DNA of 64,000 nt from Paenimyroides ummariense (GTDB lineage: Bacteria; Bacteroidota; Bacteroidia; Flavobacteriales; Flavobacteriaceae). The stretch lies in NCBI RefSeq assembly GCF_900115115.1, contig NZ_FOVI01000010.1, forward strand, positions 62,001 to 126,000. Direction: 5' to 3'. This document shows positions 1-64,000 of the stretch, one piece after another. A model generated the notes under the pieces. The model was given only the letters and a program-made list of their open reading frames with translations, was not told where the DNA came from and did not search any database. Made by a program: the position numbers and the translations under genes. Every line of letters begins with the position of its first letter. The stretch's first letter is position 1.

Positions 1-1
1 T

Positions 2-538
2 AAAAAGAATGAAGTGTTGCCCGATACCGAACTGATTCAGCAGCAAATGAAAAACGTGAGTAAATTGGTGGTGAACGAAGCCAAAATATCGCAGATCTAC
101 AATTACAAAGACGAGAAATCGTTTATGAATTTAATGAGTTTCGATAAAAAAGCGTTGGTAGTTGTAAACGCCGATGTGCAGATTATGTACGATCTGTCAA
201 AGCTTGAATATGCTGTAGATGAAACCAACAAAATTGTAAAAATCACGTTTATTCCAAAAGAAGAAATAAAGATCAATCCCGATATTAAAATTTACGATGT
301 AGAAGAATCTCGGTTCAACGCCTTTAAAGGCAACGATTACAACACCATTCAGGAAAGCGTAAAAAAGCAGTTTCATGAAAAAATAATGAAATCGAACATT
401 CAGGCAAATGCAAAAAACCGATTGATAAGCGAATTAAGTAAGTTTTTGGTGGTAACGCAGTCGTTAGGTTGGACGCTACAATATCAGGATGAAACAATTA
501 CCAATACTGCCGATTTTAACGAATTGATACAGTTATAA
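2..538 (+). CDS. DUF4230 domain protein, C-terminal part (5' end outside window)
   Basis: The reading frame is open to the left edge of the window, so this is the C-terminal 178 codons or so of a longer gene. A GTG at 14 is in frame but there is no reason to take it as the start. The pattern (NVSKLVVNEAKISQIY near the start, then KKALVVVNADVQIMYDL and a lysine-rich C-terminal helix ending in a predicted beta strand) fits the DUF4230 family, which is common in Bacteroidota and has no assigned biochemical role. Family members usually have an N-terminal membrane anchor, which would lie upstream of the window. The assignment is by remembered family resemblance, not by a search. Confidence 0.7.
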   Translation, partial: KKNEVLPDTELIQQQMKNVSKLVVNEAKISQIYNYKDEKSFMNLMSFDKKALVVVNADVQIMYDLSKLEYAVDETNKIVKITFIPKEEIKINPDIKIYDVEESRFNAFKGNDYNTIQESVKKQFHEKIMKSNIQANAKNRLISELSKFLVVTQSLGWTLQYQDETITNTADFNELIQL

Positions 539-556
539 AATAAATCAGTATATTTG
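524..556 (+). promoter_or_regulatory. Bacteroidota-type promoter of a possible small transcript
   Basis: TTG at 524-526 and TATATTTG at 549-556 with a 22-bp spacer match the -33/-7 consensus of the Bacteroidota primary sigma factor (TTG, then TANNTTTG). The -33 box lies in the last codons of the DUF4230 gene. The expected start of transcription is about 563. Confidence 0.5.
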
Positions 557-586
557 CTGAATAGTAATCACTTAATAATTGAAGAT

Positions 587-667
587 ATGATGGTAAGAAT
601 GAACACTTTTGGTACTTGCCCGCTGGTAAATCTGGCGCAGAATCTTCGTGGTTTATATTTTTCGTAG
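587..667 (+). CDS. possible 26-codon small ORF
   Basis: This ATG-started ORF encodes MMVRMNTFGTCPL followed by VNLAQNLRGLYFS. It is placed between a good promoter (524-556) and an intrinsic terminator (692-720), so the three form a complete unit of about 160 nt. No family is recognised. It could be a small protein, a leader peptide, or a chance ORF in a small RNA. It lacks an SD, but that is normal in this group and does not argue either way. Low confidence in translation, moderate confidence that the region is transcribed on its own. Confidence 0.3.
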   Translation: MMVRMNTFGTCPLVNLAQNLRGLYFS

Positions 668-691
668 AAATTTTTTATTAGAAATATCATA

Positions 692-720
692 AAGCTCGGA
701 GTTTACCTTCGGGCTTTTTT
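692..720 (+). terminator. intrinsic terminator of the small unit
   Basis: Stem AAGCTCGGAG (692-701) pairs with CTTCGGGCTT (707-716), with two G-U pairs and a 5-nt loop, followed by a T run to 720. Confidence 0.7.
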
Positions 721-763
721 AGTAATAGAAACCCGTTGGGTGTAATTCAAATAAATAAAAATT

Positions 764-905
764 AACCACATAGACGAATAGAATTACTAATTTATCAAAG
801 ATAGGATAGAAAATTATATTATTTTTCACATAGTTTGCTATGCAAAAGTAAAACGTCAATCATAATTTTTCCAAACATAAGAAAAATCTATATTTCTATG
901 TGGTG
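764..905. repeat. degenerate inverted-repeat element, CCACATAG termini
   Basis: CCACATAG at 766-773 faces its reverse complement CTATGTGG at 896-903. Similarity continues outwards (ACCACATAGACGAATA against ACCACATAGAAATA). A third CACATAG lies inside at 827-833, forming a small hairpin CATAG-tttg-CTATG. No ORF of note lies inside. It looks like a decayed miniature or REP-like intergenic element. The rest of the 721-980 gap is AT-rich with no clear TANNTTTG box on the + strand. Confidence 0.4.
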
Positions 906-980
906 GAAATAATTACACACAAAGGGTTAATAGAATAATTTTTAAGTGCAAGAAAACGCACAAATCAATCAAATTTAAAA

Positions 981-1475
981 ATGAAATCAATCGATATATA
1001 TTTAGTACAAGCGTTAGATAATTATCCGTATAGTTTAGAAGATACTCTAACATCATTGGAATACGCCTTGTCTTATAACGAAAATAATACCCAAACGCTT
1101 TGTTTGTATGGCAGGTTTTTGGCAGAACAGTTTAAGCAGTACGAAGAAGCTAAAACATACTTTCAAAAAGCAATAAGTATAGATTTAAATGCTGTTGATG
1201 TATACCCTTACTATATTGAAACGCTTTTAAAAAACGAAGATTACACCGAAGCCGAAAAATTAATCGACTTTGCTTTAAAAATTAAAGGGATAGATACTTT
1301 GGCTATAAAATTGGCAGAAGTTCATTTGCATGAAAGACAGTTACATATTAACAAAGCGCTTAAACTGGCAAAGAACCTGTATCTGTATTATTACGATATA
1401 GAAAGCAAACAATTGATAGAAGATACCGTTGACCGTTTAAAAAAGAAGCGAAATATTAAACGAAATAAAAAATAA
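981..1475 (+). CDS. TPR repeat protein
   Basis: A 164-residue protein with no signal peptide and at least two tetratricopeptide units (roughly residues 20-52 and 55-110: CLYGRFLAEQFKQYEEAKTY, then a second YPYYIETLLKNEDYTEAEKL helix pair). TPR arrays form helical scaffolds for protein-protein contacts. The C-terminus is strongly basic (KKKRNIKRNKK). It stands alone after a 300-bp intergenic region, so context gives no function. A weak hairpin TGTTAA-tttt-TTAACA follows the stop codon. The specific role is unknown. Confidence 0.75.
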   Translation: MKSIDIYLVQALDNYPYSLEDTLTSLEYALSYNENNTQTLCLYGRFLAEQFKQYEEAKTYFQKAISIDLNAVDVYPYYIETLLKNEDYTEAEKLIDFALKIKGIDTLAIKLAEVHLHERQLHINKALKLAKNLYLYYYDIESKQLIEDTVDRLKKKRNIKRNKK

Positions 1476-1553
1476 ATGTGTTAATTTTTTAACAGCAGTA
1501 CTTTTTTTTTATACTTTAGGGGTTTAATTACAAATATTTAAAACAATTACTTT

Positions 1554-2495
1554 ATGAAAATTAATAAACTACTCTTTTTTCTACTAGCTGTATTTAGTTT
1601 AAATTCATGTGTAGAATATGTAGATAATGGTACCATACCAACTGGACCTGAGATACCCGAAGAACTAAAGTTTGTAGCTGTACATAGTAATCCTAATGAA
1701 GCTAAATATATTGGCGATAAATTTGAGTTTACAGCAGCTTTAAATGGTGTAGATGTAACTAAATCTACTAAATTTAAAGTAAACGGTACTACAATGCCAA
1801 GTAATACCTATACACCTGTTAAAACAGGACCGCATACGGTTATTGCAACAATGGACGATTATACCTCTACGTTTAAATTTACTGTTCAAGAAAAGGAAGA
1901 AGAACCGGAACCGACAGGTAATAGAATTGAGTATGATGGTGATTGGAAGCCTGTAACTAATACATTTTGGATAGCTACTGGCGATCCAACTCCAAATACT
2001 GGAGGATTTGATGGATTTAATGTAACACCACACGGAGCTACTTCTCCTGTTGTTTGTACTAAATGGCTTATTGTATCAATGGACCATGCAAATGATCCTA
2101 CAAAAGCTAAAAATTTATATTATGTAGATGAAGTATTTATTCCTGTAGATATGAGTACTACACCACCTTCGGTTAAATACCCACACCAAGCGACAAATTT
2201 CTATTATACTGCAGATTCAGGAATGGTTTTTGTCTTTGATAATACAAATATTCAGATGACGAGTAATCAATTTAACTTTATTTCTGGAACCACACCTAGT
2301 GCGGGATCAACAGCTAATTATACTGCGACAGGTAATTTAGTGAATTCTAAAGAAGGTAAATTGTTTTGGAATGGTGCTTATAGTTTCCAATTAGTTCCCG
2401 ATGGGCCAAAAGCAAAAGGAATGTCTAAAATATCAAAAATTGATTTTACAAAAAGTCTAAATACCAATATAACAAAGATTAATCTTAAAAAATAA
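1554..2495 (+). CDS. putative lipoprotein with Ig-like N-terminal domain
   Basis: 313 residues. A signal peptide ends in the lipobox LNSC (residues 16-19), so the mature protein should be attached to lipid at Cys19, probably in the outer membrane. Residues about 38-115 form a beta-rich Ig-like region ending in an acidic linker (KEEEPEPTG). The remaining 200 residues (start NRIEYDGDWKPV) are a beta-rich domain I do not recognise. It is monocistronic, with its own terminator at 2525. A substrate-binding or surface role is a guess from the lipoprotein architecture only. Confidence 0.75.
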   Translation: MKINKLLFFLLAVFSLNSCVEYVDNGTIPTGPEIPEELKFVAVHSNPNEAKYIGDKFEFTAALNGVDVTKSTKFKVNGTTMPSNTYTPVKTGPHTVIATMDDYTSTFKFTVQEKEEEPEPTGNRIEYDGDWKPVTNTFWIATGDPTPNTGGFDGFNVTPHGATSPVVCTKWLIVSMDHANDPTKAKNLYYVDEVFIPVDMSTTPPSVKYPHQATNFYYTADSGMVFVFDNTNIQMTSNQFNFISGTTPSAGSTANYTATGNLVNSKEGKLFWNGAYSFQLVPDGPKAKGMSKISKIDFTKSLNTNITKINLKK

Positions 2496-2524
2496 AAGAA
2501 AAAAGTTTAAAATTTAATTTATAA

Positions 2525-2554
2525 AAACGCTGCTGTAACAAGCAGCGTTTTTTT
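2525..2554 (+). terminator. intrinsic terminator
   Basis: Perfect 10-bp stem AAACGCTGCT (2525-2534) / AGCAGCGTTT (2541-2550), loop GTAACA, then a T run. Confidence 0.9.
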
Positions 2555-2580
2555 ATTGAAGTTAAAATTTAAAATAAATG

Positions 2581-2617
2581 CATAAAATAAAACCCTCAGC
2601 CAATGAGCAGAGGGTTT
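2581..2617 (-). terminator. terminator of lysS
   Basis: On the minus strand the 8-bp stem AAACCCTC/GAGGGTTT (2590-2617) is followed by TTTTATTTTA, just downstream of the lysS stop codon. Confidence 0.8.
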
Positions 2618-2640
2618 GTTATTATTAAGCAAAAAGTTGT

Positions 2641-4341
2641 TTAAACAAACTCAACTATTTTTTCTTCGTTTTCTGTAACCACTTTAGTTAGGTTATAAGA
2701 AGCTAAAGCTTTCATGGCTTTATCCCATTTTTTACCGCTTAATGCTGCTTGTTCTTTTAATGCAGCAATAGAAAGCTTGTTTTGGTTGGCTTCTAAAATG
2801 CTGATGATTATTTTTTCGTCATCGGTTAATTCGTAAGCAGGTGCTGCTTTTTCTGGGCGCATTTGCGGGAAAAACAACACTTCTTGTATTGATGGGTTGT
2901 TGGTTAAAAACATAATCAATCGGTCCATACCAATACCCAAACCACCTGTTGGTGGCATTCCGAACTCTAAAGCACGTAAGAAATCTTCATCAATAAACTG
3001 TCCGGCTTCATCATCTCCTTTTTCAGATAATTTCAACTGGTCTTCAAAACGTTCGCGTTGATCAATTGGGTCGTTTAATTCCGAATACGAATTCGCAATT
3101 TCTTTACCACAAACCATCAGCTCAAAACGCTCGGTTAATTCAGGGTTATCGCGGTGTTCTTTGGTAAGTGGCGACATTTCTTTAGGATAATCGGTAATAA
3201 ATGTTGGCTGAATGTAATTTCCTTCACATTTCTCTCCAAAAATCTCGTCGATCAATTTTCCTTTACCCATGGTATCATCAACAGCAATCCCCATGTTTTT
3301 AGCAGCTTCTCGAATCTCATCTTCGGTTTTCCCATCGATATCAAAACCGGTAAAATCAATAATCGCCTGGCGCATGGTTACTCGTTGGTAAGGTGCTTTA
3401 AAGTTGATTTTATGTTCTCCAAAAGTAGCTTCGCTTGTTCCGTTAACCGCAATGGCACAATGTTCCAGCAATTGTTCGGTAAACTCCATCATCCAGTTGT
3501 AATCTTTATAAGCAACATAAATTTCCATTGCCGTAAATTCCGGATTATGAGTTCTGTCCATTCCTTCGTTACGGAAGTTTTTAGAAAACTCGTAAACACC
3601 TTCAAATCCACCAACAATCAAACGTTTTAAATACAATTCGTTTGCAATACGCATGTATAACGGAATGTCTAACGCATTGTGATGTGTAATAAACGGACGT
3701 GCCGCAGCACCACCAGGAATTGACTGTAAAACCGGTGTGTCAACCTCTAAATAGCCACGGTCGTTAAAAAACGATCGCATGGCGTTGTATAATTTGGTGC
3801 GTTTTATAAAAATTTCTTTGTTTAGCGGATTCACGATTAAATCTACATAACGCATACGGTAACGCAATTCCGGATCGGTAAAGGCGTCAAAAACATTTCC
3901 TTCCTCATCGGTTTTTGGTAACGGTAACGGGCGTAATGTTTTAGAAAGGATTGAAAATTTTTCTACGCGGATACATTTTGCACCAACTTGTGTAGTAAAT
4001 AATTCGCCCTCAATACCAATAAAATCGCCTAAATCGGTTAATTTTTTAAATATGGTGTTATATAACGTTTTGTCATCGTCTGTGCAAATAACATCACGGT
4101 TTAAATACAACTGAATTCTACCTTCCTGATCCTGGATTTCAGCAAAACTTGCTTTCCCCTGATCACGCACACTCATTAATCTGCCGGCAGTTACAACCTT
4201 CTTGCCTTCTTCAAAAGTTTCCTTGATCTGCTTCGATGTATGATCTACCGGAAACAAATTTGCGGGATAAGGATTGATGCCAAGTTCACGTAACTTGCCC
4301 AATTTTTCTCTTCTGATGATTTCTTGTTCTGAAAGTTGCAT
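2641..4341 (-). CDS. lysS: lysine--tRNA ligase, class II
   Basis: 566 residues; charges tRNA-Lys with lysine in the cytoplasm. An N-terminal OB-fold anticodon-binding domain (about 50-135) is followed by the class II catalytic core: motif 2 FRNEGMDRTHNPEFT at 256-270 and motif 3 GLGIGMDRL at 467-475. The bacterial core normally ends near RPEK (about 495-498). Here about 68 more residues follow, helical and winged-helix-like (start YELTDDEKIIISIL). I recall such a tail from other Bacteroidota LysS. The start ATG lies about 20 nt downstream of the predicted transcription start from the minus-strand -7 box at 4370-4377. Monocistronic. Confidence 0.97.
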   Translation of the reverse strand: MQLSEQEIIRREKLGKLRELGINPYPANLFPVDHTSKQIKETFEEGKKVVTAGRLMSVRDQGKASFAEIQDQEGRIQLYLNRDVICTDDDKTLYNTIFKKLTDLGDFIGIEGELFTTQVGAKCIRVEKFSILSKTLRPLPLPKTDEEGNVFDAFTDPELRYRMRYVDLIVNPLNKEIFIKRTKLYNAMRSFFNDRGYLEVDTPVLQSIPGGAAARPFITHHNALDIPLYMRIANELYLKRLIVGGFEGVYEFSKNFRNEGMDRTHNPEFTAMEIYVAYKDYNWMMEFTEQLLEHCAIAVNGTSEATFGEHKINFKAPYQRVTMRQAIIDFTGFDIDGKTEDEIREAAKNMGIAVDDTMGKGKLIDEIFGEKCEGNYIQPTFITDYPKEMSPLTKEHRDNPELTERFELMVCGKEIANSYSELNDPIDQRERFEDQLKLSEKGDDEAGQFIDEDFLRALEFGMPPTGGLGIGMDRLIMFLTNNPSIQEVLFFPQMRPEKAAPAYELTDDEKIIISILEANQNKLSIAALKEQAALSGKKWDKAMKALASYNLTKVVTENEEKIVEFV

Positions 4342-4369
4342 AAAATTTATATTTTCTTTATTTAACCTG

Positions 4370-4377
4370 CAAAATTA
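4370..4377 (-). promoter_or_regulatory. -7 box of lysS
   Basis: The minus strand reads TAATTTTG (TANNTTTG), 28 nt before the lysS ATG. No convincing -33 TTG is seen. Confidence 0.5.
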
Positions 4378-4444
4378 ATTATTTTTTAGTTGATTGATAA
4401 GTTTTGTTTGAATATTTTTAAATGCACGATTTTTTTTAATTGAT

Positions 4445-4452
4445 TAAATTTG
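4445..4452 (+). promoter_or_regulatory. -7 box for the YqaE-lipB unit
   Basis: TAAATTTG (TANNTTTG). The transcription start would be near 4459. An upstream in-frame ATG at 4440 would then lie outside the mRNA, which supports 4479 as the real start of the small gene. Confidence 0.5.
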
Positions 4453-4478
4453 TAAGAATATTAATTAATGGAAACACT

Positions 4479-4643
4479 ATGAGTTTTTGGAGGGTTATAT
4501 TAGCCATTTTTCTACCGCCTTTTGCTGTTTTTGATAAAGGATGCGGATCGATATTGATTGTACTTTTGCTTACATTGGCAGGATGGGTTCCGGGAGTTAT
4601 TGGTGCTTTGGTAATATTAAACAATCCCAAATATAACAGATAA
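4479..4643 (+). CDS. YqaE/Pmp3 family small membrane protein
   Basis: 54 residues, starting MSFWRVILAIFLPPFAVF. Two hydrophobic helices separated by a DKGCGS turn, ending NNPKYNR, are the pattern of the UPF0057/Pmp3 (YqaE) proteolipids, which in yeast and plants affect membrane potential and salt tolerance. The bacterial role is not settled. I chose ATG 4479 rather than 4440 because the family starts with this helix and because of the -7 box at 4445. It lies 12 nt before lipB and may be cotranscribed with it. Confidence 0.85.
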   Translation: MSFWRVILAIFLPPFAVFDKGCGSILIVLLLTLAGWVPGVIGALVILNNPKYNR

Positions 4644-4655
4644 ATACAGCATTAA

Positions 4656-5357
4656 ATGAATAAAAAAGTAATAATACAAGATTTAGGATTAAAAGACTAT
4701 AAAGATACTTGGGATTATCAGGAAGAATTGTTTCAAGGAATTTTAGATATAAAATCGCAAAATCGTAAAGACGAAGCAAACCAGAAAGAAACACCTAACT
4801 ATTTTTTGTTTGTAGAGCATCCGCACGTATATACATTAGGTAAAAGTGGCGATTTAGAAAATTTGCTTTTGAATGATGAACAGTTGGCTGCGAAAGGCGC
4901 TACTTTTTATAAGATAAATCGTGGGGGAGATATTACGTATCACGGACCCGGACAAATTGTTGGATATCCGATTTTAGATTTAGATAATTTTTTTACTGAT
5001 ATTCACAAGTATTTACGTTTTCTGGAAGATGTAATTATTAAAACTATTGCCGATTACGGCTTGAAAGGCGAACGAAGCGAAGGCGAAACCGGAGTTTGGT
5101 TAGATGTAGGAACACCGTTTGCAAGAAAGATTTGTGCATTAGGTGTGCGTGCTTCGCGTTGGGTTACCATGCATGGTTTTGCACTGAACGTAAATACCAA
5201 TCTAGGGTATTTTGATAATATTATTCCGTGCGGAATTCGTGGAAAAGCAGTGGCTTCTTTAAATGTAGAATTAGGAGTTGAAAAGGTAGATGAAGAAGAA
5301 GTAAAGCAAAAAATTCTACATTATTTTAAAGAGCTTTTTGAAGCCGAATTTTTATAA
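4656..5357 (+). CDS. lipB: lipoyl(octanoyl) transferase
   Basis: 233 residues. It transfers octanoyl from acyl carrier protein to lipoyl-domain lysines, the first step of lipoate assembly on 2-oxoacid dehydrogenases. The family signatures are present: RGGDITYHGPGQ (89-100), the substrate lysine in ARKICALGVR (Lys158) and the catalytic cysteine in IIPCGIRGKAVAS (Cys192). The length is normal. Its likely client, the E2 subunit with two lipoyl domains, is encoded at 52694. A perfect hairpin follows the stop codon. Confidence 0.97.
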   Translation: MNKKVIIQDLGLKDYKDTWDYQEELFQGILDIKSQNRKDEANQKETPNYFLFVEHPHVYTLGKSGDLENLLLNDEQLAAKGATFYKINRGGDITYHGPGQIVGYPILDLDNFFTDIHKYLRFLEDVIIKTIADYGLKGERSEGETGVWLDVGTPFARKICALGVRASRWVTMHGFALNVNTNLGYFDNIIPCGIRGKAVASLNVELGVEKVDEEEVKQKILHYFKELFEAEFL

Positions 5358-5361
5358 TATA

Positions 5362-5387
5362 ATAAGGAGTGAATTTTCACTCCTTAT
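5362..5387. terminator. bidirectional terminator between lipB and rnhB
   Basis: 11-bp perfect stem ATAAGGAGTGA/TCACTCCTTAT with a 4-nt loop, between convergent genes. It overlaps the rnhB stop codon (5384-5386). Confidence 0.75.
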
Positions 5388-5989
5388 ATATTTAAATCCA
5401 ATGCCAGTTGTTCCGGTAAAAGCCTGAAGGTTTTGCGGTGGTATTTACACGGGCCATACTCTAAAATAGCTTCGCGATGTTTTTTAGTCGGATATCCCAT
5501 ATTTCTATCCCAACCATACATTGGAAATTCTTCATGCAATTGCAACATATAGTCGTCGCGATATGTTTTTGCTAAGATCGATGCCGCTGCAATACTTAAA
5601 TATTTGCTGTCGCCTTTAATAATGGTTTCGTGAGGGATTTGTTTGTAAGGTTTAAACCGGTTTCCATCAACAATAATGAATTCAGGTTCAAAGCTCAAAG
5701 TAGAAATGGCTTGATGCATCGCTTCAATAGATGCGTTCAAAATATTAATTTCATCAATCGTGTTTTCATAAACATGCGCAATGCTAAAGAGCTGATTATT
5801 TTCTTCAATAAACAAACGCAGATTTTTCCGTGAACCAATCGACAGTTTTTTAGAATCGTTAATCAGTTCATTTTCCAATTTATCGTTAATAAGAATGGCT
5901 GCAGCCGTTACTGGACCTGCAAGGCAACCTCTGCCTGCTTCATCAGTACCGACCTCTATCTGCAGGTTACTATACGCTTTTAATAACAT
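5384..5989 (-). CDS. rnhB: ribonuclease HII
   Basis: 201 residues. It cleaves the RNA strand of RNA-DNA hybrids and misinserted ribonucleotides. The active-site carboxylates are visible: Asp16 and Glu17 in GTDEAGRG, Asp108 in IIVDGNR and Asp127 in [17 protein letters not shown]. The conserved [10 protein letters not shown] motif follows. Length and start are typical. Transcribed leftwards from the shared divergent promoter region at 6040-6057. Confidence 0.97.
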
Positions 5990-6039
5990 AACAAAATGTT
6001 AAATAATATAATAATTTAATAAAAAAATAAAAATCACAA

Positions 6040-6057
6040 CAAATTTACATAAATTTG
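6040..6057. promoter_or_regulatory. symmetrical back-to-back -7 boxes (rnhB / subtilase)
   Basis: The 18-bp sequence CAAATTTACATAAATTTG holds TAAATTTG on the minus strand (6040-6047, towards rnhB) and TAAATTTG on the plus strand (6050-6057, towards the subtilase), separated by 2 bp. Neither side shows a clear -33 TTG. Confidence 0.5.
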
Positions 6058-6093
6058 ATATCTTAAATGTATTATGATTAATTTTTAAATATA

Positions 6094-8073
6094 ATGAAAA
6101 ATAAAATTACGAAACTATTTATAGTTTTAATGCTTTCGGGATTTGCAGCAAATGCACAGCAATCTACAGAAGATACTAGACTTATAACCAAGGACTATGA
6201 TATGGAAAAGATAAAAGCGCTAGAAGAGCGTTTTAATCGTGAATACTTAGAAGGTTATGAGAAAGCGGTTGCTATTGCAAAAGAGCGTGGGTTGGAGATA
6301 GAAGGAAAAGATGAGAGTGGAAGATCTTTCAGTTTACAAGGAATTGACGATGAAGGAAATTTAAAGTATTATATCACTTCTAATAATTCAAGTACTAAGT
6401 CATCTATTCAAACAGCAAGAGTGCAGTATTTACACGATGGTACTGCTGATTTTGGATCGGATATTCAAGGACAAGGGTTAACACTTGGTATTTGGGATAA
6501 TGGAGCGGTGTATGCTGGTCATCAATCAATAGGAGTGGCACGCGTTACAACTAAAGATACTAGTACTTCTATAGGCGATCATGCTTCGCATGTGGCGGGT
6601 ACTATGATGGCTAACAATAGTATTCCACGTATAAAAGGAATGGCACCACAGGCATTTTTGTGGTCAAACGATTGGCATAATGATAATGCTGAAATGACTT
6701 CACAAGCAGGTCAGGGTTTATTGGTTTCTAACCATTCGTATGGCGCAGATTATGTTCAGGCTGGGCTTCATACAGATCCTGCGGGGTTTGGTAGATACGG
6801 ATCCGATGCAAGAAATATAGATGAAATTACATATGTAGCAGATAAATACTTACCTGTATTTGCAGCTGGTAACGCCCGCAATGGAGATAATGGTGTGTTT
6901 TTTAACAGAGCTAGAGGTGGTGCTGATTTAATGCATGGTGATGCAGTATCTAAAAATGCAGTAGTTGTGGCTGCTATAGAAGGAATAACTGATTATCAAC
7001 AGCCGTCAGATGTTGTGATGTCTAGTTTTAGTCAATGGGGTCCAACAGATGATTTTAGAATAAAACCCGATATTTCTGCTAAAGGGGTTGCAGTTGTTTC
7101 AGTGGATGCTAAGCCAAAAAACGGACAACTTGACCCTACTGCTGTGGTGTCAAATCAAGGAACATCAATGGCGGCGCCGTCTGTTACCGGAGTGTTTGGA
7201 TTGTGGCAACAGTATTTTAAGAAATTATATCCAACCAAAGGCGCTATGAGAGCTGCAACTGTAAAGGCGCTAATGGCGATTAGTGCAGATGAAGCTGGAA
7301 CAGCAGACGGACCTGATCATCGTTTTGGATGGGGAGTGATTAATGCAAGAAGAGGAGCAGAAATATTGCGTGATTCTAAAAAACCAGATGCAATAGTTTC
7401 AGAGTTAGAATTAACAAACGGGGCTACCTATGAAATTGAAGTAGATACTGATGGTAACTTGCCATTAAAGGCTGCTATTGCTTGGACAGATCCTGCAGGT
7501 AGTGTTATTTCGGGTGCTGATGATACAACCCCGGTATTAATAAATGACCTAGATTTAAGAATTATACGTCCAACTGGTCAAGAGATTATGCCTTGGACAT
7601 TAAGAGCTGTAACTCCGTCGTGGGCTAATTATTCGGCGTGGAAAAGTGATAATATTGTGGATCCTCTTGAAGTGGTTGAGTATAAAGGGCCGGCTACTGG
7701 AGTAGCGCCTGCGGGTAAGTATACTATTAGAGTTACTCATAAAGGAACTTTGGTTAATGGTCCACAAAGATTTTCTTTAATAGTTTATGGTATCAAGAAA
7801 GATCTTTCTGTTAAAGGTCAGCAGTTTGATAATTTGGTTGTTTATCCAAACCCTGTAAACGATATAGTTAATTTGAAAGCAGATTTGGCAAGTATTGCAG
7901 GAGCTAATGTTCAAATTTTTGACATGAGCGGAAAACAAGTTTACGAAAATAATGATTTGTTTTATAACACTAATGAAACAAGTATAAATATTAGTTTTTT
8001 AAACAGTGGTATGTACTTACTTAAATTGAGTAATGAAGGTACTAATCAAACGATAAAAATTGTAAAAAAATAA
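6094..8073 (+). CDS. T9SS-secreted subtilisin-like serine peptidase (S8)
   Basis: 659 residues. Signal peptide (1-22, cleaved near ANAQ), a pro-region, then an S8 catalytic domain with Asp135 (GIWDNG), His163 (GDHASHVAG), oxyanion Asn260 (FAAGN) and Ser358 (NQGTSMAAPS). A beta-sandwich domain follows the catalytic core (about 430-570). The last 80 residues (VVYPNPVND to IKIVKK) are a type A T9SS sorting domain, so the protein should cross the outer membrane and be released or anchored at the surface. HASHVAG replaces the usual HGTHVAG, a tolerated variant. It lies directly upstream of a SusC/SusD pair, which fits extracellular protein degradation followed by peptide uptake (inference). Confidence 0.93.
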   Translation: MKNKITKLFIVLMLSGFAANAQQSTEDTRLITKDYDMEKIKALEERFNREYLEGYEKAVAIAKERGLEIEGKDESGRSFSLQGIDDEGNLKYYITSNNSSTKSSIQTARVQYLHDGTADFGSDIQGQGLTLGIWDNGAVYAGHQSIGVARVTTKDTSTSIGDHASHVAGTMMANNSIPRIKGMAPQAFLWSNDWHNDNAEMTSQAGQGLLVSNHSYGADYVQAGLHTDPAGFGRYGSDARNIDEITYVADKYLPVFAAGNARNGDNGVFFNRARGGADLMHGDAVSKNAVVVAAIEGITDYQQPSDVVMSSFSQWGPTDDFRIKPDISAKGVAVVSVDAKPKNGQLDPTAVVSNQGTSMAAPSVTGVFGLWQQYFKKLYPTKGAMRAATVKALMAISADEAGTADGPDHRFGWGVINARRGAEILRDSKKPDAIVSELELTNGATYEIEVDTDGNLPLKAAIAWTDPAGSVISGADDTTPVLINDLDLRIIRPTGQEIMPWTLRAVTPSWANYSAWKSDNIVDPLEVVEYKGPATGVAPAGKYTIRVTHKGTLVNGPQRFSLIVYGIKKDLSVKGQQFDNLVVYPNPVNDIVNLKADLASIAGANVQIFDMSGKQVYENNDLFYNTNETSINISFLNSGMYLLKLSNEGTNQTIKIVKK

Positions 8074-8086
8074 TCTTATAATTTAT

Positions 8087-8123
8087 AAAAAGCCCGTCTG
8101 AATTTATTCAAACGGGCTTTTTT
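8087..8123 (+). terminator. intrinsic terminator of the subtilase gene
   Basis: Stem AAAAAGCCCGT (8087-8097) / ACGGGCTTTTT (8112-8122), extended inside by TGAA/TTCA, followed by T residues. Confidence 0.9.
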
Positions 8124-8154
8124 GCTTTTGCGTAAGTATTTTTATTGTTAAAAA

Positions 8155-8185
8155 TTTGTTAGGAGATAAAAAAGATGTAGATTTG
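8155..8185 (+). promoter_or_regulatory. promoter of the SusC/SusD operon
   Basis: TTTG (8155-8158), 19-bp spacer, TAGATTTG (8178-8185): a full match to the Bacteroidota consensus. Transcription should start near 8192, about 20 nt before the susC-like ATG. It is the clearest promoter in the window. Confidence 0.75.
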
Positions 8186-8212
8186 TGGATAACTAATTCA
8201 AATTAAATTAAT

Positions 8213-11200
8213 ATGAGATCAAAGTTTACTTGGATTTTAACTCTGTTCTTCGGTTTAATGGTGCAGGTAGGTTTTGCCCAAAAACCCGTTACAGGAGTTG
8301 TAAAGACACAAGACGGTGACCCAATCCCTGGGGCTACGGTTATGCTGGTTGGTACCGATCTAGGTACAGATACAGATGAAGAGGGGAAGTATACGTTAAT
8401 TCTTAAAAAAGGAGATAAGGTACAAGTGACCTTTAGTGGTTTTAAAACTACCACAGTTACTGCTTCTGATTCAGGAGTGTTAAATATTACTTTGGTAGAA
8501 GATATGGATGCTATGCTTGAAGAAATCATAGTAGATACATATCGTACTACATCAAAGCCTAAATCAAATGTTGCTGCTAATACAGTAACATCAAAAACAA
8601 TTGAAGGTCGTCCAAATGCATCTTTCATTCAAACACTACAAGGTCAGGTGCCTGGTTTGAATATTGCTACAGGGTCTGGTCAACCAGGGTCATCAAATAC
8701 AATGGTTCTTTTACGTGGTATTGGATCTATCAATGGTAGTACAGAGCCACTTTATGTGATTGATGGCGTGCCAATGTCTTCTGCGAATTTTAGAAGTATC
8801 AATCAAAATGATATAGAACGTGTTGATGTTTTAAAAGATGCTGGTGCAACTTCTATTTATGGTAATCGTGGAGCAAATGGTGTTATTGTTGTTACTACTA
8901 AACGTGCTTCTTTTGCACAGGATTTACAAATAAAGTATGTTGGGACAACAGGTATAAGTACTCTTCAAAAACATAAGTATAATTTGATGGGCGGACAAGA
9001 ACTTATGCAGTTTGAGAATCAAACTCAAAAAAACAATGTTCGATGGACAGCTGCTCAAATTAGAAATGGAGCCGAAACGGATTGGATGGATTACTTCTTC
9101 AGAGAGGCATTTTCTCAAAATCATACCTTATCTTTTTCAAGCGGTAGTAGTAATTTAAGTCAGTTTACCTCAATTGGTTATACTGCCCATGAAGGTACGT
9201 TGAAGAATACTGATTTAAAGCGTTTTAATTTTAGAAATAATTTAAACGGTAAAAATCAAAATGGTCGTTTAACATATAATACGTCTATTACTGGAAATTA
9301 TTCTAGATCAAATCAGGCAATCAGTTTAGGTACAGGATCAGTAAATTTAAACCCGGCACTATCTGCGTTAAGAGGTGTGCCATATTTCTCTCCTAATGAG
9401 TACGATATTAATGATCCATATGGTTCTATAGTTGGTGTTTACAGTGCTAGTCCTAATAACCAAAATTTGGTTAAGATTGCACCTTTAATGATCATTGACC
9501 AATTAAATTATTTTAAAAATTATTCAGATGAATTAAAATCAATTGTTTCTGGAGGTTTAAATTATGATTTAGGTTCTGGTTTTAGTGTAGGTACAAATTT
9601 AGGTATCGATTATACAGATGTAAAACAAATACAGTTTGATTCTCCATATTCTTTTAACTCAGAGTTATTTAGAGAAGCAAATCAAGAATATGTTGGTTAT
9701 GAAAGAGAGTATAACACAAGAATTGTTTCATTTAATTCTACAAGTAACTTAAAATGGAGTAAGATATTTAATCAAAAACATGAAATTCGTGCTGGTGCTT
9801 ACCTAGAATATTTAAAAGCACATTATACTTTCTCTTCATTTTCTCAAAATGGTTTAGATCCTTATTTTTCAGCACCTGGAGCTGGTACAGGCTGGATTGG
9901 TGATACTGAAGATAATGATCTTTATGTACCAAATATTTCTAAAAACGTAGCAGAGTCAGGATTATTCTCTTACTTTGGAATGGTAGATTATGATTATGAT
10001 TCTAAATACGGTATTGGTTTGACTTTAAGAAGAGATGCTTCATTCCGTTTTTCTGAAGAGAACAGATGGGGAACTTTTTGGTCTGCATCTGCGCGTTGGA
10101 ACATTAATAGAGAAGATTTTATGAAAGATTCCAAAATTAATGAACTTAAGTTGAGAGGATCTTACGGAACTGCAGGTAACCAAGATATTGTTAGTAGTGG
10201 ATTATTCGGAGGTAATTCTTTATTTAGAGAGCAGTATTCTTTAAGTGGTCTTTCTTATAATGATCAACCAACAACATTTATTTCAAATATTCCAAACCCT
10301 AATCTGAGATGGGAAACTATCGAACAAGCAAACGTAGGTATTGATTTTGGTGTATGGAACAGCAGATTCCGTGGTAGTGTAGATGTCTATCAAAAAACAA
10401 CTAAAGATTTATATCAATCACGTCCTATGTCTGCAATTCACGGAGCAAGTTCTATTTCTGATAATATCGGAAGTATGAGAAACCGTGGTGTTGAATTATT
10501 AGTTTCAGGCGACATTGTTAGAAACGAAAATTTAACAATTACATTAAATGCTAATGGTTCGTACAATAAAAACGAATTTGTTGAATTAGCGGGTGCTGAT
10601 GAAAATGGAGTTGTTTGGAATGGTGGTTTAACTGTTATGCAAGAAGGTGGAGCATTTGGTCAGTTCTATTTGGTAGAATATGCCGGAATTAATCCAGATA
10701 ATGGAAACTTATTATTCTTAGATAAAGATGGCAATGCAGTAGAACGTTTTGTTGATGCAGATCGTAAATTTACTGGCAAAAGCTATATACCTAAATACCA
10801 GGGAGGCTTTGGTTTAGATGTGGATTATAAAGGTTGGTTTTTGTCTTCTTCGTTTACTTTTGTAAAAGATGTGTGGAGATTTGATTATGATTACTCTTCA
10901 CTAGTTCATCCAGATAATATTGGTAACTGGAACATGTCTCGTGATATGTACGATTATTGGACACCGACAAACAGAAATGCTTCAATGCCATCTGTAAATG
11001 CTACAAATATGCCTTATCAAAATTTTTCAGATCGCAACATACGTGATGCTTCATACATACGATTAAGATTTGCGACATTAGGGTATAACTTTAAGCAAGA
11101 TGATTTAAGATTTATTGGTTTATCAGGTTTACGCGTATTTGCTCAAGCTGAAAATTTATTTACATGGTCTAAGTGGAAAGGATGGGATGCTGAAAGTAGT

Positions 11201-11269
11201 AGAGGTTCAGATCAATCTCAATACCCTACACCTAAAACCATTTCTTTCGGTGTTGAAGTACAGTTTTAA
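8213..11269 (+). CDS. SusC/RagA family TonB-linked outer membrane transporter
   Basis: 1018 residues. Signal peptide to about residue 23 (VGFAQ). A carboxypeptidase-regulatory-like domain (25-95, GVVKTQDGDPIPGATVML) is typical of SusC proteins. Next comes a TonB plug (about 115-230) with LRGIGSINGSTEPLYVIDG and IYGNRGANGVIVVTTK, then a 22-strand-type barrel ending in the aromatic VEVQF. Such proteins import oligomeric nutrients through the outer membrane, using TonB energy, with a SusD-type lid lipoprotein (next gene, 19 nt downstream). The substrate cannot be read from sequence. The adjacent secreted subtilase, and the lack of any glycosidase nearby, favour peptides. Confidence 0.95.
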   Translation: MRSKFTWILTLFFGLMVQVGFAQKPVTGVVKTQDGDPIPGATVMLVGTDLGTDTDEEGKYTLILKKGDKVQVTFSGFKTTTVTASDSGVLNITLVEDMDAMLEEIIVDTYRTTSKPKSNVAANTVTSKTIEGRPNASFIQTLQGQVPGLNIATGSGQPGSSNTMVLLRGIGSINGSTEPLYVIDGVPMSSANFRSINQNDIERVDVLKDAGATSIYGNRGANGVIVVTTKRASFAQDLQIKYVGTTGISTLQKHKYNLMGGQELMQFENQTQKNNVRWTAAQIRNGAETDWMDYFFREAFSQNHTLSFSSGSSNLSQFTSIGYTAHEGTLKNTDLKRFNFRNNLNGKNQNGRLTYNTSITGNYSRSNQAISLGTGSVNLNPALSALRGVPYFSPNEYDINDPYGSIVGVYSASPNNQNLVKIAPLMIIDQLNYFKNYSDELKSIVSGGLNYDLGSGFSVGTNLGIDYTDVKQIQFDSPYSFNSELFREANQEYVGYEREYNTRIVSFNSTSNLKWSKIFNQKHEIRAGAYLEYLKAHYTFSSFSQNGLDPYFSAPGAGTGWIGDTEDNDLYVPNISKNVAESGLFSYFGMVDYDYDSKYGIGLTLRRDASFRFSEENRWGTFWSASARWNINREDFMKDSKINELKLRGSYGTAGNQDIVSSGLFGGNSLFREQYSLSGLSYNDQPTTFISNIPNPNLRWETIEQANVGIDFGVWNSRFRGSVDVYQKTTKDLYQSRPMSAIHGASSISDNIGSMRNRGVELLVSGDIVRNENLTITLNANGSYNKNEFVELAGADENGVVWNGGLTVMQEGGAFGQFYLVEYAGINPDNGNLLFLDKDGNAVERFVDADRKFTGKSYIPKYQGGFGLDVDYKGWFLSSSFTFVKDVWRFDYDYSSLVHPDNIGNWNMSRDMYDYWTPTNRNASMPSVNATNMPYQNFSDRNIRDASYIRLRFATLGYNFKQDDLRFIGLSGLRVFAQAENLFTWSKWKGWDAESSRGSDQSQYPTPKTISFGVEVQF

Positions 11270-11288
11270 TTTTAAATGAAGTATTACA

Positions 11289-12932
11289 ATGAAAAATAAA
11301 GTATTAATATTATTATTTGCTATTGGGGGGTTAGTTACTTCTTGTAGTGATGCGTATGATATACAGCAAAAAGGGGAGATAAATGATGCTTATGAGGCAT
11401 TTCGTACTCCTCAGGATATTGCGAGAGGGGTCAATGCGATCTACTCTTCAATACCCGCAAATACAGAAATTAATTTAGGATCAATCTTTACCGATGAGGT
11501 TGCTATTGGTTTAGATAATGGTGGTCAGGGATTAATTAGTGGTGAGTATGGCTTTTTTATGGAAGCTGGTAGTAGTTATGCTTCATCATTATGGGGAAGT
11601 TATTACACAATCATTAATAGGATCAATAGGTTAGAAGAAATAGCTGTTAATTTAAAAAAGGAAACACCTGCTTTAAGTGGCGATTTTGACAATGTATTAG
11701 CGGAATTATATGTGTTAAGAGCTTTCGCTCATTATAAGTTATTTGCTTATTTTACGCCTGATTATACAAACGGATCAGGTAAATCGGCTATTATTTTAGA
11801 CCACGTACCTCCGTATGATTATTCTTATTCTTTACCAAGAAATACAGTAAATGAAGTTAAGAAGTTTATTTTAGATGATTTACAAACAGCAAGTACAATT
11901 AGACAAACCGGTTGGGTTGACGGTAGTAATTATGTTAATGCCGCAATGATTGAGGCAATACGAGTTAAATTATATGCCATGACTGGTGATTGGGATAAAG
12001 TTTTAGAACACGGACAGGTAATCATGAACCGCTATAGATTAGCTACTGCTACAGAATACAAAAAATTATTTGCTCGTGTTACTACTACTCAAGGTAATTT
12101 TCAAGAAGTTTATGCAGAACCACCAGCTTTAGCTGAATTAATTTTTAAGTTAAACGTAACTTTAAATACGGGACCTAGTGTAGTTGGTAATTGGTACTCA
12201 ATTAGAGCGCGTGGAGGAGATGGTTCACCTTTTTATGAAATGGGTAGATCACTGTATAATGAATTGGATAAACTTGATCCATCCTTAACAGGAACCGCAT
12301 TTGGAAGTAATAGAAACGACATGCGTTATGAGGTGAATTTGCTTCCTGATCTTGGAACTAATTTTCCTGGAACAAAAGTTCTTGTTAACTATGAATCTGC
12401 AAGTCAGTCAGAGTATAATGCTAATGATATTTTACTTATTGGTAAATATTTAGGAATGGATGGAGCTAACCTTAAAAATAATATTCACATTTTTAGAGTA
12501 GCTGATATTTTGCTGGCAATGGCTGAAGCCAGAGCTGCTAAAGGAGAGCTCTTAGCAGGTACTAGTGACCCGAATGATTTGCTTAATAATTATAATAGTG
12601 TTGAATCTATTTTATATTCAATTCGTTGGAACAGATCTAAAAACACTTCTTCAATTGCTATGCCTTCCATTACTAATCAGCAGTCAGCATTTGCTGCTAT
12701 TTTAAATGAAAGAAGAGTAGAATTAAGTTTTGAAGGGCATCGTTATTTGGATATGAAACGTTTAGGTACTAAAGCAGGTTCTCCTGGTTTTACTAGATAT
12801 TCTAAAGATTGTGCTGTAAACGGAGCTTGTAATTTACCAACAACTAGTTATAAAATGACATTACCTATTCCTGTTGGAGAGATGAATGGTAATAATTCAT
12901 TAACAGCTGATTCACAAAACCCTGGTTATTAA
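11289..12932 (+). CDS. RagB/SusD family nutrient-binding lipoprotein
   Basis: 547 residues with lipobox VTSC (16-19). It has the SusD fold signatures: N-terminal TPR-like helices with VLAELYVLRAFAHYKLFAYF and the C-terminal ERRVELSFEGHRYLDMKRLG. It is the lid of the SusC transporter encoded just upstream and is anchored in the outer leaflet. Same operon (19-nt gap), followed by a strong terminator. The substrate is unknown. Confidence 0.95.
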   Translation: MKNKVLILLFAIGGLVTSCSDAYDIQQKGEINDAYEAFRTPQDIARGVNAIYSSIPANTEINLGSIFTDEVAIGLDNGGQGLISGEYGFFMEAGSSYASSLWGSYYTIINRINRLEEIAVNLKKETPALSGDFDNVLAELYVLRAFAHYKLFAYFTPDYTNGSGKSAIILDHVPPYDYSYSLPRNTVNEVKKFILDDLQTASTIRQTGWVDGSNYVNAAMIEAIRVKLYAMTGDWDKVLEHGQVIMNRYRLATATEYKKLFARVTTTQGNFQEVYAEPPALAELIFKLNVTLNTGPSVVGNWYSIRARGGDGSPFYEMGRSLYNELDKLDPSLTGTAFGSNRNDMRYEVNLLPDLGTNFPGTKVLVNYESASQSEYNANDILLIGKYLGMDGANLKNNIHIFRVADILLAMAEARAAKGELLAGTSDPNDLLNNYNSVESILYSIRWNRSKNTSSIAMPSITNQQSAFAAILNERRVELSFEGHRYLDMKRLGTKAGSPGFTRYSKDCAVNGACNLPTTSYKMTLPIPVGEMNGNNSLTADSQNPGY

Positions 12933-12952
12933 TCAGAAGTTTTAAATAGTTT

Positions 12953-12982
12953 AAAAAGAGATGCGAAAGCATCTCTTTTTTT
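12953..12982 (+). terminator. terminator of the SusC/SusD operon
   Basis: 12-bp perfect stem AAAAAGAGATGC (12953-12964) / GCATCTCTTTTT (12969-12980), GAAA tetraloop, T run. Confidence 0.92.
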
Positions 12983-13011
12983 ATTTGTATAGTATAGTTG
13001 CTAAAAAAATG

Positions 13012-13019
13012 TACTTTTG
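13012..13019 (+). promoter_or_regulatory. -7 box of the porin gene
   Basis: TACTTTTG (TANNTTTG). The transcription start expected near 13026 excludes the longer in-frame start at 12961, which would also overlap the preceding terminator. Confidence 0.5.
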
Positions 13020-13035
13020 TGTAAAATTTGCATCT

Positions 13036-15063
13036 ATGCGTTTTATTTTGGCTTTTGTACTGCTTTTTTCTGTTACTTGTTTTGCACAGGTTAGAAAATC
13101 AGGTCAAAAAATTAAATCGGGAAATACGTTAAATACTAACAGAGTTCGAACAGCTAATTCGGTAGATCGATTTTCATCGGTAAATTTGTCTGATAACGAT
13201 TCTTTAAAGATTAAGAAAATTATTACCAAAGCTGGTGATACGGTTGCGCCTATTTCAGATTATAAAATATTCAATGAGATTAAAGGGGCTTCAGCTTTTG
13301 ATACTATTCTAAATCTTAAAAAGCAATACGCTTTTAATTACCTGCGCGAAGATACTTTTGGAATGCTTCAGTTTAATAACGACGGACAAACATTTCAATC
13401 GTTAGATCCTAATGCTTTGAATGTAAATAATATTATAAATATCGGCTTCAATGCACGTAGATTTTCGTATTTAAATAAAGAAAATGTCAGTTATTATAGT
13501 GTACCAACACCGGCATCAGAATTGTTTTATCGGAGCGTTACTGGTAAAGGACAAAATCTGGATGCGCTAATCACCATGAATACTTCAGAACAATTCAATA
13601 TGTTTTTAGGTTATCGAGGGTTACGTTCGCAAGGGAAGTATGTAAATCAGTTGACATCAAACGGAAATTTTCGAATTGGATCGAGTTTCTTTACAAAGAA
13701 TAAACGTTATCAGTTTAAAAATCATATTACCTTCCAAGATATTTCAAACGAAGAAAATGGTGGATTGGTATTTACAAACAACTTTGAATCTTCTAATGAA
13801 CCTTTTAATAATCGAGAGAATTTAAGAGTTCAGACTGCTGATGCAAAATCGCTGTTTAAAGGTTTACGTGGATATTTCGATCATAGTTTCCAATTCAACA
13901 AATCTGAAAGTAACAAGGCATTATTGCGCCATCAGTTTACGTACGAATATTTTTCCAACGTATATCAACAGGGTAACTCGAAACCGTTTTTAGATCGTGA
14001 ACCGTATTATGGAGAAACTTTTGCATTTGGGATTTACGATAAAGTGCGTCATACTCGTTTGGAAAATTCTTTTGATCTGGCATTCGATTCTAAAGCTATT
14101 GGTTTATTTGCAGTGAGTGCGGGAATCTATAATTTTTCTCACAGATACGAATCTATCGTTTTTGATGAGAATTCAAATAAAATCCCTAATCAGTTAAAAG
14201 ACGATATTATCACGCTTGGCGGATCTTATATGTTGAATAAAGAACATGTGGTTGCAGATGCGTATTTTAAACAGTCTGTTGTGGGTAGATCGCTGACAGA
14301 TTTGAAAATCAATGCAGCTTTCAACTTAAATGAATCATACGGAATTGAAGCTACGTATCAATTAGAAAGCAAAATTCCCGATTACACGTATCAGTTTTTT
14401 CAAAGTGGATATATTGGTTTAAACTGGCTAAACGATTTTTCTAACGAAAAATATAGCACGTTGAATGCCAAGGTTAGTTCGCCGTTTATTAATTTGGAAG
14501 GAACATATCAGTTAATTACAGATAAATTGTATTTCAGTAATAATGCAACGGCGGTTGATGCAAACGGCAGGTTTACCCAGTTATTGGTAACGCCAAAACA
14601 GTACGGTAAGGTGATCAACTATTTTATGGTTAAGGCTCAAAAGGAATTTACTTTTGGCAAATGGGGGCTTGATAATACCATCATGTTTCAACAGGTTGTT
14701 CAAGACGAGAATATTTTGAACGTACCACAGATTGTTACTCGTAATACAGTTTACTTTCAAGATTATGCCTTTAACAAAGCCTTGTTTTTTCAAACGGGTT
14801 TCATCTTTAATTATTTTACAAAATATTACGCAAATGAATACCATCCGGTTTTAGGAGATTTTGTAGTGCAGGATCAAGTTAAAGTAGGAAATTTCCCAAT
14901 GTTCGATTTCTTCTTGAATGTGAAAATTAAAACAGCTCAAATCTATATTAACGTAGATCATTTCAATTCTATGTTAACGGGCTACAATTATTATAACACG
15001 CCAACATATCCTTACCGCGATTTAACATTTAGGTTGGGTATGAAATGGAATTTCTTTAATTAA
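13036..15063 (+). CDS. putative porin (Bacteroidota outer membrane beta-barrel)
   Basis: 675 residues from ATG 13036 (MRFILAFVLLFSVTCFAQ signal peptide). The start was chosen because the in-frame ATG at 12961 lies inside the SusD terminator and upstream of the -7 box at 13012. After a Ser/Lys-rich linker the protein is almost wholly amphipathic beta strand and ends in an aromatic (MKWNFFN). It resembles the Bacteroidota putative porin family (DUF4289-type). It should form a barrel in the outer membrane. No specificity can be deduced. Followed by its own terminator. Confidence 0.8.
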   Translation: MRFILAFVLLFSVTCFAQVRKSGQKIKSGNTLNTNRVRTANSVDRFSSVNLSDNDSLKIKKIITKAGDTVAPISDYKIFNEIKGASAFDTILNLKKQYAFNYLREDTFGMLQFNNDGQTFQSLDPNALNVNNIINIGFNARRFSYLNKENVSYYSVPTPASELFYRSVTGKGQNLDALITMNTSEQFNMFLGYRGLRSQGKYVNQLTSNGNFRIGSSFFTKNKRYQFKNHITFQDISNEENGGLVFTNNFESSNEPFNNRENLRVQTADAKSLFKGLRGYFDHSFQFNKSESNKALLRHQFTYEYFSNVYQQGNSKPFLDREPYYGETFAFGIYDKVRHTRLENSFDLAFDSKAIGLFAVSAGIYNFSHRYESIVFDENSNKIPNQLKDDIITLGGSYMLNKEHVVADAYFKQSVVGRSLTDLKINAAFNLNESYGIEATYQLESKIPDYTYQFFQSGYIGLNWLNDFSNEKYSTLNAKVSSPFINLEGTYQLITDKLYFSNNATAVDANGRFTQLLVTPKQYGKVINYFMVKAQKEFTFGKWGLDNTIMFQQVVQDENILNVPQIVTRNTVYFQDYAFNKALFFQTGFIFNYFTKYYANEYHPVLGDFVVQDQVKVGNFPMFDFFLNVKIKTAQIYINVDHFNSMLTGYNYYNTPTYPYRDLTFRLGMKWNFFN

Positions 15064-15088
15064 AGTTGTAGTAATACAACTTTTTTCT
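15062..15088 (+). terminator. terminator of the porin gene
   Basis: Stem AAAGTTGTA (15062-15070) / TACAACTTT (15075-15083), GTAA tetraloop, T run. Confidence 0.88.
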
Positions 15089-15106
15089 TTTCTAAAAAGC
15101 ATATTG

Positions 15107-15114
15107 TATCTTTG
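15107..15114 (+). promoter_or_regulatory. -7 box of the CBS/CysK gene
   Basis: TATCTTTG, 17 nt before ATG 15131. It lies inside the longer possible ORF that opens at 15104, so the shorter start is preferred. Confidence 0.5.
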
Positions 15115-15130
15115 CATAAATTTATTAGTA

Positions 15131-16492
15131 ATGAACTACGCAAAAAATATATTAGAAACCATTGGGAACACGCCTTTGGTTCAATTGAATAAAATTGTAA
15201 AAGATCTGCCTTGTAAGGTTTTTGCCAAGGTTGAATATTTTAATCCGGGGCATTCTTGTAAAGACCGTATGGCTTTAAAAATGGTGGAAGATGCAGAAGC
15301 AGACGGACGTTTAAAACCAGGCGGAACAATCATAGAAGGAACATCAGGAAACACCGGAATGGGCTTGGCATTGGCGGCTATTGTGAAAGGATATAAATTA
15401 ATCTGTGTGATTACTGACAAACAGTCTAAAGAAAAAATGGATATTCTGCGAGCTGTTGGTGCAAAAGTTGTGGTTTGTCCTACCGATGTGGAACCAACCG
15501 ATCCACGTTCATATTATTCGGTTTCTAAACGTTTGGCTGAAGAAACTCCGAATTCTTGGTACGTTAATCAGTACGATAATCCATCGAACGCAAAAGCAAA
15601 TTACGAACAAACAGGTCCTGAAATCTGGAATCAGACAAATGGTGAAATCACGCATTTTATCGTAGGTGTTGGTACAGGCGGGACTATTTCCGGTGTTGGT
15701 AAATATTTAAAAGAACAAAAACCGGATGTGAAAATTTGGGGAGTTGATACTTATGGATCAGTTTTTAAAAAGTATCATGAAACTGGTATTTTTGATGAAA
15801 ACGAAGTGTATTCGTACGTAACAGAAGGCATCGGTGAAGATATCCTTCCAAAGAATGTTGATTTTTCTGTGATCGATCATTTTACAAAAGTTACCGATAA
15901 AGATGCAGCGGTTTTTTGTAGAAAATTAGCTTTAGAAGAAGGGATTTTTGTAGGAATGTCATCTGGTTCGGCAATTAAAGGATTGTTACAGATGAAAGAT
16001 CAATTGAAGCCGACGGATGTTGTTGTAGTTTTATTTCATGATTCGGGTTCACGTTACATTGGTAAAATTTTTAACGATGATTGGATGCGTGAACGCGGTT
16101 ATTTGGAAGAAGAAATTGTTACAGCCCACGATTTAATCAAAAATCATATCGATAAACCTCTAGTAATTGTTCGTACCGAAGAATTGGCAAGCCACGCCAT
16201 TGATAGAATGCGTAAGTTTAAAATATCGCAAATTCCGGTAATGGATACTACTGGTTTTGTTGGTTCTTTAGAAGATGTGGATCTTTTTAACGCATTTGTG
16301 AACAACAGCAATGTTGCCGATATGCCGATTAAAGATTTAATGCGCAAACCTTATCCAATTGTTTCATTGCAAACCAAGGTTGAAGAAGTTGCCAAGTTGA
16401 TCACAAAAGACGACAACGCTGTTTTGGTTGATTTAGGAAACGGCAAGCATCATATCATTACAAAATACGATATCATTAATAATATCAAATAA
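15131..16492 (+). CDS. cystathionine beta-synthase-type PLP enzyme with CBS pair
   Basis: 453 residues from MNYAKNILETIGNTPLVQLN. A fold-type II PLP domain (1-320) carries the PLP-forming lysine in SCKDRMA (Lys44), the substrate loop EGTSGNTG (69-76) and the phosphate-binding GTGGTISG (181-188). A C-terminal pair of CBS domains (about 335-453) is the layout of cystathionine beta-synthase: serine (or acetylserine) plus homocysteine or sulfide gives cystathionine or cysteine. CBS pairs often bind adenosyl ligands and regulate activity. Whether the enzyme makes cysteine or cystathionine cannot be decided here. Monocistronic. Confidence 0.92.
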   Translation: MNYAKNILETIGNTPLVQLNKIVKDLPCKVFAKVEYFNPGHSCKDRMALKMVEDAEADGRLKPGGTIIEGTSGNTGMGLALAAIVKGYKLICVITDKQSKEKMDILRAVGAKVVVCPTDVEPTDPRSYYSVSKRLAEETPNSWYVNQYDNPSNAKANYEQTGPEIWNQTNGEITHFIVGVGTGGTISGVGKYLKEQKPDVKIWGVDTYGSVFKKYHETGIFDENEVYSYVTEGIGEDILPKNVDFSVIDHFTKVTDKDAAVFCRKLALEEGIFVGMSSGSAIKGLLQMKDQLKPTDVVVVLFHDSGSRYIGKIFNDDWMRERGYLEEEIVTAHDLIKNHIDKPLVIVRTEELASHAIDRMRKFKISQIPVMDTTGFVGSLEDVDLFNAFVNNSNVADMPIKDLMRKPYPIVSLQTKVEEVAKLITKDDNAVLVDLGNGKHHIITKYDIINNIK

Positions 16493-16495
16493 TAT

Positions 16496-16524
16496 AAAGG
16501 AGCAGCGTTAAGTTGCTCCTTTTT
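16496..16524 (+). terminator. intrinsic terminator
   Basis: Stem AAAGGAGCA (16496-16504) / TGCTCCTTT (16514-16522) plus T run, 3 nt after the stop codon of the CBS gene. Confidence 0.88.
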
Positions 16525-16616
16525 CTTTTAGGCTTTTTATCAAAATTTTAAATTGAACCAACTGATAATTAGGAAGTTTTTAAAAAATAATTTATATTTA
16601 TAAAAAGCTTTTTATT

Positions 16617-17882
16617 ATGCGGGAAGATTTTTTACATTATGTGTGGAGGTTCAAAAAGCTTAACAATACTTCACTCAAAACAGTTCAAAATAATGAGGTT
16701 GTTATAAAAGATTTTGGTTTGTATTTAGGAACAGAAGGGCCGGATTTTTTTAACGCACAAGTTTATATCGATGGGCAATTATGGGCAGGAAATGTGGAAA
16801 TGCACATAAATGCTTCCGATTGGTATGCGCATCATCATGAGATCGATCCGGCGTATCAAAACGTAATTCTGCATGTTGTTTGGAATAACGATTTATCGGT
16901 TTTACGATCTAACGGAACCGAAATTCCTACCATTGTTTTAAAAGATTATGTTTCCGAAAATGTTTTTAATGCGTATCATCAGTTCAAGTTAAATCCGCAG
17001 TACATTTTTTGCGAAGATTACATCAAACAGTTTAATTCGTTCGATTGGCTGTTGTGGAAAGAAAAGTTAATGATTGAACGTTTAGAACAGTTTACAAATC
17101 GAATTGTAACAGAACTAAAGCAGACAAATAATAATTGGGAAGAAGCTTTTTATCGTATTTTATTACGAAATTTTGGTTTGAACATTAATGGCGAAGTTTT
17201 TTACCAAGTTTCCAAAAATCTCCCATTGAAAATTATTCGCAAAGAGCAAGCGCATTTGGTACATTTAGAAGCGTTGTTTTTGGGAACTGCTAATATGTTG
17301 CAATCAGATCGTGAAGATTATTATCTTAAAACGCTACAGAAAACGTATAGCTATTTAAAACAGAAATACAACTTAAAGCAAACCGTAAATTCTCCGAGTT
17401 ACCACCAGTTGCGACCAGATAATTTTCCAACAATTCGTTTAATTCAGTTTGCATCGTTCATTTACAACCAACCTTTTTTATTTGATTTGATTCGAAATCC
17501 CGAAAGTGTTTCTCGGAACAATTATTTGTTAGGCGCAACGGTTTCCGATTATTGGCAAACGCATTATGTCTTTGGCAAAGAACATAAAATCCGTAAAAAA
17601 ACAGTTTCACAATCGTTTTACAATTTATTGCTAATAAATACCATTTTGCCTTTTCAATATGTGTATCATCAGCAGTTGGGGAAAGATATCATCGATGAAG
17701 TTTTACAGCATTATCAATCTATCGATTTGGAAAAAAACAGCACCACCGAAATGTTTCAAAAATTACAGGTTCCGGTAAAATCGTCGTTAGATAGTCAATC
17801 GGTTTTATTCTTAAAGAAAAATTATTGCGATTTAAGAAGATGTTTAAATTGTGAAATCGGCATAAAATTAATGAACAGATGA
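16617..17882 (+). CDS. DUF2851 family protein
   Basis: 421 residues, soluble, no signal peptide. It has the recognisable DUF2851 start (MREDFLHYVWRFKKL) and core GTEGPDFFNAQVYIDGQLWAGNVEMHI. The family is widespread in Bacteroidota and has no known function. The C-terminus holds clustered cysteines (NYCDLRRCLNCEIG). The stop overlaps the start of the next gene (ATGA), so the two are translationally coupled. In other flavobacteria I recall the same neighbour, a helix-hairpin-helix protein. A TATATTTA near 16593 is a possible variant -7 box. Confidence 0.85.
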   Translation: MREDFLHYVWRFKKLNNTSLKTVQNNEVVIKDFGLYLGTEGPDFFNAQVYIDGQLWAGNVEMHINASDWYAHHHEIDPAYQNVILHVVWNNDLSVLRSNGTEIPTIVLKDYVSENVFNAYHQFKLNPQYIFCEDYIKQFNSFDWLLWKEKLMIERLEQFTNRIVTELKQTNNNWEEAFYRILLRNFGLNINGEVFYQVSKNLPLKIIRKEQAHLVHLEALFLGTANMLQSDREDYYLKTLQKTYSYLKQKYNLKQTVNSPSYHQLRPDNFPTIRLIQFASFIYNQPFLFDLIRNPESVSRNNYLLGATVSDYWQTHYVFGKEHKIRKKTVSQSFYNLLLINTILPFQYVYHQQLGKDIIDEVLQHYQSIDLEKNSTTEMFQKLQVPVKSSLDSQSVLFLKKNYCDLRRCLNCEIGIKLMNR

Positions 17883-18731
17883 AAACGCAGCTTCCGTATT
17901 TTAGTAATAAACAACGCAGAGCTCTTGTGGTTTTTGTTGTGATTATCGTGCTTTTACAAGTTGTGATATTAGTCGTAAAAAATAAATCATTTGATGCCGA
18001 AATTGCTGATTATAAAATCGACACAAAAACGCAATCGCAAATTGATAGTCTAAAGCAGTTGGCATTTAAGAAATACGATCTTCAACCGTTTAATCCGAAT
18101 TTCATCACAGATTACAAAGGATTCAAATTAGGAATGACTACTGCCGAGATTGATAAATTACTGAAATTTAGATCAACAGGAAAATATGTAAATTCTACTG
18201 CCGAATTTCAACAAGTTACAGGCGTTTCAAAAGAAACGCTCGATAAAATCTCACCCTATTTTAAATTTCCGGGAATGGACTCAGAACAAAAAATCGAATA
18301 CTTATACAGAAAGTAGCGAAAAGGTTACGTTTAAAAATATCGATTTAAACAAAGCTTCCGTTCAAGATTTGATTGCTTTAAGTTGCATAGGCGATTATTT
18401 TGCAAATGCGGTTATCAATGAACGTGAAAAATTAGGCGGTTTTGTATCGATCCACCAAATCGATTTTATAAAAGGATTGCGTCCCGAAGCAATCAAAATT
18501 CTCAAACAAAATACGGTGGTTAAGAATCCATCGGCTATCAAAAAAGTAAATGTAAATACCGCTACAAAAGAAGAATTGGCTCAAATTCCGTATATTAACA
18601 GTTATATTGCCCGTGAAATTGTGGTGCAACGCAGCAAACAAGAAAATCCGTTAAAAATTGAAGATTTAGAAAAAATTAATAATTTTCCACTTGACAAATT
18701 AAAGATAATTAGGTTATATTTGGCTTTTTAG
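17879..18731 (+). pseudogene. helix-hairpin-helix (ComEA-like) membrane protein, frameshifted
   Basis: Two pieces in different frames make one protein. Frame A (17879-18316) gives an N-terminal membrane helix (about 15-33) and a region ending ISPYFKFP. Frame B, open from before 18270 to 18731, continues EWTQNKKSNTYTESSEKVTF and then two helix-hairpin-helix units (DLNKASVQDLIALSCIGDYF and VNTATKEELAQIPYINSYIA). Removing one G from GGG at 18271-18273 restores a single 283-residue ORF reading FKFPEWTQ, matching the family as I know it (FPxW at this point). So it is a one-base insertion, either a true mutation or a sequence error. HHH domains of this sort bind DNA without sequence specificity; the membrane anchor suggests a ComEA-like role (inference). 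Confidence 0.85.
18691..18722 (+). promoter_or_regulatory. promoter of the acyl-CoA dehydrogenase gene
   Basis: TTG (18691-18693), 21-bp spacer, TATATTTG (18715-18722), overlapping the last codons of the HHH gene. Start of transcription near 18729. Confidence 0.65.
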
Positions 18732-18767
18732 AAAAATAAGCAAAAAACAACGATAAAATACAGTACA

Positions 18768-19910
18768 ATGAATTTTGAATACAACGAAACACAAGCAATG
18801 ATTGCACAGTCAATCAGAGAGTTTGCTGAAAAAGAAATCAGACCATATATAATGGAGTGGGATGAAGCGCAAATTTTTCCTGTAGAATTATTTAAAAAAT
18901 TAGGAGAAATGGGCTTTATGGGAGTTTTAGTTCCTGAAGAATTAGGCGGATCTGGCTTAGGTTATCACGAATACATTACTGTTGTAGAAGAGATTTCTAA
19001 AGTAGATTCTTCAATTGGTTTGTCGGTTGCGGCTCACAATTCATTATGTACAAATCATATTTTAACATTTGCAAACGACGAGCAAAAGAAAAAATGGATT
19101 CCTAAATTAGCAACAGGTGAGTGGATTGGTGCTTGGGGATTAACAGAGCACAACACCGGATCTGATGCCGGCGGTATGGCAACAACTGCTGTTAAAGACG
19201 GTAACGACTGGATCATCAACGGAGCTAAAAACTTTATCACGCACGCGATTTCTGGCGATGTTGCTGTTGTAATTGTTCGTACAGGCGAAAAAGGTGATTC
19301 TCGTGGTATGACTGCTTTTGTAATTGAAAAAGGAACTCCAGGTTTTTCATCAGGTAAAAAAGAAAATAAATTAGGAATGCGCGCTTCTGAAACAGCAGAA
19401 TTAATTTTTGATAACTGTCGTGTTTCTGACGCAAACCGTTTAGGTGAAGTTGGTGAAGGATTTATCCAGGCTATGAAAATTTTAGATGGTGGTCGTATCT
19501 CAATCGGTGCTTTATCTTTAGGAATTGCAAAAGGTGCATATGAAGCAGCGTTGAAATACTCAAAAGAACGTGTGCAGTTTGGTAAACCAATCTCAGAATT
19601 CCAGGCAATTGGTTTTAAATTGGCAGATATGGCAACCGAGATTGAATGTTCGGAATTATTATTACACAAAGCAGCATACTTAAAAAACAACCATAAACCA
19701 ATGACAACAGCAGGTGCAATGGCAAAAATGTATGCATCTGAAGTTTGTGTGAAAGTTTCTACCGAAGCAATCCAGATCCACGGTGGTTACGGTTATACAA
19801 AAGATTTCCCGGTAGAGAAATTCTTCCGCGATTCTAAATTATGTACCATTGGCGAAGGAACAACCGAAATTCAAAAATTAGTTATATCTAGAAATCTTTT
19901 AAAAGACTAA
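18768..19910 (+). CDS. acyl-CoA dehydrogenase
   Basis: 380 residues, normal for the short/medium-chain class. It oxidises acyl-CoA to trans-2-enoyl-CoA with FAD, passing electrons to ETF. The FAD/substrate motif is WGLTEHNTGSD (127-137 or so). The C-terminal helix bundle carries the base Glu363 in CTIGEGTTEIQ, preceded by IQIHGGYGYTKDFPVEKFFRD. The chain-length or branched-chain specificity cannot be read from sequence. It is transcribed from its own promoter and ends at the terminator that is also found, duplicated, after the neighbouring TA cassette. Confidence 0.94.
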   Translation: MNFEYNETQAMIAQSIREFAEKEIRPYIMEWDEAQIFPVELFKKLGEMGFMGVLVPEELGGSGLGYHEYITVVEEISKVDSSIGLSVAAHNSLCTNHILTFANDEQKKKWIPKLATGEWIGAWGLTEHNTGSDAGGMATTAVKDGNDWIINGAKNFITHAISGDVAVVIVRTGEKGDSRGMTAFVIEKGTPGFSSGKKENKLGMRASETAELIFDNCRVSDANRLGEVGEGFIQAMKILDGGRISIGALSLGIAKGAYEAALKYSKERVQFGKPISEFQAIGFKLADMATEIECSELLLHKAAYLKNNHKPMTTAGAMAKMYASEVCVKVSTEAIQIHGGYGYTKDFPVEKFFRDSKLCTIGEGTTEIQKLVISRNLLKD

Positions 19911-19936
19911 TTCTTTTAGAAAATAGAGAATAGATA

Positions 19937-19976
19937 AAAGAGGAAAGACTGTAGTGGTTTTTCCTTTTTTTGTTTT
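19937..19976 (+). repeat. direct repeat copy A (terminator) flanking TA cassette 1
   Basis: A 40-bp sequence beginning AAAGAGGAAAGACTGTA and ending CCTTTTTTTGTTTT. It recurs at 20600-20638 with one substitution and one missing T. It contains the terminator of the acyl-CoA dehydrogenase gene, starting 26 nt after its stop codon. Confidence 0.85.
19941..19971 (+). terminator. terminator after acyl-CoA dehydrogenase
   Basis: Stem AGGAAAGAC (19941-19949) / GTTTTTCCT (19957-19965) with one G-U pair and a 7-nt loop, then a T run. Confidence 0.8.
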
Positions 19977-20022
19977 TATAATTTTGTAAAATGTCAGTTT
20001 TATAATAGTAAAAAGTTTTTTG

Positions 20023-20030
20023 TAAATTTG
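20023..20030 (+). promoter_or_regulatory. -7 box of TA cassette 1
   Basis: TAAATTTG, 21 nt before the antitoxin ATG. A second TAATTTTG box lies at 19979-19986, directly after the terminator. Confidence 0.5.
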
Positions 20031-20051
20031 AATGATGTAAAAGATTGAAAG

Positions 20052-20288
20052 ATGGATATTCAAACAAGAAAAATAGAGTTTATACAAGAATTTTTAAAAC
20101 TTCAAAACGAAGAATTAATTTCTCGTCTTGAAAATCTTTTGCGTGCAGGTAAATCAAAGAATGATGATTTTAAGCAAATGACAATCGATGAATTTAATAG
20201 TCGTATTGATCAATCTATGAACGATTCAAAAAACGACAGATTAACAAATTCTGATGATTTAATTGCTGAAATTGAAAAATGGAGCTAA
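20052..20288 (+). CDS. putative type II antitoxin
   Basis: 78 residues, acidic, helical. It has the usual layout of Bacteroidota antitoxins paired with RelE/ParE toxins: an N-terminal helical part (MDIQTRKIEFIQEFLKLQ), then a MTIDEFNSRIDQS stretch and a C-terminal toxin-binding tail (DDLIAEIEKW). Its last 10 nt overlap the toxin gene, which implies coupled translation. By family knowledge the antitoxin neutralises the toxin and represses the operon with it. I see no classical DNA-binding fold, so the assignment rests largely on the partner. The second cassette at 54482 has an antitoxin of similar layout. Confidence 0.75.
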   Translation: MDIQTRKIEFIQEFLKLQNEELISRLENLLRAGKSKNDDFKQMTIDEFNSRIDQSMNDSKNDRLTNSDDLIAEIEKWS

Positions 20289-20596
20289 AGGTTTTTTGGA
20301 CAGATTTTGCAAAAAGTGAGCTTAAAAATATTTTCGATTATCATAAAGAAAAAGTAAGCGTTAAAATAGCTCAGCAGATTGTAGAACAAATTGTTCTTAC
20401 GGCAAATGAATTAAAAAGTTTTCCTGAAATTGGCGCGGTTGAAGATTTTTTGGAAAGCAGATCCGAAAACTTCAGGTATATTATAAGTACAAACTATAAA
20501 ATTATCTATTGGATCAATAAAGCTAAAGAGCGAATTGAAATTGTAGATGTATTTGATACAAGGCAAAATCCAATAAAAATTTCAAGGAAAAAATAA
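20279..20596 (+). CDS. RelE/ParE family toxin
   Basis: 105 residues, basic. It follows the RelE/ParE pattern: VFWTDFAKSELKNIFDYHKE, a central helix pair, LKSFPEIGAVEDF, then the strand block RYIISTNYKIIYWI and the terminal VVDVFDTRQNP-like end (IVDVFDTRQNPIKI). RelE members cut mRNA on the ribosome; ParE members poison gyrase. Short sequence similarity alone does not say which applies here. It overlaps the antitoxin gene by 10 nt. Four nt after its stop codon begins the second copy of the upstream terminator. Confidence 0.88.
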   Translation: MELKVFWTDFAKSELKNIFDYHKEKVSVKIAQQIVEQIVLTANELKSFPEIGAVEDFLESRSENFRYIISTNYKIIYWINKAKERIEIVDVFDTRQNPIKISRKK

Positions 20597-20599
20597 TTC

Positions 20600-20638
20600 A
20601 AAGAGGAAAGACTGTAATGGTTTTCCTTTTTTTGTTTT
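20600..20638 (+). repeat. direct repeat copy B (terminator) flanking TA cassette 1
   Basis: 39-bp near-copy of 19937-19976 (one G to A change, one T fewer). It acts as the terminator of the TA operon; the missing T weakens the hairpin by one pair. The distance between copies is 663 bp. Confidence 0.85.
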
Positions 20639-20660
20639 AAAGATGTTTTGATGAGTTTTG

Positions 20661-20668
20661 TATCTTTG
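20661..20668 (+). promoter_or_regulatory. -7 box of the small lipoprotein gene
   Basis: TATCTTTG, 18 nt before ATG 20687. It falls inside the longer ORF opening at 20648, so the later start is preferred. Confidence 0.5.
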
Positions 20669-20686
20669 AGTATTTATCTGTATTTT

Positions 20687-21103
20687 ATGTTTAAAAGGTT
20701 GTACTTGTTTTGCGTTATTGTATTTTGTTTGTATTTAGTTAGTTGCAAATTAAATAAAGAGCTACTTGTTTTAAAAGTTGAGCATACTTATGATGATTTA
20801 GATGGAAAGAAATTGTTTTATAATGATTTAGAAATAGGTAAGTATAATGAAATTAAAGGAAGGAAGTTTGGTGAGTTGGTTATTGATGATGATAAGATCT
20901 TAATTCCTAATAATTCAAAATTAACGTTATCAAATAAGTTGAATGATAATTTAGTAGTTGAGATTTTAAAAGGAGTCAATGAAATAAATTTTAAACATGG
21001 TGATACAATATTGTGGCGTAAAAGTCACGAAGAAATAGATCTTGAAAAAACAATATTAGTAGGTGATTTTATGTTTATTCATAATAAAGATTCTTTGAAA
21101 TAA
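20687..21103 (+). CDS. small lipoprotein, possibly MCE/MlaD-like
   Basis: 138 residues from MFKRLYLFCVIVFCLYLVSC, a signal peptide with lipobox LVSC. The start was set after the -7 box at 20661. The mature part (DGKKLFYNDLEIGKYNEIKG, then ILIPNNSKLTLSNKL and VVEILKGVNEI) loosely follows the order of an MCE domain (gain of a G-v-.-IGkV loop, an iP-s strand and a v-I-G end), as in MlaD-type lipid transporters. This resemblance is weak and by eye only; otherwise the protein is unknown. It is the gene next to TA cassette 1 on the downstream side. Confidence 0.65.
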   Translation: MFKRLYLFCVIVFCLYLVSCKLNKELLVLKVEHTYDDLDGKKLFYNDLEIGKYNEIKGRKFGELVIDDDKILIPNNSKLTLSNKLNDNLVVEILKGVNEINFKHGDTILWRKSHEEIDLEKTILVGDFMFIHNKDSLK

Positions 21104-21179
21104 ATTATTTATGGTAGTGAATAACTCTTTTTTCTATAATCTTTTCTCTTTTTTTCTAATGTAATTCAAAAATTATTTC

Positions 21180-21187
21180 TACTTTTG
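21180..21187 (+). promoter_or_regulatory. -7 box of rpsU
   Basis: TACTTTTG (TANNTTTG), giving a very short 5' leader that consists almost only of the SD region. Confidence 0.6.
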
Positions 21188-21198
21188 CACCCATAATG

Positions 21199-21208
21199 AA
21201 AGGAGGTG
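21199..21208 (+). promoter_or_regulatory. perfect Shine-Dalgarno sequence of rpsU
   Basis: AAAGGAGGTG is complementary over 10 nt to the usual 3' end of 16S rRNA, 8 nt before the ATG. No other gene in the window has anything similar. In Flavobacteriia the anti-SD of 16S rRNA is known to be hidden by ribosomal proteins bS21, bS18 and bS6, and rpsU (encoding bS21) keeps a strong SD that allows autoregulation. Confidence 0.9.
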
Positions 21209-21216
21209 TATAAATT

Positions 21217-21411
21217 ATGTTGATCATTCCAATTAAAGACGGAGAAAATATTGATAGAGCGTTAAAACGTTACAAAAGAAAATTTGACAAAACAGGAACG
21301 TTACGTCAGTTAAGATCTCGTAAAAACTTTACGAAACCTTCTATAACAAAACGCGCGCAATTACAAAAAGCACAATACGTTCAAAGCTTAAGAGATGCTG
21401 TAGAAATCTAA
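21217..21411 (+). CDS. rpsU: 30S ribosomal protein bS21
   Basis: 64 residues, basic, start MLIIPIKDGENIDRALKRYK. In flavobacterial ribosomes bS21 folds over the 3' end of 16S rRNA and masks the anti-SD; Tyr54, in AQYVQSLRD here, is at the position I recall as contacting the rRNA tail. The perfect SD upstream would be read only by ribosomes lacking bS21, giving feedback control. Single-gene unit ending in a hairpin that also carries the next promoter. Confidence 0.96.
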   Translation: MLIIPIKDGENIDRALKRYKRKFDKTGTLRQLRSRKNFTKPSITKRAQLQKAQYVQSLRDAVEI

Positions 21412-21436
21412 TAAGTTTTTGAAATAATATTTTAAA

Positions 21437-21475
21437 AATCGCTAATTAAAGGTAACTTTGGTTAGCGATTTTTTT
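21437..21475 (+). terminator. rpsU terminator with nested promoter
   Basis: Outer stem AATCGCTAA (21437-21445) / TTAGCGATT (21462-21470) and inner stem AAAG-GTAA-CTTT, followed by TTTTT. The loop region carries TAACTTTG (21453-21460), the -7 box of the recombinase gene. Confidence 0.85.
21453..21460 (+). promoter_or_regulatory. -7 box of the Xer-type recombinase gene
   Basis: TAACTTTG inside the rpsU terminator. The transcription start near 21467 lies in the right arm of the hairpin, so the new RNA lacks the left arm and would not terminate. Confidence 0.55.
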
Positions 21476-22381
21476 ATGGAAAAATTTATTAAACCTTATT
21501 ACGACTATCTTTTAAAAGAAAAACATTTTTCGTTACATACCGTAAACGCCTATGTGAACGATGTAGAGGCGTTTTTAAATTTTACTGCAAAAGATGTTTC
21601 TGCCGTTAATGAGATCGTTTATCAACACATCAGAAACTGGATTGTGTCCTTATCATCACAAAAAATGAGTAACAATTCCATAAACCGTAAAATAGCATCG
21701 CTAAAAAGTTACTTCAAGTTTTTATACATAACCAAAACAATAAATAGTTATCCGTTGCAAGCGCATAAAGCTTTAAGAATAAAAAAAGTATTGCAGGTGC
21801 CTTTTTCTGAAGATGAAATGAAGAAAATAGAGCGTATCGATTTCGATGATGATTATTTCGGGTTGCAAAATTACGTAATCATTGTGCTTTTTTATACGTT
21901 AGGTGTCCGTAAAAGCGAACTGATCAATCTACAGTTGCATGATATCGATCTAAATAAACGGGAAATTAAAGTTTTGGGTAAAAGATCAAAAGAGCGCATT
22001 GTACCAATATTACCTTCGGTAGCTGATATTTTAACTGAATTTATCGAAAAGCGTAAGCAGCAGTTTGGTAGTGGTTACAGCAAGAATATCTTTTTGTTAA
22101 AAAACACGCAAAATTTAAATCAAACATTTGTATATCGTTTAATAAATAATTATTTTAGGGGTGTAACTTCTAAAGGGAAAAAAAGCCCGCACGTGTTACG
22201 TCATACATTTGCTACCCATATGCTAAACGCAGGTGCTAATTTAAATACGGTTAAAGAATTGCTTGGTCATTCAAGTTTATCGTCAACCCAGATTTACACA
22301 CACACCAGTTTGGCAGAATTAAAAAAAATGTATAGTAAAACACATCCGCGTTTTAATGCCGAAGAAGAAGATTTATTATGA
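21476..22381 (+). CDS. tyrosine recombinase, XerC/XerD type
   Basis: 301 residues from MEKFIKPYYDYLL (the longer start at 21458 lies upstream of the expected transcription start). An N-terminal SAM-like core-binding domain (1-95) precedes the catalytic domain with Arg145 (GVRKSEL), Lys169 (LGKRSKER), His239-x-x-Arg242 (HVLRHTFATH), His265 (LLGHSS) and Tyr274 (QIYTH). All catalytic residues are present. Xer proteins resolve chromosome dimers at dif; the conserved housekeeping context (rpsU upstream, hpf downstream) suggests this role rather than a mobile-element integrase. Which of XerC or XerD it is cannot be stated. Confidence 0.9.
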   Translation: MEKFIKPYYDYLLKEKHFSLHTVNAYVNDVEAFLNFTAKDVSAVNEIVYQHIRNWIVSLSSQKMSNNSINRKIASLKSYFKFLYITKTINSYPLQAHKALRIKKVLQVPFSEDEMKKIERIDFDDDYFGLQNYVIIVLFYTLGVRKSELINLQLHDIDLNKREIKVLGKRSKERIVPILPSVADILTEFIEKRKQQFGSGYSKNIFLLKNTQNLNQTFVYRLINNYFRGVTSKGKKSPHVLRHTFATHMLNAGANLNTVKELLGHSSLSSTQIYTHTSLAELKKMYSKTHPRFNAEEEDLL

Positions 22382-22401
22382 ACCTTTAAAATATAATTTT
22401 T

Positions 22402-22701
22402 ATGAAAGTAAATGTTCAAGCGGTTAATTTTAATATTGATCGAAAATTGGTAGATTTTATAAACATTCGTTTAGAAAAATTACAGCAGTTTTATGATAAA
22501 ATTGTTGGAATTGATGTATCTTTGCATACAGAAAATACAAGTGACAAAGAAAACAAGTCAGTAGATATTATTGTACGAATTCCGGGCGATGATTTAGTGG
22601 TTAAAAAAACAGCTAAATCGTTTGAGGAAGCAGCCGATATGGGTGCCGATGCCTTAGAGCGTTTGCTTGTTAAACGCAAAGAGAAAGTTAAAGCACATTA
22701 A
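22402..22701 (+). CDS. hpf: ribosome hibernation promoting factor (HPF/YfiA family)
   Basis: 99 residues, the short form. The S30AE fold starts MKVNVQAVNFNIDRKLVDFI, with IVRIPGDDLVVKKTAKSFEEAADMGADALERLL in the second half (given here only as a pattern). It binds the 30S decoding region in slow growth and blocks or dimerises ribosomes. The start is 20 nt after the recombinase stop codon, so the two are probably cotranscribed. Confidence 0.93.
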   Translation: MKVNVQAVNFNIDRKLVDFINIRLEKLQQFYDKIVGIDVSLHTENTSDKENKSVDIIVRIPGDDLVVKKTAKSFEEAADMGADALERLLVKRKEKVKAH

Positions 22702-22748
22702 AAAAGTAAAAAAACATAAAAAAGTTTTTATTTTTTTAAATAAGTATA

Positions 22749-22756
22749 TATATTTG
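22749..22756 (+). promoter_or_regulatory. -7 box of the tRNA-tuf operon
   Basis: TATATTTG directly before the hairpin at 22758. The predicted start near 22763 would lie within the left arm, so transcripts from this promoter would not form the full terminator. Confidence 0.5.
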
Positions 22757-22757
22757 C

Positions 22758-22785
22758 AGTCCGTTAGAAATAGCGGACTTTTTTT
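22758..22785 (+). terminator. terminator after hpf
   Basis: 9-bp stem AGTCCGTTA (22758-22766) / TAGCGGACT (22771-22779) with one G-U pair, GAAA tetraloop, T run. Confidence 0.88.
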
Positions 22786-22790
22786 AAGTT

Positions 22791-22864
22791 GCCTTTGTAG
22801 CTCAGCTGGCTAGAGCAGCTGATTTGTAATCAGCAGGTCGTGGGTTCGAGTCCCTCCAAAGGCT
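22791..22864 (+). tRNA. tRNA-Thr (TGT)
   Basis: 74 nt. Acceptor GCCTTTG pairs with CAAAGGC. Anticodon stem GCTGA/TCAGC with loop TTTGTAA gives anticodon TGT. T loop TTCGAGT; one T-T mismatch in the T stem. CCA is not encoded. Corresponds in order to thrU of the enterobacterial tufB operon. Confidence 0.96.
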
Positions 22865-22898
22865 CTTCAACAAAACAAGTTGTAAAAATAACAGGTCA

Positions 22899-22979
22899 GG
22901 GGAGATACTCAAGCGGCCAACGAGGACGGACTGTAAATCCGTTGGGAAACCTTCGCAGGTTCGAATCCTGCTCTCCCCA
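22899..22979 (+). tRNA. tRNA-Tyr (GTA)
   Basis: 81 nt, class II with a long variable arm. Acceptor GGGGAGA / TCTCCCC, discriminator A. Anticodon loop CTGTAAA gives GTA. Corresponds in order to tyrU. Confidence 0.96.
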
Positions 22980-22993
22980 CAATAATCTTTTTT

Positions 22994-23065
22994 GCCGGCG
23001 TAGCTCAGGGGTAGAGTGCTTCCTTGGTAAGGAAGAGGTCACGGGTTCAAATCCCGTCGTTGGCT
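22994..23065 (+). tRNA. tRNA-Thr (GGT)
   Basis: 72 nt. Acceptor GCCGGCG pairs with CGTTGGC (two G-U pairs). Anticodon stem CTTCC/GGAAG with loop TTGGTAA gives GGT. It is 56 nt upstream of tuf, as thrT is in enterobacteria, but no tRNA-Gly lies between it and tRNA-Tyr. Confidence 0.95.
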
Positions 23066-23121
23066 CAAAAGTGATTAAAGTTGAACACTAATTATATAAC
23101 TAAGATTAAATTAATTAAATC

Positions 23122-24309
23122 ATGGCAAAAGAAAGTTTTGATCGTTCGAAACCCCATTTAAACATCGGTACTATCGGACACGTAGATCACGGTAAAACAA
23201 CCTTGACAGCTGCAATTACTAAAGTATTATCAGATGCAGGTTTATCAGAAGCAAAATCATTTGATCAAATTGATAATGCTCCCGAAGAAAAAGAAAGAGG
23301 TATTACTATTAATACATCTCACGTAGAATACGCTACAGCTAACCGTCACTACGCTCACGTTGACTGTCCAGGTCACGCGGATTACGTTAAGAACATGGTT
23401 ACTGGTGCTGCACAAATGGACGGTGCTATCTTAGTAGTTGCTGCTACAGATGGTCCTATGCCACAAACTCGTGAGCACATCTTATTAGGTCGCCAAGTTG
23501 GTATTCCTCGCATGGTTGTATTCATGAACAAAGTTGACATGGTTGACGATGCTGAATTATTAGAGTTAGTAGAAATGGAAATCCGTGACTTATTATCTTT
23601 CTATCAGTATGATGGTGATAATGGTCCAGTTATCCAAGGATCTGCTTTAGGTGCATTAAACGGTGAACCAAAATGGGTTGAAACAGTAATGAGCTTAATG
23701 GCTGCAGTAGATGAGTGGATCGAAGAGCCAGTACGTGATACTGAAAAACCATTCTTAATGCCAGTTGAAGACGTATTTACAATTACAGGTCGTGGAACTG
23801 TTGCTACAGGTCGTATCGAAACTGGTATTGCTAATACAGGTGATGCTGTTGAAATCATTGGTATGGGTGCAGACAAATTAACTTCTACAATTACAGGGGT
23901 TGAGATGTTCCGTAAAATCTTAGACCGTGGTGAAGCAGGTGATAACGTAGGTTTATTATTACGTGGTATCGATAAAGCTGATATCCGTCGTGGTATGGTT
24001 ATCGTTAAGCCAGGTTCAGTTAAACCACACGCTAAATTCAAAGCAGAGGTTTATATCTTGAAAAAAGAAGAAGGTGGACGTCACACTCCATTCCACAATA
24101 ACTACCGTCCTCAGTTCTACGTTCGTACAACTGACGTAACAGGAACTATCATGTTACCAGAAGGAACGGATATGGTTATGCCAGGTGATAACTTAACTAT
24201 CAATGTTGATTTATTACAACCAATCGCATTATCAGTAGGTTTACGTTTCGCTATCCGCGAAGGTGGTCGTACAGTTGGTGCTGGTCAGGTAACTGAAATT
24301 TTAGACTAA
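23122..24309 (+). CDS. tuf: elongation factor Tu
   Basis: 395 residues. GTPase that brings aminoacyl-tRNA to the ribosome. G1 GHVDHGKT near residue 19, G3 DCPGH, G4 NKVD, then domains 2 and 3. Codon use is strongly biased (for example GGT, CGT, GTT, TTA), as expected for a very highly expressed gene. It follows three tRNA genes and is probably transcribed with them. A strong hairpin stands right after the gene. Confidence 0.99.
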
Positions 24310-24332
24310 TTATAAGTTTAAATAAATAATTT

Positions 24333-24360
24333 AAGTTGGCAGAAATTCTGCCAACTTTTT
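24333..24360 (+). terminator. terminator or attenuator between tuf and tRNA-Trp
   Basis: 10-bp stem AAGTTGGCAG (24333-24342) / CTGCCAACTT (24348-24357), 5-nt loop, T run. tRNA-Trp begins 6 nt later and no TANNTTTG box lies in between. Either it is partially read through, or an unseen promoter overlaps it (TAAGTTTA at 24313 or so is only a near match). Confidence 0.8.
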
Positions 24361-24365
24361 AACAA

Positions 24366-24436
24366 ACGGGTGTAGTTCAAGGGTAGAATAGCGGTCTCCA
24401 AAACCGTTGATGGGGGTTCGAATCCCTCCACCCGTG
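24366..24436 (+). tRNA. tRNA-Trp (CCA)
   Basis: 71 nt. Acceptor ACGGGTG / CACCCGT, discriminator G. Anticodon stem GCGGT/ACCGT with loop CTCCAAA gives CCA. The tuf, tRNA-Trp, secE order is widely conserved in bacteria. Confidence 0.96.
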
Positions 24437-24450
24437 CAAAAAATAATATT

Positions 24451-24648
24451 ATGGCAAAAGTAGTTAATTATATATCTGATGCGTTTACCGAATTAAAATC
24501 TAATGTTACATGGACACCATGGGCAGAGGTACAACGCTACACAATTATTGTTGCTATCTTTACAGTAGTACTTTCATTAGCTACATGGGGCGTAGATACA
24601 TTGTTTTCTGAAGCTCTTGCTGGTTTCTTCAACCTTTTAAATTCGTAA
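24451..24648 (+). CDS. secE: protein translocase subunit SecE
   Basis: 65 residues, the minimal single-helix form. An amphipathic N-terminal helix (FTELKSNVTWTPWAEVQRYT) is followed by one membrane helix (about 28-60). It clamps SecY in the Sec translocon. The nusG neighbour 12 nt downstream confirms the identity. Confidence 0.96.
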   Translation: MAKVVNYISDAFTELKSNVTWTPWAEVQRYTIIVAIFTVVLSLATWGVDTLFSEALAGFFNLLNS

Positions 24649-24660
24649 ATTTAAAAGAGC

Positions 24661-25212
24661 ATGACAGAAGGTAGTATTAAAAAATGGTATGTAGTTAGGG
24701 CGGTAAGCGGTCAAGAGAATAAAGTAAAAGGTTACATAGAAAGCGAAATCGTGCGTTTGGGTATGGAAGATTATCTTTCGCAGGTTTTAGTACCAACTGA
24801 AAAAGTTGTTTCGCAACGCGACGGAAAAAAAATAACAAAAGAGCGTATTTATTTTCCGGGTTATGTAATGATTGAAGCAAACCTTACCGGTGAATTACCA
24901 CACATAATAAAATCTATTGCCGGCGTAATTGGTTTCTTAGGAGAAACGCGTGGGGGAGATCCTGTGCCATTAAGATTGGCAGAAGTTAACCGTATGTTAG
25001 GTAAGGTAGATGAATTGGCTGTGTCTGTTGATAATGGATTAATTCCTTACGAAATAGGCGAAACAGTAAAAGTTGTCGATGGTCCTTTTAATGGTTTCAA
25101 CGGAACTATAGAAAAAGTGAACGAAGACAAACGCAAGCTTGAAGTAATGGTGAAAATTTTTGGAAGAAAAACACCTTTAGAATTAAGCTTCACACAAGTA
25201 GAAAAAATATAA
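24661..25212 (+). CDS. nusG: transcription termination/antitermination factor NusG
   Basis: 183 residues. N-terminal NGN domain (KKWYVVRAVSGQENKVKGYI, later ERIYFPGYVMIEANL) binds RNA polymerase; the C-terminal KOW domain (VKVVDGPFNGFNGTIEKVNEDK) contacts Rho or ribosomal protein S10. Normal length, in operon with secE and rplK. Confidence 0.98.
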   Translation: MTEGSIKKWYVVRAVSGQENKVKGYIESEIVRLGMEDYLSQVLVPTEKVVSQRDGKKITKERIYFPGYVMIEANLTGELPHIIKSIAGVIGFLGETRGGDPVPLRLAEVNRMLGKVDELAVSVDNGLIPYEIGETVKVVDGPFNGFNGTIEKVNEDKRKLEVMVKIFGRKTPLELSFTQVEKI

Positions 25213-25222
25213 TTGTTACATA

Positions 25223-25252
25223 CACATCAATCGCTTCCAATTGAAAGATGTG
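25223..25252 (+). promoter_or_regulatory. hairpin in the rplK leader
   Basis: CACATC (25223-25228) pairs with GATGTG (25247-25252), with further AAT/ATT pairing inside, in the 56-nt nusG-rplK gap. It is in the position where the rplKA leader is bound by L1 for feedback in other bacteria. That it is an L1 site here is inference. Confidence 0.35.
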
Positions 25253-25268
25253 CTAAATTTTTTTAAAA

Positions 25269-25706
25269 ATGGCAAAAGAAATTAGTAAAGTAGTTAAACT
25301 ACAAGTTAAGGGAGGTGCAGCGAACCCATCGCCACCGGTTGGACCTGCTTTGGGGGCTGCTGGTGTTAACATCATGGAATTCTGTAAGCAATTTAACGCT
25401 AGAACACAGGATAAACCAGGAAAAGTTTTACCAGTACAAATTACAGTTTACAAAGACAAATCTTTTGACTTTGTAGTTAAAACGCCACCTGCTGCTGTTC
25501 AATTATTAGAAGCTGCAAAATTAAAATCAGGTTCTGGGCAACCAAACCGTAAAAAAGTTGCTTCTATTACATGGGATCAAGTTAAAGCAATCGCTGAAGA
25601 CAAAATGGCCGATTTGAATGCATTTACAATTGAAAAAGCTATGTCTATGGTTGCTGGAACTGCACGTTCTATGGGAATCACGGTATCAGGAAACGCTCCT
25701 TTTTAA
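25269..25706 (+). CDS. rplK: 50S ribosomal protein uL11
   Basis: 145 residues. Typical start [20 protein letters not shown] and the conserved [21 protein letters not shown]-terminal rRNA-binding domain ends [15 protein letters not shown]. Part of the GTPase-associated centre together with L10 and L7/L12. Confidence 0.99.
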
Positions 25707-25724
25707 TCTTAAAGAAAAGAAGAA

Positions 25725-26414
25725 ATGGCAAAATTAACAAAAAAGCAAAAAGAGGCTGCAGCAAAGATTGAGAAGAACAAATTATACTCTTTAAAAGATG
25801 CATCTGTATTAATTAAAGAAGTTGCTTCTGCAAAATTTGATGAGTCTGTTGATATTGCTGTACGTTTAGGAGTTGATCCGCGTAAAGCAAATCAAATGGT
25901 ACGTGGGGTTGTAACATTACCACACGGTACAGGTAAAGATGTAAGAGTATTAGCATTAGTTACTCCAGACAAAGAAGCAGAAGCTAAAGCTGCTGGTGCA
26001 GACCACGTAGGTTTAGATGACTATCTACAAAAAATTAAAGATGGTTGGACTGATATCGATGTAATTATTACTATGCCTGCAGTTATGGGTAAATTAGGTC
26101 CATTAGGTCGTGTTTTAGGACCTCGTGGTTTAATGCCTAACCCAAAAACAGGTACAGTAACTATGGATGTTGCTAAAGCTGTACAAGAAGTGAAATCTGG
26201 TAAAATCGACTTTAAAGTTGATAAAACAGGTATCGTTCACGCTGGTATTGGTAGAGTATCTTTCGGTGCTGATCAAATTACAGAGAACGCAGCTGAAATA
26301 ATTCAAACATTAATTAAATTAAAACCAACTGCAGCTAAAGGTACTTATATTAAGTCTATTCATATATCAAGTACAATGAGCCCTGCTATTGCTTTAGATC
26401 CAAAAGCAGTATAA
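25725..26414 (+). CDS. rplA: 50S ribosomal protein uL1
   Basis: 229 residues. L1 stalk protein and translational repressor of the rplK-rplA unit in many bacteria. Signature [20 protein letters not shown] in the middle domain. The gene begins 18 nt after rplK. Confidence 0.99.
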
Positions 26415-26436
26415 TTGGTAGTTAAAAATTTTTAGT

Positions 26437-26925
26437 ATGACTAGAGAAGACAAATCAATTGCGATTCAAGATTTAACTGCACAGTTAGCTGACACTAAAG
26501 TTATTTACGTTGCAGATATTTCTGGATTAAATGCAGCAACTACTTCAGATTTACGTAGAGCTTGTTTTAAAGCAGGTATCAAGTTAGAAGTTGTTAAGAA
26601 CACCTTGCTTGCAAAAGCAATGGAAGCATCAGAAAACGAGTATGGTGATTTACCTTCTATTTTAAAAGGAAACAGCGCTATTATGATTGCAGAGGCTGCA
26701 AACGGTCCGGCAAAAATCATAAAAGAATTCCGTAAAAAAGGTACAAAACCAGAATTAAAAGGAGCTTACATCAACGAAGAAATTTACATTGGCGATAACC
26801 AATTAGATTCTTTAGTTGCAATTAAGTCTAGAGAAGAGATGATTGGTGAAATCATTGGATTATTACAATCTCCTGCTCAAAGAGTTATTTCTGCTCTTAA
26901 AAACCAATTTAAAGACGAAGAATAG
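26437..26925 (+). CDS. rplJ: 50S ribosomal protein uL10
   Basis: 162 residues. N-terminal rRNA-binding domain (REDKSIAIQDLTAQLADTKV, LRRACFKAGIKLEVVKNTLL) and a C-terminal helix (LLQSPAQRVISALKNQF) that carries L7/L12 dimers. Only 22 nt separate it from rplA, so the long L10-binding leader found before rplJ in enterobacteria is absent at this place. Confidence 0.98.
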   Translation: MTREDKSIAIQDLTAQLADTKVIYVADISGLNAATTSDLRRACFKAGIKLEVVKNTLLAKAMEASENEYGDLPSILKGNSAIMIAEAANGPAKIIKEFRKKGTKPELKGAYINEEIYIGDNQLDSLVAIKSREEMIGEIIGLLQSPAQRVISALKNQFKDEE

Positions 26926-27012
26926 TAGTTATCTACAACCGTTTTTAAATGTTCAACAGAACGCACATTAATAAATTATATTATTACAAATTCAAATTAA
27001 AAGATAGAAAAA

Positions 27013-27381
27013 ATGGCAGATTTGAAACAATTCGCAGAGCAATTAGTTAACTTAACAGTTAAAGAAGTTAACGAATTAGCAACTATATTAAAAGATGAGT
27101 ATGGTATCGAACCAGCTGCTGCTGCAGTTGTAGTATCAGGTGGTGGTGAAGCTGCTGCTGCTGAAGAGCAAACTGAATTTACAGTTGTATTAAAAGAAGC
27201 TGGTGCTTCTAAATTAGCTGTAGTTAAAGCTGTTAAAGAATTAACAGGTTTAGGATTAAAAGAAGCTAAAGATTTAGTAGACGGTACTCCAGCAAACGTT
27301 AAAGAAGGTATTTCTAAAGACGAAGCTGAAGGATTGAAAAAAGCATTAGAAGAAGCTGGTGCTGTGGTTGAGTTAAAATAA
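27013..27381 (+). CDS. rplL: 50S ribosomal protein bL12 (L7/L12)
   Basis: 122 residues. N-terminal dimerisation helix, an Ala/Gly-rich hinge ([19 protein letters not shown]) and the C-terminal factor-binding domain ([20 protein letters not shown]). Strongly biased codon use. Followed by a large hairpin before rpoB. Confidence 0.99.
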
Positions 27382-27403
27382 TCTCACACATATAAATTTT
27401 TAC

Positions 27404-27440
27404 GGTTTAGGCCTTGGAAGTTATTCCAATGGCCTAAACC
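27404..27440 (+). promoter_or_regulatory. large hairpin between rplL and rpoB
   Basis: Outer 10-bp stem GGTTTAGGCC/GGCCTAAACC and inner 6-bp stem TTGGAA/TTCCAA, loop GTTA and one bulged T: 16 bp in all. It is followed only by ATTTTGC, so it is a poor complete terminator. Position and form fit a partial attenuator or RNase III processing site, like the one between rplL and rpoB in enterobacteria (inference). Confidence 0.65.
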
Positions 27441-27596
27441 ATTTTGCATATAAAAAATAATCAATAACGAAGAAAAGGACAAGTAATTTTCCTGACTTGT
27501 TTTTAAGATGTGTTGATTGTTTAAAATTAGGAAGTATTAAATAGCTGTGTTTTTACACAAAAAAATTACTTTTTTAAACCAAAATTTTGTTCATTA

Positions 27597-30500
27597 ATGA
27601 TTACAAATCATACTGAAAGGTTAAATTTTGCCTCTACAAAAAATATTCCTGCGTATCCGGACTTTCTTGATATTCAGGTAAAATCATTTAAAGATTTTTT
27701 TCAATTAGAAACAAAATCTGATGAAAGAGGTAACGAAGGTTTATATAAAACCTTCATGGAAAATTTCCCAATTACGGATACACGCAATCAATTCGTTTTG
27801 GAATTTTTAGACTATTTCGTTGACCCTCCACGTTATTCAATCGAAGAATGTATAGACCGAGGTTTAACTTATAGCGTACCTCTTAAAGCTCGTTTAAAAT
27901 TATATTGTACAGACCCGGAACACGAAGATTTTGAAACAATTGTTCAAGATGTGTATTTAGGTACTATACCATATATGACACCAAGCGGAACTTTTGTAAT
28001 TAATGGTGCGGAGCGCGTTGTTGTTTCGCAATTACACAGATCACCGGGTGTATTCTTTGGTCAGTCATTCCACGCTAACGGAACTAAGTTGTATTCTGCA
28101 CGTATTATTCCTTTCAAGGGTTCTTGGATCGAATTTGCTACAGATATTAACAGTGTAATGTATGCGTACATTGATCGTAAGAAAAAATTACCTGTAACTA
28201 CTTTATTCCGTGCAATTGGTTTTGAAAGAGATAAGGATATCTTAGAGATTTTTGACCTTGCAGAAGAAGTAAAAGTATCTAAAACAGGATTAAAAAAATA
28301 CATCGGTCGTCGTTTGGCTGCACGTGTATTAAATGTTTGGCATGAGGATTTCGTTGATGAGGATACAGGTGAGGTTGTAACGATACCACGTACCGAAATT
28401 ATTTTAGATCGTGATATTGTTCTTGATAAAGACAATGTTGAGGAAATTATAGAGGCAGACGTTAAAACAATTCTTTTACATAAAGAAGACAGTAACCTTG
28501 CCGATTATACCATTATTCACAACACGCTTCAAAAAGATCCAACAAACTCTGAAAAAGAAGCTGTAGAATATATTTACCGTCAATTAAGAAACGCATTACC
28601 TCCAGATGAAGAAACAGCAAGAGGTATCATAGATAAATTATTCTTCTCTGACCAACGTTACAATTTAGGTGATGTAGGTCGTTACAGAATGAATAAAAAA
28701 TTGAACTTAAATACGCCAATCGATAAACAAGTTTTAACAAAAGAAGATATCATTACGATTGTTAAATATTTGATCGAGCTTATTAATTCAAAAGCAGAGA
28801 TCGATGATATCGATCACTTGTCAAACCGTCGTGTACGTACAGTTGGCGAGCAGTTATCGGCACAATTTGGTGTTGGTTTAGCACGTATGGCGCGTACAAT
28901 TCGCGAGCGTATGAACGTTCGTGATAACGAGGTGTTTACCCCAATCGATTTGATCAATGCAAAAACATTGTCATCGGTTATCAACTCATTCTTCGGAACA
29001 AACCAGTTATCTCAGTTCATGGATCAAACCAATCCATTGGCAGAGATCACACACAAGCGTCGTTTATCGGCATTAGGACCAGGGGGTCTTTCTCGTGAAA
29101 GAGCAGGATTCGAGGTTCGTGACGTTCACTATACGCACTACGGTCGTTTATGTCCGATTGAAACTCCAGAGGGACCAAACATTGGTTTGATTTCATCTTT
29201 GGCAGTTTACGCGAAAGTAAACAACATGGGATTCATTGAAACACCTTACCGTAAAGTTGATAATGGTGTGTTGAATTTAACTGAAGCTCCGGTTTATTTA
29301 TCGGCAGAAGAAGAAGAAGAAAAATTAATTGCACAAGCAACAATTAATGTTGCTAAAGATGGAACTATTGAAGACGAAAGAGTAGTTGCAAAACAAGATG
29401 CCGATTTCCCGGTAGTTGAACCTAAAGAGTTAAACTATGCCGACGTTGCACCTAACCAAATTGCATCTATTTCTGCATCGTTAATTCCTTTCTTGGAACA
29501 CGATGATGCGAACCGTGCGTTGATGGGATCAAACATGATGCGTCAGGCAGTACCTTTATTACGTCCGGAATCTCCAATTGTTGGTACCGGATTAGAAAAA
29601 CAGGTGGCTACCGATTCTCGTGTATTGATTAATGCAGAAGGTGAAGGAGAAGTTGTTTACGTAGATGCACAGAAAATTACTATTAAATACGACCGTACTG
29701 ATGACGAGCGTTTAGTAAGTTTCGATGCTGACGAAAAAACATACAACTTAATCAAGTTCCGTAAAACCAATCAAAGTACATCTATCAACTTAAAACCAAT
29801 TGTTCGCACAGGTGACCGTGTTACCAAAGGACAGGTTTTATGTGAGGGATATGCTACACAAAACGGTGAATTGGCTTTAGGACGTAACTTACAGGTAGCG
29901 TTCATGCCATGGAAAGGTTATAACTTCGAGGATGCAATTGTAATTTCTGAGCGTGTTGTACGTGACGATATTTTTACATCGATCCATATTGATGATTATA
30001 CGTTAGAAGTTCGTGATACTAAATTAGGATCAGAAGAATTAACGAATGACATTCCAAACGTTTCAGAAGAAGCTACTAAAGATTTAGATGAAAACGGAAT
30101 GATCCGTATTGGTGCAGAAGTAAAACCTGGTGATATCTTAATTGGTAAAATCACACCAAAAGGAGAATCAGATCCAACACCGGAAGAAAAATTATTACGC
30201 GCAATTTTTGGTGATAAAGCGGGTGATGTTAAAGATGCATCGTTAAAAGCTTCACCATCGTTACGCGGTGTAGTTTTAGATAAAAAATTATTTGCCCGTG
30301 CGGTAAAAGATAAACGTAAGCGTTCTAAAGACAAAGAAGATATTGCTTTGTTAGATACACAGTTTGAAGTGAAATTCAACGAATTAAAAGAACGTTTGGT
30401 AGACAAGTTGTTCCATTTAGTAAATGGTAAAACATCGCAAGGTGTAATGAACGATTTAGGTGAAGAAGTATTACCAAAAGGTAAAAAATTCACGCTGAAA

Positions 30501-31409
30501 ATGTTACACGCTGTAGAAGATTTTACACACTTAACAAAAGGACAGTGGGCTACAGACGATTATACTAATGAAATGATCACTGATTTAATTCACAACTATA
30601 AAATTAAATTAAACGACATTCAAGGAGTATTGCGTCGTGAGAAATTTATGATTACAGTTGGTGACGAATTACCATCAGGTATCTTAAAATTAGCTAAAGT
30701 TTACATTGCCAAAAAACGTAAATTACGTGTGGGTGATAAAATGGCGGGTCGTCACGGAAATAAAGGTATCGTTGCAAAAATCGTTCGCGATGAAGACATG
30801 CCTTTCTTAGAAGACGGAACTCCTGTTGATATCGTATTAAACCCGCTTGGTGTACCATCTCGTATGAACATCGGTCAGATTTACGAAACCGTTTTAGGAT
30901 GGGCAGGTAAAAAATTAGGTAAAAAATACGCAACCCCAATTTTCGATGGAGCTTCATTAGAAGAAATCAACGCATTAACAGACGAAGCTGGTGTACCACG
31001 TTTTGGACACACGTATTTGTATGATGGTGGAACAGGTGAGCGTTTCGATCAAAAAGCAACAGTGGGTGTAATTTACATGTTGAAATTAGGACACATGGTA
31101 GATGACAAAATGCACGCACGTTCTATTGGTCCGTACTCTTTAATTACGCAACAGCCTTTAGGAGGTAAAGCGTTATTTGGAGGTCAGCGTTTTGGAGAGA
31201 TGGAGGTTTGGGCTCTTGAAGCTTATGGTGCGTCGGCTACATTACGTGAGATATTGACTGTTAAATCGGATGACGTTATTGGTAGAGCTAAGACGTACGA
31301 GGCAATCGTAAAAGGTGAACCAATGCCAGAACCAGGATTACCTGAATCGTTCAATGTATTAATGCATGAATTAAAAGGTCTTGGTTTAGATATCAGATTA
31401 GAAGAATAA
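27597..31409 (+). CDS. rpoB: DNA-directed RNA polymerase subunit beta
   Basis: 1270 residues, full length for the phylum. It carries the fork, rifampicin-region and active-site landmarks: [34 protein letters not shown] and, near the end, [20 protein letters not shown]. The C-terminus contacts beta prime, encoded next. The 215-nt gap from rplL contains the attenuator-like hairpin; no clear TANNTTTG box was found just upstream. Confidence 0.99.
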
Positions 31410-31420
31410 CAAAACCATAT

Positions 31421-31461
31421 AGTATTCAGTTTTTAGGTAGATCGCCCAAAAACTGAATACT
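31421..31461 (+). promoter_or_regulatory. 14-bp perfect hairpin between rpoB and rpoC
   Basis: AGTATTCAGTTTTT (31421-31434) is exactly complementary to AAAAACTGAATACT (31448-31461), with a 13-nt loop. No T run follows, so it is not a standard terminator. It starts 11 nt after the rpoB stop. Possible RNase processing or mRNA-stability element (inference). The rest of the 288-nt gap holds a short ACTTCA/TGAAGT pair (31534-31556) and an AAGTCTAA/TTAGACTT pair around 31609-31651, and no ORF. Confidence 0.6.
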
Positions 31462-31697
31462 TAATTTCAATAAGTTTTTAGGATTTATACCCGTAAACCG
31501 TTCCGATTTTTTATAACATAGTTTATAATTAGCACTTCACGATAGGCATCTGAAGTTTAGAGAAGTAATCCGAGGTAGTGTTTAAGCCTTAATGTTGAAA
31601 GTCTAAAGTCCAAAATCGCACAAGACGCTAAAACTTTAAGACATTAGACTTAAATAAGAATCAATTTTTAATTGCAAGTAAATCAATAGTAAAAACT

Positions 31698-34600
31698 ATG
31701 ATGAATAACAGAAACAACAGTAAAGATAAAAATACTGTAAAAAGGTTTAACAAAATCTCCATAGGTTTAGCATCACCTGAATCGATCTTAGCAGAATCGA
31801 GAGGTGAAGTTTTAAAACCTGAAACTATTAACTATCGTACGCACAAACCAGAGCGCGATGGTTTATTCTGTGAGCGTATCTTCGGACCTGTTAAAGATTA
31901 CGAATGTGCTTGTGGAAAATATAAAAGAATCCGTTACAAAGGTATCGTTTGCGACCGTTGTGGGGTTGAAGTTACAGAAAAAAAAGTTCGTCGTGACAGA
32001 GTAGGGCATATCAACCTTGTTGTGCCTATCGCTCATATTTGGTATTTCCGTTCGTTACCAAACAAAATTGGTTACATTTTAGGATTGCCATCTAAAAAGT
32101 TAGACGAAATTATTTATTACGAAAAATATGTTGTGATCCAAGCAGGTGTTGCAAAACGCCCAGATGGTGAAGAATTAAAACGTTTGGATTTCCTTACAGA
32201 GAACGAGTATTTAGATATTTTAGATACCCTTCCAATGGAAAACCAATATTTAGATGATCAAGATCCAAATAAATTCATCGCTAAAATGGGTGCTGAATGT
32301 ATTATGGATTTATTAGAGCGTACCGATTTAGATGCATTGTCTTACCAATTGCGTCACGCGGCTAATAACGAAACATCTAAACAACGTAAAACAGAAGCGT
32401 TAAAACGTTTACAGGTTGTTGAAGCGTTCCGTGAATCAAACGAAAACCGTGAAAACCGTCCGGAATGGATGATTTTAAAAGTGGTTCCTGTGATCCCACC
32501 AGAATTACGTCCGTTAGTGCCGTTAGATGGTGGTCGTTTCGCAACGTCGGATTTGAACGATTTATACCGTCGTGTAATTATCCGTAATAACCGTTTAAAA
32601 CGATTAATGGAAATTAAAGCTCCTGAAGTTATCTTACGTAACGAAAAGCGTATGTTACAAGAAGCGGTAGATTCATTGTTCGATAATACACGTAAAGCAA
32701 CAGCAGTTAAAACAGAATCTCAACGTCCGTTAAAATCGTTATCAGATTCGTTAAAAGGTAAGCAAGGTCGTTTCCGTCAAAACTTATTAGGTAAGCGTGT
32801 AGATTACTCGGCTCGTTCGGTAATTGTCGTTGGACCTGAATTAAAATTATACGAATGTGGTCTTCCTAAAGATATGGCTGCAGAATTATACAAACCATTC
32901 GTAATCCGTAAGTTGATTGAGCGTGGAATTGTAAAAACTGTGAAGTCTGCTAAAAAGATCATCGATAAAAAAGAACCAGTTGTTTGGGATATTTTAGAAA
33001 ACGTAATTAAGGGTCACCCGGTATTATTAAACCGTGCTCCTACGCTTCACCGTTTAGGTATTCAGGCATTCCAGCCTAAATTAATCGAAGGAAAAGCAAT
33101 TCGTTTACACCCATTAGTATGTACGGCATTCAACGCCGATTTCGATGGAGATCAAATGGCGGTGCATTTACCATTAGGACCAGAGGCTATTTTAGAAGCT
33201 CAGTTATTAATGTTAGCGTCGCACAACATCTTGAATCCGGCGAATGGTGCACCTATCACAGTACCTTCTCAGGATATGGTTTTGGGTCTTTATTATATGA
33301 CCAAAATCCGCAGATCTACACCAGATCATATCGTGAAAGGTGAAGGTTTAACATTCTACTCGGTAGAAGAAGTGCATATTGCTATTAATGAAGGACGTTT
33401 AGATTTGAACGCACCTGTTAAAGTACGTGCAAAAGATTTTAATGCAGAAGGTGAATTGGTTTACCAAATTATTGAAACATCGGCAGGTCGTATCTTGTTT
33501 AACGAGGTAGTTCCGGAAGCTGCAGGTTACATTAATGAGGTATTAACTAAAAAATCTTTAAGAGATATTATCGGAAAAATTTTAGCGGTAACAGATGTTC
33601 CTACAACTGCTAAATTCTTGGACGATATGAAAGATATGGGTTACGGATACGCATTTAGAGGTGGTCTATCATTCTCTTTAGGTGATATCAAAATCCCGGA
33701 TCAAAAACAAGGAATGATTGATGATGCGAACAATCAGGTAGAAGGAATTACCATGAACTATAACATGGGTCTTATTACCAATAACGAGCGTTACAATCAG
33801 GTAATTGATATTTGGACTTCAACAAATGCTGCGTTAACAGAGTTGGCAATGAAAAACATTCGTGAAGACCAACAAGGATTTAACTCGGTATTCATGATGC
33901 TTGATTCTGGAGCGCGTGGATCTAAAGAGCAAATCCGTCAGTTAACAGGTATGCGTGGATTGATGGCAAAACCTAAAAAATCGACAGCTTCAGGTGGAGA
34001 TATTATCGAAAACCCGATCCTTTCGAACTTTAAAGAAGGTTTATCGATCTTAGAATACTTTATTTCAACGCACGGTGCGCGTAAAGGTCTTGCCGATACC
34101 GCATTAAAAACAGCCGATGCCGGATACTTAACTCGTCGTTTACACGATGTTGCTCAAGATGTGATCGTTAATTCAGAAGATTGCGGTACATTAAGAGGTA
34201 TTGAGTTTGAAGCGTTGAAGAAAAACGAAGAAATTGTAGAATCTTTAGGAGAGCGCGTTTTAGGACGTATCACTTTAGATGATATCATTAACCCGTTAAC
34301 AAACGAAGTTATTGTTCCTGCTGGTGAAATGGTTAACGAAGCACATGTTGCTAAAATTAACGCATCGCCATTAGAGAAGTTAGAAGTTCGTTCTGCGTTA
34401 ACTTGTGAGGCTGACCACGGAATTTGTGTGAAATGTTACGGACGTAACTTGGCATCAAACCGTATGGCACAGTTAGGTGAGGCAGTTGGTGTTATCGCAG
34501 CACAGTCAATTGGTGAGCCAGGTACACAGTTAACGTTACGTACGTTCCACGTTGGGGGTACGGCAGGTAACATTTCTGAAGTTTCAACTATTACAACAAA

Positions 34601-35999
34601 ATTCAAAGGTCGTTTAGAGATTGAAGATTTAAAAGTTGTAAAAGGTGAAGATGCTGATGGAAAAGAAATTGATATCGTAATTTCTCGTTCAACAGAATTA
34701 AAATTAGTAGATTTAAATACAGGTATCGTTTTAAATACACATTACATTCCTTACGGATCAACAATTTATGTTAAAGATAAAGAAGTTGTAGAAGAAGGAA
34801 CAGTAATCTGTAAGTGGGATCCTTATAACGGTGTTATTATTTCTGAATTTACAGGTAAGGTTGCTTACGAAGACATTGAACAGAACCAAACGTTTATGGT
34901 GGAGATCGATGAGCAGACAGGTTTCCAAGAAAAAGTAATTACAGAATCAAGAAACAAAAAATTAGTTCCTACCTTATTAATTTATAATAAAGATGGCGAA
35001 TTAATCCGTTCATACAACTTACCAGTTGGAGCTCACTTAATGGTTAACGACGGAGAGAAAATTAAAGCTGGTAAAGTTTTAGTTAAAATTCCTCGTAAGT
35101 CATCAAAAACGGGAGATATTACCGGAGGTTTACCTCGTATTACCGAGTTGTTAGAAGCACGTAACCCATCAAATCCAGCAGTTGTTGCAGAGATAGACGG
35201 TGTTGTTTCTTTCGGAAAAATCAAACGTGGTAACCGTGAAATCATCGTTACACCAAAAACGGGTGAAGATGATCAACGTAAGTACTTAGTGAAATTATCG
35301 AACCAAATTTTAGTTCAAGAAAACGATTTCGTTAAAGCTGGGACTTCATTGTCAGACGGTGCAATTACACCAGACGATATTTTAAGAATTCAAGGTCCAT
35401 CTGCAGTACAGCAATATTTGGTAAACGAAATTCAAGAAGTTTACCGTTTACAAGGGGTGAAAATTTCAGACAAACATTTTGAAGTTGTAATCCGCCAAAT
35501 GATGCGTAAAGTACAGATTCAAGATTCGGGCGATACCTTATTCTTAGAAGAACAATTAATTCACAAAGACGATTTCATTCGCGAGAACGATCGTTTATTC
35601 GGAATGAAAGTTGTTGAAGATGCAGGTGATTCTGTAACTTTGAAAGAAGGACAGATTATTTCTGTACGTGAATTACGCGACGAAAACTCTATTTTACGTA
35701 GAGAAGATAAAAATTTAGTAGTAGCACGCGATGTAATTACCGCAACGGCAACACCTGTTTTACAAGGTATTACAAGAGCATCTTTACAAACTAAATCGTT
35801 TATTTCTGCGGCATCGTTCCAGGAAACTACAAAAGTATTAAATGAAGCAGCAGTAGCAGGTAAGGTTGATAATTTATCAGGCTTAAAAGAAAACGTTATT
35901 GTTGGTCATAGAATACCTGCGGGAACCGGTATGCGCCAATATGATAACATACTTGTTGGAACAGCAGAAATAAAACAAGAAATCGATTTAAATTTTTAA
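31698..35999 (+). CDS. rpoC: DNA-directed RNA polymerase subunit beta prime
   Basis: 1433 residues. N-terminal zinc ribbon with [20 protein letters not shown], the catalytic NADFDGD loop (Asp481, 483, 485) that binds the active-site magnesium, bridge and trigger elements ([17 protein letters not shown]), and the second zinc site ([13 protein letters not shown]). The start is ATG 31698; a second ATG follows at once. It ends the long transcription and translation block at a strong terminator. Confidence 0.99.
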
Positions 36000-36041
36000 A
36001 GATTTTTCAGTAAAAATTTAATTTCAATTAATAGTTACTAT

Positions 36042-36070
36042 AAAAGCCACCTAATATTAGGTGGCTTTTT
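36042..36070 (+). terminator. terminator of the rpoBC operon
   Basis: 12-bp stem AAAAGCCACCTA / TAGGTGGCTTTT with ATAT loop and T run. Confidence 0.93.
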
Positions 36071-36209
36071 GTTTTTATTTATTTTATATAAAATTTTAAT
36101 TTTATTATAATTATTTTTCACGTTAAAAAAAATATAATTTAATATTAAAGAATTAAAAAAAAATAATTAAGTTTATACCTTATATGACTAATTATTAAAG
36201 ATTATAATT

Positions 36210-39200
36210 ATGGAAAAAAATACACAATTATCTAGGCTTAAAAGTTGGTGTTTCTCCAATAGAGCCTTGGTATTAATTTTTCTGGGCATTTTCCTGCCAA
36301 CTATACAGTTAAAGGCTCAGTATTGTACTCCCGGAAGTTCGGGAGGAGCTGGTTCCATGATTGCTATTGTGCAATTTGGTACTATTAATAATAATACTAC
36401 TACTTCGCAACCAACAGCTAGTCCAAATCACACATATTATCCAGGTGTTACAACATCTGTTATGATGGGTTCTATAGTAAATTTAAGTGTTACAATAGAT
36501 GCTCCAAGTACATATACGGGAGGGGTAACATCAGTGTGGATTGATTGGAATAGAGACAATACATTAGATGCAACTGAACATTTTTATGTAGGTCCAGGCT
36601 CAAGTTCAGCAGGAATTCCTTCCGGTACAACTATTACCGTTCCGGTAACAATTCCAGTAACGGCTGTTCCGGGAGTAACCAGAATGAGAGTAAGAACAAG
36701 GGGGAATAATAACCCAAACCTTCCTACTGATGCATGTAATACAAGTTTTGGTTCAGGAGAAAGTGAAGATTATGATATAACTGTTGTGCCAGCTGTACCT
36801 TGTGCTGGTACTCCAACTGCAGGGACTGCTTCTGCATCGGTAACAAATGCATGTGCAGCGGTTCCTTTTACTATTTCACTTAACGGATCAACTATTGCAG
36901 GTGGTGTTACGTATCAATGGCAAAGTTCACCAGCTGGTACTAATACCTGGACAAATATAGCAGGCGCAACAAATATGTCTTATATTGTAGCAAATCAAAC
37001 TGTTGCTACAGATTATCGTTGCGTTGTAACTTGTACAAATAGTAATAGTACGCAAACATCTACTATTGTTTCAGTAGGACAAAATCCTTACACGCAGTGT
37101 TATTGTACACCTATTTACACAACAGGATGTTCAACATATAATTTGAATAGCTTTAAAATGATGGGCGATGGTACATCGTCTATTAGCGACTTAAATACTG
37201 GCTGTAATAATACCACTGCAACTGGCTATTCAGATAGAACCGCTTTATTTACAGCATTAAATATTTCTCAAGATACTTCATACGAAGTAGAGGTAAACAC
37301 AACGTCAACATCTGCTTTAGTCTATACTAGTATTTGGATTGATTATAATAGAAACGGTGCATTTGAACCTTTTGAAAAATTATTTAATGATTTAGTTACA
37401 TCAACAAGCCCTGCATTTGCAAAAGCAAGCATTACAATTCCTGATACTGCGATTCCAGGAATTACAAGAATGCGTGTGAGAACAGTTTATAACACAACTA
37501 ATTTTGATCCATGTACATCTTATACTTCAGGTGAAACTCATGATTATTTAGTAAATATATCAGCAGTAACTTGTTTCAGACCTATTGACTTAAATGTCTC
37601 TGATGTAACTAAAAACACAGCAATAGTAACAGTAACCCCCAATTTAAAAAATACAGGTGTTGTGACATACATGTATGAAGCACGTACATCAGGAAAACCA
37701 GGGAGCGGTGCGACAGGTTTAGGAGTTTCAGGTACTGCAACAACAAACCCCTTTACTATTACAGGTTTGCAACCTTTAACAGAATATACTATATATGTAA
37801 AAACAATTTGTTCGTCTACAGATAGCAGTGCATGGTCTAGTGGAGAATCTGCTAGAACAATGTGTGATTATCCAGAATTAATTGCTGCTCCGGGAAAAAC
37901 TGTCTGTGGCTCACAAGAAGTAGATTTAACGGCTATTTTTGATGCTGGAATAGTTAAGTGGTATGATACTTTCACTAAAGATAATTTATTATACACAGGT
38001 GCAAATTTTGTAACTCCAGAATTGACAACAGATACTAGTTATTGGGTACAATCAGAGAATGTAGCGTTAGGAGAGGAAACCATTGGAACTGGTAATTATA
38101 CTGCTTCAGGATCATGGGAGTTTTTATATAGTTTATACCATGGATATAAACATCAATATATATTTACTGCAGATGAATTAATAAATGCAGGAATATCTGG
38201 AGGAAGTATATCAGCACTAAAATTTGATGTAGTTACTCCGGGAGCATATAACCCTAGACTAAATTTTAGTATAGCAATGGGAACTACAACACAAGCTGTA
38301 GCTACTACTACGCAAGTAGCTAATAGTAATCTAACGCAAGTTTATAGTAATGCTTCTCAACCATTGTCAGTCGGTATAATGACATTTACATTTAGTACCC
38401 CTTTTGTATGGGACGGTGTAAGTAATGTTATTGTTCAAGTAGCTTCAGATAATGGGGCATGGACTACACCTTATGGTGAAATACGCGGACACGACGCTTT
38501 AGCGACAAGAACTTCTGTTCTTTATGGAGATGGTCAAGGAATAGCAGGTATTTTGGCAGCTACAACTCCTGCAGGTTCTATTTTTGGAACAACAAGCTCG
38601 TATCGTCCAAACACTACATTTGTTGGAGAATTTGGCTGTAGTTCTCCAATAGTAGAAGTTAAGGTAAAGGTTGAACCCAAACCGGCATTTGAGTTATCTT
38701 CGTCAATGGCAACCTCATGTGAAGGAGGTGTAACAACTACACCTGTAACTATTACTACTAATTTAGGAGGATACGATACGTTTGTATGGACGCCAAGCAC
38801 GGGAGTAAGCGGCGATGCAGTAAACGGTTGGACTTTTAGTACGTCAGTTGAACAAGATTATGTATTGTCAGCGAGCCAGTCGGGTGGAATTTGCGAACAT
38901 TTAAAAACGGTTCGAGTATTTGCAGGAAAAAAACCGGAAGCTTTATCTACTTTAGCAGCAACATATGATTTATGTAAAAACGAAGTAAAAGAATTAAAAG
39001 CTTTAGAAGCTTTACCGGCAATGGTAACCATCGGAACCGGTGTAAGCACAACATTGCCAACGAGTGCAACATCTGCATTTGTACAAAGTGGTGTTTATTC
39101 AAAACAACAATATATTTATAGTGCTGCAGAATTGTTAGCCCAAGGTTTCAATACAGCGGGATACATTACCAACTTATCATTTGAAACAATAAATTCAGGT

Positions 39201-41372
39201 GCAAGTTTAAGTAATGCAAGTTATACCATAAAAATGAAGTTGACCGCCAATACAACATTTGGAACAACTAATTTTGAAACAGGTAACCTGTCAACCGTTT
39301 ACTCTAAAGAGAATCATACCCATACATTCCAAGGTGTGCAGACATTCAACTTCGATAGTCCTTTCTATTGGGATGGTCAATCAAACGTATTAGTTGAGAT
39401 TACCCAAGAGGGTGCAGGATCAGGAAATAATGCCGAGACGTATTATACGCCGGTAACGGGCTCAAATGTAGGAATTTTTGCAACAAGTGCTACCGATCCT
39501 AATCCGGCAACGGGAACAAGAACGGTTAACCGATTAAATACAAAATTTGGATTGGAGCAGTCAACAGTAACATGGTCTCCTACCTCAAATTTATATTTAG
39601 ATGCAGCCACAACAATCCCATATACCCCTTCAACCAATGCGTTAAAAGTATATGTTATTTCAAGTTTAGGAGGTAGTTATGTTTACAACGCAAGCTTAAA
39701 AGCACCTTCTGGTTGTGTTTTAGACAAAGCAATAACAATAAATGTTACCGATGTGGTAACGCCTATTGTACAAAACCAAACATTTTGTTCTGCAACGCCG
39801 GTTAGCAATGTTGTAGTATCTGGCGGCACAGGAGCAAGCTATACTTTCTATAGTTCTGCAACGGCAACAACCCCGATAACTACTATTTCACAAACGGGAA
39901 CATATTATGTAGAATCAACTCAAGGATTATGTAAATCGGTACGTGTACCATTTACTGCAACTGTAACACCTTTAGGTTTACCAACCGCACAATTTACGCA
40001 GGTAGTATGCGGAGGAGGTACAGTATCAGCCTTAATGGCGTCAGGTGTAGCAGGATCACAAATAAGATGGTATGATTCGTTAACATCAACCGTGCCTTTG
40101 GCAGGAACACAACCTTTAGTAGATAATACTACTTATTACGCATCACAAGTATTAGGTAATTGTGAATCTGGACGCATTGCTATATTGGTAGATATAAACA
40201 CAGCACCTCCGGCTTTAACCCCACAAACAATTTCTATTTGCGGTTCTTTAAATTACGGAAATGTAAACTTAAACCAAATTAGTGGATCAGAATTGGTATG
40301 GTATCCATCTGCAACATCGCAAACGCCAATACCAAATACCACTGCAATTGTAAATGGTACCTATTACGTATCGCAAAGAATAAACGGGTGTGAATCGTTA
40401 CGTGTACAAATCACGGCGACTGCCCAAGGAAGTGTTCCTGCACCAACAGCAGGTATCCAAAATATCTGCGGTAACGGAACGGTAGCACAATTAGTAGCAC
40501 AGATATTACCAAATGGAACGGCAGAGTGGTATAACAGTTCAACATCTACCACTCCTTTAAATGCGTCAACCGTATTGGTAAGTGGTACATATTACCTTAC
40601 ACAACGAGTAGGAAACTGTGTTTCTGTAAAAGTACCGGTTTCAGTTCGCGTGATTAATACTAGCGCACCTGCCGTAAGTCCAATGTCAATGTGTGCAGGT
40701 TCAACAGTAGGTAATTTAACGTTGCCATCACCAACAGGTGTTAGCTATAATTGGTATTTAAACAACACCAGCACTACACCTTTACCATTAACCGATGTGT
40801 TACAATCAGGCTATTATTTTGTAACCCGTATAGAGAACGGTTGTGAATCGGTTCGTACACAAGTACAAATTACGGTGAACAGCAGACCAAACAGTCCGGT
40901 TGGTACAACGCCACAGCAATTTAGTGATTATGCTGAAATCAGCAGTTTGGTAATGAACCAGCCAAATGTGGTATGGTATGCAACATATGATGATGCAATG
41001 AAAGGGAACAACCCATTATCACAAAATATGCCTTTAGTAAACGGAACTACCTATTATGCAGTAATTATTGGTGCAAACGGTTGTCCGAGTTTACCAACGC
41101 CTATAGAAGCAATCATTGTTTTAGGAGTTAATGATTTTGACTTGAGTAAGTTGAAGTATTATCCAAACCCGGTAAGTGATCAGTTAACCATTACTTATAC
41201 AGAAGCTATCACCAATGTAGAAGTATTTGATTTAAACGGCAGAATGGTAATGAAGCGCAATTTTGATAATGAAACGGTTCAATTAGATTTTAGTACATTA
41301 AGTTCAGGAACTTACATGTTAAATATAAAAACGAAGGAAAATAGTCAATTTATTAAAATTGTAAGAAAATAA
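36210..41372 (+). CDS. giant T9SS surface protein 1 (GEVED, Ig-like, Fn3, sorting domain)
   Basis: 1720 residues. Signal peptide to about residue 36. First GEVED-type domain (38-195, VWIDWNRDNTLDATE, then FGSGESEDYDITV), an Ig-like spacer with YQWQSSPAGTNTW, a second GEVED domain (about 298-455), an Fn3 domain (about 456-550), and an Ig-like unit (CGSQEVDLTAI). Next is a beta module of QYIFTADELINAG type, which occurs a second time further on, then about six CHU_C-associated Ig-like repeats (pattern GTYYVSQ..NGCES) and a type A T9SS sorting domain (LKYYPNPVSD to IKIVRK). It should be exported by T9SS and displayed or released as an adhesin-like protein. Residues 824 to the end coincide with the next gene with no difference found at DNA level. 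Confidence 0.9.
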   Translation: MEKNTQLSRLKSWCFSNRALVLIFLGIFLPTIQLKAQYCTPGSSGGAGSMIAIVQFGTINNNTTTSQPTASPNHTYYPGVTTSVMMGSIVNLSVTIDAPSTYTGGVTSVWIDWNRDNTLDATEHFYVGPGSSSAGIPSGTTITVPVTIPVTAVPGVTRMRVRTRGNNNPNLPTDACNTSFGSGESEDYDITVVPAVPCAGTPTAGTASASVTNACAAVPFTISLNGSTIAGGVTYQWQSSPAGTNTWTNIAGATNMSYIVANQTVATDYRCVVTCTNSNSTQTSTIVSVGQNPYTQCYCTPIYTTGCSTYNLNSFKMMGDGTSSISDLNTGCNNTTATGYSDRTALFTALNISQDTSYEVEVNTTSTSALVYTSIWIDYNRNGAFEPFEKLFNDLVTSTSPAFAKASITIPDTAIPGITRMRVRTVYNTTNFDPCTSYTSGETHDYLVNISAVTCFRPIDLNVSDVTKNTAIVTVTPNLKNTGVVTYMYEARTSGKPGSGATGLGVSGTATTNPFTITGLQPLTEYTIYVKTICSSTDSSAWSSGESARTMCDYPELIAAPGKTVCGSQEVDLTAIFDAGIVKWYDTFTKDNLLYTGANFVTPELTTDTSYWVQSENVALGEETIGTGNYTASGSWEFLYSLYHGYKHQYIFTADELINAGISGGSISALKFDVVTPGAYNPRLNFSIAMGTTTQAVATTTQVANSNLTQVYSNASQPLSVGIMTFTFSTPFVWDGVSNVIVQVASDNGAWTTPYGEIRGHDALATRTSVLYGDGQGIAGILAATTPAGSIFGTTSSYRPNTTFVGEFGCSSPIVEVKVKVEPKPAFELSSSMATSCEGGVTTTPVTITTNLGGYDTFVWTPSTGVSGDAVNGWTFSTSVEQDYVLSASQSGGICEHLKTVRVFAGKKPEALSTLAATYDLCKNEVKELKALEALPAMVTIGTGVSTTLPTSATSAFVQSGVYSKQQYIYSAAELLAQGFNTAGYITNLSFETINSGASLSNASYTIKMKLTANTTFGTTNFETGNLSTVYSKENHTHTFQGVQTFNFDSPFYWDGQSNVLVEITQEGAGSGNNAETYYTPVTGSNVGIFATSATDPNPATGTRTVNRLNTKFGLEQSTVTWSPTSNLYLDAATTIPYTPSTNALKVYVISSLGGSYVYNASLKAPSGCVLDKAITINVTDVVTPIVQNQTFCSATPVSNVVVSGGTGASYTFYSSATATTPITTISQTGTYYVESTQGLCKSVRVPFTATVTPLGLPTAQFTQVVCGGGTVSALMASGVAGSQIRWYDSLTSTVPLAGTQPLVDNTTYYASQVLGNCESGRIAILVDINTAPPALTPQTISICGSLNYGNVNLNQISGSELVWYPSATSQTPIPNTTAIVNGTYYVSQRINGCESLRVQITATAQGSVPAPTAGIQNICGNGTVAQLVAQILPNGTAEWYNSSTSTTPLNASTVLVSGTYYLTQRVGNCVSVKVPVSVRVINTSAPAVSPMSMCAGSTVGNLTLPSPTGVSYNWYLNNTSTTPLPLTDVLQSGYYFVTRIENGCESVRTQVQITVNSRPNSPVGTTPQQFSDYAEISSLVMNQPNVVWYATYDDAMKGNNPLSQNMPLVNGTTYYAVIIGANGCPSLPTPIEAIIVLGVNDFDLSKLKYYPNPVSDQLTITYTEAITNVEVFDLNGRMVMKRNFDNETVQLDFSTLSSGTYMLNIKTKENSQFIKIVRK

Positions 41373-41380
41373 TTATAAAT
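38679..41380 (+). repeat. 2.7-kb direct repeat, copy 1
   Basis: 2702 bp identical, as far as I could compare by eye, with 44248-46949 (offset 5569). It begins abruptly at AAACCGGCATTTGAG in the coding sequence and ends 8 nt after the stop codon. Flanks on both sides diverge at once. Confidence 0.93.
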
Positions 41381-41393
41381 AGTTATTATTGAT

Positions 41394-41427
41394 AAGGCCC
41401 ATCTTTTAAAGATGGGCTTCTTTTTTT
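41394..41427 (+). terminator. terminator of giant surface protein 1
   Basis: Stem GCCCATCT (41397-41404) / AGATGGGC (41410-41417) with T run. Confidence 0.85.
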
Positions 41428-41544
41428 AATTTATTTTTCGCAATAAAAATGTTAATAGTTAAAAAAAATATAATATTTAATTAAATAATTCAAAAAAAAT
41501 AATTAAGTTTATCGTTTATAGTCTAATTATAAACAATATAATTT

Positions 41545-44500
41545 ATGAGAAAAATTACACAATTGGAAACACTTAAAATTCGGTGGTTAACTTCTGATGT
41601 TTGGAAACTACTTATTTTAGTTCTGTTTTTGTCTGTTTTTACTACTCAGGCACAAACCTATAGTTATACAGGATCTGTACAAACTGTAACACTTGCTGCA
41701 GGATCTTATGAAATAGAAATGTGGGGAGCTAATGGGGGAAGTAACCAAGCACCTGACACAGGTGGTAAAGGTGGCTATTCTAAAGGAATTCTTAATGTGG
41801 CTACTCCAGGGACGTATTATATTTACGTTGGAGGTAGAGGAATGGGACAGCCGGCGTCTGGAGTTTCTGCTATAGGAGGTTTTAATGGTGGAGGAAATTC
41901 AGGAGCCTATTCTTCTACGAGTAATCCTGGAGGTAGCGCCGGTGGTGGTGCAACACATATTGCAACCGTATCAGGACTCTTGAATACTTTGTCAGGAAAT
42001 CAATCAGCTGTTGTTATTGTAGCTGGAGGTGGTGGTGGTGCAGGAACTAATAATGGAGCTGCGACTTTGATAAACAATGGGGCTCATGGCGGTGGACTAA
42101 CGGGTGGTAAAGGATTTTCAGGAAACTATGGCGGATTTGGTGGTACTCAAACTGCCGGTGGGAGTAATGCTACAGCTACGCTCTATTCTGGTACAATGGC
42201 TCAAGATGGCTCTTTTGGTCAAGGAGGTTCAGCTAATTTGTCTAATCCTGGATTTTCTCCATATCCTGGTAATACCGGCGGCGGCGGCGGCGGCGGCTGG
42301 TATGGCGGTGCAGCAGCATTGTGGGAAGGTGCTGGTGGTGGTTCAGGTTACATAGGTGGTGTAATGAATGGTGTAACTATCATGTTTGGACAAACTGGTT
42401 TTGTCCCAAATCCCGATCCTACAGGTAATGGTATGGTTGTTATTACATCTATGGCACCTTGTAGTGGAACTCCATCAGCAGGTACGATTAGTAGTACAGC
42501 TACAAGTACTTGTCCTGCAGCACCTTTTACATTATCTGTAACCGGTGCTACTAGAGGTGGGAACATTACTTATCAATGGCAAAGTTCACCTGCAGGCGCA
42601 AATACTTGGACAAATATAAATGGTGCTACAGGAATGTTTTACACAGTAACAAGTATTTTGGCAAACACAGATTATCGTTATGTTGTAACTTGTATTAATA
42701 GTAGCAGCACACAAGTCTCTAATCTAGTGTCGGTAACTGTCAAACCAATTGTAGATTGTTATTGTACACCTGTATATACAACAGGATGTGCGACTTATAA
42801 CTTAAACAGTTTTGTAATGGCAGGTGAAAACGCAACTGTCATAAGTGATTTGAATACAGGATGTAATAGTACAACCGCAACAGGGTACTCTCAAAGAATG
42901 TCTTTGTTTACACCTATAGATCTTATACAGGAAGGGACTTATCCCGTACAAATTAATTCTAATTCTACTAGTACGTTAGTAAGAGCAAGTATCTGGATTG
43001 ATTTTAATGGTAATGGCGCATTTGAAACTTCAGAAAGAATATTAACAGATTTTCAATTGGTAGCAAGTCCTGCTTTTGCTACTACGTCAATTGAAATTCC
43101 GGCAAATGCCACACCGGGTATTCACAGAATGCGGGTGCGTATGGTATATAATGTTACAGGAATTGATCCTTGTACTTCTTATGCCTCAGGTGAAACACAT
43201 GATTATAATGTAAATGTTATAGCAACAAATTGTTATAAACCTTTAGATATACAAGAATCAAATGTTACTAAAAACAGTGTTACAGTAACATTAACTCCAA
43301 GTCCGAACAATTCGGGAACGGTAGCTTATGAATATGAAGTACGTGAATCAGGAGCTCCAGGAAGTGGAGCAACAGGATTGGGAGTTACGGGTACAGCTAC
43401 AACGAACCCTTTTACAATTACAGGTTTACAGCCCTTAACAAAGTACACAATATATGTAAGAACTGTATGTTCACCAACAGATAAAAGCAGTTGGACATGG
43501 GGACCTGATATAAGTACGATGTGTAATTATCCTGATTTAATTGCTGCTCCTGGCAAAACTGTATGTGGATCACAAGAAGTAGATTTAACTGCTATTTATG
43601 GTGCCGGAACAGTTTTTTGGTATGATGATCCTAATGGGGCTAATTTGGTTCATACCGGGGCTACTTTTAGGACTCCTCTATTGACAGGTAGTAGAAGTTA
43701 TTGGGTTCAAGCAGGAGACGCTCCTTCTAGTTTACCTAGTGTGTCCGGTGCTGCCAGAGTAGCTCCAGCGAATGGGGCGAGTGGGTTTGGTAATACTACA
43801 CTTGCTTATGGAGTACAGTTTAATGCTGCAAGTGCCTTTAATATTAAGAGTGTAGATGTTTATCCATCTGGGACTAGTGCAGGAACAATAACATTGGTCT
43901 TGGCAGATAAAAATGGTAATATTTTAGAAACAGTAGGTCCCTTAACAATACCTGCAGGTACAGGTACTACTATACCAACAGCCACACCTGTGACTATACC
44001 GCTGAATATAACAGTTCCAATTGCTGATACTGGATATCGTTTATATGTTACAAATTTAACAGTACCTTTAATCAGAGAGTCCAGTGGATTGACTTTTCCT
44101 TATCCTATAGGAACTTTAGGTAATGTAACAGCAGGATGGGCTGCTGGAAGTGCAAGTGCATCCACTTATTATTATTTTTACAATTGGGAAATTGGAGACA
44201 ATGTATGTAACACTCCATTACTTGAAGTACCGGTAGTAATCACGCCTAAACCGGCATTTGAGTTATCTTCGTCAATGGCAACCTCATGTGAAGGAGGTGT
44301 AACAACTACACCTGTAACTATTACTACTAATTTAGGAGGATACGATACGTTTGTATGGACGCCAAGCACGGGAGTAAGCGGCGATGCAGTAAACGGTTGG
44401 ACTTTTAGTACGTCAGTTGAACAAGATTATGTATTGTCAGCGAGCCAGTCGGGTGGAATTTGCGAACATTTAAAAACGGTTCGAGTATTTGCAGGAAAAA

Positions 44501-46941
44501 AACCGGAAGCTTTATCTACTTTAGCAGCAACATATGATTTATGTAAAAACGAAGTAAAAGAATTAAAAGCTTTAGAAGCTTTACCGGCAATGGTAACCAT
44601 CGGAACCGGTGTAAGCACAACATTGCCAACGAGTGCAACATCTGCATTTGTACAAAGTGGTGTTTATTCAAAACAACAATATATTTATAGTGCTGCAGAA
44701 TTGTTAGCCCAAGGTTTCAATACAGCGGGATACATTACCAACTTATCATTTGAAACAATAAATTCAGGTGCAAGTTTAAGTAATGCAAGTTATACCATAA
44801 AAATGAAGTTGACCGCCAATACAACATTTGGAACAACTAATTTTGAAACAGGTAACCTGTCAACCGTTTACTCTAAAGAGAATCATACCCATACATTCCA
44901 AGGTGTGCAGACATTCAACTTCGATAGTCCTTTCTATTGGGATGGTCAATCAAACGTATTAGTTGAGATTACCCAAGAGGGTGCAGGATCAGGAAATAAT
45001 GCCGAGACGTATTATACGCCGGTAACGGGCTCAAATGTAGGAATTTTTGCAACAAGTGCTACCGATCCTAATCCGGCAACGGGAACAAGAACGGTTAACC
45101 GATTAAATACAAAATTTGGATTGGAGCAGTCAACAGTAACATGGTCTCCTACCTCAAATTTATATTTAGATGCAGCCACAACAATCCCATATACCCCTTC
45201 AACCAATGCGTTAAAAGTATATGTTATTTCAAGTTTAGGAGGTAGTTATGTTTACAACGCAAGCTTAAAAGCACCTTCTGGTTGTGTTTTAGACAAAGCA
45301 ATAACAATAAATGTTACCGATGTGGTAACGCCTATTGTACAAAACCAAACATTTTGTTCTGCAACGCCGGTTAGCAATGTTGTAGTATCTGGCGGCACAG
45401 GAGCAAGCTATACTTTCTATAGTTCTGCAACGGCAACAACCCCGATAACTACTATTTCACAAACGGGAACATATTATGTAGAATCAACTCAAGGATTATG
45501 TAAATCGGTACGTGTACCATTTACTGCAACTGTAACACCTTTAGGTTTACCAACCGCACAATTTACGCAGGTAGTATGCGGAGGAGGTACAGTATCAGCC
45601 TTAATGGCGTCAGGTGTAGCAGGATCACAAATAAGATGGTATGATTCGTTAACATCAACCGTGCCTTTGGCAGGAACACAACCTTTAGTAGATAATACTA
45701 CTTATTACGCATCACAAGTATTAGGTAATTGTGAATCTGGACGCATTGCTATATTGGTAGATATAAACACAGCACCTCCGGCTTTAACCCCACAAACAAT
45801 TTCTATTTGCGGTTCTTTAAATTACGGAAATGTAAACTTAAACCAAATTAGTGGATCAGAATTGGTATGGTATCCATCTGCAACATCGCAAACGCCAATA
45901 CCAAATACCACTGCAATTGTAAATGGTACCTATTACGTATCGCAAAGAATAAACGGGTGTGAATCGTTACGTGTACAAATCACGGCGACTGCCCAAGGAA
46001 GTGTTCCTGCACCAACAGCAGGTATCCAAAATATCTGCGGTAACGGAACGGTAGCACAATTAGTAGCACAGATATTACCAAATGGAACGGCAGAGTGGTA
46101 TAACAGTTCAACATCTACCACTCCTTTAAATGCGTCAACCGTATTGGTAAGTGGTACATATTACCTTACACAACGAGTAGGAAACTGTGTTTCTGTAAAA
46201 GTACCGGTTTCAGTTCGCGTGATTAATACTAGCGCACCTGCCGTAAGTCCAATGTCAATGTGTGCAGGTTCAACAGTAGGTAATTTAACGTTGCCATCAC
46301 CAACAGGTGTTAGCTATAATTGGTATTTAAACAACACCAGCACTACACCTTTACCATTAACCGATGTGTTACAATCAGGCTATTATTTTGTAACCCGTAT
46401 AGAGAACGGTTGTGAATCGGTTCGTACACAAGTACAAATTACGGTGAACAGCAGACCAAACAGTCCGGTTGGTACAACGCCACAGCAATTTAGTGATTAT
46501 GCTGAAATCAGCAGTTTGGTAATGAACCAGCCAAATGTGGTATGGTATGCAACATATGATGATGCAATGAAAGGGAACAACCCATTATCACAAAATATGC
46601 CTTTAGTAAACGGAACTACCTATTATGCAGTAATTATTGGTGCAAACGGTTGTCCGAGTTTACCAACGCCTATAGAAGCAATCATTGTTTTAGGAGTTAA
46701 TGATTTTGACTTGAGTAAGTTGAAGTATTATCCAAACCCGGTAAGTGATCAGTTAACCATTACTTATACAGAAGCTATCACCAATGTAGAAGTATTTGAT
46801 TTAAACGGCAGAATGGTAATGAAGCGCAATTTTGATAATGAAACGGTTCAATTAGATTTTAGTACATTAAGTTCAGGAACTTACATGTTAAATATAAAAA
46901 CGAAGGAAAATAGTCAATTTATTAAAATTGTAAGAAAATAA
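41545..46941 (+). CDS. giant T9SS surface protein 2 (Gly-rich, GEVED, Fn3, sorting domain)
   Basis: 1798 residues. Signal peptide (VFTTQAQ near residue 37), then a glycine-rich domain (about 40-300) starting YTGSVQTVTLAAGSYEIEMW, with repeated GG[GT]GG stretches. It is followed by the same Ig-like spacer, GEVED domain and Fn3 order as protein 1, diverged at ordinary levels. A unique beta domain (about 730-895) stands where protein 1 has its first QYIF module. From residue 902 to the end it is identical to protein 1, including the Ig-like repeats and type A sorting domain. The upstream region is also similar to that of gene 1 (shared AATAATTAAGTTTAT about 45 nt before each start), so the whole unit seems to be an old tandem duplicate. 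Confidence 0.9.
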   Translation: MRKITQLETLKIRWLTSDVWKLLILVLFLSVFTTQAQTYSYTGSVQTVTLAAGSYEIEMWGANGGSNQAPDTGGKGGYSKGILNVATPGTYYIYVGGRGMGQPASGVSAIGGFNGGGNSGAYSSTSNPGGSAGGGATHIATVSGLLNTLSGNQSAVVIVAGGGGGAGTNNGAATLINNGAHGGGLTGGKGFSGNYGGFGGTQTAGGSNATATLYSGTMAQDGSFGQGGSANLSNPGFSPYPGNTGGGGGGGWYGGAAALWEGAGGGSGYIGGVMNGVTIMFGQTGFVPNPDPTGNGMVVITSMAPCSGTPSAGTISSTATSTCPAAPFTLSVTGATRGGNITYQWQSSPAGANTWTNINGATGMFYTVTSILANTDYRYVVTCINSSSTQVSNLVSVTVKPIVDCYCTPVYTTGCATYNLNSFVMAGENATVISDLNTGCNSTTATGYSQRMSLFTPIDLIQEGTYPVQINSNSTSTLVRASIWIDFNGNGAFETSERILTDFQLVASPAFATTSIEIPANATPGIHRMRVRMVYNVTGIDPCTSYASGETHDYNVNVIATNCYKPLDIQESNVTKNSVTVTLTPSPNNSGTVAYEYEVRESGAPGSGATGLGVTGTATTNPFTITGLQPLTKYTIYVRTVCSPTDKSSWTWGPDISTMCNYPDLIAAPGKTVCGSQEVDLTAIYGAGTVFWYDDPNGANLVHTGATFRTPLLTGSRSYWVQAGDAPSSLPSVSGAARVAPANGASGFGNTTLAYGVQFNAASAFNIKSVDVYPSGTSAGTITLVLADKNGNILETVGPLTIPAGTGTTIPTATPVTIPLNITVPIADTGYRLYVTNLTVPLIRESSGLTFPYPIGTLGNVTAGWAAGSASASTYYYFYNWEIGDNVCNTPLLEVPVVITPKPAFELSSSMATSCEGGVTTTPVTITTNLGGYDTFVWTPSTGVSGDAVNGWTFSTSVEQDYVLSASQSGGICEHLKTVRVFAGKKPEALSTLAATYDLCKNEVKELKALEALPAMVTIGTGVSTTLPTSATSAFVQSGVYSKQQYIYSAAELLAQGFNTAGYITNLSFETINSGASLSNASYTIKMKLTANTTFGTTNFETGNLSTVYSKENHTHTFQGVQTFNFDSPFYWDGQSNVLVEITQEGAGSGNNAETYYTPVTGSNVGIFATSATDPNPATGTRTVNRLNTKFGLEQSTVTWSPTSNLYLDAATTIPYTPSTNALKVYVISSLGGSYVYNASLKAPSGCVLDKAITINVTDVVTPIVQNQTFCSATPVSNVVVSGGTGASYTFYSSATATTPITTISQTGTYYVESTQGLCKSVRVPFTATVTPLGLPTAQFTQVVCGGGTVSALMASGVAGSQIRWYDSLTSTVPLAGTQPLVDNTTYYASQVLGNCESGRIAILVDINTAPPALTPQTISICGSLNYGNVNLNQISGSELVWYPSATSQTPIPNTTAIVNGTYYVSQRINGCESLRVQITATAQGSVPAPTAGIQNICGNGTVAQLVAQILPNGTAEWYNSSTSTTPLNASTVLVSGTYYLTQRVGNCVSVKVPVSVRVINTSAPAVSPMSMCAGSTVGNLTLPSPTGVSYNWYLNNTSTTPLPLTDVLQSGYYFVTRIENGCESVRTQVQITVNSRPNSPVGTTPQQFSDYAEISSLVMNQPNVVWYATYDDAMKGNNPLSQNMPLVNGTTYYAVIIGANGCPSLPTPIEAIIVLGVNDFDLSKLKYYPNPVSDQLTITYTEAITNVEVFDLNGRMVMKRNFDNETVQLDFSTLSSGTYMLNIKTKENSQFIKIVRK

Positions 46942-46949
46942 TTATAAAT
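44248..46949 (+). repeat. 2.7-kb direct repeat, copy 2
   Basis: Second copy of 38679-41380; no difference was found by eye in DNA or in the translated 897 residues. Confidence 0.93.
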
Positions 46950-46952
46950 TAG

Positions 46953-46990
46953 CCAAGGGGAATATAAAATGTAAATGTTTCCCTTGGTTT
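46953..46990 (+). terminator. terminator of giant surface protein 2
   Basis: CCAAGGGGAA (46953-46962) pairs with TTTCCCTTGG (46978-46987), one G-U pair, followed by TTT. Confidence 0.7.
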
Positions 46991-47009
46991 AAAAATTAAA
47001 TTCAATATT

Positions 47010-50000
47010 ATGAAACGATTAATACAAATTTTGTTGCTCTTAATTCCGCTTGTAAATTGGGCGCAACCTTATTCTATTACTTGGGATGGTTCAACAAGTG
47101 TAGCGCCTTGGGTTGAATTAGATAATCCCTATAGTGTGGTGAATCAAAGAGTTTGTCAAGGAACACACTCTATAAGAACCAGGTTAACGGGATTGCAGGG
47201 GCTTTCTGCTTCTGCAAGTTTAAGATCGCCCTTGCTTTTCACTGCTACAGGTGGAAACATTACTTTTTCATTTGACTACAAATGGTTACTTTTTAATAAT
47301 AATTCACCTACAGCAATAGCAGCATCTAGAAATCAATTAAATTTAGTGTGGGAGTGGTCTAATTATCCAAGTGGTCCATGGAGTACTTTTCATACAATTG
47401 ATAACAGCAATCACGTAGAATCTGTTAGCTGTAAAGCAGAAACAATAACATTTGCGCCAAATCCAGGTCCTTTATATGTAAAACTAACGGTTGCTAACAG
47501 AGGTTCTTCAACAGCAGATAATTTCTTATATTTGGATAATATCTCTGTTACACAAGGGCCTACACCAACGTGTCTTATACCAAAAGAAATATTTATTACT
47601 GAAAAAAAAGCTGACAGTTTTATAATTAATTGGGTAAACGCTAATACACCAACAACACCTAATTATGATTGGGAAGTAAGAACCAGCGGATTGCCTGGTA
47701 GCGGACCAGCAGGTTTAGTTGCACCAATTCCTCCAAGTACACCAAATAATGGTTTATCACAGCCTGTTACTGGTTTAAACCCAAGTACAACGTATTATGT
47801 ATATGTAAGATCTAATTGTAGTTCAACAGATAGTAGTTTTTGGACTGGTATAAATGTTACTACTGCTTGCTTACCACCAACTTTTACGGTTCCTAGTCCT
47901 AATGTTTGCGGTATTCGTGAAGAAACTTTGAGAGTTACTGGTGCAGGTACTAGTTTTTGGTACGATATGAACGATAGTTTAATAGTAAGTAATTCTAATA
48001 CGCATGTTATTCCTGAGGTTACAAAATCAGAAAGTTTTAATATATATCATGGAGTTTACGAAAATTTTGTAGGTGTAGCACAAGTAGGTACAGGACTTAC
48101 CTCAGGAACCGATGCAACTCCTTTTACCAATAATAAATCTCAAAAAATCCAATATATCTACTTAGCTTCAGAATTAAGAGCATTAGGATTTACAAGAGGT
48201 ATTATAAAATCTTTTGGTTTTAAAACCGGTACATCAGGCGGAACCCTTCAAAGAGATAATTTTACCATCCACATGGGGGAAACTCGTTATGAAGAATTTC
48301 CTGAGAACATTTTTGTGCCAGAAGCTAGATTAACACAAGTTAAGAATGTGGGTAATCAATTATTAGTTGCCAATGATGTTAATATGTTTAAGTTGGATAC
48401 CCCATTTATGTGGGACGGAACATCTAATCTTATTGTTCAAATAGCATATGCAAATCCAACAGCTACTGCTGTGCCGGCGGCTACAACAAGTATTTTTAGT
48501 TCATTCACACCTGCAGCTAATCGTACAATTTTTGTGAGAGATAATGCTAGTACTTTGGGTAATCTTACTTCAGCTACTGCTGGAACACGCTCAGCTTTTA
48601 GACCAAATGGTTACTTTGATGTAATTGCAGGGTGTTTTGGTCTGCCTAGAACATTAAATCTTACTTATACCGAGCCACCGATTTTTAATTTATCTGCAGA
48701 TGTCATAAATAATTGTGCAGGTAGCCCATTAACAAAACTGTATGTTTTAACAGGAGCGGGTGATTACGATACTTTTGTGTGGACAGTAACTGATCCAACA
48801 CACCCAGCAGCAAATGATAACACTCATCCAAACCACCCGGCTAATGCTATTAGTGGTGATAAAAACGTAGGATGGACCTTTAATACAACTGGCTCTATGG
48901 AATATACATTAAGAGCATCAAGTAGTCTTGGTTTAGAATGTGTTATAACTAAAAAAGTTAGTGTAGAAAATAATCCTTCGCCACAAATGTTACAATTGTT
49001 GAATGACTACAAACTATGTACGAATGATATTCAAGAATTAAAAATTGATAATTTTGTGAACGAATCACCAAACAGATATCAATTTAACGGAAATCTTACA
49101 GGAGCTACAATAAGTAATGTTGTTGCGGGTGATGCTATTGTTAATGAAACAACATTATTCTCTGAAGGAACAGGTAGTTTAAAAGTTACACATGCAGCAC
49201 AAACAAACGCAATAGTTGATATGGGAACTACAGTTAGCATGTTAAATTTAAAATCTATTGCTGTAGAATTTGATCAAATAGCAGCATTACAATCAACATC
49301 AACAGCTGTTATGGATTATGCTTATTTGGAGTATTCAACAAATAATGGTGCAACATGGAAACCATTTTTGCCAGCAGATTATGTAGGTAATGCAAGTACA
49401 ACATTAACTAAACCTGTTGGTAATACCGGTTTACAAGCAATGTTCTTTACAACAACATCTTACGCAGATTGGAATGGTATCACACAAAGTACAGTGCCAA
49501 CTGCTACACCTTGGAAAACAGAGAAGTTTATTGTTCCTGCGACTGATTTTACTGGAACGGGTAACTTTAAAGTTCGTTTTAGAATAGGTGCAGATGGAAG
49601 TGTACAATATCCAGGATGGTATATTGACAATGTTAAAATTACACCAGTAAGTAATCATCAGTTTACTTGGACACCAATTGCAAATTTATATTACGATCAA
49701 GCAGCAACATTACCTTACGATGGAACTGTTAATGCCGGTACGTTATATTTAAAAGGTACAACCAATAGCTTAAATGTTCCTTATAAAGTTGAAGTTACCA
49801 ACCAATTTGGTTGTAAAGCAGAAAAGAGCTTTACTGTGAGTGTTGGTTTAAAAGAAGCTCCAACCGTTACAAATCTTGACAGATGTGGCGCTATTGATGT
49901 TTCAACAACGAATTTTGGTAAAAATCCAAATGGAACTTTAACTTATTATGCTAGTCCAACTTCAAGTTCACCTATAACTCAAATAACATCATCAGGTGTG

Positions 50001-51479
50001 TATTATGTTGAACAAGAAATTTCTGGATGTAAATCAGCACGCGTGCCTTTTACAGTAGTAATTAGTCCTATTGCACCTGTTCCCACAGCTGTAGCAATCC
50101 AAAATTTCTGTGGTACAGCAACTGTTAATGATTTAACATTTAATGCGCTTCAAGGATTCCAAATTAAATGGTACTTAAATAGTACAGGAGGTACAGCTTT
50201 AGCAAATAGTGCACCTATTAATAATGGAAATTACTATGGCGAATTTACTAATGGTGTTTGTACATCGCCAAGTAGAGTTATGGTAAACGTAACTGTTGGA
50301 ATACAGCCTACGGCAATTTCACAAAGTAATGTGTATATCTGTGGAATATCAACTATTGCTGATATTAAAGTTACATCAACACCAGGCGCAATTGTAAATT
50401 GGTATCAAAATATTAACGATGCAACACCTTTAGTAAGTTCAACTGTTTTAACAACAGGTACTTATTATATTGCACAGAAAATTAACAATTGTGAATCAAC
50501 AAGAACGGCTGTTGTAGTTTCAACAGTATCAAACTTAACAATGCCAACCGCTACAACTGTTCAAACATTTTGTGGTTCTGCAACAATTGGGAGTTTATCA
50601 GCTTCTGCAACAACATCAGGAGCAAACATTTTCTGGTATGGTTTTAGCGCCTCAGATACACCATTAACTAATACTACACCATTAACAAGTGGTACGTATT
50701 ATGTAGGTCAGTCAATTGGTGATTGTGATTCTCCAAAAAGACCTGTAACCGTTAAAATTTTAAGTGTAAATGCACCACTAATTAATCCAATAACTATCTG
50801 TGGAGATGCAGTTGTGTCAACATTGCCTTTAAATGCTTCTGCGGGAACTAACTATAAAGTGTACAGTTCGGCATTCGCTACAACAGATATGGGACAGAAT
50901 GACCCTATCACTACAGGAACGTATTATATCTCGTTAGTAGATAATGGATGTGAAACGGCAAGAGCTGCTGTTTATGTAACAGTTTTCGCTAGACCAAACG
51001 CTCCAACAGGTAACATTAATCAAGTTTTCCAAGATTATGCTGAAGTTAGAGAGCTAAAAGCTAATGAACCTAATGTAATTTGGTTTGATTCTTATAATGA
51101 TGCAATCAATAATGTTAATCCACTACCTGTTAGTACGCCACTTCAAGAAGGTAAAACTTATTACGGCATACTTGTAGGTGCTGGTGGATGTGGAAGCTTA
51201 CCGCTTGCAGTTACAGTTAAAATTACTTTAGGATTGAATGATTTGGATCTAGCTTCGTTAAAATACTATCCTAACCCGGTTGATTCTGAATTAACAGTTT
51301 CTTACAAAGAAGCAATTAAATTAGTTGAAGTTTATGATATCTTAGGAAAACAAATCAAAACTCAAAAATTTGATGCAAACGATGTTAGAATAGATGTTTC
51401 TACATTATCAGCAGGAACTTACATGGTAAAAGTTTATACCAATGCAGGTTCACAATTTATTAAAATTGTTAAAAAATAA
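47010..51479 (+). CDS. giant T9SS surface protein 3 (diverged paralogue)
   Basis: 1489 residues. Signal peptide (LLLLIPLVNWAQ). The N-terminal domain (about 20-190, SITWDGSTSVAPWVEL) looks like a jelly-roll or MAM-like carbohydrate-binding fold (by pattern only). Then an Fn3 domain (about 195-290), the QYIYLASELRALGF module (about 370-545), a second jelly-roll-like domain (about 690-875), six or so CHU_C-associated Ig-like repeats and a type A T9SS sorting domain (LKYYPNPVDSELTV to IKIVKK). It has the same general plan as proteins 1 and 2 but shares no identical DNA with them, so it escaped the recent conversion. Possibly transcribed separately after the terminator at 46953. Confidence 0.88.
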   Translation: MKRLIQILLLLIPLVNWAQPYSITWDGSTSVAPWVELDNPYSVVNQRVCQGTHSIRTRLTGLQGLSASASLRSPLLFTATGGNITFSFDYKWLLFNNNSPTAIAASRNQLNLVWEWSNYPSGPWSTFHTIDNSNHVESVSCKAETITFAPNPGPLYVKLTVANRGSSTADNFLYLDNISVTQGPTPTCLIPKEIFITEKKADSFIINWVNANTPTTPNYDWEVRTSGLPGSGPAGLVAPIPPSTPNNGLSQPVTGLNPSTTYYVYVRSNCSSTDSSFWTGINVTTACLPPTFTVPSPNVCGIREETLRVTGAGTSFWYDMNDSLIVSNSNTHVIPEVTKSESFNIYHGVYENFVGVAQVGTGLTSGTDATPFTNNKSQKIQYIYLASELRALGFTRGIIKSFGFKTGTSGGTLQRDNFTIHMGETRYEEFPENIFVPEARLTQVKNVGNQLLVANDVNMFKLDTPFMWDGTSNLIVQIAYANPTATAVPAATTSIFSSFTPAANRTIFVRDNASTLGNLTSATAGTRSAFRPNGYFDVIAGCFGLPRTLNLTYTEPPIFNLSADVINNCAGSPLTKLYVLTGAGDYDTFVWTVTDPTHPAANDNTHPNHPANAISGDKNVGWTFNTTGSMEYTLRASSSLGLECVITKKVSVENNPSPQMLQLLNDYKLCTNDIQELKIDNFVNESPNRYQFNGNLTGATISNVVAGDAIVNETTLFSEGTGSLKVTHAAQTNAIVDMGTTVSMLNLKSIAVEFDQIAALQSTSTAVMDYAYLEYSTNNGATWKPFLPADYVGNASTTLTKPVGNTGLQAMFFTTTSYADWNGITQSTVPTATPWKTEKFIVPATDFTGTGNFKVRFRIGADGSVQYPGWYIDNVKITPVSNHQFTWTPIANLYYDQAATLPYDGTVNAGTLYLKGTTNSLNVPYKVEVTNQFGCKAEKSFTVSVGLKEAPTVTNLDRCGAIDVSTTNFGKNPNGTLTYYASPTSSSPITQITSSGVYYVEQEISGCKSARVPFTVVISPIAPVPTAVAIQNFCGTATVNDLTFNALQGFQIKWYLNSTGGTALANSAPINNGNYYGEFTNGVCTSPSRVMVNVTVGIQPTAISQSNVYICGISTIADIKVTSTPGAIVNWYQNINDATPLVSSTVLTTGTYYIAQKINNCESTRTAVVVSTVSNLTMPTATTVQTFCGSATIGSLSASATTSGANIFWYGFSASDTPLTNTTPLTSGTYYVGQSIGDCDSPKRPVTVKILSVNAPLINPITICGDAVVSTLPLNASAGTNYKVYSSAFATTDMGQNDPITTGTYYISLVDNGCETARAAVYVTVFARPNAPTGNINQVFQDYAEVRELKANEPNVIWFDSYNDAINNVNPLPVSTPLQEGKTYYGILVGAGGCGSLPLAVTVKITLGLNDLDLASLKYYPNPVDSELTVSYKEAIKLVEVYDILGKQIKTQKFDANDVRIDVSTLSAGTYMVKVYTNAGSQFIKIVKK

Positions 51480-51490
51480 TTTTTAAATAA

Positions 51491-51525
51491 AAACGAGAGG
51501 CTTTAAGCCTCTCGTTTCTTTTTTA
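51491..51525 (+). terminator. terminator 1 after giant surface protein 3
   Basis: 11-bp perfect stem AAACGAGAGGC / GCCTCTCGTTT, loop TTTAA, then CTTTTTT. Confidence 0.92.
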
Positions 51526-51534
51526 TGAAGAATT

Positions 51535-51570
51535 AAACTAATATCCTACCGAGTAGGATTTTAGTTTTTT
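51535..51570 (+). terminator. terminator 2 (or operator-like palindrome) before pdhA
   Basis: AAACTAA-T-ATCCTAC, loop CGA, GTAGGAT-T-TTAGTTT: two 7-bp stems separated by one mismatch, followed by a T run. Together with the previous hairpin it makes a tandem terminator. The inner 17-bp palindrome could also be an operator. Confidence 0.6.
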
Positions 51571-51632
51571 ATATAAATAGCAAGTTTAACTAAAAATAAC
51601 TTATTTTATTTTCAGATATAGGTTTGAAGTCT

Positions 51633-51640
51633 TATTTTTG
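51633..51640 (+). promoter_or_regulatory. -7 box of the pdhA operon
   Basis: TATTTTTG, 51 nt before ATG 51692. The longer ORF start at 51638 falls within this box and is rejected. Confidence 0.5.
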
Positions 51641-51691
51641 CTTATTGCCAAATTAACTAATCATCAATTGGTAACTAATAGTATCCACATT

Positions 51692-52690
51692 ATGAAAGAA
51701 ATTACTAAAGAAGTATATTTAAAATGGTATGAAGACATGCAGTTCTGGCGCAAGTTCGAAGATAAACTGGCAGCTTTATACATTCAGCAGAAAGTGCGTG
51801 GCTTCCTACACTTATATAACGGACAGGAAGCAGTTTTAGCCGGAGCCTTACACGCTATGGATTTGTCAAAAGATAAAATGATTACAGCTTATCGTAACCA
51901 CGTGCAACCAATTGGTATGGGGGTTGATCCTCGCCGAGTTATGGCTGAACTATTAGGAAAAGCAACAGGTACTTCTCAAGGTTTAGGTGGATCTATGCAT
52001 ATTTTTTCTAAAGAGCACGGTTTTTACGGTGGTCACGGAATTGTAGGTGCGCAAATTCCTGTTGGTGCAGGTATGGCTTTTGCCGATAAATATTTAGAAA
52101 CCGGAGGTGTGTCATTAACTTATTTTGGTGATGGTGCCGCACGTCAGGGATCTTTACACGAGGCATTTAATATGGCAATGCTGTGGAAACTTCCTGTGGT
52201 GTTTATTTGTGAAAACAACGGTTACGCAATGGGTACTTCGGTAGAACGAACTGCAAACCATACTGATATCTGGAAATTAGGTTTAGGTTACGAAATGCCT
52301 TCTTACGCTGTAGATGCTATGAACCCGGTTAAAGTTGCCGAAGCTATGTTTGATGCTATGGAAAGAGCTCGTAGAGGCGAAGGTCCAACATTCTTGGAAA
52401 TGAAAACGTATCGTTACAGAGGTCACTCAATGTCTGATGCGCAACATTACCGTACAAAAGACGAAGTAGAAGAGTACCGTAAAATAGATCCTATCACGCA
52501 AGTTTTAGATGTTATTAAAGAAAATAATTGGGCGACTGATGAAGAGATCGAAACAATAGACCAACGCGTTCGTGATTTGGTTTCAGAATGTGAAAAATTC
52601 GCAGAAGAATCACCATATCCTGATACAAACGTGATGTACGATGTGGTTTACGATCAAGAAAATTATCCGTTTATCCCTCATAAATTATAA
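51692..52690 (+). CDS. pdhA: pyruvate dehydrogenase E1 component, alpha subunit
   Basis: 332 residues from MKEITKEVYLKWYEDM. Thiamine diphosphate enzyme decarboxylating pyruvate. The TPP/Mg motif is GDGAARQGSLHEAFNMA with the closing NN (ICENNGYAMG); the phosphorylation-loop-like YRYRGHSMSD is present. Start chosen by family length and by the -7 box. The gene for the beta subunit is not adjacent; the E2 gene follows after 3 nt, an arrangement I recall from other flavobacteria, with pdhB elsewhere. Confidence 0.95.
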   Translation: MKEITKEVYLKWYEDMQFWRKFEDKLAALYIQQKVRGFLHLYNGQEAVLAGALHAMDLSKDKMITAYRNHVQPIGMGVDPRRVMAELLGKATGTSQGLGGSMHIFSKEHGFYGGHGIVGAQIPVGAGMAFADKYLETGGVSLTYFGDGAARQGSLHEAFNMAMLWKLPVVFICENNGYAMGTSVERTANHTDIWKLGLGYEMPSYAVDAMNPVKVAEAMFDAMERARRGEGPTFLEMKTYRYRGHSMSDAQHYRTKDEVEEYRKIDPITQVLDVIKENNWATDEEIETIDQRVRDLVSECEKFAEESPYPDTNVMYDVVYDQENYPFIPHKL

Positions 52691-52693
52691 AAA

Positions 52694-54397
52694 ATGGCTG
52701 AAATTATTACAATGCCTCGTTTAAGCGATACCATGACAGAAGGTACCGTGGCATCTTGGTTGAAAAAAGTTGGAGATAAAATTTCTGAAGGTGATATTTT
52801 AGCAGAGATTGAAACTGATAAAGCTACCATGGAGTTTGAATCATTTCACTCGGGAACACTTTTGTATATTGGTGTTCAGGAAGGCGAAACAGCAAATGTT
52901 GACAGTGTTTTGGCAATTATCGGGAAAGAAGGTGAAGATTATAAGTCTTTATTAGAAGGATCTTCTTCTGAAGGGAAAAAAAATGAACCAGCCGATACTA
53001 AAGAAGAAAAGCAAACAGAATCTGATTCAAAAGCTGATACATCTGATAAAAAAGAAGTAAAAGAAGAAGAGCAATCAGAAGAAACCGCTTCGGAAATTCC
53101 TGACAATGTTAGCGTTGTAACTATGCCTCGTTTAAGTGATACGATGACGGAAGGAACGGTTGCTACATGGTTGAAAAAAGTTGGTGATGAAGTAAAAGAG
53201 GGGGATATTTTAGCTGAAATTGAGACAGATAAAGCTACAATGGAGTTCGAATCTTTTTACGCAGGAACATTGTTGCACATTGGTATTAAAGAAGGTGAAT
53301 CGGCACCGGTTGATAGTGTTTTAGCTATTGTTGGTCCTGCAGGAACCGATGTTTCTGGTATTTTGTCTGGCGGATCTAAACCAAAAGCAAAAACCGAAGC
53401 TAAAAAAGAAAAATCATCAGAAGATAAATCAGATAAAAAAGAATCAAACACAGAGAAAGAAACTACTGCAAAAACAGAAAGTTCTTCATCTACAAATGAT
53501 TCAAACAGAGTTTTTGCTTCGCCCTTGGCTAAAAAAATTGCTCAAGATAAAGGCATAAATCTTTCTGATGTAAAAGGATCGGGTGAAAACGGACGCATCG
53601 TGAAAAACGATGTAGAAAACTTTACTCCATCTGCTAAAACTGTATCAACAGAAACCAAGTCAGAAGAGAAATCTACAACGACAAGTTCAACTCTAAAAGC
53701 AGTTCCAACGGGAGAAGTTTATGCAGAAGAAGTTAAAAACTCGCAAATGCGTAAAACCATTGCGCGTCGTTTGGCTGAATCTAAATTTACAGCGCCACAT
53801 TATTATTTAACGATCGAAGTTAATATGGATAATGCAATGACATCTCGTAAATTGATCAATTCATTGCCAGATACCAAAGTTTCGTTTAACGATATGGTTG
53901 TGAAAGCGTGTGCAATGGCGTTGAAAAAACATCCACAAGTAAATTCACAATGGACAGAAGCTGCTACAATTATTAATCACCATGTAAATGTTGGTGTAGC
54001 TGTTGCTGTTGAAGACGGATTGGTTGTGCCGGTTGTTAACCATACAGATTTGTTGAGTTTAACGCAGATTGGCAGTTCAATTAAAGAATTGGCAGGCAAA
54101 GCACGTAGCAAAAAACTACAACCTAAAGAAATGGAAGGTTCTACTTTTACGGTTTCTAATTTAGGAATGTTTGGAATCGAAGAATTTACATCGATCATCA
54201 ACCAGCCAAATTCTGCGATTTTATCGGTAGGTGCAATTATTGAAAAACCAGTTGTTAAAAACGGACAAATTGTGGTTGGAAATACCATGAAAGTTACCTT
54301 GGCATGCGACCACAGAACGGTTGACGGAGCTACAGGTGCAGAATTTTTACAAACGTTGAAACATTTTATAGAAAATCCGGTTACAATGCTAGCTTAA
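52694..54397 (+). CDS. pyruvate dehydrogenase E2, dihydrolipoamide acetyltransferase
   Basis: 567 residues. Two lipoyl domains (1-80 and 140-215), each with the lipoyl-lysine motif ETDKATMEFES (Lys43 and Lys180), joined by charged Lys/Glu/Ser linkers. Then the E1/E3-binding domain (about 274-310, FASPLAKKIAQDKGINL) and the acyltransferase domain with the catalytic DHRTVDG (His540, Asp544). It transfers acetyl from lipoamide to CoA and forms the core of the complex. LipB, encoded at 4656, would supply the octanoyl groups. Same operon as pdhA. The terminator starts within 25 nt of the stop codon. Confidence 0.96.
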   Translation: MAEIITMPRLSDTMTEGTVASWLKKVGDKISEGDILAEIETDKATMEFESFHSGTLLYIGVQEGETANVDSVLAIIGKEGEDYKSLLEGSSSEGKKNEPADTKEEKQTESDSKADTSDKKEVKEEEQSEETASEIPDNVSVVTMPRLSDTMTEGTVATWLKKVGDEVKEGDILAEIETDKATMEFESFYAGTLLHIGIKEGESAPVDSVLAIVGPAGTDVSGILSGGSKPKAKTEAKKEKSSEDKSDKKESNTEKETTAKTESSSSTNDSNRVFASPLAKKIAQDKGINLSDVKGSGENGRIVKNDVENFTPSAKTVSTETKSEEKSTTTSSTLKAVPTGEVYAEEVKNSQMRKTIARRLAESKFTAPHYYLTIEVNMDNAMTSRKLINSLPDTKVSFNDMVVKACAMALKKHPQVNSQWTEAATIINHHVNVGVAVAVEDGLVVPVVNHTDLLSLTQIGSSIKELAGKARSKKLQPKEMEGSTFTVSNLGMFGIEEFTSIINQPNSAILSVGAIIEKPVVKNGQIVVGNTMKVTLACDHRTVDGATGAEFLQTLKHFIENPVTMLA

Positions 54398-54418
54398 TCC
54401 ATAGAATAGTATTTATAT

Positions 54419-54453
54419 AAACCCGTTTTGATTTTTCAAAACGGGTTTTTTTG
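54419..54453 (+). terminator. terminator of the pdhA-E2 operon
   Basis: 12-bp stem AAACCCGTTTTG / CAAAACGGGTTT, loop ATTTTT, T run. Confidence 0.93.
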
Positions 54454-54461
54454 TATATTTG
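54427..54461 (+). promoter_or_regulatory. promoter of TA cassette 2
   Basis: TTTG in the hairpin (54427-54430), 23-bp spacer, TATATTTG (54454-54461) directly after the T run. Transcription start near 54468, 14 nt before the antitoxin ATG. Confidence 0.55.
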
Positions 54462-54481
54462 TTATAGTAAAAGTTATATTT

Positions 54482-54709
54482 ATGGACACAATTGTTTTAA
54501 AAAATAGAATACATTCTTTTGTAGAAAAAGCAGATGAACGAATTTTGTCTATTGTAAATAGTGTCTTTGAAAACTATTACAATAAAGACATTGTTGCTTT
54601 TTATCCTGATGGAAAACCAATGACAAGAGAAGAATATAAAGAGGCTCTTTTAAATGCTGAAAAACAGATTGATGAAGGTGATTTTCTTGATGTTGAAGAA
54701 TTGGAATAA
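54482..54709 (+). CDS. putative type II antitoxin
   Basis: 75 residues from MDTIVLKNRIHSFVEKADER. An earlier in-frame start at 54428 would lie inside the terminator and upstream of the promoter. Acidic, with an N-terminal helical region, a DGKPMTREEYKEALLNAEKQ stretch and an acidic tail (DEGDFLDVEELE). This is the same layout as the antitoxin at 20052 (central [KQ]xMTxxEx), though the two share little sequence. Assignment rests on layout and on the toxin gene 3 nt downstream. Confidence 0.75.
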   Translation: MDTIVLKNRIHSFVEKADERILSIVNSVFENYYNKDIVAFYPDGKPMTREEYKEALLNAEKQIDEGDFLDVEELE

Positions 54710-54712
54710 AAA

Positions 54713-54991
54713 ATGACAGTAAAAGTTAAGCGAATTGTTTGGGTAAGACAAGCAAGAGAAAATCTTTCTGAAATTTTGGATTATCGATATTCTAGCATAC
54801 CTACAGCTTATGAAATAGTTAGAAAAGAAATTATAAATGCCTCTAAGAGTATTGTTTTTTCTGAACAATATCAGCAAGATGAAATTTTTTCTGAATATAG
54901 AAGAATAATCGTAAGAGATTATAAAATTTTGTACAAAGAAAAGGAAGGAATTGTTTACATACTTAATATTGTTTGTACGAGAGCTGAATAA
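54713..54991 (+). CDS. RelE/ParE family toxin
   Basis: 92 residues, basic. Pattern IVWVRQARENLSEILDYRYS, then IFSEYRRIIVRDYKILYKEK and a terminal strand VYILNIVCTR, typical of RelE/ParE toxins. Start ATG 3 nt after the antitoxin stop codon. The target (mRNA or gyrase) is not predictable. It differs clearly from the toxin at 20279, so the two cassettes are not recent copies of each other. Confidence 0.85.
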   Translation: MTVKVKRIVWVRQARENLSEILDYRYSSIPTAYEIVRKEIINASKSIVFSEQYQQDEIFSEYRRIIVRDYKILYKEKEGIVYILNIVCTRAE

Positions 54992-55039
54992 TAAATGCAT
55001 AAAATCTACAAAACATTCGTCAAAGAATAGTATTTATAT

Positions 55040-55074
55040 AAACCCGTTTTGATTTTTCAGAACGGGTTTTTTTG
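55040..55074 (+). terminator. terminator of TA cassette 2
   Basis: AAACCCGTTTTG (55040-55051) / CAGAACGGGTTT (55058-55069) with one G-U pair, T run. Confidence 0.92.
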
Positions 55075-55082
55075 TATTTTTG
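55048..55082 (+). promoter_or_regulatory. promoter of the M28 peptidase gene
   Basis: TTTG (55048-55051), 23-bp spacer, TATTTTTG (55075-55082). Confidence 0.55.
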
Positions 55083-55098
55083 TTTAAAACGTAAAAAA

Positions 55099-56043
55099 AT
55101 GAAAAAAATTCTTCTGTTTGCAGCTTTATCGTTGTCGTTAGTTGCTTGTAAATCTAATAAAAGTGCAGATGTTTCTAACTATCAGGTAAAAGAAGCTGAT
55201 GTAAGTTCAACTTTGAAATATTTAGCTTCTGATGAATTAGCAGGGCGTGATCCTGGCACCGAAGGAATTGAAAAAGCAGCAAATTATCTGGAAGAAATTC
55301 TAAAAAAATCTAACGTTAAACCGTATTTTTCTACTTATAAAGATACACTTTCTAACTATGACAATTCATTTAATGTGGTTGGATATATCGAAGGAATAGA
55401 TCCGAAACTGAAAAGCGAATTTGTAATTTTAGGTGCACACTATGATCATATCGGAATTACAGAAAAAGGTTTTGACGGCGATTATATCAACAACGGAGCA
55501 AACGATAATGCATCGGGAACAACGGTTTTGGCTGAAGTTGCAAAGTATTTAGGTAAAACAAAAAACAGCAAACGCAGCGTGTTAATTGTTTTCTTTTCTG
55601 CCGAAGAAAAAGGTTTGTTAGGATCGAAACATTTGGCTAAAAAACTAAAACAGCAAAATATAAATGTGTACAGCATGTTGAATTTTGAGATGGTTGGTGT
55701 ACCAATGAATTATGATTTTAAATTGTTTTTAACAGGATACACTAAATCAAACATGGCTGCGAAACTAAACGAATATGCGGGCAGTACGCTAATAGGAATG
55801 TCTGAAGGAGCTGAAAAATACAATTTGTTTGCAGCGTCAGATAATTATCCGTTTTACGAAGAATTTAAAATTCCGGCTCATACCGTTTCAGCGTTCGATT
55901 TTTCAAACTTTGATTTTTACCATCATCCAAAAGATGAATTTCAGATTATGGATACTAAATTCATGACCACCATTGCAAAAGAAATGCTTCCGGTAGTATC
56001 AAAAATGATTAATGCAGAAACCAAAGAAATAAAAATGAATTAG
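55099..56043 (+). CDS. M28 family metallopeptidase, lipoprotein
   Basis: 314 residues from MKKILLFAALSLSLVACKS; the in-frame start at 55072 precedes the -7 box and is rejected. Lipobox LVAC with Cys17. The di-zinc M28 ligands are His114 (LGAHYDHIG, with Asp116), Asp136 (NNGANDNASG), Glu169/Glu170 (FFSAEEKG), a Glu197 where many members have Asp (NFEMVG), and a C-terminal His in FYHHPKDEF. A PA-type insert is absent. Probable periplasmic or surface aminopeptidase acting on peptides. Confidence 0.92.
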   Translation: MKKILLFAALSLSLVACKSNKSADVSNYQVKEADVSSTLKYLASDELAGRDPGTEGIEKAANYLEEILKKSNVKPYFSTYKDTLSNYDNSFNVVGYIEGIDPKLKSEFVILGAHYDHIGITEKGFDGDYINNGANDNASGTTVLAEVAKYLGKTKNSKRSVLIVFFSAEEKGLLGSKHLAKKLKQQNINVYSMLNFEMVGVPMNYDFKLFLTGYTKSNMAAKLNEYAGSTLIGMSEGAEKYNLFAASDNYPFYEEFKIPAHTVSAFDFSNFDFYHHPKDEFQIMDTKFMTTIAKEMLPVVSKMINAETKEIKMN

Positions 56044-56095
56044 GCAGAAATGTCTAACCTTAACAATTCAACAAATAAACGATTCAATAATCTAA

Positions 56096-56773
56096 ATGAA
56101 AACCATCATAATCACAGGAACAAGCCGTGGAATAGGGGCAGAGTTGGTTAAACAATTCGCTGCCGAAGGTCATACCATTATTTCCCTTTCACGAAACAGT
56201 AATCCTGAATTAGAAAACCTGCCAAATGTTTATTACAAATCGGTCGATTTAAGTAACGATGCTTCTGTAGCTGCATTTGCCGTAGCATTGAAAGATCAGT
56301 TTAAAAATATCGATATTTTAATTCACAACGCAGGAACCATCATCAATAAACCATTTGCCGAAATTTCATCTGCCGATTTTGAATATGTTTACAAAGTAAA
56401 TGTTTTTGGGGTTGCAGCTTTAAACCGTGCCGTTTTGCCTTTAATGGGCAACGGCAGCCATGTAGTTACCATCAGCAGTATGGGCGGCATTCAGGGCAGT
56501 TCTAAATTTCCCGGTTTAGCGGCGTACAGTTCAAGTAAAGGAGCTGTGATTACATTGAGCGAATTATTGGCAGAAGAATACAAAGAACAAGGTGTTGCTT
56601 TTAATGTTTTGGCGTTGGGTGCGGTACAGACCGAGATGCTTCAAGAAGCATTTCCGGGTTATCAAGCACCGATTTATCCAAACGAAATGGCGGTTTATAT
56701 TAAAGATTTCGCCTTAAACGGAAATCGTTTTTTTAACGGAAAGGTTTTAGAAGTTTCATCAAGCACACCGTAA
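56096..56773 (+). CDS. short-chain dehydrogenase/reductase
   Basis: 225 residues, classical SDR. Cofactor motif GTSRGIG (8-14), HNAG (77-80), and the catalytic Ser127/128 with Tyr144-x-x-x-Lys148 (YSSSK). Arg34 (SRNSN) after the second strand suggests NADP preference. The substrate is unknown. It is followed without any gap by a TTG-started SprT-like gene and then manC, forming a likely operon. Confidence 0.92.
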   Translation: MKTIIITGTSRGIGAELVKQFAAEGHTIISLSRNSNPELENLPNVYYKSVDLSNDASVAAFAVALKDQFKNIDILIHNAGTIINKPFAEISSADFEYVYKVNVFGVAALNRAVLPLMGNGSHVVTISSMGGIQGSSKFPGLAAYSSSKGAVITLSELLAEEYKEQGVAFNVLALGAVQTEMLQEAFPGYQAPIYPNEMAVYIKDFALNGNRFFNGKVLEVSSSTP

Positions 56774-57373
56774 TTGAAAAACGTTTTAGCTACATATTTA
56801 CCCGAAAATTCGGTCGATGCTGTTTTTGAACTGATAAAAGCATACCACATTCATTTTAAAATTGTAAATGGACGGGTAACTCGTCATGGCGATTATCGAA
56901 AAAATCCCGACGGATCGCACAAAATTACGGTAAATGCCACGCTGAATAAATATCGATTTTTAATAACAACCATTCACGAAATTGCACATTTAGTCGCTTT
57001 TCAAAAATATGGTCGGTTTATAAAACCCCATGGGTTGGAATGGAAACAAACCTTTCGATTATTGATGCTTCCTTTTATAAATGCGCAGGTTTTTCCAGCA
57101 GAAGTTGTGCCTTTTGTGGCAAGTCATTTTAAAAATCCGTCGGCAAGCAGCGATACCGATGCTATTTTATCCATGCAGCTTAAAAAATTCGATGCTCCAA
57201 CAAACAAAGTTTTTGTAGATGAACTACCTTTGGGAACCATCTTCAAAATTGAAAACGGACGCGTGTTTAAGAAAGGAAAACTCCGCGTAAAGCTGTTTGA
57301 ATGCACCGATATAAAAAATAACCAAGTATATTTGTTTAAACCTAATATGCAGGTAGAACTTTTGAATACCTAA
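56774..57373 (+). CDS. SprT-like zinc-binding protein
   Basis: 199 residues. The start is TTG, immediately after the SDR stop TAA; no ATG fits the N-terminus as well. Zincin motif HEIAH (68-72) and the third ligand region KPHGLEW (His86) match the SprT family, relatives of the eukaryotic DNA-protein crosslink protease SPRTN. The C-terminal part (FKIENGRVFKKGKLRVKLFE) has no CxxC zinc ribbon. The function in bacteria is unproved. Confidence 0.85.
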   Translation: MKNVLATYLPENSVDAVFELIKAYHIHFKIVNGRVTRHGDYRKNPDGSHKITVNATLNKYRFLITTIHEIAHLVAFQKYGRFIKPHGLEWKQTFRLLMLPFINAQVFPAEVVPFVASHFKNPSASSDTDAILSMQLKKFDAPTNKVFVDELPLGTIFKIENGRVFKKGKLRVKLFECTDIKNNQVYLFKPNMQVELLNT

Positions 57374-57375
57374 CA

Positions 57376-58446
57376 ATGAATAAAAACTATTATGCAGTAA
57401 TAATGGCAGGTGGCGTGGGATCGCGTTTTTGGCCAGTAAGCACACCCGAATTTCCTAAACAGTTTCACGATATGTTGGGAACGGGCGAAACTTTGGTTCA
57501 GAAAACCTTTACCCGTTTAAGTCAGCTTATTCCTAAAGAAAATATTTTAATTTTAACCAACGATAAATACAGCGATATTTTAAAAGAACAATTGCCCATG
57601 ATTACCAATGAGCAAATTGTTTTAGAACCCGATATGCGCAATACGGCGCCGTGTATTTTGTATGCGTCGATGAAAATTAAAAAACAAAATCCCGATGCGG
57701 TGATGATTGTGGCTCCGTCTGATCATTGGATTGAAGACGAGGTACAGTTTGTATCAAATTTACAGCGTGCTTTTGATAATTGCGAATCCGATAATGTGCT
57801 GATGACTTTAGGAATTATTCCTACTTTTCCAAATACAGGTTACGGATATATCGAATACAACAAATTAGATTCCCGTCAGATTAAAAAAGTAGTTCAGTTT
57901 CGTGAAAAACCGGATTATCAAACGGCAAAAACATTTATTCAGCGAAGAAATTTCCTTTGGAATTCAGGAATCTTCGTTTGGAATGTTCGATCTATTTTAG
58001 AAGCTTTTGAGAAGTTTCAGCCAGAAATGTATCAATTGTTTCAAGCAGGATTTTCGACCTTCAATACTTCAGAAGAAAAACAGTTTATTGCAGAAAATTA
58101 CAGCAAAGCCGAAAATATTTCTATTGATTATGCCGTAATGGAAAAAGCAGACAATGTGTTTATTTTGCCTGCGACTTTTGATTGGAACGATTTAGGAACC
58201 TGGGGATCTTTGTACGATAAACTGCCTAAAGACGAATGCGACAATGCCATGGTGAACGGCAATTTGTTTGTAGAAAATGCCACAAATAACATCATTCGAA
58301 CAAATCCAAATAAAATGGTGGTTATTGGCGGTTTAGATGATTTTATCATTGTAGATAAAGACGATGTTTTGTTGATTTATCCTAAAAAGAAAGAACAAGA
58401 AATAAAGCAGATCGTTGCAAAAATGAATGCTAAAAAGTCTGAATAG
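57376..58446 (+). CDS. mannose-1-phosphate guanylyltransferase
   Basis: 356 residues, the short single-domain type without the isomerase part. It makes GDP-mannose from GTP and mannose 1-phosphate. The nucleotide-binding start GGVGSRFWPVSTPEFPKQF (12-30) is diagnostic; also APSDHWI and FREKPD, and FLWNSGIFVWNV. It feeds cell-surface glycan synthesis. The gene begins 2 nt after the previous stop codon, and its last codons form part of a terminator. Confidence 0.94.
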   Translation: MNKNYYAVIMAGGVGSRFWPVSTPEFPKQFHDMLGTGETLVQKTFTRLSQLIPKENILILTNDKYSDILKEQLPMITNEQIVLEPDMRNTAPCILYASMKIKKQNPDAVMIVAPSDHWIEDEVQFVSNLQRAFDNCESDNVLMTLGIIPTFPNTGYGYIEYNKLDSRQIKKVVQFREKPDYQTAKTFIQRRNFLWNSGIFVWNVRSILEAFEKFQPEMYQLFQAGFSTFNTSEEKQFIAENYSKAENISIDYAVMEKADNVFILPATFDWNDLGTWGSLYDKLPKDECDNAMVNGNLFVENATNNIIRTNPNKMVVIGGLDDFIIVDKDDVLLIYPKKKEQEIKQIVAKMNAKKSE

Positions 58447-58460
58447 ATTCCGGCTTTTTT
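58432..58460 (+). terminator. terminator overlapping the end of the guanylyltransferase gene
   Basis: AAAAAGTCTGAA (58432-58443) pairs with TTCCGGCTTTTT (58448-58459), one mismatch and one G-U pair, loop TAGA containing the stop codon, T run. Confidence 0.75.
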
Positions 58461-58490
58461 GTGCGTAATATTACCTAAATGTTAGTTTTG
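58458..58490 (+). promoter_or_regulatory. promoter of the TPR/HTH regulator
   Basis: TTTG formed by the end of the terminator T run (58458-58461), 21-bp spacer, TAGTTTTG (58483-58490). Long leader of about 65 nt before the ATG at 58565. Confidence 0.55.
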
Positions 58491-58564
58491 AGTAAAATTA
58501 CCTGTAAATAGTAAAAATAATTGTAGTAAATTTATTTAAAATACAATATTAGTGTATCACAGAA

Positions 58565-60307
58565 ATGCTTTTAAAAAATAAACTTCTAAAACCTTATTTA
58601 TTAAATAATTACAAACGTAGTTTTTTAGTAATCTTCTTTTTGCTTTTTTGTGGTGTCAATATTTTTGCCAATACCAACTCTAAATTGGTTAATGATTTCA
58701 TTAATGAAAATAAAGAGATTTTAGAACCTGCGACCATTAATAAAAATTATCTGCGAAAAACAAAAACGGTTAAAACACACGACAGACAGGTTTTACAGGT
58801 GGTTAATAAGGTTTTACAAGCCGAAGCTTATTCCAAGAATTTTGATAACATAAATAGCGAAAGTATTTCGCTTTACCTGGAAGCATTGAGCGAAGCCGAG
58901 AAAATCAATGATGAAAATTTACTGGTTTATGTAAATACGCAGGTTGGTTTTTTTTACTATTCGTATAACGAATATATTAAGGCGATGCCATTTTTTATAA
59001 AATCGTCTAATTTATTGGATAAAAGTACAATTGATAATCTTATTCAACCGGCAGATGTCTATAAAAAGAATGCTTATTTTTTTGGAAGCATCAATCAGCA
59101 TCAAAAAAGCATCGATTATCTTTTAAAAGCTTTAAAATATACGCCATCAAACGATAAACTTTATGCTACTTTTTTAAACAATATTGGGTCAAGTTATTAT
59201 AAAATGGGTGCGTTAGAAAATGCCCGTAACTATTTTATAAAAGCCCAAAAGGTATCATTAGAAAACAATTTCGAAGTACGTTATGCAAAAGTATTGGGAG
59301 ATTTGGCTTTAATTCATTTTGATGCAAAGGAATATCAAAAAGCCATTACACTTTTACAGCAAGATATAGAACTATCAAAAAAAAATAAATCAGACAGAAA
59401 TACCATGTACGCTCAAATTTTACTGAGTAAGGTATATGTTGAGACCAATGAATTTAGCAAAGCAAAACAAACCCTTGCATTGGCTAACGAATATGTTTTA
59501 AGTAAAGAATATTTAACAAGCCATGCCTACGAAATTGCCGAGGTAAACTTACAAATTGCCTTAAAAACAAACGATACTGTTTTAGAATTGCAAGCACGAC
59601 GTGCATTAGATGTTTTAGGTGCCGATATTGTAAATAAAGATGGTGAAGAAGCCATAAAATTGGTTGGTTGGGAAACTCAGAAAGAGCAGTTCAACACCAA
59701 GTTAGAAGCAGAAAAAGCCAAAGTTGAACAAGCCAATTTAAAAGTTTTAATTATTTGCGGTATTGTTATTTTTATTATTGTGGTAACTATTTTTATTGTT
59801 CGATCTATTCAGTTTCGATTTAAAAATAAAGAAGCGCAGTACGAGAATAATATCCTGCAATACAAAATCAATCAATTACAGTCTAAAAGTAAGTTGGATG
59901 ATTATGATTTAACATTGAAATCGTATCAAACTTATTTATCAGATCAAAACAAGCAGATGGATCTTATAGAGCAAGAACTCGATAAACTAAATACCAATAC
60001 CGTTAGTAAAGATCAGGCTAAATTGTTTTTGCAAGAATTATTGGATCAGCAAAAAATGTCCGGAACCAATTGGTTGGCATTAAAAAATACATTTCTAAAA
60101 GAAGAAAACGACTACTATAATGCTCTGCTTGAGAACTTTCCTGATTTAAGCGAGCTTAACTTACGCATTGTAATTTTAAATAAAATGGACTTAAAACCTG
60201 CAGAAATTGCATTGGTTTTAAACATAAAAATCGACGTAGTGAATAATGCCTTGCAACGCTTACGTAAAAACTTCAAAGGCAGGTTTGATAAACATTCAAT
60301 AAATTAG
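58565..60307 (+). CDS. membrane-bound TPR protein with C-terminal HTH
   Basis: 580 residues. Signal or anchor helix (about 18-36), a periplasmic helical repeat region with several TPR units (about 120-330), one membrane helix (393-415), a cytoplasmic coiled coil (about 420-490) and a C-terminal helix-turn-helix (about 535-575, LKPAEIALVLNIKIDVVNNA, LuxR-like). This plan, known in Bacteroidota, suggests a one-piece signal transducer that senses in the periplasm and binds DNA at the membrane. The target is unknown. Its own promoter precedes it. Confidence 0.82.
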   Translation: MLLKNKLLKPYLLNNYKRSFLVIFFLLFCGVNIFANTNSKLVNDFINENKEILEPATINKNYLRKTKTVKTHDRQVLQVVNKVLQAEAYSKNFDNINSESISLYLEALSEAEKINDENLLVYVNTQVGFFYYSYNEYIKAMPFFIKSSNLLDKSTIDNLIQPADVYKKNAYFFGSINQHQKSIDYLLKALKYTPSNDKLYATFLNNIGSSYYKMGALENARNYFIKAQKVSLENNFEVRYAKVLGDLALIHFDAKEYQKAITLLQQDIELSKKNKSDRNTMYAQILLSKVYVETNEFSKAKQTLALANEYVLSKEYLTSHAYEIAEVNLQIALKTNDTVLELQARRALDVLGADIVNKDGEEAIKLVGWETQKEQFNTKLEAEKAKVEQANLKVLIICGIVIFIIVVTIFIVRSIQFRFKNKEAQYENNILQYKINQLQSKSKLDDYDLTLKSYQTYLSDQNKQMDLIEQELDKLNTNTVSKDQAKLFLQELLDQQKMSGTNWLALKNTFLKEENDYYNALLENFPDLSELNLRIVILNKMDLKPAEIALVLNIKIDVVNNALQRLRKNFKGRFDKHSIN

Positions 60308-60352
60308 TGAATATTATTGCATAAATTATAGGTAATTATCCGATTTTATATT

Positions 60353-60360
60353 TATTTTTG
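60353..60360 (+). promoter_or_regulatory. -7 box of the 60389-63855 operon
   Basis: TATTTTTG, 28 nt before ATG 60389. No good -33 box is seen. Confidence 0.45.
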
Positions 60361-60388
60361 TTAATGAAAACCTAAAAACATATTAAAA

Positions 60389-60961
60389 ATGGAAGAGATA
60401 ATTACTTCTCTGAAACATTGGGAAGCTGTTCGTAACAATCCTGATGTATTGACAGAACTCTTCATGAGCAACTTGGGATTCGAACTTGATATGAGTCTTT
60501 TTCCTGAAAAAAAGCCATTACATGCTTATGCTGCTGTTAAAGATGGGGAATTAGGCTTTTACGTGATATCAGAAGTAAACGATGTAGATTCTTCTCCAGA
60601 AGATTTAAGTGCTAATTGTTATTGGTGCCCTGCTTTAATGGCATTTGAGGGCGGGGGTCAAGAAATTCCTGAAGCCGAGGCTAACTTACGTTTGGGTACT
60701 TGGAAAGAAACTTTTCCTATTTGGATTCAGCAGATTGTTAAAATGCCTTTTGGTATCTATCAAACATTTCATATACCAACTACAGATTTGAAACCGCAGA
60801 AGTACGCTGCATTATTTGCCTTAAAAGATAACATTATAACTCCTGATATTAAAGAAGCAGATCTGGTTTTAACCAATAATGCAGGGATTTTTTATGACAC
60901 AATTCGAAGTCAGCCACCATACTCTTATACCAGCCAGTATTATATTTTAAGCTTGATATAA
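60389..60961 (+). CDS. protein of unknown function, paralogue of the next gene
   Basis: 190 residues, no signal peptide, so cytoplasmic. Not recognised. It shares with the next protein an N-terminal block (KHWEAVRNNPDVLTELF against RKWDSLRSNPDELLQHF), LHAYAAVKDGELGFYVISEV against LHAYACILNGELKFAVISEV, and a C-terminal block (IKEADLVLTNNAGIFYDT against IKDADLVIDSNNGLFYDT). It contains a unique CYWCPALMAFEGGGQ stretch with two close cysteines. First gene of an apparent operon with the lipoprotein paralogue, a 7-TM protein and a two-component system. Confidence 0.75.
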   Translation: MEEIITSLKHWEAVRNNPDVLTELFMSNLGFELDMSLFPEKKPLHAYAAVKDGELGFYVISEVNDVDSSPEDLSANCYWCPALMAFEGGGQEIPEAEANLRLGTWKETFPIWIQQIVKMPFGIYQTFHIPTTDLKPQKYAALFALKDNIITPDIKEADLVLTNNAGIFYDTIRSQPPYSYTSQYYILSLI

Positions 60962-60976
60962 CCTAAAAAAATAATT

Positions 60977-61717
60977 ATGAAAATTCTAAAAAATTCTTTA
61001 GTAATATTAATATTTACAATTTTCGGTTGCAGCAACGATCAAAGTAATCTAGATATTATTACAGAAGAAGAAAATATACATATTAATCAAACGAATAGTA
61101 TTTCTAACTATAGTTTAGAAGAAATTTTAAATGGCATTCGCAAGTGGGATAGTTTGCGAAGCAACCCAGATGAATTATTACAACACTTTGAAAATTACAA
61201 CGCATTAAATTTAGATATTTCACAGTTTCCTCAAGGAAATACTTTGCACGCTTATGCATGTATTCTTAATGGTGAGTTGAAATTTGCAGTTATATCGGAA
61301 GTTTATGATAGCGAATCGTATCAAGATAGTTTAATAGACTATATAAAAATAGTAGATCTACATTATACTGATATCGCAGTATTGACAGAGCAAACGTATG
61401 AAAGTTATACATTTCCATTACCTACTCAATATATTCAAGCTGCGGATGCTATAAACCGTATTGAAGATTGGAATGTTAATTTTGAAAATTGGTTAAGCAA
61501 TACGACATCTGTTTATCAAGGTTTTCATATGCCAACCTATAGTTTACAAGCGCAGGATTATACTATTTATTTGGGATTGAAGAGCAATATAGGTAGCCCC
61601 AATATAAAAGATGCCGATTTGGTTATAGATAGTAATAATGGATTATTTTATGACACTGTGGCTGGATTTCCGCGTCCAGGACGACAAGGAAAATATTATC
61701 TCTTAGAATTAATTTAA
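60977..61717 (+). CDS. lipoprotein of unknown function, paralogue of the previous gene
   Basis: 246 residues. Signal peptide with lipobox IFGC (Cys18) and an Asn/Ser-rich linker to about residue 45, then the same 190-residue domain as the preceding protein. The two differ mainly by the export signal and by the middle part. 15 nt after the previous gene. A cell-envelope counterpart of a cytoplasmic protein is a pattern seen in immunity or sensor proteins, but nothing here proves either. Confidence 0.75.
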   Translation: MKILKNSLVILIFTIFGCSNDQSNLDIITEEENIHINQTNSISNYSLEEILNGIRKWDSLRSNPDELLQHFENYNALNLDISQFPQGNTLHAYACILNGELKFAVISEVYDSESYQDSLIDYIKIVDLHYTDIAVLTEQTYESYTFPLPTQYIQAADAINRIEDWNVNFENWLSNTTSVYQGFHMPTYSLQAQDYTIYLGLKSNIGSPNIKDADLVIDSNNGLFYDTVAGFPRPGRQGKYYLLELI

Positions 61718-61719
61718 TT

Positions 61720-62409
61720 ATGATGGAAAGCTACGCTTTTATATTTCATGCTTTTACTTATGTAAACACATTTATACTTATACTGTCCAATATTATAGGT
61801 GTTATTATGTTGAGAAAAAATAAAAGCATAATACTTAAGATCTTAGCATATTATTTATTTGTTTGTTGTTTTTTTGATGTTATTACTAGTTTCATTGTTT
61901 TTCTTTTGGAGCAAGGGGCTATTGAAGATTTTTCAACAATATATCTTGGGATTATTTTTAGGCTGATAGAATTACTTTTAATAGGTTATCTCATTAACAA
62001 GCATTGGTTAAAAAATAAGGTAGCGTGGCTTTTAATGATATTTAGCAGCATATATTTATTATATGATTTATTTACCTTTCAATCAAAAGGAATATTAAAT
62101 TATGAAGCTAAGGCTCAAACAGTAGCTAACATATTATTAATTGGTTTAATTGTTGTAAATCTTTTAAAGCAACTTAAAAATGCTAAACAATTTAACGTAA
62201 CCAATCAAATGCTAAGCATGGTTTTTTTAACGTATTTTTCTATACACTTGGTATATACGGTTATTCAGAATTTTATTATAAACCAATCCTTTACCGATAA
62301 AAGTTTTGCACTTTTTTATTCTAGTTATGCAATACTTCATATCATTTATTATGCTGCATTAGCATTTATATTGTATAAAAATCTTAAAAAAACACAATTA
62401 AAATTATAA
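61720..62409 (+). CDS. 7-TM integral membrane protein
   Basis: 229 residues, ATG 2 nt after the previous stop codon. Seven hydrophobic segments fill nearly the whole protein (for example FTYVNTFILILSNIIGVIML, LIELLLIGYLI, FALFYSSYAILHIIYYAALA). No enzymatic motif is visible. As the kinase encoded next has only one membrane helix and no sensor domain, this protein may be its input module (inference from order). Confidence 0.75.
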   Translation: MMESYAFIFHAFTYVNTFILILSNIIGVIMLRKNKSIILKILAYYLFVCCFFDVITSFIVFLLEQGAIEDFSTIYLGIIFRLIELLLIGYLINKHWLKNKVAWLLMIFSSIYLLYDLFTFQSKGILNYEAKAQTVANILLIGLIVVNLLKQLKNAKQFNVTNQMLSMVFLTYFSIHLVYTVIQNFIINQSFTDKSFALFYSSYAILHIIYYAALAFILYKNLKKTQLKL

Positions 62410-62429
62410 ATATTCAATGGGCACAAAAT

Positions 62430-63206
62430 ATGGAAAAATGGCAGAATTCCGACACGTTGCTTCTCTGGGTTATTATCATTATTGGGGTAATGATACTACT
62501 TGTAGGCACCTTGATAAGCGTTTTTTATATATCGTACAGAAAAGTTCTTCGGTCTAAAGACGAAGAGATTAGGATAAAAATGGATTATCAGCGTTCTTTA
62601 CTGCAAGTAAGTTTAGAAGCACAAGAAAACGAACGTATTCGTATAGCGGCAGATTTGCACGATAACATCATCAGCACGCTAACCGTTATACGTTTAAAAG
62701 CCGCAATAGGATCCAACCAGCAAGAGTTAGATCAATTATTAGGAACGGCAATAGATGAATCGCGAAGAATTTCGCATGAATTATCGCCACCTTTATACGA
62801 AGAAAAACCGTTAGAAAACAACTTATTAACCATTTTGAAAAGTTGGCGAAGTTTTTATCATATAGATCATGTTGTGGATGTTCGTACAGATCGACCCATA
62901 AACAAAACCATAAAATTGCAACTGGTGCGTATCTTACAAGAACTGTTAAACAACGTTCACAAACACGCTAAAGCATCACATGTAGATTTAACATTGCGCA
63001 TTACCAATAAATACATTGTTTTACTGGTTAAAGATAACGGCATTGGCTTTAATACCACCACAGTTAAAAATGGCATTGGTTTACAAAACATTGCATTGCG
63101 TACCGATAATTTAAATGCGCAATACAAATACAAAAGTTCAAAAGAAAAAGGAACCCGTTTTATTTTTTTTGTAAAGAATGGAAAAAATAAAATTAGCATT
63201 AGTTGA
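62430..63206 (+). CDS. sensor histidine kinase, NarL/DesK type
   Basis: 258 residues. One membrane helix (about 10-33), a short coiled coil, then HisKA_3 dimerisation with the phospho-acceptor His77 in ERIRIAADLHDNIIST, and HATPase_c with N box ELLNNVHKHAKA and G boxes DNGIGFN and NGIGLQNI. It has no periplasmic sensor and no HAMP. The 3' end overlaps the response regulator gene by 29 nt, so the two are coupled. Confidence 0.93.
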   Translation: MEKWQNSDTLLLWVIIIIGVMILLVGTLISVFYISYRKVLRSKDEEIRIKMDYQRSLLQVSLEAQENERIRIAADLHDNIISTLTVIRLKAAIGSNQQELDQLLGTAIDESRRISHELSPPLYEEKPLENNLLTILKSWRSFYHIDHVVDVRTDRPINKTIKLQLVRILQELLNNVHKHAKASHVDLTLRITNKYIVLLVKDNGIGFNTTTVKNGIGLQNIALRTDNLNAQYKYKSSKEKGTRFIFFVKNGKNKISIS

Positions 63207-63855
63207 TGATGATTACCTGATTGTAACATTATTAAAAAGTTTTTTTAACCAGGATCAGTCAACACAAGTGGTATATGATACCACAGACGGATACCAGTTA
63301 TTCAATTATTTAGAAGAAAAGAATAACGAGCGGATAGATATTCTGCTGCTCGATTTAAAAATGAAAACAATAGATGGGCTAGAAGTACTTAAACACGTTA
63401 AGACAAATCATCCCGAATTAAAAGTTGTCGTTGTGTCATCGCACTATCAGGATAATTCCATAGGATTTATGACCAAAGAAGGTGTTGCCGGCTTTTTACC
63501 CAAAGGAATGTCTCCTTTTGAACTGCTCGATATTGTTAAGCAGGTTCATAAGAATGGTTTTTATCTGAATAAAGATCAAATGGAAATTCTGCGCGAACAA
63601 ATTTCGTCTAAAGTATCAAAACCAATGCTCGATGAAGACGAATTGCTAACCGACCGCGAAAAAGAAATTATAAAGTTATTGTGCCAGCAAAAAACGGCAA
63701 AAGAAATTGGGGAACACTTATTTATAACTCAGCGTACGGTTGAAGGGCATAAGAATAATCTGTTTACTAAAATCGGCGTTCGCAACGTTGCCGGTCTAAT
63801 AGTTTATGCACTTCAAAAGCACATTGTAACACTTGAAGAACTCTCTTTAAATTAA
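63178..63855 (+). CDS. response regulator, NarL/LuxR family
   Basis: 225 residues. Receiver domain with acidic pocket Asp10-Asp12, phospho-acceptor Asp59 (LLLDLKMK) and Lys110 (FLPKG). The C-terminal LuxR-type HTH (about 160-215) reads LTDREKEIIKLLCQQKTAKEIGE in pattern, followed by FITQRTVEGHKNN. Partner of the overlapping kinase gene; it probably controls transcription, targets unknown. Confidence 0.94.
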   Translation: MEKIKLALVDDDYLIVTLLKSFFNQDQSTQVVYDTTDGYQLFNYLEEKNNERIDILLLDLKMKTIDGLEVLKHVKTNHPELKVVVVSSHYQDNSIGFMTKEGVAGFLPKGMSPFELLDIVKQVHKNGFYLNKDQMEILREQISSKVSKPMLDEDELLTDREKEIIKLLCQQKTAKEIGEHLFITQRTVEGHKNNLFTKIGVRNVAGLIVYALQKHIVTLEELSLN

Positions 63856-64000
63856 AGTTTATTCTATATAATTTGAATCTATGATCCGTCATTATAAGTT
63901 CTCGACAAGCTCCTTTAGATTTGTATTTATAAAAATAAGTAAATTTATCATAAAGAGAAAAGTGTTTAAGTAAACTATTACCCGCTCAGAGAAAAACTCA
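63856..64000. other. intergenic sequence at the right edge
   Basis: 145 bp after the response regulator. I see no ORF, RNA gene or clear hairpin terminator here. Confidence 0.6.

Follow-up and report, generated by a model that had tools for sequence, protein, structure and literature searches.

A toxin-antitoxin pair between duplicated copies of a terminator-promoter at the pdh-E2/M28 junction of Paenimyroides ummariense

The window analysed here, a 64,000-nt stretch of the Paenimyroides ummariense genome (G000; relatives are labelled G plus a number and their loci L plus a number), carries a small toxin-antitoxin (TA) pair between the pdh E2 gene and an M28 peptidase gene, bracketed by two near-identical copies of a single junction signal. 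We hold with good confidence that a minimal TA cassette was inserted in the pdh-E2/M28 junction and that about 57 bp of the target, a fused terminator-promoter, became duplicated in the process. The cassette itself would begin at about its own -7 box and end a few tens of bases downstream of the toxin stop codon. Evidence for this reading comes from relatives whose junction is empty, from the layout of the repeat, and from further sites at which genes are bracketed in the same way.

The duplicated junction signal and the genes it encloses

The initial annotation had described a TA cassette flanked by two near-identical copies of a terminator-promoter, and 59 of 61 bases are indeed identical between 54403-54463 and 55024-55084. 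This direct repeat extends to 64 nt (54400-54463 and 55021-55084) at 95% identity, and copy A, searched against all 75 contigs of the genome (3.49 Mb), matches at two places, both at the E2-M28 junction. The core hairpin pattern, with at most 3 mismatches allowed, was matched twice in the 64-kb window and in none of 100 shuffles. When the window was scanned for direct repeats of 28 nt or more with a minimum identity of 85% and a spacing of 200-2500, two pairs emerged, each flanking a TA pair, namely the E2-M28 cassette and a second locus, cassette 1, described below. The features of the E2-M28 junction are as follows.

52694..54397, + strand: pdh E2 (dihydrolipoamide acetyltransferase), intact, upstream neighbour (TIGR01349, 559.9 bits, cut-off 445)
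54400..54463, + strand: copy A; target-derived part probably 54400-54456 (putative boundary)
54419..54448, + strand: copy A hairpin with a 13-pair stem and a 4-nt loop, then a T run; predicted intrinsic terminator of E2
54454..54461, + strand: TATATTTG, which would be the -7 box of the TA promoter (28 nt upstream of the antitoxin ATG) and is probably cassette-borne
54482..54709, + strand: antitoxin-like gene for a 75-aa protein that reaches the cut-off of no curated family
54713..54991, + strand: gene for a ParE/RelE-like toxin of 92 aa (PF05016, 23.7 bits, cut-off 23, E 7.6e-5)
55021..55084, + strand: copy B; predicted TA terminator (3' of the toxin gene) and native M28 promoter
55040..55069, + strand: copy B hairpin of 13 pairs including one G-U (RNAfold)
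55075..55082, + strand: TATTTTTG, which would be the -7 box for M28, 24 nt upstream of the M28 ATG
55099..56043, + strand: M28 peptidase gene, intact, downstream neighbour (PF04389, 127.8 bits)

In both copies the hairpin is followed by the T run and then by the -7 box, TATATTTG (54454-54461) in copy A and TATTTTTG (55075-55082) in copy B. RNAfold predicts hairpins of -17.6 and -17.7 kcal/mol, equalled in none of 200 shuffles; the hairpin and T run proposed at first thus stand, with a stem of 13 pairs in place of the 12 counted then. A stable hairpin followed by a U run is what an intrinsic terminator is predicted to look like, and judged from such predicted signals the duplication would have left E2 with a terminator and M28 with a promoter, as had been suggested. 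The TTTG in the 5' arm of the copy A hairpin could be a -33 element, going by the consensus. A -33 element inside the hairpin would make terminator and promoter one unit, so that the whole copy would be needed to serve both neighbours.

The calls of E2, an antitoxin-like ORF, a ParE-like toxin and M28 are upheld by family matches and ORFs. The insert amounts to about 560 bp and contains the two small genes only; inverted repeats of at least 12 nt around it are hairpins only. Like type II ParDE toxins, the toxin matches PF05016, and a profile built from six toxins matched a ParE chain in the PDB (E 0.0022); a ParE-superfamily toxin encoded 3' of a small antitoxin gene is the arrangement expected of a type II ParE module, which this locus is therefore predicted to be. 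Unlike in type II ParDE, the antitoxin matches curated families below their cut-offs alone, and no PDB entry with E < 0.1. A profile of six related antitoxins finds matches in 229 of the 398 genomes of the genus. A phage or plasmid origin was rejected, the toxin having no match at E 1e-5 in collections of phages and plasmids.

Empty sites and the history of the cassette

The end of E2 and copy A, used as a DNA query, matched 385 of 398 genomes, and 13 junctions were aligned, the 12 nearest from this search and one from a MAG. Ten of the 13 hold a single terminator-promoter unit and no TA pair, among them Paenimyroides viscosum and the Myroides MAG (L071), which shares 97% identity with the window over the final 300 nt of E2. 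The other three, in the window genome, G212 and G022, are filled and read copy A-TA-copy B. From the ten single-copy empty junctions and the three filled ones it follows that the TA pair is an insertion that duplicated its target, and the empty single-copy site on which the initial annotation had staked its reading is thereby found. An assembly error was rejected, as three assemblies carry the filled site (that of G212 consisting of 3 contigs, that of G022 of one).

E2 and M28 are not adjacent everywhere, and many of 30 loci have no E2 within 1.5 kb. Where the two genes do meet, the single unit is recognisable in relatives at about 77% E2 identity (G345, G315), which suggests that the native junction signal is under selection and bears out the earlier view of the fused terminator-promoter as native to the junction. 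As a separate observation, the locus of G348 (L073) is 96% identical to the window in its E2 protein and only 64% in M28, pointing to a mosaic breakpoint near the terminator junction in that genome.

The -7 box of copy A probably arrived with the cassette. Among 78 TA loci of the same family with clear ORF pairs, TANNTTTG occurs in the 60 nt upstream of the antitoxin ATG in 72 and lies 22-31 nt before it in 71, as against 5.8 loci on average, and 13 at most, when the upstream regions were shuffled. On this ground the cassette itself probably supplied the TATATTTG of copy A, and the duplicated target proper would be about 57 nt long. In all three filled genomes copy A reads TATATTTG and copy B reads TATTTTTG, and TATTTTTG also marks the empty sites of MAG L071, G348, G300, G027, G315, G244 and G345; copy B resembles the single copy of empty relatives both in this box and at a G in the hairpin. 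Cassette and target duplication most likely meet in the T run and GTAT that they share. The earlier proposal that the TA pair uses the -7 box of copy A therefore holds for the position of the box within that copy; its inheritance with the duplication is improbable, given the 71 of 78 loci with a TANNTTTG of their own.

The two copies differ at two positions, an A/T difference in the -7 box and an A versus G in the hairpin. The former is common to all three filled genomes and so probably dates from the insertion. The hairpin A is private to copy A of the window genome; G stands in the other five filled-site copies and at the empty sites of the MAG, G348, G300, G027 and G315. In G212, as in G022, copy A is identical to copy B at 63 of 64 positions, and in G022 both carry two private derived changes (AATTGCATTT for AATAGTATTT) that are absent from the other alignable junctions. 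Since the G022 copies share these changes, the likeness of the copies says nothing about selection on each; it can come from concerted change by exchange between the copies or from a separate insertion per lineage. The claim that both differences preserve function, and that both copies are hence selected, finds no support in a pattern in which one difference is filled-wide, the other private and the G022 copies alter in concert. Selection on both copies was accordingly rejected as the cause of their likeness.

The toxin looks inactive in G022 and G212, to judge from its reading frame, unless another start codon serves. In G022 the ParE-like gene is interrupted by about 9 kb (G022:C1, about 1547776-1556741; L067, L068) with type I restriction-modification genes (HsdM, HsdS and HsdR domains), and in G212 its start codon is AGG; two of the three filled lineages would thus have lost the toxin. 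A scan of G022 for repeats 8-10 kb apart recovered just the cassette's own two copies, and no long target duplication is thus evident for the insertion of the restriction-modification genes.

How the cassette came to be in three genomes is a question of transfer or of vertical descent with loss, and the synonymous differences per site bear on it. For the window genome and G212 these are 0.201 in the cassette against 0.351 in E2, 0.457 in an acyl-CoA dehydrogenase (ACAD) gene some 35 kb from the cassette and 0.486 in M28; for the window genome and G022 they are 0.212 against 0.414, 0.442 and 0.499, respectively (Fisher p from 3e-3 to 9e-7 for the cassette versus its neighbours in these two pairs). 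Between G212 and G022 the cassette value is 0.058, against 0.212 in E2 (p 1e-4), 0.188 in ACAD (p 2e-3) and 0.130 in M28, the last difference not being significant (p 0.07). The cassette has thus accumulated 27-57% of the synonymous divergence of E2, M28 and ACAD, which suggests horizontal spread, although constraint on short AT-rich genes might account for part of the reduction. The flanks follow another course: the last 170-nt bin of the window's E2 is 97% identical to the MAG, 96% to G348, 91% to G212 and 89% to G022, and the first 500 nt of M28 are 95.8% identical to the MAG and 83% to G212 (over E2 alone, the MAG is 93.8% identical). An E2 end and an M28 start of the genome's own lineage around a less diverged cassette favour arrival from a relative, by exchange close to the repeats. 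A spread of the cassette between related species by exchange near the repeats is, on these comparisons, likely.

One old insertion with target duplication in the ancestor of the clade, passed on vertically and lost precisely by recombination between the repeats, is a serious contender against which we lean somewhat; it competes with horizontal spread and leaves the duplication itself untouched. It would account for the identical cassette boundaries in the window genome, G212 and G022 and for the precise single-copy sites in the MAG, G348, G300 and G027. It also agrees with a tree of concatenated E2 and ACAD, in which the window genome groups with G348 and G027 (0.979) and then with G300, while G212 and G022 form a separate pair further out. 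Yet several separate losses are required, and the cassette's synonymous divergence, at 42-57% of that of its neighbours in the comparisons of the window genome with G212 and G022, is lower than such a history would lead one to expect.

Further bracketed sites and their frequency

Brackets of differing sequence are present at four further sites, cassette 1 and three in other genomes, and relatives devoid of the TA pair exist for each. The repeats measure 33 to 76 nt and are unrelated in sequence between sites. Among 30 toxin loci, four at unrelated places (L050, L053, L061 and L063) have bracketing repeats of other sequence. Cassette 1, in the window, consists of the following features.

19937..19970, + strand: left copy, in the terminator region of the ACAD gene (repeat scan; ACAD named from ORF reading)
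20052..20288, + strand: antitoxin of the same family as the E2-M28 antitoxin (profile)
20279..20596, + strand: ParE-like toxin
20600..20633, + strand: right copy, 31/34 to the left copy (repeat scan)

At this site G315 has one terminator copy directly 5' of rpsU, and G345 a diverged terminator before rpsU; G022 keeps a decayed antitoxin together with a second repeat copy, and G300, G027, G348, G244 and G212 have other genes after a single copy. The segment from ACAD to rpsU (19910-21216 of the window) is also a hotspot in its own right, in which relatives hold differing genes after a lone ACAD terminator. A second copy that had been suspected in the G348 insert was not detected by the repeat scan.

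A second target is the 3' end of gene D, a 71-aa gene provisionally labelled DUF2007 that matches no Pfam family at E 0.001. Copies of this gene end bracket the TA pair in G107 (69/72) and G040 (74/76). In G048, which has no TA pair, gene D is directly followed by the downstream gene of G107 (88.7%) and then by the transporter gene of G040 (98.6%, protein), and in G013 and G179, likewise TA-less, gene D is directly followed by the G040-type transporter gene (80% and 94%). Gene D adjoins 24 of 110 antitoxin loci, 22 of which begin 29-51 nt past the end of the match. When 19 gene-D loci were compared, a second copy was present in L132 and L133, decayed in L134 and absent from the other 16. The third target is the 5' end of an O-methyltransferase gene, filled in G216 with a repeat of 61/70 whose upstream copy is decayed; G109, G029, G045 and G148 lack the TA pair there, and G007 has it with no detectable second copy.

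The remaining target is the junction between OmpA and AKR genes. Of the 110 antitoxin loci, 21 lie beside AKR, and 8 of these 21 are bracketed. In 10 of 12 further, hand-picked genomes OmpA is next to AKR with no antitoxin match between them, and in the other two no OmpA was found at the AKR site. The terminator that is present twice in G056 (L144) occurs once in G150. One terminator type recurs among the genomes with this junction, so that some of its brackets may be two like terminators.

To estimate how often TA loci are bracketed, 110 antitoxin loci were collected and a bracket was defined as a repeat of at least 30 nt at no less than 85% identity. Five array-like loci (L217, L223, L228, L229 and L230) and one of low complexity (L239) were dropped beforehand, and a further nine were excluded because the TA pair lay within 300 nt of the locus end; TA ends are approximate in 27 of the 110. 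Brackets were found at 13 of the remaining 95 loci and at 0 of 585 control intervals shifted by 900 to 2400 nt. The 13 include four profile seeds picked after their repeats had been seen (L132, L133, L135 and L144), the G212 copy of the E2-M28 site (L156), and eight loci, the seed L144 among them, at the OmpA-AKR site with its common terminator type. Flank-to-flank alignments scored at least 28 in 19 of 99 loci compared with 115 of 5000 mismatched pairs; with the AKR site left out, the figures are 6 of 79 and 46 of 5000. That 82 of the 95 loci show no bracket at this threshold implies that the duplication is often lost or is not obligatory. The best PF05016 matches of the genus (30 loci) were left unused, as they often lie in arrays with attC-like repeats. 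Such arrays, with ParE or related TA genes and long imperfect attC-like repeats recognised by eye, were seen at L107, L109, L112, L122, L125 and L228-L230, and these TA loci are apparently integron cassettes.

Genes other than TA pairs are bracketed in the same manner. A scan over 761 kb of G212 gave 138 repeat pairs, most of them arrays, tRNA genes, intragenic repeats or tandem paralogues, and the genes of 10 pairs were inspected. At G212:C1 1503709-1504312 (L278), a 125-aa ORF without a Pfam family lies between 33-nt terminator copies (32/33), and G348 has one copy at this site. At G212:C1 1608838-1610501 (L284), a FUR-family regulator and a pyridine-nucleotide oxidoreductase lie between two copies of a gene end that match at 41 of 41 nt; in G022 this stretch is present once and the insert is absent, and with a neighbouring gene that is 98% identical the insertion in G212 looks recent. 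These inserts argue that the mechanism is not specific to TA pairs, and insertion with long target duplication appears to be a way in which this clade gains genes in general.

Insertion mechanism, alternatives and relation to known systems

An insert without recognisable ends or enzyme makes it probable that a short donor fragment entered by a staggered-break or template-switch (illegitimate) event. Because both the upstream stop signal and the downstream start signal would be copied in such an event, it may have done little harm and hence been kept. Later conversion between the repeats would keep the copies alike, and a crossover between them would remove the TA pair, leaving the empty site again, a loss that addiction to the TA pair would counteract.

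A mobile role for the repeat itself seems unlikely. In one version, the duplicated terminator would serve as an attachment site without an integrase, and an excised circle of one terminator and the TA pair would integrate by homology in a relative; if this doubtful scheme were true, the TA pair would be a site-specific mobile element driven by host recombination and kept by addiction. A shade less probable still is conventional site-specific or transposon mobility, in which a known recombinase acting in trans would use the repeats as attachment sites or have left them as its target-site duplication. The reuse of a few sites would fit such an enzyme, with gene D beside 24 and AKR beside 21 of the 110 antitoxin loci, but the repeats are unrelated between sites and vary from 33 to 76 nt, the inverted repeats of at least 12 nt around the cassette are the hairpins, the insert of about 560 bp encodes the two small genes only, and the toxin is without a match at E 1e-5 in the phage and plasmid collections.

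An integron gene cassette is highly improbable, even though other ParE genes of the genus do lie in arrays with attC-like long imperfect repeats; it was rejected because the E2-M28 repeat is a terminator, occurs twice in the whole genome and is not accompanied by an array of attC sites. Equally hard to credit are two independent like terminators, alike by chance or as members of a dispersed family, for although one terminator type recurs around the AKR-site TA loci, the E2-M28 copies agree over 64 nt at 95%, hairpin flanks included, with two copies in the genome and a single one in empty relatives, and chance likeness was rejected on the absence of the core pattern from the 100 shuffles.

The preferred reading, insertion with long target duplication, has a precedent in restriction-modification systems, an insertion of this kind having reportedly been described by Nobusato et al. 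in 2000. It is known for these systems from several studies (PMC1643837, PMC3031569, PMC3874152), and the duplications are given as "in the order of 100 bp" (PMC3874152). In the excerpts of these papers available to us, the likeness extends to a unit absent in a relative, a long direct repeat of variable length, no obvious enzyme and addictive cargo. The E2-M28 case shows the same hallmarks, with an empty single-copy site in 10 of 13 junctions, a target-derived repeat of 57-64 nt that differs between sites, and neither a recombinase nor transposon ends (inverted repeats of at least 12 nt) belonging to the insert. It differs from the excerpted cases in that a type II TA pair (and, in G212, other genes as well) forms the cargo, the hosts are flavobacteria, and the repeats, at 33-76 nt, are gene ends with a terminator or a promoter.

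The nearest TA parallel comes from Microcystis aeruginosa PCC 7806, in which a ParE/ParD-like module beside MaOC1 lies between two 152-bp direct repeats (PMC7935541). Going by the excerpted text, this locus resembles ours in placing a ParE-type pair between direct repeats that contain an inverted repeat, the first of which starts 14 bp after the upstream stop codon. It differs in that the repeats are identical, 152 bp long, and lie 147 bp upstream of the antitoxin and 120 bp downstream of the toxin; an empty site is not reported in the same excerpts, which present the repeats without reference to long target duplication (PMC7935541). Among the literature matches listed, themselves seen as excerpts, there is no report of TA cassettes inserted with long target duplication, and such cassettes look like a new variant.

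The finding suggests how selfish TA pairs that carry no mobility gene can get into chromosomes, by a form of insertion put forward before for restriction-modification systems, which are likewise addictive. For one TA family, the insertion product, the empty site and several targets are set out here at the level of single bases, which makes it testable whether addiction protects repeat-bracketed inserts from deletion. More broadly, such insertion would provide a route by which genes are added between two transcription units while the stop signal of the upstream unit and the start signal of the downstream unit are both preserved.
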